From: a virus
DNA length: 26,984 bases
Virus record (IMG/VR): IMGVR_UViG_3300042522_000822
Span: 1-26,984 of that record
Strand: one strand, 5' to 3'
Shown: positions 1 through 26,984 of the stretch, in pieces
Numbering within the stretch: the first letter of the stretch is position 1
Layout: the number at the start of each line of letters is the position of its first letter
Made by a program: the position numbers and the translations under genes
The notes under the pieces: model-generated
What the model was told of the DNA's origin: nothing
The model's database searches: none
Seen by the model: only the letters and a program-made list of their open reading frames with translations

Positions 1-1
1 T

Positions 2-40
2 GCCGCAACTATTTGTATGGGTGCTCAATATGTCGTTTAG
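2..40 (+). CDS. possible 3' end of an upstream gene (partial)
   Basis: A frame open from the left edge reads twelve residues (AATICMGAQYVV) and ends at TAG 38-40, about 18 bases before the porin start. The composition looks protein-like, but the fragment is too short to assign. A second frame is also open to a TGA at 60-62 that overlaps the porin ATG, so which frame is coding cannot be decided here. Confidence 0.25.
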   Translation, partial: AATICMGAQYVV

Positions 41-58
41 TACACAAAAAACATTTTT

Positions 59-1576
59 ATGAAAATCAAACAACTGATGCTTGCACCCGTTGCTCTTGGT
101 ATGATTGCTCCTGCTGTTGCGAATGCCACAGACCTTAATATGGCAGCAGTCAATCAATACTCTTCTGCTCAGGTTACAAGTGTCTCTCAATTGTCTGATG
201 TACAACCAACCGATTGGGCATATCAGGCACTTAGCAATCTCGTAGAACGTTATGGATGTGTAGCAGGTTATCCTAATGGCACCTACGGTGGTGGTAAGGC
301 AATGACTCGTTATGAGGCAGCAGCACTTCTCAATGCTTGCCTTGACCGTGTAACTGAAGTGACTGATGAACTCAGTCGTCTTACGAAAGAATTCCAAGAA
401 GAACTTGCAGTAATTCGTGGTCGTGTTGATAAACTGGAAGCACAAGTTGGTCAACTGGAAGCAACTCAATTCTCCACCACTACCAAACTTCGTGGTGAAA
501 CCAAGTGGGTTCTGGGTGGTCTGTCTTATGGTGGAAACCAAAAGGATACTTACAACAATCTTCGTGAAGCAGTTTCCTTCAACTATGATGTGAAACTGAA
601 CCTGGATACCTCTTTCACTGGTAAAGACCTGCTGCGTACTCAACTTCGTGCTGGTAACTTTGATGACAGTGGTTTCGGTGCTGCTCCTACTCCTCTCACC
701 AAACTGGATGCTGGTTTCCAAGAAAACCTTGGTAATGCTGACGGTGGTGACGTAGTTGCAATTAACCGTCTTTACTATAAGTTCCCTGCTGGTAAAGATG
801 TAACCATTACTGCTGGTCCTCGTGTTCGTCAGGATGACATTCTGCCTGTGTGGCCTTCTGTCTACACTGCTGATAAAATCCTGAACATCTTCCAGTTCAA
901 CGGTGCTCCTGGTGCTTACAGCAAAGTTCTTGGTGGTGGTTTCGGTGCTTCGGTTAAGAAAGGTGCTTGGACACTTGGTGGTGCCTATGTTGCTGGTGAT
1001 GCAGACAAGGGTGATAGTGCTGAAGGTGGTATGTTCAACGGCAACTCTGCTGCTTCTACCACTGCTCAACTTGCGTATACCACTAAGAACTGGAACCTAA
1101 CTGGTGCTTATACTTATTCCAACAATGGTGTAAGTATTCAAGGCACTCCTACTCTGACTTCTGCACTTCCCAATAGTGCAACTGGTGGTCAGACCAATTC
1201 GTTCTCTCTTGCTGGTTACTGGCAACCTTCTACCTCTGGCATTGTTCCTTCAATCTCTGCTGGTTGGGGTTATAATAACTCTGGTTATACTGAAGGTGGT
1301 GATACTATTTCTCAGTCCTGGTATACTGGTCTGGTTTGGAAGGATGTACTTGCTAAGGGTAATGCTCTTGGTTTTGCAGTTGGACAACCTACTTTTGTTA
1401 CCAAGCAGAATGATGTAAATGCTCAAGATGGCAACTATGCTTTTGAGGCATATTACAAGATGCAAGTTACCGATAACATTGCTGTAACTCCTGCTGTGTT
1501 CTATCTGAGCAATCCTACTGGTAACGATGGTCTTGATACTTTCGGTGCTCTGGTTCAGATAACCTTTAAGTTCTGA
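59..1576 (+). CDS. SLH-domain outer-membrane porin (cyanobacterial OprB/iron-uptake-porin type)
   Basis: The 505-residue product resembles cyanobacterial outer-membrane porins of the Som/OprB (iron uptake porin) group. Residues 1-23 form a signal peptide with likely cleavage ANA/T. Residues about 41-100 are an S-layer homology domain (LSDVQPTDWAYQALSNL, then GYPNGTY and MTRYEAAALLN), which in this family binds peptidoglycan. Residues about 100-136 form a coiled coil. The rest is Gly/Tyr/Asn-rich alternating beta-strand sequence ending in FKF, the terminal aromatic expected of a barrel. Length and domain order match full cyanobacterial porins, so the gene looks intact. No clear Shine-Dalgarno precedes ATG 59. 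It sits upstream of a terminator and the redox gene run. Role inferred: altering outer-membrane permeability of the infected host; substrate unknown. An alternative is a decoy or receptor-masking function. Confidence 0.88.
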   Translation: MKIKQLMLAPVALGMIAPAVANATDLNMAAVNQYSSAQVTSVSQLSDVQPTDWAYQALSNLVERYGCVAGYPNGTYGGGKAMTRYEAAALLNACLDRVTEVTDELSRLTKEFQEELAVIRGRVDKLEAQVGQLEATQFSTTTKLRGETKWVLGGLSYGGNQKDTYNNLREAVSFNYDVKLNLDTSFTGKDLLRTQLRAGNFDDSGFGAAPTPLTKLDAGFQENLGNADGGDVVAINRLYYKFPAGKDVTITAGPRVRQDDILPVWPSVYTADKILNIFQFNGAPGAYSKVLGGGFGASVKKGAWTLGGAYVAGDADKGDSAEGGMFNGNSAASTTAQLAYTTKNWNLTGAYTYSNNGVSIQGTPTLTSALPNSATGGQTNSFSLAGYWQPSTSGIVPSISAGWGYNNSGYTEGGDTISQSWYTGLVWKDVLAKGNALGFAVGQPTFVTKQNDVNAQDGNYAFEAYYKMQVTDNIAVTPAVFYLSNPTGNDGLDTFGALVQITFKF

Positions 1577-1601
1577 TCTAATCTGTAAAATCTGATACAC
1601 T

Positions 1602-1622
1602 GGGGAGATTGACTCCCCTTTA
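1602..1622 (+). terminator. rho-independent terminator after the porin gene
   Basis: GGGGAG (1602-1607) pairs with CTCCCC (1613-1618) around loop ATTGA and is followed by TTTATTTTT. The loop and 3' arm also contain TTGACT, used below as a -35 box. Confidence 0.8.
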
Positions 1623-1637
1623 TTTTTGCTATATAAT
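1609..1637 (+). promoter_or_regulatory. sigma70-type promoter for hli/ferredoxin genes, overlapping the terminator
   Basis: TTGACT at 1609-1614 and TATAAT at 1632-1637 are separated by exactly 17 bases. Transcription would start near 1644, about 20 bases before the hli start. The -35 box lies inside the preceding terminator hairpin. The match to the bacterial consensus is 11 of 12 bases. Confidence 0.75.
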
Positions 1638-1664
1638 TGTGTAACAATTCGTAATAAAACGAAA

Positions 1665-1868
1665 ATGACTGTAACAACCAATGAACTTGGTCAAAATAAT
1701 ATGTGGGCCAAGGAACCTGAAATGGTTTACCAAGAATATAATCGTAAAGGTCTTATGACCCCCATGCAAACTACGGAGATGTATAATGGACGCTGGGCAA
1801 TGGTCGGTATTATTGCTGGGGCTCTTTCTTATAGTCTCACTGGCAAACTCTTCTTCGGTATCTTCTGA
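1665..1868 (+). CDS. hli: high-light-inducible protein (Hli), 67 aa
   Basis: This is a single-helix member of the LHC/Hli superfamily. The diagnostic chlorophyll-binding helix is EMYNGRWAMVG, matching ExxNGRxAMxG, followed by a hydrophobic stretch (IIAGALSYSLTG). Family members bind chlorophyll and carotenoid and protect photosystem II under light stress; cyanophages carry them commonly. I chose ATG 1665 because the frame's earlier ATG (1626) lies upstream of or at the predicted transcription start and would add 13 unlike residues. The gene opens a run of closely spaced or overlapping genes (28-aa peptide, ferredoxin, unknown, second hli, peroxiredoxin), so co-transcription is likely. Confidence 0.93.
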   Translation: MTVTTNELGQNNMWAKEPEMVYQEYNRKGLMTPMQTTEMYNGRWAMVGIIAGALSYSLTGKLFFGIF

Positions 1869-1881
1869 CAACTGATTGACA

Positions 1882-1968
1882 ATGACTTCAATTATCTTTA
1901 CAATGACTTCAGTTGCCTTCTTCGTACTGTTGGCAGCATCCGTAGAAAAACTTTGTGAAACTTACTAA
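1882..1968 (+). CDS. 28-aa single-helix membrane peptide
   Basis: A small ORF encodes 28 residues with one hydrophobic helix ([16 protein letters not shown]) and a short polar tail (SVEKLCETY). Its stop TAA 1966-1968 overlaps the ferredoxin ATG 1968 (TAATG), which suggests translational coupling. I do not recognise the family. Its size and position between an Hli and a ferredoxin recall small photosynthetic membrane subunits (Psb/Pet class), but no specific match is visible. Confidence 0.5.
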
Positions 1969-2258
1969 TGGCATATAACGTTACTCTTCGTACCCCCGAT
2001 GGCACTGAGCAAACTATTCAGTGTGCTGAGGACCAATACATTCTTGAAGCTGCTGAAGATGCAGGGATAGACCTGCCTTCATCTTGTCGTGCTGGTGCTT
2101 GCTCTGCTTGTGCTGGAAAATTAATCAGTGGAACAGTAGATAACGAGGAGCAATCGTTCCTTGATGATGACCAACTTGAAGAAGGTTGGGTGCTTACATG
2201 TGTCGCATATCCCACTAGCGACTGTGTAATCCTTACTGAACAGGAAGAAAACCTGTGA
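1968..2258 (+). CDS. petF: plant-type [2Fe-2S] ferredoxin
   Basis: The 96-residue protein is a plant/cyanobacterial-type ferredoxin, a soluble one-electron carrier that accepts electrons from photosystem I. Cluster ligands are visible as C40, C45, C48 and C78 (CRAGACSAC, then VLTCVAY), the spacing typical of the family, and the length is the usual 96-97 residues. An extra Cys is present at position 19. In cyanophages such ferredoxins are thought to support phage-directed reductive reactions, for example bilin reductases; no bilin reductase is in this window. The start overlaps the previous stop, and the stop overlaps the next start (GTGA). Confidence 0.96.
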
Positions 2259-2455
2259 GTGCTGGAATGCTTGGGCAATTGGGAGTTGCCCTTCAAGAAA
2301 TTGGATGGGACAGTGATATTGAATTAGAAGTCAAAATTGCTGGAACACTAAAGAATGACAAGTTTATTGTAATTAAACCTGTTAAAGAAAAAATGGTTTG
2401 TAACCCAAACCCAGAACTTAAACAACAACATTCTTATAAAGGAGAAACAAAATGA
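2255..2455 (+). CDS. conserved-looking small protein of unknown function, 66 aa
   Basis: The frame begins at GTG 2255, overlapping the ferredoxin stop (GTGA). AGGAAG seven bases upstream is a good ribosome-binding site and favours this start over ATG 2267. The product is 66 residues, soluble, with an amphipathic N-terminus and alternating hydrophobic residues ([17 protein letters not shown]). It contains a single Cys (VCNPNP). No family is recognised. Coupling on both sides (its TGA overlaps the next ATG) places it firmly in the redox operon. Confidence 0.72.
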
Positions 2456-2571
2456 AATTTGGATTCACACCTGAGGCAGAGATCCTCAATGCTCGTCTAG
2501 CAATGCTTGGATTTGTAATTGCTGTTGGCACTTATCTCACTACTGGTCAAATTATTCCTGGTATTTGGTGA
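2452..2571 (+). CDS. hli: short high-light-inducible protein (Hli), 39 aa
   Basis: A second Hli, only 39 residues long. It is essentially the chlorophyll-binding helix: EILNARLAMLGFVIAVGTYL matches ExxNxRxAMxG. Start ATG 2452 overlaps the previous stop (ATGA) and has a strong Shine-Dalgarno (AAGGAG) seven to eight bases upstream. Minimal Hlis of this size are typical of cyanophages. Expected role: thylakoid pigment-binding photoprotection, possibly paired with the longer Hli upstream. Confidence 0.92.
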   Translation: MKFGFTPEAEILNARLAMLGFVIAVGTYLTTGQIIPGIW

Positions 2572-2582
2572 TGGAGGTTACA

Positions 2583-3110
2583 ATGCGTAAAGAAGGTTAT
2601 CAAATTCCACAAGTTGAATTTGTATTTCGTGAGTCTGGAGAGTTTGTAAATCGTACTGCTTCTGAACTTTTTGATGGTAAGCGTGTAGTAATTTTCTCAC
2701 TGCCTGGTGCATTTACTCCTACTTGCTCTGCATATCAACTTCCTGGATTTGAAGAGAAGTTTGAAGAGTTTCAAGCACTTGGTATTGATGCTATTTACTG
2801 TATCTCTGTGAATGATGGATTCGTGATGAATGCTTGGGCACAAGACCAAAACATCAAGAATGTAAAACTAATTCCAGATGGCAATGCTTACTTCACTCGT
2901 TCTATGGGTCAACTCGTTGCCAAGGCCAATCTTGGTTTTGGTCAGCGTTCTTGGAGATATGCTGCTGTGGTAAATAATGGTATTATCGAAAAACTTTTTG
3001 AGGAAGAAGGAAAGCAAGATAATGCTGCTTCTGACCCTTATGAAGCAACAACTCCAGAAGCAGTTTATGAATATGTGAAGTCAACTGTAAACAAAACTGT
3101 ATCAGTTTGA
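2583..3110 (+). CDS. peroxiredoxin (Prx5/PrxII-like)
   Basis: The 175-residue protein is a thiol peroxidase of the Prx5/type-II class. The active-site motif PGAFTPTCS is present with the peroxidatic Cys at C48. A second Cys (C73, AIYCISVND) could be the resolving residue, otherwise the enzyme is of 1-Cys type. Downstream, GQRSWRYAAVVNNG fits the conserved Arg-containing C-terminal segment. It reduces H2O2 or alkyl hydroperoxides using glutaredoxin or thioredoxin; a glutaredoxin gene lies at 17039. Start chosen at ATG 2583 because GGAGG sits five bases upstream; earlier in-frame TTG/GTG/ATG codons lie in or before that site. It ends the redox operon and is followed by a strong terminator. Confidence 0.93.
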   Translation: MRKEGYQIPQVEFVFRESGEFVNRTASELFDGKRVVIFSLPGAFTPTCSAYQLPGFEEKFEEFQALGIDAIYCISVNDGFVMNAWAQDQNIKNVKLIPDGNAYFTRSMGQLVAKANLGFGQRSWRYAAVVNNGIIEKLFEEEGKQDNAASDPYEATTPEAVYEYVKSTVNKTVSV

Positions 3111-3130
3111 AATAATAAGAAATAATATTA

Positions 3131-3163
3131 ACTCTGTTGCTAAATAAGCAGCAGAGTTTTTTT
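3131..3163 (+). terminator. rho-independent terminator after peroxiredoxin
   Basis: ACTCTGTTGCT (3131-3141) pairs with AGCAGCAGAGT (3147-3157), with one G-T wobble and loop AAATA, followed by a seven-T run. Strong intrinsic terminator closing the redox operon. Confidence 0.9.
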
Positions 3164-3168
3164 GTTTC

Positions 3169-3330
3169 ATGCCTAGAAATCATTTGACTAAAGATGAGAT
3201 GAGAGTTCATTTAGAGAAGTTGAAAACGGAACTCTATAGAGAAGATATAAATTGGACATCGGACCCAAAATCAATTGCAAATAAGTATCTTAATAAAGTA
3301 TTAGATAAAATTAATGAATATTCATATTGA
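3169..3330 (+). CDS. small charged protein of unknown function, 53 aa
   Basis: A 53-residue ORF starts at ATG 3169, immediately after the T-tract of the terminator. The sequence is highly charged and helical (HLTKDEMRVHLEKLKTELY), followed by KSIANKYLNKVLDKIN. It has no Cys and no membrane segment. Regular coding composition and a good helix pattern support it as a real gene, but no family is recognised and there is no clear ribosome-binding site. A late-promoter-like GATAAATA overlaps its stop and serves the next gene. Confidence 0.65.
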   Translation: MPRNHLTKDEMRVHLEKLKTELYREDINWTSDPKSIANKYLNKVLDKINEYSY

Positions 3331-3336
3331 TAAATA
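3329..3336 (+). promoter_or_regulatory. T4-type late promoter box (GATAAATA)
   Basis: GATAAATA matches the T4-like late consensus (TATAAATA, cyanophage variant NATAAATA) at 7 of 8 bases. It lies 24 bases before the peptidase start codon. Confidence 0.5.
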
Positions 3337-3360
3337 TTTCAAGCTTATGCCACAGTAAAG

Positions 3361-4032
3361 ATGACGTTAGATCTTCATAACTTTTTTAAGTATTATGATG
3401 ATGGTAATTCGAACCATGTAGCAGCAGTTCAATGGTTAGAAGATAACCTACCTGCTGAGTTTATGGATGATTCCGAGACTGACTGGATTGGCATTTTTAG
3501 AACTAAACCACCAACTCCAGCAGTTCTAGCAGTACCATATTTCAACCAGGTTGATAACTATAGAGATGCACATAGAACTTGCAACTCTTCATCGTGTGCT
3601 ATGTGTCTTGCTTTCCTCAAGCCAGGAAGCATTAAAGGTGACGATGAGTATGTTAAGAAAGTATTTGCTATTGGTGACACGACTGACCATGCGGTTCAGA
3701 CGAAGGTTCTACAAGGTTATGGAATTAAGTCACACTTTAGTTACAATCTTTCTTTTGCTGACATTGATAAGAGTCTTGATGCTGGGAAACCTGTTGTTAT
3801 TGGTATCCTGCATAGGGGTTCTTTATCTGCACCTACTGGTGGGCACATGTGTGTTGTAATTGGTAAGACACCAGACGGTAAAGGATATTATGTCAATGAT
3901 CCATATGGTTCTCTGAATGATAACTATACTGGTCCAGTCACAAATGGTAAGAAGACCATTTACACTAAAGCAGTTCTTAAGCATCGTTGGTGCCCAGGAG
4001 GTAATGATGGGTGGGGAAGGATCTTCGACTGA
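3361..4032 (+). CDS. C39-like cysteine peptidase with cyanophage LHNFF N-terminal domain
   Basis: The 223-residue protein has two parts. Residues about 4-47 form a small domain (LHNFFKYYDDGNSNHV, AVQWLEDNLP, W42, R47) that recurs almost identically in the lysozyme encoded at 4140. Residues about 56-215 look like a peptidase C39-type papain fold: YFNQVDNY followed by C74 in TCNSSSCAMCLA, H162 in GGHMCVVIG, and D180 in VNDPYG, a plausible Cys-His-Asp triad. Related domains cleave peptides, including cell-wall cross-bridges. There is no signal peptide. Inference: a virion-associated or lysis-time wall hydrolase, delivered through the shared N-terminal domain. No clear Shine-Dalgarno precedes ATG 3361. 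The peptidase assignment rests on motif order only. Confidence 0.78.
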   Translation: MTLDLHNFFKYYDDGNSNHVAAVQWLEDNLPAEFMDDSETDWIGIFRTKPPTPAVLAVPYFNQVDNYRDAHRTCNSSSCAMCLAFLKPGSIKGDDEYVKKVFAIGDTTDHAVQTKVLQGYGIKSHFSYNLSFADIDKSLDAGKPVVIGILHRGSLSAPTGGHMCVVIGKTPDGKGYYVNDPYGSLNDNYTGPVTNGKKTIYTKAVLKHRWCPGGNDGWGRIFD

Positions 4033-4153
4033 GTTTAAGAAAAAAATTCTGGAAGAAGTGAAGAAACTCACAAATCAAGGACGACATAAAGAAGCAAGTG
4101 AACTATTTGATATATACTTTCCAAATATAGGAGGCAACAATGGCAAGAATTGA
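4004..4153 (+). CDS. 49-aa helical protein overlapping both hydrolase genes
   Basis: The frame begins with ATGATG at 4004/4007, preceded by a strong AGGAGG, inside the 3' end of the peptidase gene. It ends 14 bases inside the lysozyme gene. The product (SSTEFKKKILEEVKKLTNQG, then KEASELFDIYFPN) is a charged two-helix protein. The strong ribosome-binding site and regular helix pattern favour a real gene; the double overlap keeps confidence moderate. No family is recognised. It may bridge translation of the two hydrolases. Confidence 0.55.
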   Translation: MMGGEGSSTEFKKKILEEVKKLTNQGRHKEASELFDIYFPNIGGNNGKN

Positions 4154-4811
4154 TTTACACAACTTCTTCAAGTTTTATGACGAGAAGAATCCAAATCACG
4201 TAAAGGCAGTGCAGTGGCTGGAAGATAATCTGCCAGTCAAATATCTAGAAGATAATGTAGATTGGGCGGAGATTTATAGAGGAAAAAAGGGTAATGCGGC
4301 ACCAGCATCAGCACCATCTGCTGCCGCTCCTGTAGCAGGTGGTGACGATATGCCAATGACTGGTATTAAATTAATTAAGGAGTTTGAAGGATGTCATCTA
4401 AAGGCATACCCAGATCCTCTATCTGGTGGACTTCCAATCACCATTGGTTGGGGTTCTACTCGTAAGAAGGATGGTGGACCATTCCAACTTGGTGATCAAA
4501 TCACTCAACAGGAAGCTGATGAACTATTGATTAGTCAGTGCAAGAACCAGTTTCTTCCTTCACTTCGTAAAATTCCACATTGGAATGAGATGAGTGATGG
4601 TAAAAGAGGTGCTCTACTTTCTTTTGCTTATAATCTTGGTGCTGGTTTTTATGGTGGTGATAACTTCAATACCATTACTCGTACATTAAAGAATAAAGAA
4701 TGGGACAAAGTTCCAGATGCACTTTATCTCTACAGAAATCCTGGTTCCAATGTAGAAGCAGGACTTGCTCGTAGAAGAAAAGCAGAAGGAGATGCTTGGA
4801 AAAAAGGATAA
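4140..4811 (+). CDS. T4-type lysozyme (GH24 endolysin) with LHNFF N-terminal domain
   Basis: The 223-residue protein fuses the N-terminal LHNFFKFYDEKNPNHV / AVQWLEDNLP module (residues 6-47, shared with the peptidase at 3361) to a GH24 lysozyme through an Ala/Pro/Ser linker (about 52-66). Catalytic residues align with T4 lysozyme: E83 (FEGCHLKAYPD), D92 and T101 (ITIGWGST), with the spacing E-x8-D and D-x8-T close to T4 E11/D20/T26. Late motifs include ALLSFAYNLGAG and GLARRRKAE. It cleaves the peptidoglycan glycan backbone. Start ATG 4140 has AGGAGG seven bases upstream. No signal peptide is seen, so export by a holin or delivery within the tail is expected. Confidence 0.93.
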   Translation: MARIDLHNFFKFYDEKNPNHVKAVQWLEDNLPVKYLEDNVDWAEIYRGKKGNAAPASAPSAAAPVAGGDDMPMTGIKLIKEFEGCHLKAYPDPLSGGLPITIGWGSTRKKDGGPFQLGDQITQQEADELLISQCKNQFLPSLRKIPHWNEMSDGKRGALLSFAYNLGAGFYGGDNFNTITRTLKNKEWDKVPDALYLYRNPGSNVEAGLARRRKAEGDAWKKG

Positions 4812-4814
4812 ATA
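4807..4814 (+). promoter_or_regulatory. T4-type late promoter box (GATAAATA)
   Basis: GATAAATA overlaps the lysozyme stop codon and matches the late consensus at 7 of 8 bases. Transcription from it would give a leader of about 90 bases containing the hairpin before the gene at 4912. Confidence 0.5.
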
Positions 4815-4852
4815 GTTTCAACCAGTGAGTTGAAGCAACTTAACCCCACACC

Positions 4853-4911
4853 ACGGTGAGTTGTGTTTAGTAGTTCTTGGAAATAACTGCTAAACCAACC
4901 ACCGTATTTTT
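4853..4911 (+). promoter_or_regulatory. long imperfect hairpin immediately upstream of the start codon at 4912
   Basis: Left arm 4853-4875 and right arm 4885-4905 are imperfect reverse complements (ACGGTG...GTTTAG-AGTT against AACT-CTAAAC...CACCGT). The hairpin is followed by ATTTTT, and then ATG 4912 begins. It looks like an intrinsic terminator or attenuator, yet no space is left for a ribosome-binding site. A small hairpin (AGTTG AAG CAACT, 4828-4840) lies just upstream. Confidence 0.5.
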
Positions 4912-7077
4912 ATGTCTAACTACACGCAAAGGGCGCTGTCTGCAGCGTCTGCGCTTCTTATTGGAGTGCCTACAATTGCATTTGCAGATACTATTTCTGG
5001 TACAGATTTTGAGTCTGGAAATACCTCAGGATGGAATACTGGAACTCAAACAGGAACATTAGACAGCACAATCACAGGACAGGGAACGGGTGTTAGTGTT
5101 GTCGATAATCCAGTAATCTTCAATGCACCTTCTCACGGAGCAGTAGGAAGTCCAACTCTCCAAGATGGTTCTCCTAACCCATACCACGCACCCGCAGTAA
5201 CACCAACAACTTGGGAGTTTGCTCCTTATGGGGATGCTGGTGCTGCACTACAACCAAATGGTCAAGCAACATTTAACCAAGCAACAGAAGCACTTGGATT
5301 AACTGCAGCAGAAAACCAAGCAATTAAAGACCTTCTCACTCAACAACAGCAACAATCTGGTTTAGGAAATCCAAATCCAACTGATGCTGCTTGGATTACA
5401 AAGTCAGTGACTTTGCAAACTGGAACAGTTTATACAATGTCTTGGAACTATATTGGAACTGATTATGTTCCTTTCAATGATGGTTCTATTACATCACTTG
5501 TCTATCAGGGAACAGGTTCATCTCCAACAGTAACAGTTAATAATCAACTTCAAAACTATGCACTGCTTGGATTTACCAATCCAGGAACTGGTGATTATTC
5601 AACTGGAACTTATGGTTCTACTGGATGGCAGTATTCAACATATCAAGTAGGTGCTGATGGTGATTATCTCTTAGGATTTGCAGTATTCAATCTTGGAGAT
5701 ACTGCACTTTCTCCTGTTCTTTTAGTTGATAGTCAGCCTGGAACTACAACACAGAACGGTCAATCATTTACACCTGTTGCTCCAAACAATCCAGATGCAC
5801 CATCTGTTGATGAAGTAGCACCAACTCCAACTCCAGAACCAGAACCCACTCCAGAACCAGAACCTACTCCAGAACCAGAACCTACACCTGAGCCAACACC
5901 AGAACCTACTCCAGAACCAGAACCTACTCCAGAACCAGAACCTACACCTGAGCCAACACCAGAACCAGAACCCACTCCAGAACCAGATCCAACTCCAGAA
6001 CCTACACCTGAGCCAACACCAGAACCAGAGCCAACTCCTGAACCCACACCAGAACCAGAACCACCAACATTATTAAACTCTGTAACTGTTCCTGCACCAG
6101 GACTTCCAGTTGTTGTTACTACCAAAGTAACTCATAAGGCATCTGAGAAGGATGGAGTTCAAAAGATTAGAAGAGATTTTGCAACTACAAGTCAAACTCC
6201 TCTATTACAGCAAGATACTTATAGTGATGGAACTGTTATAAGTTCTTTACTTCTTTCTGTTGATACAAAGAATACTCATGATGTTCTTTCTGGACGCACA
6301 GACCAATACGATGTTTTAGATAAGATTGGTGGTGGATTACAAAACCTTCTTATTCATGAACCATCTAAACCAGATTCAGACAGAGTAAGAGTATTCAGCA
6401 ATAACTATTATTCATGGTCTTCTGGTGATTATGGATACACTGGTAAGTCTCTGATTATTGGTGGTGGATTAGAAATTGATATCAAACCAACCTGGACTAT
6501 TGGTGGTCAGTATAATAATGTGAATATTGATTTAGGTGGTGTTGATAGCACTTCTAATCTTGTTAAGAGTCATTATGGTTTCTTTAATATGTTCCGTGGA
6601 AATACATTATCACTCTTAACTAATGCTGGTTTCTCCCAGAACAAATATAATGTATCAAGAAATGTTCAGGGTATCTTTAATAATGAAAGTTCAACACAAG
6701 GAAAAGAGTGGTTTGTTAATAACAGATTATTCTGGCATCTCAATAAGAACATAACTCCATTTGTTGGATACACTGTTGGTAATTATCAGAGAGATGGTTT
6801 TACTGAAACTGGTTCAGTTCAATCCAGAAGAACCGTTGATGTTATAAACAAAACTTCACATTCTGGTGAGGTTGGTCTAAATATTTCACATCGTTTTGGT
6901 GGTAAGAAAAAGGATTTATTCGGCATAACTGTCGGTGGTTCTTATGAAACCAGCGGAATGATTGAGGCAAATGCTTCTGTTGATTATAAGGAAATGGTAA
7001 TCGTTGAAGGAATACATCAAATCAATGATGGTGTTTCTAATACAGTGGTGTCTGCGAAACTTAAATTTAAGTTTTGA
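4912..7077 (+). CDS. secreted autotransporter-like protein with Pro-Glu repeat linker and C-terminal beta-barrel
   Basis: The 721-residue product begins with a signal peptide (cleavage AFA/D after residue 25). Residues 26-303 form a Gly/Thr/Asn/Ser-rich, beta-rich extracellular-type domain (DFESGNTSGWNTGTQTG; MSWNYIGTDYVPFNDGS). Residues 304-384 are a PTPEPEPTPEP repeat, a rigid periplasm- or wall-spanning type of linker. Residues about 385-721 show alternating beta-strand sequence (GGGLEIDIKP, WTIGGQYNNVNID, GEVGLNISHRF, LFGITVGGSYE) ending in KLKFKF, with the terminal Phe of outer-membrane barrels. The order signal-passenger-linker-barrel resembles type V autotransporters, but the barrel is not matched to a named family. 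No Cys is seen. Inference: displayed on the infected-cell surface, or a virion fibre protein. Confidence 0.75.
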   Translation: MSNYTQRALSAASALLIGVPTIAFADTISGTDFESGNTSGWNTGTQTGTLDSTITGQGTGVSVVDNPVIFNAPSHGAVGSPTLQDGSPNPYHAPAVTPTTWEFAPYGDAGAALQPNGQATFNQATEALGLTAAENQAIKDLLTQQQQQSGLGNPNPTDAAWITKSVTLQTGTVYTMSWNYIGTDYVPFNDGSITSLVYQGTGSSPTVTVNNQLQNYALLGFTNPGTGDYSTGTYGSTGWQYSTYQVGADGDYLLGFAVFNLGDTALSPVLLVDSQPGTTTQNGQSFTPVAPNNPDAPSVDEVAPTPTPEPEPTPEPEPTPEPEPTPEPTPEPTPEPEPTPEPEPTPEPTPEPEPTPEPDPTPEPTPEPTPEPEPTPEPTPEPEPPTLLNSVTVPAPGLPVVVTTKVTHKASEKDGVQKIRRDFATTSQTPLLQQDTYSDGTVISSLLLSVDTKNTHDVLSGRTDQYDVLDKIGGGLQNLLIHEPSKPDSDRVRVFSNNYYSWSSGDYGYTGKSLIIGGGLEIDIKPTWTIGGQYNNVNIDLGGVDSTSNLVKSHYGFFNMFRGNTLSLLTNAGFSQNKYNVSRNVQGIFNNESSTQGKEWFVNNRLFWHLNKNITPFVGYTVGNYQRDGFTETGSVQSRRTVDVINKTSHSGEVGLNISHRFGGKKKDLFGITVGGSYETSGMIEANASVDYKEMVIVEGIHQINDGVSNTVVSAKLKFKF
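5821..6063 (+). repeat. Pro-Glu-rich tandem repeat (PTPEPEP)
   Basis: About 243 bases of degenerate 12- and 18-base units (CCAACTCCAGAACCAGAA-like) encode PTPEP/PTPEPEP repeats, with one Glu changed to Asp. Identical longer blocks recur within the tract, a sign of recent slippage or unequal exchange. It also creates a long non-coding Gly-Ser shadow frame on the minus strand. Confidence 0.95.
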
Positions 7078-7081
7078 TTTA

Positions 7082-7089
7082 CCTAAATA
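7082..7089 (+). promoter_or_regulatory. late-promoter-like box (CCTAAATA)
   Basis: CCTAAATA shares the TAAATA core of the late consensus. It lies 28 bases before the gene at 7117, in the 39-base gap after the barrel protein gene. Confidence 0.35.
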
Positions 7090-7116
7090 TGAGGTAGAAC
7101 ATCATCACATGGACTG

Positions 7117-7458
7117 ATGGATAAGAAAAAGGAGAATGCTTTGGGGCAAGTAATTCGTATTGCCATCCTTGGATGGTCTGCTGCTCTTCTTACCGCAAGT
7201 TATGCTGGGGCTCTATCCAAAATGGACCCCACATTTATTGCGACAGTCTTTACTGCATCTGCTGCCACTTTTGGTATCAATACAATGAAGAAGGGTGGTG
7301 ATGATGAAGATGAAAAAAAAGAGGAACCTAAAAGAGAAGAGGTAGTTTCTGCTCCACCAGAACCAGAAGCACCAGAAACTCTTGAAGCAAGAGTTGAAGC
7401 ACTTGAAACCAAAGTAGAAGATGGTGAAGGATACGTTCAACCTCGTACAGGGGCATAA
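7117..7458 (+). CDS. two-helix membrane protein with acidic coiled-coil tail, 113 aa
   Basis: The protein has two hydrophobic helices (residues about 12-32, VIRIAILGWSAALLTASYAG; and about 38-57, PTFIATVFTASAATFGINTM). These are followed by a highly charged tail (DDEDEKKEEPKREE) and a short coiled coil (LEARVEALETKVED). Two N-terminal helices with a charged C-terminus are a layout seen in class II holins, and two wall hydrolases lie 2.3 kb upstream, so a lysis role is possible but unproven. The stop overlaps the next start (TAATG). No recognised family; the start has no strong ribosome-binding site. Confidence 0.75.
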   Translation: MDKKKENALGQVIRIAILGWSAALLTASYAGALSKMDPTFIATVFTASAATFGINTMKKGGDDEDEKKEEPKREEVVSAPPEPEAPETLEARVEALETKVEDGEGYVQPRTGA

Positions 7459-7571
7459 TGTCCAAATCATCAAATAAAGGCAAGAAAGGTTCTGCTGGTG
7501 GAAAACAATCCAAGCAGAACCAGGGCAATGCCTCTGCAAAGAAAGCAAAAAACGGTGGTAAGAAAAATTGA
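7458..7571 (+). CDS. 37-aa basic Lys/Gly/Asn-rich protein
   Basis: A 37-residue ORF coupled on both sides (TAATG with the previous stop; TGATGG with the next start). The product is very basic and low-complexity (NKGKKGSAGGKQSKQNQGN, then KKAKNGGKKN), probably disordered and perhaps nucleic-acid-binding. No family is recognised. The tight coupling is the main support. Confidence 0.55.
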   Translation: MSKSSNKGKKGSAGGKQSKQNQGNASAKKAKNGGKKN

Positions 7572-7747
7572 TGGAGTTTATTGCTTTTATGGTAGTTGGT
7601 TATTTTGAACTTAGTCCAGGTCAATGCCAACTTGAATATTTCCGTTATAATGAAATACACGCACTAACTATCCCATGCCAAGAGAATGGAACACTCCAAA
7701 GAGGGAGTGTTGGAATGCTCCCATCCATCAAATACTCAAAGCCATAG
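7571..7747 (+). CDS. 58-aa protein of unknown function
   Basis: The frame starts at ATG 7571, overlapping the previous TGA, and ends at TAG 7745-7747, running 73 bases into the next gene. The residues MVVGYFELSPGQCQLEYFRY and EIHALTIPC look like real coding sequence. The last third (QRGSVGMLPSIKYSKP) lies under the overlapping gene. Two Cys are present. No family is recognised. Confidence 0.5.
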   Translation: MEFIAFMVVGYFELSPGQCQLEYFRYNEIHALTIPCQENGTLQRGSVGMLPSIKYSKP

Positions 7748-7866
7748 ATAATCACACCCGTCTTTTTATGGAGACGGGTGATTTTTGGCACGAAGAACAG
7801 GCAAATATATTAAGACAATATCTAAGAGATTTGAAAGATTTTATTCATAAAGAAGAGGGAAGATAA
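7675..7866 (+). CDS. 63-aa protein of unknown function
   Basis: This 63-residue ORF contains Trp/His-rich helical sequence (WNTPKRECWNAPIHQILKAI, DNHTRLFMETGDFWHEEQ, NILRQYLRDLKDFIHKEEG). The patterned heptads and conserved-looking aromatic residues support a real soluble protein. It overlaps the previous gene by 73 bases and the next start by one base (TAATG). No family is recognised. Confidence 0.68.
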   Translation: MPREWNTPKRECWNAPIHQILKAIDNHTRLFMETGDFWHEEQANILRQYLRDLKDFIHKEEGR

Positions 7867-8018
7867 TGAATGAATTTCCTTGGGGTGTTGTAATATTATT
7901 ATCCTGCGGACTTGCCTTTACTGCATATATCATTTACTACATATTAAAGTTAGCAAACGAGGAGATGAAAGATGAAACATCTGAGTCTAATTCTATCAAT
8001 CACAAGTCTGGGCATTAG
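7866..8018 (+). CDS. 50-aa single-helix membrane protein
   Basis: ATG 7866 overlaps the preceding stop. The product has one strong hydrophobic helix (WGVVILLSCGLAFTAYIIYY) and a polar tail (NEEMKDETSESNSIN). Its final 47 bases overlap the next gene in another frame. No family is recognised; a small phage membrane protein. Confidence 0.6.
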   Translation: MNEFPWGVVILLSCGLAFTAYIIYYILKLANEEMKDETSESNSINHKSGH

Positions 8019-8184
8019 TGCTGCAATTGGTGTAGGAGCATACATTACTTATCAAAAAGCACAGAAAATCTTAGACAATCCAGAAGCATTTGTTGGTGCT
8101 GTTGTGGAGAAGCAAGTATCAAAAGCATTTGAAAAACTACCCATTCCTAAACTAAATACTGAGAAGTTCAAATTACCATTCTAA
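7972..8184 (+). CDS. 70-aa N-anchored membrane protein
   Basis: An N-terminal helix (LSLILSITSLGISAAIGVGA) is followed by a soluble helical tail (TYQKAQKILDNPEAFVGAVV, SKAFEKLPIPKL). GAGGAG lies about ten bases upstream of ATG 7972 and supports this start. The stop overlaps the nuclease start (TAATG). The helix could be a signal anchor. Function unknown. Confidence 0.72.
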   Translation: MKHLSLILSITSLGISAAIGVGAYITYQKAQKILDNPEAFVGAVVEKQVSKAFEKLPIPKLNTEKFKLPF

Positions 8185-8597
8185 TGGCTGACAAAGATCC
8201 TTACGTCTATAGAATACGTTCAGTACACAAGGTTGTAGATGGTGACACTATTGACGCTGATATTGATTTGGGTTTTGATATCTCCCTTACTAAGCGAATT
8301 CGTCTTGCTGGTATCGATACCCCAGAGAGCAGGACAACTGATGCGTATGAAAAGAAACTTGGTCTCGAAGTTAAAGACTGGCTCAAGCACAGATTAGAAT
8401 TTGCTAAAGATATTCTCATTAAAACAGAACTACCCGATAGCACCGAGAAGTATGGTCGCATTATCGGTCATCTGTTTATTAATGGAGAAGAAATATCCAT
8501 CAACAATCAAATGGTTAATGAAGGTTATGCTTGGGAATATGATGGTGGAACAAAGAAAAAGAACTTTGATGAACTTCTGGCAAAAAGGAAAAAGTGA
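8184..8597 (+). CDS. staphylococcal-nuclease-like (thermonuclease) protein
   Basis: The 137-residue protein matches the SNase/TNase fold. It has VVDGDTIDADI with D21, RLAGIDTPES with R40, D45 and E48, and EKYGRIIG with R92. These align with S. aureus nuclease D21, R35, D40, E43 and R87, so the catalytic set looks complete. C-terminal VNEGYAWEYDGG is also typical. The family hydrolyses DNA and RNA with Ca2+. No signal peptide is visible, so it may act inside the cell, for instance in host DNA breakdown or nucleotide salvage. It is tightly coupled to the small membrane-protein genes on both sides. Confidence 0.92.
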   Translation: MADKDPYVYRIRSVHKVVDGDTIDADIDLGFDISLTKRIRLAGIDTPESRTTDAYEKKLGLEVKDWLKHRLEFAKDILIKTELPDSTEKYGRIIGHLFINGEEISINNQMVNEGYAWEYDGGTKKKNFDELLAKRKK

Positions 8598-8794
8598 TAT
8601 ATTTCAATATTGTTAGATTATTTTTAATTATCTGGGCAGCATTAATGATTTCTGCTGTGGAATCAGTTGCGATTCGTACAGAAGGTCAAGTGGAACTGGA
8701 AAGTACAAGTCGTGATGCTTATGCTAAAGTACTTTTACTTGCAGTTGGTTCTTTTCTTGGTGATGCTGCCTTTAAGTTAAAGGGGAAAAAATAA
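8594..8794 (+). CDS. 66-aa membrane protein
   Basis: GTG 8594 overlaps the nuclease stop (GTGA), with AAGGA about eight bases upstream. One N-terminal hydrophobic helix (IVRLFLIIWAALMISAVESV) and a second weaker one (AKVLLLAVGSFLGDAAF) flank a polar stretch. This is a two-helix small protein that could be holin-like, but there is no diagnostic motif. A later ATG (8645) would remove most of the first helix, so the GTG start is preferred. Confidence 0.65.
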   Translation: MIYFNIVRLFLIIWAALMISAVESVAIRTEGQVELESTSRDAYAKVLLLAVGSFLGDAAFKLKGKK

Positions 8795-8862
8795 TTTGTT
8801 ATGAGACCAACACGAAAAACACTTAAAAAATCGTTACATTTTTATATTAACTATTAAATAGT

Positions 8863-8870
8863 AAAGATTT
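8863..8870 (+). promoter_or_regulatory. late-promoter-like box within a palindrome
   Basis: ATTAAATA lies inside the perfect palindrome ACTATT-A-AATAGT (8860-8872), 17 bases before the gene at 8888. It could be a late promoter or a protein-binding site. Confidence 0.35.
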
Positions 8871-8887
8871 GTTTAAGGTGTTACAAA

Positions 8888-9022
8888 ATGACCACGGCAC
8901 CAGCAAAGGATAAACGTAAAGAAGAGAAAGATAATATCTTTCTAGAAATTCTTTATAACGTTTTAGTTCAATTGCCAGCAATAATTGTTGTGTGGATTAT
9001 TTCCAAATTTACTTCAGATTGA
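8888..9022 (+). CDS. 44-aa tail-anchored membrane protein
   Basis: The ORF has a charged N-terminus (AKDKRKEEKDN) followed by one hydrophobic helix near the C-terminus (ILYNVLVQLPAIIVVWIISK). It ends convergently, overlapping the stop of the minus-strand gene by nine bases. A late-promoter-like element precedes it. No family is recognised. Confidence 0.6.
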   Translation: MTTAPAKDKRKEEKDNIFLEILYNVLVQLPAIIVVWIISKFTSD

Positions 9023-9892
9023 GAACTTAGCAGATAATTTTTTAGCAATTTTTTTAGCAGGGGCAAAGAGAGGTTTAAATCTTTCTTTGCCTTCTTTTGT
9101 GAACTTATCTTTGATTACATCATCAATAATGATTTTGTTATCAATCTCATAGAGGGCATTGATTTCAACTTGGTCACGAATGTATTGTTCTACATTAGTT
9201 ACTTGTTCGACTAAACGAGTTCCTTCAGCAGAGTATTCAAAAACATCTACGTGACCACCTTCTGCTAAAACATAATGTAGAACTGGTTTAACTTGTTTGA
9301 TTTTAATTTTAAACTTGTTCTTTGTTGCTTCTTTAATCATTGGTTCTGCTGCATTTTTTAATGCATTCAGAACAGTTGTTGATGCTATCGTAGCAGCAGT
9401 GGTAACTACTGCGACAGCACCAGCCGTAGCAACAAGAGAAGGGTCAGGTAAATTAATATTGACTCCATAGACACTAAATGTTGGTGTAGTTGTTGGTTTA
9501 TTTGCAGGTATTTCAGCAATGGGAGTTTGAGCAGGGGGGGTTTGAGCAACCTGAGGCAGTTGAGGTGGGGGAGTAGTATCAGGTAATCCCCTCTCTTTTG
9601 GTTTTTCTTCCTGCTGTTGTTTTTCCCTTTCTGCTTTTACTGCAGCATCAAATTCTGCTTGAGTTGGAACATTAATAACTGGATATTTAATCGTAGTATT
9701 TGGTACATCAACAACGGGTACTTCTAACCCACGCACTACTGGTGCTTCAACACTACGAAGTGCTGGTCTTTCTATAGTAGAAATTACAGAAGGACCAGCA
9801 ATTCTATTGGTGTTTGGATTTGGAATGTTAATCGGATTATTTCCGATGATTGGTCTTAGATTTGGATTATTAATTAATTCTATTGGTTCCAT
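9014..9892 (-). CDS. Pro-rich protein with membrane segment, last gene of the minus-strand secreted cluster
   Basis: The 292-residue product has an Asn/Pro/Ile-rich N-terminal half with repeated short motifs (ERPALRSVEAPVVRGLEVPV), a Gln/Glu/Pro stretch (QQQEEKPKERG, TTPPPQLPQVAQTPPAQTP), then an Ala/Val/Thr-rich hydrophobic segment (VATAGAVAVVTTAATIAS). A basic C-terminal domain follows (KFKIKIKQVKPVLHYVLAEG to the end). I chose ATG 9892 (MEPIEL) because GAGG lies nine bases upstream; an earlier TTG (9907) and ATG (9901) are in frame. It overlaps the preceding gene's 3' end. No signal peptide. Function unknown; possibly a membrane partner of the three secreted proteins. Confidence 0.75.
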   Translation of the reverse strand: MEPIELINNPNLRPIIGNNPINIPNPNTNRIAGPSVISTIERPALRSVEAPVVRGLEVPVVDVPNTTIKYPVINVPTQAEFDAAVKAEREKQQQEEKPKERGLPDTTPPPQLPQVAQTPPAQTPIAEIPANKPTTTPTFSVYGVNINLPDPSLVATAGAVAVVTTAATIASTTVLNALKNAAEPMIKEATKNKFKIKIKQVKPVLHYVLAEGGHVDVFEYSAEGTRLVEQVTNVEQYIRDQVEINALYEIDNKIIIDDVIKDKFTKEGKERFKPLFAPAKKIAKKLSAKFSI

Positions 9893-10454
9893 TAACCACA
9901 TCCTCAACTCGTGGATACTTCACAACTACATCTGCACAAACTTTGTAGTAAGGACTTTCTGGGTGGAACATTATTCCATTCTTATGTGCTTCACCGCATT
10001 TTAATAATCTTACAAGTTCAAAATCTAATCTTGCTTTATCAGTTTCTGCCTGTTGTCTAGCAATTTCAGTTTCTGCTCTTTTCTTGCACAAGTTCATTAG
10101 AGTTCCATCCAATGGAATATTAAGTCCAGCAGAAATTCCCCAGTTACCATTTCGTGATGCGAATGATTCTGGGTCATCACTATTGTTATTACTACTCATT
10201 CCAAATGGAGAAAGTGAAAACGTTGCTCCTTGGCAACTTACCCCACCACCATAAGTGTTCAATGCATATGGACCTTGTAACACCTGAACTGCCTGGTTTG
10301 TTACGTTACCCGTAGCAGATGCTGAAGGTCCTGCAATATTAGTATTACTTGGTGCTGGAGTGCTTTGTGCAAATGCAGTTCCAGTTGAAATTATTGCGTA
10401 AAGACAGAAATTGATGTAGTGGTGGATTGTGTTTCTGTGGTGCGATCTATCCAT
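9870..10454 (-). CDS. secreted protein of minus-strand cluster, 194 aa
   Basis: A signal-peptide-like start (INFCLYAIISTGTAFAQ, cleavage AFA/Q) is preceded by a polar, His-rich N-terminus. The mature part is Ser/Asn/Gly-rich (APSNTNIAGPSASATGNV; GPYALNTYGGGVSCQG). It is followed by a helical Cys-containing region (LCKKRAETEIARQQAETDKA; LVRLLKCGEAHKNG; YYKVCADVVV), giving four Cys in the mature protein. The only ATG for this signal is 10454, making a 64-base overlap with the upstream gene; an ATA/ATT start at the upstream stop cannot be excluded. No family is recognised. Exported, with a possible disulfide-stabilised C-terminal domain. Confidence 0.72.
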   Translation of the reverse strand: MDRSHHRNTIHHYINFCLYAIISTGTAFAQSTPAPSNTNIAGPSASATGNVTNQAVQVLQGPYALNTYGGGVSCQGATFSLSPFGMSSNNNSDDPESFASRNGNWGISAGLNIPLDGTLMNLCKKRAETEIARQQAETDKARLDFELVRLLKCGEAHKNGIMFHPESPYYKVCADVVVKYPRVEDVVNGTNRIN

Positions 10455-10750
10455 GTTTCTTTTGCCACTCCAGGGCCGAGATAGGTTTCACTGAACTGGA
10501 ATGGAGCACCTTGATTCATGATACTATAATTTGCTCCCTGTTGAGGAGTGCCAGGAATGTTAATATTAGTTCCAGTCACAGTATATGATGTGCCAGTTGT
10601 ATATTCAACTTGGCGGATTGTTTCTATAACTTTTGTAGTAGATTCTGTAGTCGCATTGATTGTACCCCTAGTGAAATTAGGTACAACACTTTCTGCTAGG
10701 GCAGGAGAACAAAACCCTAGCAGGAATAAACCTGCTAGGATATGTCTCAT
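10391..10750 (-). CDS. secreted beta-rich protein, 119 aa (paralogue of the next gene upstream)
   Basis: A clear signal peptide (MRHILAGLFLLGFCSPALA/ES) is followed by a Thr/Ser/Asn-rich mature region. The segment YTVTGTNINIPGTP, the later GAPFQFSETY and the ending SISVFTQ align with YSASGTNIQ, GQAFSFSES and IELSVFK in the protein encoded at 10747-11208, so the two are probably diverged tandem copies. ATG 10750 overlaps the upstream stop (ATGA). Alternating polar/hydrophobic strands suggest a beta-sheet extracellular protein. Function unknown. Confidence 0.78.
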   Translation of the reverse strand: MRHILAGLFLLGFCSPALAESVVPNFTRGTINATTESTTKVIETIRQVEYTTGTSYTVTGTNINIPGTPQQGANYSIMNQGAPFQFSETYLGPGVAKETWIDRTTETQSTTTSISVFTQ

Positions 10751-11208
10751 TTGAATACGCTCAGTTCAATACTACGTTGTGCAGTTGCAGTAGTTCCAGC
10801 ACCACCAGCAGTTACAGTAGGAACACCAGTTGGGGATAAGGTTCCTGCGAGAGTTCCTTTCTCACCACCAACTTGAGTTACACTATCTCCATAAAGATTT
10901 GGAGTTCCAATAACACCATTAGTAACTGTTTGAGTTGTTACAGGAGTATCAGCAGCATTAATAGATTCTGAGAAACTAAATGCTTGACCTGGAGTATTGA
11001 TGTCATAAGTTCCTGCACCACCAACTCCACCGAATGAGGATGATTGGATATTGGTTCCTGATGCGGAGTAGGATGCTCCTATTCTGGTTGATTGAATAGC
11101 AGCACCGTCAACTTTTAATTGTACGGAATCGGTGATTCTTGAGGTGATTTCAGCAGCACTGACGGGAATGGTGAAGAATAACGAAAAAACAAATAATAGT
11201 CTTTTCAT
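10747..11208 (-). CDS. secreted beta-rich protein, 153 aa (first gene of the minus-strand cluster)
   Basis: The signal peptide is MKRLLFVFSLFFTIPVSA/AE. The mature protein is Gly/Ser/Thr/Ala-rich, with SGTNIQSSSFGGVGGAG and GQAFSFSESI, and a low-complexity C-terminal part (LAGTLSPTGVPTVTAGGAGT) ending SIELSVFK. It appears paralogous to the next gene. It leads a four-gene overlapping minus-strand operon inserted between plus-strand blocks. There is no Cys in the mature form. Possible roles are a virion decoration, an adhesin or a host-envelope modifier; nothing in the sequence decides between them. Confidence 0.78.
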   Translation of the reverse strand: MKRLLFVFSLFFTIPVSAAEITSRITDSVQLKVDGAAIQSTRIGASYSASGTNIQSSSFGGVGGAGTYDINTPGQAFSFSESINAADTPVTTQTVTNGVIGTPNLYGDSVTQVGGEKGTLAGTLSPTGVPTVTAGGAGTTATAQRSIELSVFK

Positions 11209-11235
11209 TTTCTTATTTTGTGGTATACACTAAAA

Positions 11236-11256
11236 ATATTTAGGTGAAAATAAATA
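11236..11256. promoter_or_regulatory. divergent late-promoter-like boxes
   Basis: On the minus strand CTAAATAT (11243-11236) lies about 30 bases before the secreted-cluster start. On the plus strand AATAAATA (11249-11256) lies about 30 bases before the gene at 11287. Both share the TAAATA core, so this short gap probably drives late transcription in both directions. Confidence 0.45.
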
Positions 11257-11286
11257 CTTAAAAATGTAGTTAGTTTAATACTTTCA

Positions 11287-11463
11287 ATGAATACTTATTC
11301 TAGAGCGATGAGACATATCGATATGAAAGATGTTAAACAAAAACATCAAGAAAAAATTATTGAAAAACAAATAAAAGAAGAAAGGCAAATGCAAGAGAAT
11401 GAACATATCCTTTCTGCATTAAAGGATAAAGAAAGTAATTGGAGATCGGAGTTGTTCGGTTAG
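11287..11463 (+). CDS. 58-aa helical protein of unknown function
   Basis: The ORF encodes a long charged amphipathic helix (SRAMRHIDMKDVKQKHQEKI; EKQIKEERQMQENEHILSAL) ending in SNWRSELFG. The sequence is strongly coding-like and probably coiled-coil. It lies just upstream of the psbA promoter and reads toward it. No Shine-Dalgarno is obvious. No named family is recognised. Confidence 0.68.
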   Translation: MNTYSRAMRHIDMKDVKQKHQEKIIEKQIKEERQMQENEHILSALKDKESNWRSELFG

Positions 11464-11481
11464 TTGTCATCTAAGGATGGC

Positions 11482-11515
11482 TTGACAGGGATTTCTGACC
11501 GTGCTACTATAAATA
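11482..11515 (+). promoter_or_regulatory. composite psbA promoter: sigma70 -35 plus T4 late box
   Basis: A perfect TTGACA (11482-11487) is followed after 17 bases by TACTAT (11505-11510) as a possible -10. This overlaps an exact T4 late consensus TATAAATA (11508-11515). The site could serve both host-polymerase (early) and gp33/sigma-gp55-type (late) transcription of psbA. Confidence 0.65.
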
Positions 11516-11681
11516 GGTAAACAAATGTTACGGATTTCTCATAAATCTTAACATTGTCAACACCCCTTAAACCGAGACCTCTAGGGTGTATAAATTACGT
11601 CTCTCATACCCAGTCTGAGGGTGACTGGGGAATAGTATCACCACCATTTCCCTGATGGTCTTACTACTCTTTTAAGAAAAA
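11516..11681 (+). promoter_or_regulatory. structured psbA 5' leader
   Basis: The leader of about 160 bases has several potential stems: ACACCC/GGGTGT around 11563-11590, CCCAGTC (11609-11615) with GACTGGG (11623-11629), and ACCAT/ATGGT around 11642-11658, just before the start codon. A second late-like box, TATAAATT, is at 11589-11596. No ORF is seen here. A cis-regulatory RNA (for example of the PhotoRC type described near cyanophage and cyanobacterial psbA) is plausible but not confirmed by eye. Confidence 0.5.
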
Positions 11682-12764
11682 ATGACTGCTACAATTTCAC
11701 GTCAACAATCACAATCAAATATTTGGGAACAGTTCTGCAACTGGGTTACTTCAACCGATAATCGTCTTTATGTCGGTTGGTTTGGGGTCCTGATGATTCC
11801 TTGCCTACTTGCTGCTACAACCTGTTTCATTATTGCATTCATTGGTGCTCCTCCTGTGGACATTGATGGTATCCGTGAACCCGTTGCTGGTTCACTCATG
11901 TACGGAAACAACATCATCTCTGGTGCTGTGATTCCTTCGTCCAACGCAATTGGACTGCACTTTTATCCAATTTGGGAAGCTGCTTCCCTAGATGAGTGGC
12001 TATATAATGGTGGACCATTCCAATTGGTCGTCTTCCATTTTCTAATCGGTATCTATGCCTACATGGGTCGTGAATGGGAACTGTCTTACCGACTGGGTAT
12101 GCGTCCTTGGATTTGTGTTGCCTACTCTGCACCCGTTGCTGCTGCTTCTGCAGTGTTCCTGGTCTATCCCTTTGGTCAAGGATCCTTCTCTGACGCAATG
12201 CCTCTTGGGATTTCGGGAACTTTCAACTACATGCTTGTTTTCCAGGCAGAACACAACATTCTTATGCATCCTTTCCACATGTTGGGAGTTGCTGGTGTCT
12301 TCGGTGGTTCTCTTTTCTCTGCTATGCACGGATCTCTTGTCACCTCTTCTCTCGTCCGTGAGACGACAGAGAATGAGTCACAGAACTACGGTTATAAGTT
12401 CGGACAAGAAGAAGAAACATACAACATCGTAGCTGCTCATGGTTATTTCGGTCGTCTGATTTTCCAATACGCATCGTTCAATAACTCACGTTCACTGCAC
12501 TTCTTCCTTGCTGCATGGCCTGTAGTTGGCATCTGGTTCACTGCTCTTGGTGTTAGCACCATGGCATTCAACCTCAATGGTTTCAACTTCAACCAGTCCA
12601 TCGTTGATAGTCAAGGTCGTGTGCTCAATACTTGGGCAGATGTTCTGAACCGTGCTGGTCTCGGGATGGAAGTGATGCACGAGAGAAACGCACACAACTT
12701 TCCTCTGGACTTGGCTGCTGCCGAAGCAACTCCTGTTGCTCTGACCGCACCTTCCATCGGTTGA
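11682..12764 (+). CDS. psbA: photosystem II reaction-centre protein D1
   Basis: The full-length 360-residue D1 is uninterrupted by an intron. Numbering is offset by +1 from the standard. It has the tyrosine-Z residue Y162, H191, chlorophyll ligand H199, and Mn-cluster residues D171, E190, H333 and E334. Iron/quinone ligands H216 and H273 are also present. The C-terminal processing site is [19 protein letters not shown]131 (GREWELS, standard position 130) is the Glu form typical of high-light D1:2 isoforms rather than Gln. Phage D1 replaces the host subunit that turns over rapidly under light, sustaining photosynthesis during infection. It is located between a composite promoter with a structured leader and a strong terminator, so it is probably transcribed largely on its own. 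Confidence 0.99.
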
Positions 12765-12785
12765 TATAAAAACTAACAGTTTTTT

Positions 12786-12812
12786 AAGAGACCCGAAAGG
12801 GTCTCTTTTTTT
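12786..12812 (+). terminator. rho-independent terminator after psbA
   Basis: AAGAGACCC (12786-12794) pairs with GGGTCTCTT (12799-12807) around a GAAA tetraloop and runs into a seven-T tract. Very strong intrinsic terminator. Confidence 0.95.
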
Positions 12813-12847
12813 CTGTTATAATATAGTACAGTCACATTAGATGAACT

Positions 12848-13063
12848 ATGTTTATTTTTAAAGTAGGTGATATTTGTAGGATTAATAATCCAATTCAAAG
12901 ACGGCACGGAAGAGAATTTGAAATTCTAGGTTTTATGTATGATAAAGATGATGAATATTTTCCTCCAATTGCAATGAAAGTTAGATACTTAGACACCAAT
13001 CGTAAAGGAACGTATGACTGTTCATTTGATTCTCTTGAGGTAATCGGTACAAATGTCTCATAA
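12848..13063 (+). CDS. 71-aa protein of unknown function
   Basis: The small protein has beta-rich sequence (FKVGDICRINNP, REFEILGFMYDKDDEYFPP, AMKVRYLDTNRKGTYDCSFD, SLEVIG), suggesting a compact barrel such as an SH3/KOW-like fold; this is inference only. A TATAAT box at 12817-12822 lies 25 bases upstream but without a good -35. Its 3' end overlaps the next gene by 11 bases. Confidence 0.7.
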   Translation: MFIFKVGDICRINNPIQRRHGREFEILGFMYDKDDEYFPPIAMKVRYLDTNRKGTYDCSFDSLEVIGTNVS

Positions 13064-13175
13064 TAATCAACATCATCCTATGGAACCCTGGATCATTTGG
13101 GCAGGTGTAGGTATGATGATATTCACAGTTCTTGTGTTTGTTTTATTCACTCTCGGGGTAATTTATTGGGGGTAA
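13053..13175 (+). CDS. 40-aa single-helix membrane protein
   Basis: The ORF overlaps the previous gene. The product has a His/Asn-rich N-terminus (SHNNQHHPMEPW) and one hydrophobic helix (IIWAGVGMMIFTVLVFVLFT) ending LGVIYWG. It is probably a small inner-membrane or thylakoid protein. No family is recognised. Confidence 0.6.
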   Translation: MSHNNQHHPMEPWIIWAGVGMMIFTVLVFVLFTLGVIYWG

Positions 13176-13207
13176 GTATAACTATTAATGGTTCATATAA
13201 AAAAAAT

Positions 13208-13768
13208 ATGAAAAAAATAGCAGTATTTGGATCTGCAAGAACAAGTCCCACTTCTGGACTTTATCAAGCAGTGGAAAAACTTGGAAGAAACATTGCATCT
13301 CAAGGATGGATAGTAGTTACTGGAGGTGGCCCAGGAACTATGGAAGCGGCAAATAAAGGGGCAATGAGTGTTTGTGTTGGAAACTCTCTTTGTTCTGTAG
13401 CAGAGGCAATACATCTTCCATTTGAGGAGGGTGTAAATCCTTATGTACAAGAATACGAAAAGCATCAAACTTTTTATTCTCGATTAAAAACTTTTGCTGA
13501 TTGTGATGCCTTTATTGTAACTCCTGGAGGTATTGGTACTCTTCTTGAGATGGCAATGATTTATCAATTGGTTCAAGTTAATCACATTGATAAAAAACCA
13601 ATCATTTGTGTAGGTAGAATGTGGAGAACACTCAAGCATTGGGTTGAAGAAGAAATGCTTGATAATGGATTCCTCAATAATGAAGAGATGAAGTTGATTC
13701 ATTATGTTGATAGATTTTCAGAAGCAACTCACCTTTTGATTGGATTGATGAGTGAAAATGCTCATTGA
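13208..13768 (+). CDS. LOG-family (lysine-decarboxylase-like, TIGR00730-type) nucleotide phosphoribohydrolase
   Basis: The 186-residue product has both signatures of the LOG/YgdH family: TGGGPGTMEAANKGA (residues 38-52) and PGGIGTLLE (106-114), within a Rossmann-like fold starting KKIAVFGSAR. Characterised members cleave nucleoside 5'-monophosphates to base plus ribose 5-phosphate (cytokinin activation in plants); bacterial relatives act on purine and pyrimidine monophosphates. In a phage this could salvage nucleotides or remove signalling or modified nucleotides. Start chosen at ATG 13208; 37 extra residues upstream in frame are unlike the family and overlap the preceding gene. It is not obviously coupled to neighbours. 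Confidence 0.85.
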   Translation: MKKIAVFGSARTSPTSGLYQAVEKLGRNIASQGWIVVTGGGPGTMEAANKGAMSVCVGNSLCSVAEAIHLPFEEGVNPYVQEYEKHQTFYSRLKTFADCDAFIVTPGGIGTLLEMAMIYQLVQVNHIDKKPIICVGRMWRTLKHWVEEEMLDNGFLNNEEMKLIHYVDRFSEATHLLIGLMSENAH

Positions 13769-13790
13769 TTTAAATTGTAAAGAAGTGTAA

Positions 13791-13798
13791 ACTAAATA
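13791..13798 (+). promoter_or_regulatory. late-promoter-like box (ACTAAATA)
   Basis: ACTAAATA lies 11 bases before the gene at 13809, which abuts psbD, and could start a late psbD transcript; the short distance would leave almost no leader. Confidence 0.35.
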
Positions 13799-13808
13799 AG
13801 TCAATATT

Positions 13809-14060
13809 ATGAGAATTCTCATGATTGGTAATTTAGAACCAGAAGAAAATGTTCTTCCAAAAACTTTTACTCAAACTTCAGATGAACTTTATGAAAAACA
13901 TGACTATCGACTTGTTTATGAAAATGGCATGAAAAAAGTTTTTGATAATTATCAAGACCTTTTCCATGAATGGTATACTTCATCTAAAGATAATCTTTCA
14001 CATGTTGAAGTTTTGGACAAAAAAGTAAAAAAAGACAAAAATAAAAAAGGATTTAATTAA
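13809..14060 (+). CDS. 83-aa protein of unknown function upstream of psbD
   Basis: The protein begins MRILMIGNLEPEEN and continues with TFTQTSDELYEKHDYRLVY, ENGMKKVFDNYQDLFHEWY, ending in a Lys-rich tail (KKVKKDKNKKGFN). It is soluble, with mixed helix and strand. Its stop (14058-14060) is directly followed by the psbD ATG, so the two are surely co-transcribed and probably translationally coupled. No family is recognised. Confidence 0.75.
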   Translation: MRILMIGNLEPEENVLPKTFTQTSDELYEKHDYRLVYENGMKKVFDNYQDLFHEWYTSSKDNLSHVEVLDKKVKKDKNKKGFN

Positions 14061-15119
14061 ATGGTTTCATCTACACTCACTCAACAAACACAAAGAGGAT
14101 GGTTCGATGTACTCGATGACTGGCTTAAGAGAGACCGTTTCGTTTTTGTTGGATGGTCTGGACTTCTTCTTTTTCCCACTGCTTACCTTGCTCTTGGTGG
14201 TTGGCTTACTGGGACAACTTTCGTTACGAGTTGGTATACTCACGGGTTGGCAAGTTCCTATCTTGAGGGTGCAAACTTTCTTACTGCGGCAGTTAGTACT
14301 CCAGCAGATGCTATGGGTCATTCTCTTCTTCTGCTCTGGGGTCCTGAGGCTCAAGGGGATATCGTCAGGTGGTTCCAACTTGGGGGACTCTGGCCTTTTG
14401 TGGCACTCCACGGGGCCTTTAGTCTGATTGGATTCATGCTGCGTCAGTTCGAGATTGCCCGTCTCGTTGGCATTCGTCCTTATAATGCTATTGCGTTTTC
14501 TGGTCCTATTGCAGTATTCGTTTCTGTATTCCTGATGTATCCACTGGGACAATCCAGTTGGTTCTTTGCACCTTCATTTGGTGTTGCCGCTATCTTCAGG
14601 TTCCTTCTGTTTCTTCAGGGTTTCCACAACTGGACCCTCAACCCTTTTCACATGATGGGAGTTGCTGGTATTCTGGGGGGAGCACTGCTCTGTGCGATTC
14701 ATGGAGCAACAGTAGAAAACACTCTATTTGAAGACAGTGAACAAGCAAATACATTCAAAGCATTTGAACCAACACAGGAAGAAGAGACCTATTCGATGGT
14801 TACTGCGAACCGATTCTGGTCGCAGATTTTTGGTATTGCTTTTTCTAATAAGCGTTGGTTGCATTTCTTTATGCTTTTCGTCCCTGTCATGGGTCTCTGG
14901 ACTAGTTCTATTGGGATTATTGGTCTTGCCCTTAATCTTCGAGCTTATGACTTTGTAAGTCAGGAGATTCGTGCAGCAGAGGACCCTGAGTTTGAAACCT
15001 TCTACACAAAGAACATTCTACTCAATGAAGGTCTTCGTGCTTGGATGGCACCAGTTGACCAACCTCATGAACAGTTTGTATTCCCTGAGGAGGTACTTCC
15101 GAGAGGTAATGCACTATAA
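14061..15119 (+). CDS. psbD: photosystem II reaction-centre protein D2
   Basis: The 352-residue protein has the standard D2 length and numbering. Tyrosine-D is Y160 (FLMYPLGQ), followed by H189, chlorophyll ligand H197 (NPFHMMG), iron ligands H214 and H268, and QA-site W253 (NRFWSQIFG). D2 pairs with D1 in the photosystem II reaction centre. Carriage with psbA suggests replacement of the entire D1/D2 core. No intron or frameshift is seen. The gene abuts the 83-aa ORF upstream, has no leader of its own, and is followed by a terminator. Confidence 0.99.
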
Positions 15120-15153
15120 AGTCTTGCCTAGGTATAATGTTTTGTGATATACT

Positions 15154-15177
15154 AGGAGGGAAACACCCTCCTTTTTT
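15154..15177 (+). terminator. rho-independent terminator after psbD
   Basis: AGGAGGG (15154-15160) pairs with CCCTCCT (15166-15172) around loop AAACA, then continues into T's to 15177. Confidence 0.9.
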
Positions 15178-15178
15178 A

Positions 15179-15292
15179 ATGATTAGTTCAGAGACACCAC
15201 AAAAACTTGCGGAAATCATTAGAGACACATGGCCTCAACTTTATAGTCCACCTAAAAAAAATATTAAAAATAACAAAGATTTAAAAAAATGA
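15179..15292 (+). CDS. 37-aa small protein of unknown function
   Basis: The ORF starts right after the terminator T-tract. It reads MISSETPQKLAEIIRDTWPQ then a Lys/Asn-rich tail, and its stop overlaps the next start (ATGA). Because translation would require a transcript crossing the terminator, expression may depend on read-through; this resembles the ORF at 3169. The helical N-terminus (KLAEIIRDTWPQLY) supports coding. Confidence 0.5.
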   Translation: MISSETPQKLAEIIRDTWPQLYSPPKKNIKNNKDLKK

Positions 15293-15573
15293 ACAAATAT
15301 TTCGATGAATATTTTTCAGTACTAGATAAAAAGACGGGCAGAGTCATTGCACATTGTGGTAATGAATTTGATGCTCAAATGTTGTGTAATTTAAAACCCA
15401 ATGAACGGACATATAAAAAAGAAAGATTTATTATGGACCAAGTAATTGATATTAGTTCCACAACTGATAAACAACTTCCTGGACAGATTGGACTGCCTCC
15501 AGGTCAATATAAAATTGTAGATAGTAAAATTTATACTCTTGAAGAAAGTAATCTTCAAGTAGTTGAAGTATGA
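15289..15573 (+). CDS. 94-aa protein of unknown function
   Basis: The soluble protein has a beta-like start (YFSVLDKKTGRVIAHCGNEF) and a middle segment MDQVIDISSTTDKQLPGQIG, ending YTLEESNLQVVEV. There are two Cys (HCG, LCN). ATG 15289 is coupled to the previous stop, and the stop overlaps the next start (ATGA). No family is recognised. Confidence 0.72.
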   Translation: MNKYFDEYFSVLDKKTGRVIAHCGNEFDAQMLCNLKPNERTYKKERFIMDQVIDISSTTDKQLPGQIGLPPGQYKIVDSKIYTLEESNLQVVEV

Positions 15574-15782
15574 ATTATCGCAAATACAAACAAGCAGAAA
15601 ATCAAAAAAAGAAAAGGATGTATACTCCTGAAGGATATATTAGTGACCCCCCAGATGCAATTTGTCCTTATTGCGGAGAAGCAAAAAAATCATGTTCTTA
15701 TGTAAATAGTTTAAGTCGTGCTTGGGCAAGAAGTGCCTGTGCAAAAAAACACAACAAAGAACTTAAAAATGAAAAAAAATAA
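15570..15782 (+). CDS. 70-aa Cys-rich (possible zinc-ribbon) protein, copy 1
   Basis: The core SDPPDAICPYCGEAKKSCSY, followed by SLSRAWARSACAKKH, has four Cys in the arrangement CPYCG...C...C that could bind one zinc. The core is shared with the protein encoded immediately downstream. N- and C-termini are Lys-rich. It is coupled to the preceding gene (ATGA). Function unknown. Confidence 0.7.
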   Translation: MNYRKYKQAENQKKKRMYTPEGYISDPPDAICPYCGEAKKSCSYVNSLSRAWARSACAKKHNKELKNEKK

Positions 15783-15933
15783 TTTAATTGAATACGGATA
15801 TTTTAGTGACCCACCAGGAGCAAAATGCCCATATTGTGGTGAAACTAATAAAATATGCTCATACTTAAACGGTATGAATCGTGCTTGGGGTAGGATGCTT
15901 TGCGAGAAAAAATATAAAAATAAAAATACTTAA
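15769..15933 (+). CDS. 54-aa Cys-rich (possible zinc-ribbon) protein, copy 2
   Basis: This is a tandem paralogue of the preceding gene: SDPPGAKCPYCGETNKICSY and GMNRAWGRMLCEKKY match the four Cys, the SDPP and the RAW residues. ATG 15769 lies within the upstream gene's end (14-base overlap). An earlier in-frame ATG (15718) would give a longer form overlapping copy 1 extensively and is unlikely. Confidence 0.68.
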   Translation: MKKNNLIEYGYFSDPPGAKCPYCGETNKICSYLNGMNRAWGRMLCEKKYKNKNT

Positions 15934-15960
15934 TATATAATTATGTGTTAGATGTTTTTT

Positions 15961-16026
15961 ATGAACAATAAAAAACCCCAAAAATTTGCCCCTTACACTT
16001 TGGTGTTTGGGGCATTTGCTGTATAA
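15961..16026 (+). CDS. possible 21-aa micro-ORF overlapping a hairpin
   Basis: A micro-ORF reads MNNKKPQKFAPYTLVFGAFAV (21 residues; 24 from the earlier ATG 15952). Its TAA overlaps the ATG at 16026 (TAATG). The sequence ends in a short hydrophobic helix. The same bases form the hairpin at 15987-16014, so coding may be coincidental. Confidence 0.25.
   Translation: MNNKKPQKFAPYTLVFGAFAV
15987..16014 (+). terminator. hairpin before the oxygenase gene, weak terminator or attenuator
   Basis: TGCCCC (15987-15992) pairs with GGGGCA (16009-16014), with an inner ACAC (15995-15998) / GTGT (16003-16006) stem. Only ATTTGCT follows, so termination would be weak; the start codon at 16026 is 12 bases downstream. 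Confidence 0.5.
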
Positions 16027-16655
16027 TGATAAAAAAGATTTTATTTATGGAAAATAATTTTAATATTTTTAAATCTGATGTTAGTGATTTTATCGGTGTA
16101 TTTGATACTGACTTTAAAGGAAAAGAATTTATTGATTATTTTAAGTTTTTAAAACAAACTAATAATACATTTAGAAGAGATTATGGTTCCAGAAAAAATA
16201 GTGTTCTGGATGAAGTTTTATTCGTTGGCATTGAATCATATAGAATCAATGCTGATGTTTTAATCTTGGAAAAATATAATGATTTGATGAACTTTTGTTT
16301 AAGGGAATACGCAAAGCAATATCAAGTTTTGCATGACATTAATTGTGTTCAGTACACTGTGAATATACAAAGAACAGAAAAATCGGAGGGGTTTCACAAT
16401 TTTCATTGGGAAAAATCAAATAATTTCCTGACATATACAAGGCATCTAACAACAATGGTTTATTTAAATGATGTTCTAGATGGAGGAGAAACGGAATTTC
16501 TTTATCAAAGTAGAAGGGTTAAACCAAGAGAAGGAAGAGTTGTTATTTTTCCTGTTCAGTGGACTCATACTCATCGAGGAAATCCACCACTATCTGGTGA
16601 AAAATATATTGCCACTAGTTGGCTTCATTTAAACGATAACAATCTACCAGAGTAA
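16026..16655 (+). CDS. 2-oxoglutarate/Fe(II)-dependent oxygenase (prolyl-4-hydroxylase-like)
   Basis: The 209-residue protein has the double-stranded beta-helix signature of the P4H-like family: HWE (H127, E129) as the HxD/E iron ligands, then GGETEFLYQSRRVKPREGRV and VIFPVQWTHTHRG with the distal His (H181 or H183). K193 in GEKYIATSW would bind 2-oxoglutarate. Such oxygenases are abundant in T4-like cyanophages; substrates are unknown. An alternative start at ATG 16047 is possible, as neither start has a good ribosome-binding site. 2-oxoglutarate is also the nitrogen-status signal of cyanobacteria, relevant to the glutamine-type riboswitch at 18762. Confidence 0.88.
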   Translation: MIKKILFMENNFNIFKSDVSDFIGVFDTDFKGKEFIDYFKFLKQTNNTFRRDYGSRKNSVLDEVLFVGIESYRINADVLILEKYNDLMNFCLREYAKQYQVLHDINCVQYTVNIQRTEKSEGFHNFHWEKSNNFLTYTRHLTTMVYLNDVLDGGETEFLYQSRRVKPREGRVVIFPVQWTHTHRGNPPLSGEKYIATSWLHLNDNNLPE

Positions 16656-16661
16656 GAATCT

Positions 16662-17042
16662 ATGGAAATCTTAAATTCACCACAAGATTTTTTGTATCAT
16701 TTGCATACTTGTTCTCCAAATGAAGCAAAAAAAATGTGGAGGAATTCAATAAAAGACAAATGGAATCACCAGTGTGCTTATTGTGGAACAAAAACTGAAG
16801 AGTTATCAATTGATCATATTGTCCCACAATCCCTTGGAGGAAATGACCACATAACAAACGTCCTATGTTGTTGTGTAAAATGTAATAGGTCAAAGGGGCA
16901 TGAACAATGGGAACAGTGGTTTTCCAGACAAAAGTTCTTTACAGAGGAAAGACATAGTGCTATAATAAGTTGGCAGAGACAACTTTTAACTCAAAATTTA
17001 AATTTATACAAATATAAACCAAGAAGGAATAAAGTTTTATGA
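16662..17042 (+). CDS. HNH endonuclease
   Basis: The 126-residue protein has a zinc-containing HNH core: CAYCG (C38, C41), LSIDHIVPQSLGG with catalytic H52, N66, and CCVKCNRSKG with C71 and C74. Flanks are short and unlike large homing endonucleases. In cyanophages free-standing HNH genes are common and can act as mobile, homing-type nucleases; no intron is seen in the window. The stop overlaps the glutaredoxin start (ATGA), suggesting it is settled in an operon. Confidence 0.9.
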   Translation: MEILNSPQDFLYHLHTCSPNEAKKMWRNSIKDKWNHQCAYCGTKTEELSIDHIVPQSLGGNDHITNVLCCCVKCNRSKGHEQWEQWFSRQKFFTEERHSAIISWQRQLLTQNLNLYKYKPRRNKVL

Positions 17043-17275
17043 ATATAACTGTTTATAGTAGAACTGGTTGTCCATATTGTGACAAAATAAAATCTGTACT
17101 TGAACAAAGAAATATCGAGTATACTTTAAATGAACTTGATGTTGATTTTGTTCGTGATGAATTTTATGAAAAATTTGGTGTTGGTGCAACATTTCCCCAA
17201 GTAGTTTTGGATGAAAAAAATATAGGGGGATGTACAGACGCAGTAAAATATATGGTAGAAAATAACTTGATCTAA
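17039..17275 (+). CDS. glutaredoxin
   Basis: The 78-residue dithiol glutaredoxin has active site CPYC (11-14) after VYSRTG, then TFPQVVLDE with the cis-Pro, and IGGCTDAV for glutathione binding. It likely reduces phage or host ribonucleotide reductase or the peroxiredoxin encoded at 2583. It overlaps the HNH gene stop and is followed immediately by the next ATG. Confidence 0.95.
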   Translation: MNITVYSRTGCPYCDKIKSVLEQRNIEYTLNELDVDFVRDEFYEKFGVGATFPQVVLDEKNIGGCTDAVKYMVENNLI

Positions 17276-17458
17276 ATGTGCCCTATAAATAATTCAGAGC
17301 ATCCTGGTATTAACCGAGGTGTTGAGTTACTACTTCGAAAAAGGAGGGAAAAAGAGAGTCCAAAAATTAAACAAAAAGTGTTTAATTTTTGTAAGACAAT
17401 TTCTCTCCTTAAGAGAGAAATTACAATAGATTTAAAATTTTCTATATCTGAAAAGTAA
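17276..17458 (+). CDS. 60-aa basic protein of unknown function
   Basis: ATG 17276 directly follows the glutaredoxin stop. The product is basic (PGINRGVELLLRKRREKESP, KIKQKVFNFCKTISLLKREI) and ends in TIDLKFSISEK. No family is recognised. An exact late-promoter box lies at its fifth to eighth bases onward, so the start region doubles as a possible promoter. Coding potential is moderate. Confidence 0.5.
   Translation: MCPINNSEHPGINRGVELLLRKRREKESPKIKQKVFNFCKTISLLKREITIDLKFSISEK
17284..17291 (+). promoter_or_regulatory. exact T4 late promoter consensus (TATAAATA)
   Basis: TATAAATA is an exact match to the T4 late consensus, inside the 5' end of the ORF at 17276. It would transcribe the membrane protein gene at 17481 and beyond. 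Confidence 0.45.
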
Positions 17459-17480
17459 TAGTTCTCTCGGAGGAATAACA

Positions 17481-17708
17481 ATGTTAGCAGCAGAACTCAC
17501 AATTTTTTCTTTAGTTTCTTTTTTATTTTTATTGGTAGGTGGAGTAATTGGTTGGCTAACAAAACAGCATGTATACAGCACTCAGCAGATGCAGGTATAT
17601 ACTCATCCAGAAATGTTTGATAATAATGGGAATATTATTCCAGATGAAATAATAGCAGTACGATTTGAAAATGACCATGACTACGACGAAGACGAAGACG
17701 AAGACTGA
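17481..17708 (+). CDS. 75-aa membrane protein with acidic tail
   Basis: A hydrophobic N-terminal helix (LTIFSLVSFLFLLVGGVIGW) is followed by a soluble region (YTHPEMFDNNGNIIPDEIIA) and a very acidic end (DHDYDEDEDED). GGAGG lies about eight bases upstream of ATG 17481, a strong ribosome-binding site. Its acidic tail is encoded by a GACGAA hexamer repeat (17685-17705) that the next gene reads in another frame. Function unknown. Confidence 0.78.
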   Translation: MLAAELTIFSLVSFLFLLVGGVIGWLTKQHVYSTQQMQVYTHPEMFDNNGNIIPDEIIAVRFENDHDYDEDEDED

Positions 17709-18243
17709 ACCAAAAGCAGTAAAATTGCCACCAAAACCATTTGCCTTTGAAGTGCTTCAACTTGTTTCTAAACAAAGAAGCAATGCAAAAAAAGTGGAAA
17801 TCCTAAAAGAATATGAACACGAGTCTTTAAAGGCAATTTTTATTTGGAACTTTGATGAAAGTATAATTTCAATGCTTCCCCCAGGTGAAGTTCCATATTT
17901 TGGTGATAATGATTTTAAGACTTCAACCATGACTGAAAGAATTCAGCAGGCAGTTGATACAATGGGGGATTTGAGTTCAAGTTCTATTGGTGCATCTGAT
18001 CAAAAACATACAGCAATTAGGACTGAATATACAAAGTTTTATAATTTCATCAAAGGTGGTAATGACTCTTTGAGTTCTCTGCGAAGAGAAAATATCTTTA
18101 TTAATCTTTTGGAGGGTATGCATCCTCTAGAATCAGAAATTATTTGTTTGTGTAAAGATAAAAAACTTCAAGAAAAATATAAAATTACCAAAGAGATAGT
18201 ATCTCAAGCATATCCTGACATTACTTGGGGTGGAAGAGGATAA
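17671..18243 (+). CDS. conserved cyanophage-type protein of unknown function (DUF6433-like)
   Basis: The 190-residue protein starts with a Thr/Lys repeat (TMTTTKTKTKTEPK) and continues FAFEVLQLVSKQRSNAKKVE, then LKAIFIWNFDESIISMLPPG and IFINLLEGMHPLESEIICLC. It resembles the DUF6433 family of T4-like cyanophages; function unknown. Start uncertain: ATG 17671 or 17677, both inside the upstream gene; a TTG at 17665 is less likely. It ends in GGRG, with the stop overlapping the next ATG (TAATG). Confidence 0.75.
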   Translation: MTMTTTKTKTKTEPKAVKLPPKPFAFEVLQLVSKQRSNAKKVEILKEYEHESLKAIFIWNFDESIISMLPPGEVPYFGDNDFKTSTMTERIQQAVDTMGDLSSSSIGASDQKHTAIRTEYTKFYNFIKGGNDSLSSLRRENIFINLLEGMHPLESEIICLCKDKKLQEKYKITKEIVSQAYPDITWGGRG

Positions 18244-18500
18244 TGAAAATACTTCATCAAGATTGTAGTCCAGAAATAGCAAATGATAGAAGTTTACCTT
18301 ACAATACATATCTTGTTAATTATATCGATGATGAAGTAAAAAAGTATGATCTTGTATTAACAAATAAAAAAATAGATATTTTTGATTACTATTGGGATAG
18401 GTATAGGGATGGATTGTTATCATTTAAACAATCTGAAGGAAGAGCAAATCCAAAACTTTGGAATATTGAACCAAAGGTTTCTAACAAAAAGAAAAAATGA
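18243..18500 (+). CDS. 85-aa protein of unknown function
   Basis: ATG 18243 overlaps the previous stop and follows AGAGGA; an upstream in-frame TTG at 18225 is unnecessary. The protein (MKILHQDCSPEIANDRS, then DYYWDRYRDGLLSFKQSEG and PKLWNIEPK) is soluble with a Lys tail. It is coupled downstream (ATGA). No family is recognised. Confidence 0.72.
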   Translation: MKILHQDCSPEIANDRSLPYNTYLVNYIDDEVKKYDLVLTNKKIDIFDYYWDRYRDGLLSFKQSEGRANPKLWNIEPKVSNKKKK

Positions 18501-18685
18501 AAGAAAAATTTGAAGATGTTCTTAGAAAAGAACTTAAAAAAGAATTTGAACATCAGTTAAACGTTCAATTGAATGAATCAGAATTAAAAAAAGTAATAAA
18601 AGATTATAAGAAAATTAAAAAATTCCAAAAAACTCCTTTGTATGAAGTAATGCAAATGGATAAAAAGGAAAAGGAACTCGATTGA
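18497..18685 (+). CDS. 62-aa helical protein of unknown function
   Basis: The entire product is predicted helix with many Lys and Glu (KFEDVLRKELKKEFEHQLNV, ESELKKVIKDYKKIKKFQKT), ending EVMQMDKKEKELD. The start overlaps the previous stop (ATGA). The stop codon itself forms the base of the following hairpin. No family is recognised. Confidence 0.65.
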   Translation: MKEKFEDVLRKELKKEFEHQLNVQLNESELKKVIKDYKKIKKFQKTPLYEVMQMDKKEKELD

Positions 18686-18707
18686 TACAAAATTAAATTT
18701 TGTATCA
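18683..18707 (+). terminator. AT-rich hairpin at the stop codon, probable terminator
   Basis: TGATACAAAA (18683-18692) and TTTTGTATCA (18698-18707) are perfect ten-base complements around TTAAA, followed by TATTTTAC. The left arm starts at the TGA stop of the preceding gene. Confidence 0.65.
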
Positions 18708-18723
18708 TATTTTACAAAAGTGT

Positions 18724-18753
18724 TTGGATATATATGGTAACTAGGGGTAAAAT
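18724..18753 (+). promoter_or_regulatory. candidate promoter of the riboswitch region
   Basis: TAAAAT (18748-18753) is a good -10; a weak -35 TTGGAT (18724-18729) lies 18 bases upstream. Transcription would start about 18760, exactly at the 5' edge of the first aptamer. The -10 sits within the inverted repeat TAGGGG/CCCCTA (18742-18762). Confidence 0.45.
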
Positions 18754-18761
18754 AATCCCCT

Positions 18762-19024
18762 AACGTTCATCCTATGACTAAAGCACTTTTGCTTTTAGCA
18801 TGGGTTCCACTTCTTTTTATTTCTACGACACAATTTGCTATATCTAATCAAGTGACAATAAGTTGTGACGCAGCGTGGGAACTAATGGACATCGTTAAAA
18901 ACGACGATGTAGTAGACCAGAGAAAAGAAGACCGATTGCTATTAGAACTCCGAAAGGATGTTGTGAAACTTAAGTGCTAAACAATTCAATAGGACGGAAG
19001 TAAGCCGACTCGGAACGGAACGTT
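18762..19024 (+). ncRNA. glutamine-riboswitch-like aptamer split by an ORF (aptamer 1)
   Basis: 5' half AACGTTCATCCTAT (18762-18775) and 3' half ATAGGACGGAAGTAAGCCG...GGAACGGAACGTT (18989-19024) contain the conserved bases of the glnA/Downstream-peptide glutamine aptamer: CGTTCATCC, GGACGGAAGTA and GGAACG. P1 pairs 18762-18768 with 19018-19024 (7 bp, perfect). P2 pairs TCCTAT 18770-18775 with ATAGGA 18989-18994. Another stem, AGCACTT (18782-18788) with AAGTGCT (18972-18978), closes the insertion. The intervening bases carry the ORF at 18774. The known 3' GAAGGAACG is altered here to GGAACGGAACG, so ligand binding is uncertain. Confidence 0.6.
18774..18980 (+). CDS. 68-aa secreted or membrane-anchored protein encoded inside aptamer 1
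   Basis: The ORF starts with a signal-like segment (MTKALLLLAWVPLLFISTTQ, then FAISNQ) and continues with a charged region (ISCDAAWELMDIVKNDDVVD, QRKEDRLLLELRKDVV) ending LKC. Two Cys could form a disulfide. ATG 18774 lies within the P2 left strand of the aptamer, about 14 bases from the predicted transcript start, with no Shine-Dalgarno, so folding of the aptamer would hide its start codon. The stop sits in the closing stem. No family is recognised. Confidence 0.65.
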   Translation: MTKALLLLAWVPLLFISTTQFAISNQVTISCDAAWELMDIVKNDDVVDQRKEDRLLLELRKDVVKLKC

Positions 19025-19062
19025 CATCCTCTTAGAGGACGCAAAAGCCGACTGAAGGAACG
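19021..19062 (+). ncRNA. glutamine riboswitch, glnA/Downstream-peptide type (aptamer 2)
   Basis: The element reads CGTTCATCC, hairpin TCCTC-TTA-GAGGA (19027-19039), the core GGACGCAAAAGCCG, and GAAGGAACGC. P1 is CGTTC (19021-19025) with GAACG (19058-19062). These are the invariant parts of glutamine aptamers of cyanobacteria and cyanophages, and, as in Downstream-peptide RNAs, a short peptide gene follows (19094). AAGGAG at 19081 is 18 bases after the aptamer, so control of translation or of early termination are both possible. Confidence 0.85.
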
Positions 19063-19093
19063 CTCTTTAACTTAAAAACTAAGGAGAACCCTA

Positions 19094-19231
19094 ATGTCTA
19101 AAGTCGTATACCGTGGTGTTGAATATGATACGCAAAAGCGTTTAGAATATCAACAACAGATGATGCAACAACCTCAACAATACAACGAAACCTATCGTGG
19201 TGTTAAATTTGTAAAGGAGGGGCACAAATGA
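19094..19231 (+). CDS. 45-aa riboswitch-controlled peptide with two YRG motifs (DUF4278-like)
   Basis: The peptide contains VVYRGVEYD near its start and ETYRGVKFV near its end, separated by a Gln-rich stretch (YQQQMMQQPQQYN). Paired YRG motifs are characteristic of small cyanobacterial DUF4278 proteins and of peptides following Downstream-peptide RNAs. AAGGAG lies seven bases before the start. Its TGA overlaps the next ATG. In cyanobacteria small glutamine-riboswitch-controlled proteins regulate nitrogen metabolism (for example glutamine synthetase inhibitors); a similar action here is inference. Confidence 0.8.
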   Translation: MSKVVYRGVEYDTQKRLEYQQQMMQQPQQYNETYRGVKFVKEGHK

Positions 19232-19329
19232 ATACTTACTTCGTTCGTTATCTTAAGAAAAAAGCAAAGAAGGAACAACTCCTTCACAATGCACAACTGA
19301 ATATGGCAAAGCAACCACAAGTTGTTTGA
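19228..19329 (+). CDS. 33-aa basic peptide
   Basis: ATG 19228 overlaps the preceding stop and follows AAAGGAGGGG, a strong ribosome-binding site. The product (MNTYFVRYLKKKAKKEQLLH, then NAQLNMAKQPQVV) is a basic amphipathic helix. It is followed by a strong terminator, so it closes the riboswitch transcript. No family is recognised. Confidence 0.65.
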   Translation: MNTYFVRYLKKKAKKEQLLHNAQLNMAKQPQVV

Positions 19330-19335
19330 TGCTCT

Positions 19336-19362
19336 GGGGGGATTGACTTTCCCCCCTTTTTT
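19336..19362 (+). terminator. rho-independent terminator after the riboswitch peptides
   Basis: GGGGGGA (19336-19342) pairs with TCCCCCC (19350-19356), followed by six T's. The loop contains TTGACT, as in the terminator at 1602. Confidence 0.92.
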
Positions 19363-19371
19363 ATGTAAAAT
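19343..19371 (+). promoter_or_regulatory. sigma70-type promoter overlapping the terminator
   Basis: TTGACT (19343-19348) and TAAAAT (19366-19371) are 17 bases apart. Transcription would start near 19378, about 14 bases before the gene at 19392 and upstream of thyX. The -35 is inside the terminator loop. Confidence 0.68.
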
Positions 19372-19391
19372 GATAGAAAGAATTTATCCAA

Positions 19392-19574
19392 ATGGACAAA
19401 GATAAATTAAAATTAATTATTAGAAACTTAGAACTTTTGGTTGACTCATTAAAGGTAGAAGTTTATTCTGATGTAAATTCTTATACAGAAAACGTAAACT
19501 TAATTGAAAAACAATCAAGAAGTTTACATGATTACGACGAAATTTTTGAAGATGATGATGGATACCCAGACTAA
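19392..19574 (+). CDS. 60-aa helical acidic protein
   Basis: The first gene after the promoter. The product is helical ([40 protein letters not shown]) with an acidic end ([10 protein letters not shown]). Its stop lies one base before the thyX ATG, consistent with co-expression. No family is recognised. Confidence 0.65.
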
Positions 19575-19575
19575 T

Positions 19576-20265
19576 ATGACACAACTTGTTAAACTTATTT
19601 CAGTAACACCAGATGCAGAGAAGCACATGGCATACTGTGCTCGTGTTTCAAATCCAGCAAACCAAGAAAATGAAAAGTTTTCTGGACTCCTTAAATACTG
19701 TATTCAACATCAGCATTGGAGTATCTTTGAACAAGCTTCAATGACTGTTGAGATTAATACCACAAGAGGTATAGCAGCTCAAATTTTGCGCCACCGTTCA
19801 TTTACATATCAAGAATTTTCACAAAGATATGCTGATAGTTCTTTGCTTGGGAATTCTATTCCTGTGCCAGAACTTCGTCGTCAAGACGACAAAAATCGTC
19901 AAAACAGTATTGATGATGTTGATCCATTTATTGTTCAAAAGTTTCAAATTTTGATGCAGGACCATTTTAAACATTCAATGGATCTGTATCAACAAATGCT
20001 TGATGCTGGAATTGCAAAGGAGTGTGCAAGGTTTGTATTGCCCCTAGCAACTCCTACAAGACTCTATATGACGGGTTCGGTAAGGTCATGGATCCATTAT
20101 ATTGATTTGCGTTCTGGGCATGGCACCCAAAAAGAACACATGGATATTGCAAATGCTGTTAAGTGTATTTTTACATGTCAGTTTCCTGCAGTATCCGAAG
20201 CACTTGGGTGGACTCGTGAAAATTGCCCAGAATGCTCAGATGCCCCCTCAATTATTATAGAATAA
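19576..20265 (+). CDS. thyX: flavin-dependent thymidylate synthase
   Basis: The 229-residue ThyX makes dTMP from dUMP using FAD, NADPH and methylenetetrahydrofolate. The family motif is visible as [14 protein letters not shown] (72-85) against RHRxxSxNExSxRY, with T77 and Q79 as conservative substitutions. Further signatures are [20 protein letters not shown] and [10 protein letters not shown]. Start chosen at ATG 19576; 24 upstream in-frame residues lie over the previous gene and are unlike the family. It supplies thymidine nucleotides for phage DNA synthesis. Confidence 0.97.
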
Positions 20266-20268
20266 ATA
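20261..20268 (+). promoter_or_regulatory. late-promoter-like box (AATAAATA)
   Basis: AATAAATA overlaps the thyX stop codon, 24 bases before the gene at 20292. It matches the late consensus at 7 of 8 bases. Confidence 0.35.
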
Positions 20269-20291
20269 TTAATATGGTGATTTCATAACTT

Positions 20292-20540
20292 ATGGCGACT
20301 TATCCTGTTATTCATAAAGAAACTGGTGAACAAAAAGAAGTGAAAATGAGTGTTCACGAATGGGACCAGTGGAAAAAAGATAACCCAGATTGGGATAGAG
20401 ACTGGTCTGACCCATCAACTTGCCCTGGAAGTGGTGAAGTTGGTGAATGGAAAGACAAACTTGCAAAATCAAAACCAGGGTGGAATGAAGTTCTGCAAAG
20501 AGCATCGAAAATGCCTGGAGCTCGTGTAGGAAAAATTTAA
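20292..20540 (+). CDS. 82-aa protein of unknown function
   Basis: The Trp/Asp-rich soluble protein (MSVHEWDQWKKDNPDWDRDW, then STCPGSGEVGEWKDKLAKS, PGWNEVLQRASKMPGARVG) has the general appearance of FmdB-like regulators that have lost the zinc-binding cysteines; only one Cys remains. Its stop overlaps the phoH start (TAATG). Function unknown. Confidence 0.75.
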   Translation: MATYPVIHKETGEQKEVKMSVHEWDQWKKDNPDWDRDWSDPSTCPGSGEVGEWKDKLAKSKPGWNEVLQRASKMPGARVGKI

Positions 20541-21301
20541 TGGCAAGAAAAAGAAGAAATCCCGACCAACCAATTGGAGTTGGCATGACTGCAAAACAGA
20601 TGAGAAGGAAAAGACCTCTCAATGCTGATCTTTTAATTGATATTGAACCATTAACAGAGAATCAAAAGAAACTTTTTGATTCATATTCAAAGGGAAAACA
20701 TTTGGTGGCTTATGGTGCTGCTGGAACAGGAAAAACTTTTATTACTTTATATAATGCATTGAAAGAAGTTTTGAATGAAATTACACCATATGAACAAATT
20801 TATATTGTCCGTTCTCTGGTAGCAACAAGGGAAATTGGATTCCTTCCTGGAGATCATGAAGATAAGTCTTCACTTTATCAGATTCCATATAAGAACATGG
20901 TTAAATACATGTTCCAACTTCCAACAGAAACTGATTTTGAAATGCTTTATGGTAATCTAAAGCAGCAAGAAACAGTTAAATTCTGGAGTACATCATTTGT
21001 TCGTGGTACTACTTTAGATAATTCAATCATTATTGTAGATGAGTTTCAAAACATGAATTTTCATGAATTGGATTCAATCATCACTCGTGTTGGTGAAGAT
21101 TCTAAAATCATGTTCTGTGGTGACGCATCTCAATCTGATTTAACAAAATCAAATGAAAGGAATGGAATTAGTGATTTTATGGATATCTTGAGAAAAATGC
21201 CTTCTTTTGATATAATTGAGTTTGGTATTGATGACATTGTTCGTTCTGGACTTGTTAAAGAATATCTGATTGCAAAAATGGAATCTGGTTTGAATGGATG
21301 A
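20540..21301 (+). CDS. phoH: PhoH-like P-loop ATPase
   Basis: The 253-residue protein has Walker A GAAGTGKT (59-66), Walker B IIIVDEFQN (163-171) and CGDASQSDL (193-201), the layout of PhoH/RNA-helicase-like ATPases common in cyanophages. The N-terminus is basic (MARKRRNPDQ). The family is induced by phosphate stress in bacteria, but the phage role is unknown; nucleic-acid-linked NTPase activity is expected. It overlaps the next gene by eight bases. Confidence 0.94.
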   Translation: MARKRRNPDQPIGVGMTAKQMRRKRPLNADLLIDIEPLTENQKKLFDSYSKGKHLVAYGAAGTGKTFITLYNALKEVLNEITPYEQIYIVRSLVATREIGFLPGDHEDKSSLYQIPYKNMVKYMFQLPTETDFEMLYGNLKQQETVKFWSTSFVRGTTLDNSIIIVDEFQNMNFHELDSIITRVGEDSKIMFCGDASQSDLTKSNERNGISDFMDILRKMPSFDIIEFGIDDIVRSGLVKEYLIAKMESGLNG

Positions 21302-21989
21302 TAATTTAAAACTTGATGGTAGGTTTAGTCACATTGATTTAAACCTACCCAAATTAGAAAGGGAAATGATTGATGGGGTTCGTTATTATAAAATCCCAGA
21401 CAAAGAAGAACTGCTACGATTTGTTTCCATTACTTCAGTAACTTCTTTTAAAAATAGGCAATTTTTTGCTGATTGGAGAAAAAAAGTTGGAGAAGAAAAG
21501 GCAGATAAGATTACACGACAAGCAACTAGTCGTGGAACTGATATGCACAGTCTGGTTGAAAATTATCTTTATAATATTCCAGAACTGCCTAAAGTTCAAC
21601 CATTATCAGAATTTTTATTCAAGATTGCAAAACCAGAGTTGAATAAGATAAATAATATTCATGCTTTAGAGAGTTCTCTTTACAGTAAAGTACTTGGAGT
21701 TGCTGGTACTGTAGACTGTATTGCTGAATATAATGGTGAATTGGCAATTATAGACTTTAAAACTTCTAAAAAACCAAAACCAATTGAATGGATTGAGCAT
21801 TATTTTGTCCAATGTGCGGCATATGCCTGCATGTTTTATGAGTTAACTGAAATACCAGTTAAAAAATTAGTAATTTTAATGGCATGTGAAAATGGAGAAT
21901 GTATTGTCTATGAAGAGTACGATAAACAAAAATATATTAAGTTGCTCGCAAAATACATTAGAGAGTTTGTTAACAGTAAACTTAATTAA
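21294..21989 (+). CDS. PD-(D/E)XK exonuclease (Cas4/RecB/MGME1-like)
   Basis: The 231-residue protein carries the nuclease motifs in order: RGTDMHSLVENYL (80-92), E126 (ALESSLYS), GTVDCIAEY with D141, IIDFKTSKK with D154 and K156, and HYFVQCAAYA with Q173. This set corresponds to the RecB-like branch that includes Cas4 and mitochondrial MGME1. No iron-sulfur Cys cluster is evident. Likely a DNA exonuclease in replication or recombination, consistent with the neighbouring replication genes. Confidence 0.88.
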   Translation: MDDNLKLDGRFSHIDLNLPKLEREMIDGVRYYKIPDKEELLRFVSITSVTSFKNRQFFADWRKKVGEEKADKITRQATSRGTDMHSLVENYLYNIPELPKVQPLSEFLFKIAKPELNKINNIHALESSLYSKVLGVAGTVDCIAEYNGELAIIDFKTSKKPKPIEWIEHYFVQCAAYACMFYELTEIPVKKLVILMACENGECIVYEEYDKQKYIKLLAKYIREFVNSKLN

Positions 21990-21990
21990 C

Positions 21991-22245
21991 ATGGAAAATA
22001 ACATTAAAGATGTAATTAAAGATAAGTTTCTATGTCCACAAAAGTTTGCTCAAGATATTGAAAGCATTGTAAAAATTTCTAAAATTAGTTACATTGATGC
22101 TATTGTTACTTATTGCGAGGAAAATTCAATAGAAATAGAGACTGTTCCAAAATTAATTCCAAAACCACTTAAAGAAAAAATAAAATACGAAGCTACAAAA
22201 TTGAATTTTCTTAAAAAGACTAGTAGGGCAACTTTGAACTTTTGA
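21991..22245 (+). CDS. 33: late-transcription coactivator gp33-like
   Basis: The 84-residue protein resembles the C-terminal two-thirds of T4 gp33: IESIVKISKISYIDAIVTYC, EENSIEIETVPKLIPKPLKE, then KIKYEATKLNFLKK parallel the T4 pattern IEKMVEEFGMSYLEA, EENSIPETQFAKFIP and KIQSEA. gp33 bridges RNA polymerase and the sliding clamp and acts with gp55 at late promoters. Order gp33-gp59-(gp32) matches T4. ATG 21991 is preferred over an earlier start inside the nuclease gene in the same frame. Confidence 0.85.
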   Translation: MENNIKDVIKDKFLCPQKFAQDIESIVKISKISYIDAIVTYCEENSIEIETVPKLIPKPLKEKIKYEATKLNFLKKTSRATLNF

Positions 22246-22248
22246 ACC

Positions 22249-22839
22249 GTGACTCCCTTTGATGTTTACAAAACTTATTTGGCTATAAAAAATCACTTTA
22301 CAAAAGAAAAATATGATTATTTTAAGTATTGCGGAAGGTCAAGAGCATCTATAGATTCATATAACAAAAGAAAAGATAGATACTTTTTTGAAAAATTATC
22401 TCGTCAAAAAACAGATGACGAGATAAAATTTTATTTTGTTGCTAGTTTTATAGAATGCACAGATCCCCAATCTTTATGGATTGGGGAAATAATTTCCAAT
22501 GGGGAAAAAAATTATACTGAGTGGTTAAAAAAATATCAGAGTCTTACTTATTTGTTTAAAACAGAAAGTGAGATTTTTATTTCTAAGGATAGTTTGGACC
22601 ATTTATTTACATGCAAACCAAATAAACATCCAGAGATATTAAAAAAGTATTTGCAAAATGCAATTACTTTGGAAACTATGGTAATACTTGATTCTATTCT
22701 TGGATATGTTTCAAAATTTGATAAAAAAATTTTAGACCCAGTGTGGGAAACCGTAAGTCTTAAAATTAAAAAATATAAACCATTCCTAAATATTGATGAG
22801 GCAAAATTTACAAAAATCTTAAAGGAGATAGTATTATGA
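22249..22839 (+). CDS. 59: helicase-loading protein gp59
   Basis: The 196-residue protein aligns by eye with T4 gp59 (217 aa): FDVYKTYLAIKNHF, YDYFKYCGR, YNKRKDRYFFEKLSRQ, WIGEI, NAITLETMVILDSILGYV and ending near FLNIDEAKF. gp59 loads gp41 helicase onto gp32-coated ssDNA at forks and recombination intermediates. The start is GTG at 22249, three bases after the gp33 stop. It overlaps the next gene by four bases (ATGA). Confidence 0.93.
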   Translation: MTPFDVYKTYLAIKNHFTKEKYDYFKYCGRSRASIDSYNKRKDRYFFEKLSRQKTDDEIKFYFVASFIECTDPQSLWIGEIISNGEKNYTEWLKKYQSLTYLFKTESEIFISKDSLDHLFTCKPNKHPEILKKYLQNAITLETMVILDSILGYVSKFDKKILDPVWETVSLKIKKYKPFLNIDEAKFTKILKEIVL

Positions 22840-23168
22840 CTAGATTTTTTGATTCAGAGATGGTCAGAAAATCTGTATTAGAATTAGAAGAAATTCAACA
22901 AAAACTTTTTGAACAAGTTTTGAATCTTTCATTCTATGATAATAATGGTAAAAAAGAACATCTTGAATTGATGAAGGAGTTTCTTGAAAAACAAAAACTT
23001 TTTATCTTTAGATTATCTTTGTCTGATGATCCAGAAGCAATTGAAATGAAAAAGAGAATTATTGATTCTGCTAAATTATTTGGTTTGGCAGAAGATGGGA
23101 CCGTGAATGATTTCTTTGAAATGCTTGAATCCAATATTGAGTCTCTTGAGAAAACCCTTGACGACTGA
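22836..23168 (+). CDS. DUF1825 family protein (cyanobacterial type)
   Basis: The 110-residue helical protein starts MTRFFDSEMVRKSVLELEEI and contains KKEHLELMKEFLEKQKLF and RLSLSDDPEAIEMKKRI. This matches the cyanobacterial DUF1825 layout (FFDSE, GKK, FxKR-type helix, LSxD). Function unknown. A good Shine-Dalgarno (AAGGAG) precedes ATG 22836. It sits between gp59 and gp32, which are neighbours in T4, and its 3' end carries the gp32 promoter -35. Confidence 0.85.
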   Translation: MTRFFDSEMVRKSVLELEEIQQKLFEQVLNLSFYDNNGKKEHLELMKEFLEKQKLFIFRLSLSDDPEAIEMKKRIIDSAKLFGLAEDGTVNDFFEMLESNIESLEKTLDD

Positions 23169-23186
23169 CCCATTGCCTGATACAAT
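23158..23186 (+). promoter_or_regulatory. sigma70-type promoter for gp32
   Basis: TTGACG (23158-23163) and TACAAT (23181-23186) are 17 bases apart. The start would be near 23193, giving a leader of about 50 bases. It overlaps the end of the DUF1825 gene. Confidence 0.68.
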
Positions 23187-23187
23187 T

Positions 23188-23240
23188 AATACGTACCAAT
23201 ACAGTACATACACGTTCAATACTACTAATACGGAGAATAC
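23188..23240 (+). promoter_or_regulatory. gp32 leader with five AATAC repeats
   Basis: AATAC recurs at 23188, 23198, 23218, 23227 and 23236, ending at GGAG (23232-23235) and ATG 23243. No strong hairpin is seen. T4 gp32 represses its own translation by binding an unstructured leader, so these repeats are candidate autoregulatory binding sites. Confidence 0.45.
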
Positions 23241-23242
23241 GA

Positions 23243-24181
23243 ATGTCTTTTGCTGATCTTAAAAAGCAATCTAAAATGGGTTCTCTCACCGAGAAACTCA
23301 TTAAACAAGTAGAAAAACTGAATGATGGTGGTTCCAAGGATGATGACCGTTTTTGGAAACCTGTTATGGATAAGAGCGGTGTAGGTTCCGCAGTTATCCG
23401 TTTCCTCCCTGCTCCCGAAGGTTGTGAACTGCCTTGGGCACAAGTATGGTCTCACGCATTCCAGGGTACTGGTGGTTGGTTGATTGACAACTGCCTCACT
23501 ACTCTTGGTCAGCAATGTCCTGTTTGTGAAAAGAATCGTGTTCTCTGGAACTCTGGTTCAGACCGTGACAAAGAAGAAGCACGTAAACAAAAACGCAAAC
23601 TTTCTTATTTTGCGAACATTTATGTTATTCGTGATCCTGCCAATCCAGACAATGAGGGAAAAGTTTTTCTTTATAAGTTTGGTAAGAAAATCTATGACAA
23701 GATTCTTGCCGCAATGCAACCTGAGTTTGAAGATGAAACTCCCATCAATCCTTTTGACTTCTGGACTGGTGCTAACTTTAAACTGAAACTTGTCAAGAAA
23801 GATGGTTATTGGAACTACGACAAGTCCGAATTTGCAGCACCTTCTCCTCTGCTTGATGGTGATGATGACGATCTAGAAAAGGTCTATAAGTCTCTGAATA
23901 ATCTGAATGATTTCACAGACCCTAAAGAGTTCAAGTCTTATGATGACTTGAAGAAGCGTCTTGAATATACTCTTGGTCTTCGTGGTGTTCCTAAGAATCA
24001 AGATCCAGAAGTTGTTGCTGAGGAAGAAGATTGGGATCGTGAACGTCGTGGTGAAACTTCGTCCTCTTCTAGGTCCGCATCTTATGATGATGTAACTTCT
24101 AGTTCGTCTAAGAGTAGTTACGAGGATGAAGATGGGGAAGATGATGCTCTAAGTTATTTCCAAAAACTTGCTGAATCATGA
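23243..24181 (+). CDS. 32: single-stranded DNA-binding protein gp32
   Basis: The 312-residue protein has the T4 gp32 plan: a basic/helical N-terminus for cooperativity, an OB-fold core with a zinc site H71 (VWSHAFQG), C84, C92 and C95 (CPVC) at near-T4 spacing, and an acidic Ser-rich tail (SSSSKSSYEDEDGEDDALS). It coats ssDNA and recruits gp59 and other replication factors through the tail. It has its own promoter and leader. Its stop overlaps the next start (ATGA). Confidence 0.97.
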   Translation: MSFADLKKQSKMGSLTEKLIKQVEKLNDGGSKDDDRFWKPVMDKSGVGSAVIRFLPAPEGCELPWAQVWSHAFQGTGGWLIDNCLTTLGQQCPVCEKNRVLWNSGSDRDKEEARKQKRKLSYFANIYVIRDPANPDNEGKVFLYKFGKKIYDKILAAMQPEFEDETPINPFDFWTGANFKLKLVKKDGYWNYDKSEFAAPSPLLDGDDDDLEKVYKSLNNLNDFTDPKEFKSYDDLKKRLEYTLGLRGVPKNQDPEVVAEEEDWDRERRGETSSSSRSASYDDVTSSSSKSSYEDEDGEDDALSYFQKLAES

Positions 24182-24417
24182 AGTCGTTGATTTTTCTTTC
24201 TGTGCTTGTTATTGCTTTTCCAGTAAAAGCAATAACTTGGAATGAATTTTGGAGACCATTTAGAGGGGGAGGATATTATTATGCTCCCTCATACTATTCC
24301 CCAAGATATTATAGCAATTGCAGAAGGGAAGTCATTCGTGAAGAGGTAGTTTCTGGAGATGGAAGAATTGAACCTTATGTCAGAACATTTAAAGAGGTTC
24401 AATACTATCCCTGTTAG
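24178..24417 (+). CDS. 79-aa Tyr/Arg-rich secreted protein
   Basis: A signal peptide (MKSLIFLSVLVIAFPVKA/IT) is followed by an aromatic, Arg-rich mature part (EFWRPFRGGGYYYAPSYYSP, RYYSNCRREVIREEV) ending YVRTFKEVQYYPC. Two Cys could pair. ATG 24178 overlaps the gp32 stop. It is odd for a secreted protein to be cotranscribed with gp32. No family is recognised. Confidence 0.72.
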   Translation: MKSLIFLSVLVIAFPVKAITWNEFWRPFRGGGYYYAPSYYSPRYYSNCRREVIREEVVSGDGRIEPYVRTFKEVQYYPC

Positions 24418-24447
24418 AAAATCACCCTTTTGAATAAAAAAAGGTCG

Positions 24448-24496
24448 AAAAAAAATTCCCGCAAAATTTTCTATCGTGAAAGTTTTGCGGGATTTT
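24448..24496. terminator. bidirectional terminator between converging operons
   Basis: CCCGCAAAA (24458-24466) pairs with TTTTGCGGG (24483-24491). An eight-A run (24448-24455) provides a U-tract for the minus transcript and ATTTT follows on the plus side, so it can end both the gp32 and the baseplate transcripts. Confidence 0.85.
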
Positions 24497-24786
24497 CATG
24501 TATTATTTCTTGGATTATATGCTTTCTTTGTCGTAGAATCTACGTATTGAGAAGATCTACTATACTTCATCATATTTCTCATATCATATGTGACAGAACC
24601 AATATATTCTGGTCTTAAAAGAAGTATTGTTCTTTTCTTTTCGTTCTCTTTTACTTCATAATCATAATTTGTTACTGGGGTAACTACATTTTTTACTGTC
24701 TGTATATTTCCTTCGGTATCGAGATATTCCAATATTTGACTATCGGATTCGATAAAAATTTTCATTCCAGGATAGGGGAATTTCAT
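24496..24786 (-). CDS. 96-aa baseplate-associated protein of unknown function
   Basis: The protein starts MKFPYPGMKIFIESDSQILE and includes EGNIQTVKNVVTPVTNYDYE and RTILLLRPEYIGSVTYDMR. It is mixed strand and helix with a Ser/Lys tail. ATG 24786 overlaps the gp53 stop (ATGA), so it is expressed with the baseplate genes. It could be a small baseplate component; no family name is recognised. Confidence 0.75.
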   Translation of the reverse strand: MKFPYPGMKIFIESDSQILEYLDTEGNIQTVKNVVTPVTNYDYEVKENEKKRTILLLRPEYIGSVTYDMRNMMKYSRSSQYVDSTTKKAYNPRNNT

Positions 24787-25634
24787 ACTGGTAACTCGTT
24801 GGTGAATTTAAAGGTTGGTTGAAGAACTCCATTTACAAGAGTTCCTGTAATTTCGTACAATCTTTCTGGTATCCTTATTTTATTATCGGTAATAATATCA
24901 GTTAGTTTTACTTCAACTTCTTCACCACTTCTTTGTTTTACTTTTAATACTCCACCCCAACTATAAGGCCAGTCTGCTAAACTATTTAATATTGAAATAT
25001 CACCAAAATTATTCGTTCCAATTTTTGACTTTACCTTTAAATAAGAAACGTTTGTTTGAATATCTGTTACCAAATATTCACTTGTTCTGATGTCTCTTCC
25101 ATATATGGTTAGTTTTTGACAAAGATTGATACTAATTACAGTATTACTTTTTGAACTTGGGAAAGAATTTAACAAATATTCATTTGAGTTTTCATTCGTC
25201 TGAATTGATTCAGACTTTGCAGGGTCTACTTGTAATCCCCCTTCAATAATAATTCTTCCATATTCATCTTTATACTCTACAGTTTCATAATGATGAACTT
25301 TTGCCAACTCTTCGTCTGATCCATATTTTTGAATCATATAATTATACAAAGAGTCATTATTCAATGGCCATTCATTATTTAAGTCAGTAATATTATTAGT
25401 TAATAGAATAATCCAGTCTAAATCTGGGTCATCATATACCTTTTTGGCAATTTGTTCTGGTCTTTCATTATCAACTATTTGATAATAAGTAAATGCAGTA
25501 GCAAAATTTGCCACATCATTTCTTAGTTTTGCTCTTCTAAAAATATTTTTTGCTGTTACAAATTCATCAATATAATTTCTCGTTTTAAATGGAGAAGGGT
25601 ACTGTAAATCTGGAAGTTCTCTAAAGTATGGCAT
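24783..25634 (-). CDS. 53: baseplate wedge protein gp53
   Basis: The 283-residue protein carries the gp53 hallmarks in its N-terminal half: MPYFRELPDLQYPSPF, NIFRRAKLRNDVAN, TAFTYYQIVDNERPEQIAKK, YDDPDLDWIILLTNNITDLN, EWPL. This region resembles T4 gp53 (about 196 aa). The C-terminal extension (to PTFKFTNELPV) is larger than in T4. gp53 is part of the baseplate wedge. It starts one base after the gp48 stop (TAATATG). Confidence 0.9.
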   Translation of the reverse strand: MPYFRELPDLQYPSPFKTRNYIDEFVTAKNIFRRAKLRNDVANFATAFTYYQIVDNERPEQIAKKVYDDPDLDWIILLTNNITDLNNEWPLNNDSLYNYMIQKYGSDEELAKVHHYETVEYKDEYGRIIIEGGLQVDPAKSESIQTNENSNEYLLNSFPSSKSNTVISINLCQKLTIYGRDIRTSEYLVTDIQTNVSYLKVKSKIGTNNFGDISILNSLADWPYSWGGVLKVKQRSGEEVEVKLTDIITDNKIRIPERLYEITGTLVNGVLQPTFKFTNELPV

Positions 25635-25635
25635 A

Positions 25636-26984
25636 TTAGTAACCTACATCGTCTGCTTCTATTGGATCTAAATCTGGTTTGTCTTTTAATTTATCCCAGA
25701 TGGTATTCTGGTAATCAGATTCAAAGATTGGTTCTAACTCTGTAAATCCCATTCCAATGTTTACCGAAACTGGTTGTCCCTCATCATATGCAGACCATTG
25801 ACCGTCTGGTGTATAATTGACACTAAACCCAGTTAATGCACATAATTTAAATCTATTTAATCCAGAAATTGGTCTATCATCTACAGTTTTATATTGCAAT
25901 TTAAATATATTAGGAGTTCCGAGTAGTGCGGATGATGCTCCAGCACCAGAAGAAGCACTTAATTTTCTTGCTGCCATTCCCTGTTTGAAGAATCTTATAA
26001 TTCTTTTTACAGTTTTTGCTTCTGTTGCACTTCTTGGACTCATTCTCCAAGAAAATTCAAAACTTCTTAATTTTGGAGCATTAAATAGCAATTCCATATT
26101 AGAATTTGGAACGACTCCAAATCCTCTTGAAAGTATTGTTTCTGGTGGAATGTCAAAACCTGCTTGCTTCATAACCAAAGAGCTAGTAATTGCCTGAACT
26201 TGCTTCAGTACATTAGGGTCTTTTAAGTCTGGACCTATCTTTTGAATTAAATCAAGATAATAAATTGCTTGATTTGGATTTACTCCAGTAAGTTGCTTAG
26301 TTAATGCTCCAGCAAGAGCTCCAGCAGTAGTTCCACCCAAATCTTTAGAAACAGTAGATAGAATTGCAGCATTAATATTATTCATAGTATCTTCTGCCCA
26401 TGCAACAGAATTTGAATCGGATGCATTATTTGGAATTGGAAGAATTACGGTTCCTTTAAAATCTTCTTTCCCTACTTTTGCTCCACTTGATCTTTGTACT
26501 CCTTCTGTTACTATGCTTTCTGCTGATTGACCACCAAATAGACTTTCTCCAGAAGGAGAAGAATAATTATACATTGTTATCCTTAGTGTATCTTGTCGGT
26601 TTTCAAGGATATCAACTGGATAAACAAGCAATTTGGATGCTCTTATTGCTTCTGTCCCAAAAAGAGCATCTTCATTTACACTTGGGAAATCTAGAGGAGA
26701 ATTAAATGCAGGTAATGACCCTGGAGGTGATGATAAAATTGGTCCCCCAGGGACAGCAGTTGCAATACCTGGATTTGTCCCTGGGAAAAAATTATTAATT
26801 CCTGCAGTCCCAGATGGATCTAATGCAGTTTTGTTTATTTTTAATCCAGAATTTGCCCCACCACCTTTTGTGTATGCTGCTCCAACCTTTCTTCTAATAT
26901 CTTCACTTATTTGATTTGCTAATGCAGTTGGTTTTCCATCTTTGAATAGTTTTGGGTCTTTTAAAGCATCCCCATACCAACTTC
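25636..26984 (-). CDS. 48: baseplate tail-tube cap protein gp48 (5' end beyond window)
   Basis: The frame reads from the right edge to TAA at 25636-25638 without a stop, giving at least 448 residues. A TTG at 26631 is in frame but coding clearly continues upstream (SWYGDALKDPKLFKDGKP at the edge, ANQISEDIRRKVG, FNSPLDFPSVNEDALFGTE). The C-terminal part NAPKLRSFEFSWRMSPRS, then KTVKRIIRFFKQGMA and CALTGFSVNYTPDGQWSAYD resembles gp48/gp54-type tube-associated proteins that cap the baseplate and start tail tube assembly. The gp48 call rests on these motifs and its position beside gp53. The N-terminal visible part is Gly/Pro/Asn-rich. Confidence 0.85.
   Translation of the reverse strand, partial: SWYGDALKDPKLFKDGKPTALANQISEDIRRKVGAAYTKGGGANSGLKINKTALDPSGTAGINNFFPGTNPGIATAVPGGPILSSPPGSLPAFNSPLDFPSVNEDALFGTEAIRASKLLVYPVDILENRQDTLRITMYNYSSPSGESLFGGQSAESIVTEGVQRSSGAKVGKEDFKGTVILPIPNNASDSNSVAWAEDTMNNINAAILSTVSKDLGGTTAGALAGALTKQLTGVNPNQAIYYLDLIQKIGPDLKDPNVLKQVQAITSSLVMKQAGFDIPPETILSRGFGVVPNSNMELLFNAPKLRSFEFSWRMSPRSATEAKTVKRIIRFFKQGMAARKLSASSGAGASSALLGTPNIFKLQYKTVDDRPISGLNRFKLCALTGFSVNYTPDGQWSAYDEGQPVSVNIGMGFTELEPIFESDYQNTIWDKLKDKPDLDPIEADDVGY

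Follow-up and report, generated by a model that had tools for sequence, protein, structure and literature searches.

We describe a glutamine (glnA-type) aptamer that is wrapped around a complete gene in a viral DNA of 26,984 bases (the window, which is the whole stretch analyzed). The two halves of the aptamer flank a 68-residue ORF that occupies the loop of the P2 helix. Comparison with relatives indicates that both aptamer halves and the closing of P2 over the gene are conserved and covarying, with the start codon in or at P2, and codon comparisons indicate that the inner ORF is a real protein-coding gene under purifying selection. The locus appears to be a variant within a known riboswitch class, set apart by its architecture.

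Organization of the locus

The window is a virus record whose ORFs read as the photosystem II D1 and D2 proteins. A PhotoRC-II RNA (11549-11643, 82.4 bits) lies just 5' of the D1-like ORF, a placement known from cyanophages; taken with the D1/D2-like ORFs, it makes a T4-like cyanophage the most likely source. The locus comprises, in order, the split glutamine aptamer 1, the compact aptamer 2, a DUF4278-like ORF of 45 aa, an ORF of 33 aa and a terminator, with the following features:

18725..18753, +, putative sigma70-like promoter, TGGATA, 17 nt, TAAAAT; 9/12 of the consensus, a level at which chance matches occur
18742..18762, +, palindrome TAGGGG-N9-CCCCTA around the -10 box, from sequence
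18764..18769, +, aptamer 1 P1 5' strand CGUUC plus A, including mapped ligand-contact positions C1 (18764) and G2 (18765)
18770..18775, +, aptamer 1 P2 5' strand UCCUAU, pairing with 18989-18994; covariation in relatives
18774..18980, +, inner ORF of 68 aa in the P2 loop, ATG at 18774, stop at 18978-18980
18989..18994, +, aptamer 1 P2 3' strand AUAGGA, from sequence and covariation
18995..19017, +, aptamer 1 core and P1 3' strand CGGAAGUAAGCCGACUCGGAACG, with mapped contacts G22 (18996), C58 (19016) and G59 (19017)
19019..19066, +, aptamer 2, compact glutamine aptamer, RF01739, 39.2 bits, E 2.3e-5
19021-19025/19058-19062 (P1) and 19027-19031/19035-19039 (P2), +, helices of aptamer 2
19081..19086, +, Shine-Dalgarno AAGGAG of the downstream ORF, from sequence
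19094..19231, +, downstream ORF of 45 aa, DUF4278-like (YRG motifs), from Pfam and PHROG comparison
19228..19330, +, short ORF of 33 aa overlapping the end of the DUF4278-like ORF, from sequence
19336..19362, +, intrinsic terminator closing the unit, GGGGGGATTGACTTTCCCCCC TTTTTT

In the family register, aptamer 1 has a P1 of 5 bp (18764-18768/19013-19017) and a P2 of 6 bp (18770-18775/18989-18994), and the A and U of the inner start codon are the final two bases of the P2 5' strand and paired in it. An earlier sequence-only reading had proposed just such a split by a complete ORF, with the inner ATG inside the left strand of a 6-bp P2; the halves, the ORF and these pairings are all present. 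The window has a single match to the split pattern CGTTCATC-N200-230-GGACGSAAGTA, and 100 shuffles have none. Two further helices of that reading fared less well. Its 7-bp P1 (18762-18768/19018-19024) exists as the pairing of the single-sequence minimum free energy (MFE) fold, but we reject it as the functional register, as it borrows the 5' strand of aptamer 2 and needs the spacer GGAACGGAACGTTC, which reads otherwise in most of the relatives shown, e.g. GGAACGGATCGTTC. Of 23 close relatives, 19 can form its additional stem (18782-18788/18972-18978) with 6-7 pairs, yet there is neither an excess over shuffled partners nor compensatory change; the stem recurs because the codons are conserved, and we do not retain it as a conserved feature.

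Identity of the split aptamer

A search of the window with Rfam recovered aptamer 2 (39.2 bits against a gathering score of 35) and left the split copy unmatched; as the RF01739 model has no room for a 213-nt loop, this miss reflects the search as much as the RNA. The split aptamer has the P1 of RF01739, CGUUC/GAACG. Glutamine contacts C1, G2, G22, C58 and G59 in the structure of the glutamine-I aptamer (PMC5393176, PMC6698751), and positions mapped from the 5DDP construct of these studies indicate that the window keeps all five contacts (18764, 18765, 18996, 19016, 19017). The inner gene sits at the P2 loop of the glutamine-I fold, and the crystallized aptamer carries a GAAA loop in place of L2 (PMC5393176). 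Of the loop-E type core GGAAGUA...GAAGGAAC with P3, the split aptamer keeps GGAAGUAAG, with CUCGGAACG on the 3' side; aptamers in the first position of tandem pairs depart from the consensus here, having CUCGGAACG in place of GAAGGAACG. Even the compact first-position forms reach at most 35.6 bits with RF01739 (L001), just over the gathering score of 35. Aptamer 1 is probably best described as a variant of RF01739 and not as a plain member. Membership of Glutamine-II (RF01704) was considered and rejected: the scores of compact phage copies, 24.6-28.8 bits, fall short of the gathering score of 33, and pairs are broken; the window scores 21.3 bits, and the pseudoknot and 3' helix of the model are not recovered.

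The downstream ORF scores 19.1 bits against Pfam PF14105 (DUF4278), below the cut-off of 25.3, and matches phrog_5049 with E 1e-10. A YRG ORF lies downstream in 159 of 167 relatives, mostly 29-37 nt after P1, in many of them preceded by its own Shine-Dalgarno sequence.

Distribution of split aptamers among phages

A search of GenBank phage DNA gave 43 records, the match mostly starting at the aptamer 3' half, of which ten were read. Tandem aptamers with ORFs in both members were observed in P-SSM4, P-HM1 and P-HM2, and also in S-TIM5, Sf-CH11 and P-RSM4; DSL-LC02, DSL-LC03 and S-SRM01 have an ORF only in the second aptamer, the second aptamer of P-SSM7 is split, and S-CREM1, P-TIM68, S-PM2 and Bellamy carry tandem aptamers without an inner ORF. 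The inner ORFs are annotated as hypothetical proteins in P-SSM4, P-HM1 and S-TIM5, and unannotated in DSL-LC03 (L004 1537-1689) and Sf-CH11 (L312 1501-1701). P-SSM4 also has a manA RNA (L009 1019-1204, 184 bits) immediately before its split tandem.

Two scans of IMG/VR with 3'-half patterns added at least about 180 further loci. The matches listed include at least 157 distinct split aptamers from ocean and freshwater viruses of cyanobacteria; 57 of them occupy the first position and 100 the second. The tandem pairs (at least 147 among the matches listed) comprise 54 compact-split, 40 compact-compact, 30 split-split and 23 split-compact arrangements, the last being that of the window. The length of the P2 loop is bimodal among the matches listed, either 9-42 or 137-228 nt with none between, and a 5' partner lies at one of these distances for 327 of the 328 listed 3' halves with enough upstream sequence. 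Two further scans that left the P1 3' strand unspecified gave 204 split sequences, of which 201 have GGAACG at a fixed place; of the other three, two run into a contig end and one has GCAACG there. Compact and split forms of other phages have identical cores.

The split form is absent among 122 glutamine aptamers of cellular genomes, found by their canonical core, in which P2 and its loop span 7-80 nt. Canonical glutamine aptamers also occur in contigs labelled SAR86, Gammaproteobacteria and Alphaproteobacteria (L197, L204, L212, L240 and others), in contrast to the statement of one review that they are restricted to cyanobacteria. At L168 (1690-1887, -), an inner ORF of the first-position family lies inside a second aptamer, which suggests that inner genes move between tandem aptamers.

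P2 pairing is maintained across the enclosed gene

In second-position aptamers one strand of P2 (3') is translated and the other (5') belongs to the untranslated leader. Of 75 distinct strand pairs, 75, 73 and 73 form pairs 3, 4 and 5 of this helix, where independent columns would give 59, 35 and 38. The mean P2 is 6.2 bp as against 3.7 bp with shuffled partners (largest of 5000 shuffles, 4.3 bp), and the paired fraction drops from 0.99 to 0.32-0.61 once the partner is shifted by one or two bases. Disjoint pairs of close relatives differ by 25 changes in P2, of which 22 preserve the pairing, two of them by change on both sides, and three do not. Relatedness, which the shuffles remove in part, contributes to these counts and to the codon counts below.

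The same dependence is visible in the encoded proteins. The codon before a conserved Asp (GAC) near the C-terminus is Ile or Val with leader UCU (42/42), Lys, Arg or Glu with leader UCCUU (19/19) and Trp with leader UCCC (13/13), and the matching leader bases sit some 140-190 nt upstream. As a C-terminal residue here tracks an untranslated leader, RNA pairing accounts for it and protein function does not.

First-position aptamers display P2 covariation of the same kind but weaker, with a mismatch or bulge at pair 4 in 12 of 42; the weaker signal is partly due to some of them bulging before a longer helix that spans the whole start codon. A second-position scan limited to ATG offset 10 gave no excess of P2 pairing over shuffling, since P2 hardly varies there, and P1 is invariant across the collected material and hence gives no covariation signal. 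The sequence-only reading had staked itself on covariation of the two halves in relatives, and for P2 this is what we find.

The inner ORF as a gene

The inner frame is open for more than 25 codons in all 157 split aptamers among the matches listed, giving ORFs of about 49-73 codons, and in all 157 the ATG, at an offset of 9-13 counted from where P1 begins, lies in or at P2. The pN/pS of interior codons is 0.24 in frame, alike for first- and second-position ORFs, and 0.87-2.09 in the other two frames; pN is below pS in 370 of 370 compared pairs, which are not independent of each other.

The encoded proteins share a simple plan. Exactly two cysteines, 31-41 residues apart, are present in 154 of 154 distinct inner proteins among the matches listed, and the rule holds in 121 inner proteins from later scans. 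The window protein has a hydrophobic N-terminus and cysteines C31 and C68, and those of relatives likewise start with a short hydrophobic stretch. AlphaFold predicts helices at 31-43 and 49-65 with the cysteines near helix ends, at low confidence (pLDDT 66.5, pTM 0.40). No Pfam family matches the inner proteins; several are covered by PHROG families 6471 and 504, both of unknown function. The window protein has a close family of at least about 22 in IMG/VR and no direct homolog in GenBank phages by tblastn. Among 386 cyanobacterial genomes, one (G327) encodes homologs of inner proteins, with two matches; the match that was read (L520 1477-1776, +) is a free-standing ORF of 99 aa outside any glutamine aptamer, and hence the protein family is not necessarily tied to the RNA.

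Start, stop and transcription signals

With its own 3' half, the start codon has a mean predicted pairing probability of 0.77 (first position) and 0.66 (second), falling to about 0.43 and 0.39 with the 3' half of another phage. In full-length folding, P1 reaches 0.81 and 0.77 and P2 0.59 and 0.76 (first and second position), above shuffled or swapped sequence. For the window alone, single-sequence folding gives P2 a probability of 0.30, and the MFE structure takes another register. At the other end of the gene, among the matches listed, 97 of 100 second-position ORFs stop at the UGA or UAA of GACUGAAGG and 29 of 57 first-position ones at the UAA of GNAAGUAAG; the other first-position ORFs stop at the P2 end or, counted back from it, 2-14 nt earlier (14 in the window). 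Given the usual ribosome footprint, a terminating ribosome would cover or touch the aptamer 3' half.

In a set of 154 upstream regions, the distance from a -10-like box to P1 is mostly 7-10 nt, and 77 of them also have a good -35 at a spacing of 17 nt. In the window these signals would place the expected transcript start near 18760, about 14 nt ahead of the inner ATG; a start downstream of 18775 would have spoken against the sequence-only reading, and the promoter-like elements lie upstream of that position. Palindrome arms of at least 6 bp are present in 106 of the 154 regions as against about 6.5% of shuffled ones, and differ between phages while staying complementary (GGTC/GACC, TGTGTTA/TAACACA, GGTATG/CATACC, TAGGGG/CCCCTA). 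This palindrome around the -10 box could be an operator or, with a transcript start more distant from P1, an RNA hairpin. In relatives, the region 25-45 nt 5' of P1 repeatedly contains TTGACTATATA or TTGCTAAATA, which resembles a -35 hexamer that overlaps a late-promoter-like TATATA/TAAATA box.

A proposed reciprocal switch and its alternatives

We posit, as the probable reading, that glutamine closes the aptamer and thereby hides the inner start, that ribosomes translating the inner ORF prevent it from closing, and that the downstream ORF responds in the opposite sense, making the locus a reciprocal switch. Transcription would start at or just before P1, which would let ribosomes engage the inner ORF, with hardly any leader ahead of it, while the 3' half is yet to be transcribed. 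Were glutamine plentiful and initiation to pause, P1 and P2 would close and bind glutamine, hiding the inner start codon and turning the inner gene off; conversely, a ribosome on the inner ORF would travel to a stop in or just before the 3' half and so hold the aptamer open. Glutamine binding to glutamine-I and -II riboswitches raises expression of the downstream gene (PMC6316151, PMC6698751), and by analogy the DUF4278-like ORF should respond oppositely to the inner gene; this response is the least certain step. More tentatively, and with rather more doubt than conviction, we put forward a general form of the proposal: an aptamer may enclose its own target gene such that ligand and translation compete, glutamine and ribosome traffic are read together, the inner and downstream genes are opposed, and the P2 loop serves as a slot for exchangeable small genes.

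The split aptamer might instead be a one-way OFF switch for the inner gene, leaving the downstream ORF under aptamer 2 alone. All four combinations of compact and split aptamers occur, as if the inner gene were optional, the downstream ORF has its own Shine-Dalgarno sequence in many relatives, and ribosome sites buried in an aptamer core are known (PMC2258182). We nevertheless consider this unlikely, given the many inner ORFs whose stop lies inside the 3' half, where it would couple translation to aptamer folding. That glutamine sensing has been lost, with P1 and P2 only damping inner-ORF translation or protecting the mRNA 5' end, is in our estimate quite improbable: the off-consensus core of first-position aptamers and the ambiguous single-sequence folding of the window would agree with it, but the mapped contacts C1, G2, G22, C58 and G59 are all kept and compact and split forms have an identical core.

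It is most improbable that the P2 loop is simply a tolerated cassette site for small genes, kept by recombination between tandem copies and devoid of regulatory meaning. P2 covariation across the ORF and the leader-dependent codon both stand against it, even if P2 is naturally variable in cells (7-80 nt) and the second aptamer of L168 holds a first-position-type ORF. As for chance, or a decaying duplicate of the second aptamer beside an unrelated ORF, the failure of Rfam to find the split copy is what could be said in its favor; against the relatives, the 0/100 shuffle matches and the pairing statistics its probability is negligible, and we count it as already refuted.

Relationship to known systems

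The locus shares with Glutamine-I (glnA, type 1, RF01739) the P1 sequence, P2, the core (apart from its off-consensus 3' side) and the ligand-contact nucleotides, together with the tandem occurrence and the DUF4278-like downstream gene; unlike the 122 cellular examples of that class, the phage P2 loop encloses a whole ORF that starts in P2. With Glutamine-II (Downstream-peptide, type 2, RF01704) it has in common a related binding site and a short peptide gene, but that class has its peptide ORF downstream and a pseudoknot of its own. Group I introns carry ORFs in peripheral loops of structured RNA and resemble the locus in having an ORF in a helix loop, whereas here there is neither splicing nor a homing enzyme and the inner product is a small two-cysteine protein. 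In riboswitches with a ribosome site buried in the aptamer (PMC2258182), as would be the case here, the ligand-bound fold directly blocks initiation; in those the gene lies 3' of the aptamer, while here the whole gene lies between the halves. Weinberg et al. 2010 (PMC2864571) described glnA RNAs in tandem and, for the Downstream-peptide motif, the peptide ORFs that follow it. Papers on cyanophages mention glnA RNAs in their lists and are silent on any ORF inside them, and we found no account of a gene-enclosing aptamer in the literature covered, Klahn 2018, Ames and Breaker 2011 and supplements lying outside its scope.

Conclusions

An aptamer of a metabolite-binding class can enclose a complete gene; we found no description of such an arrangement. 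Standard RNA family searches miss the split form, and such elements are consequently under-counted: the isolated phages P-SSM4, P-HM1, P-HM2, P-RSM4, P-SSM7 and S-TIM5 carry it, and their records are silent on it. The aptamer and the cysteine pair together define a family of small phage proteins. The locus is a natural and compact system for the competition between the ribosome and ligand-driven folding on one RNA, and provides a lead on how cyanophages may read the nitrogen state of their hosts.
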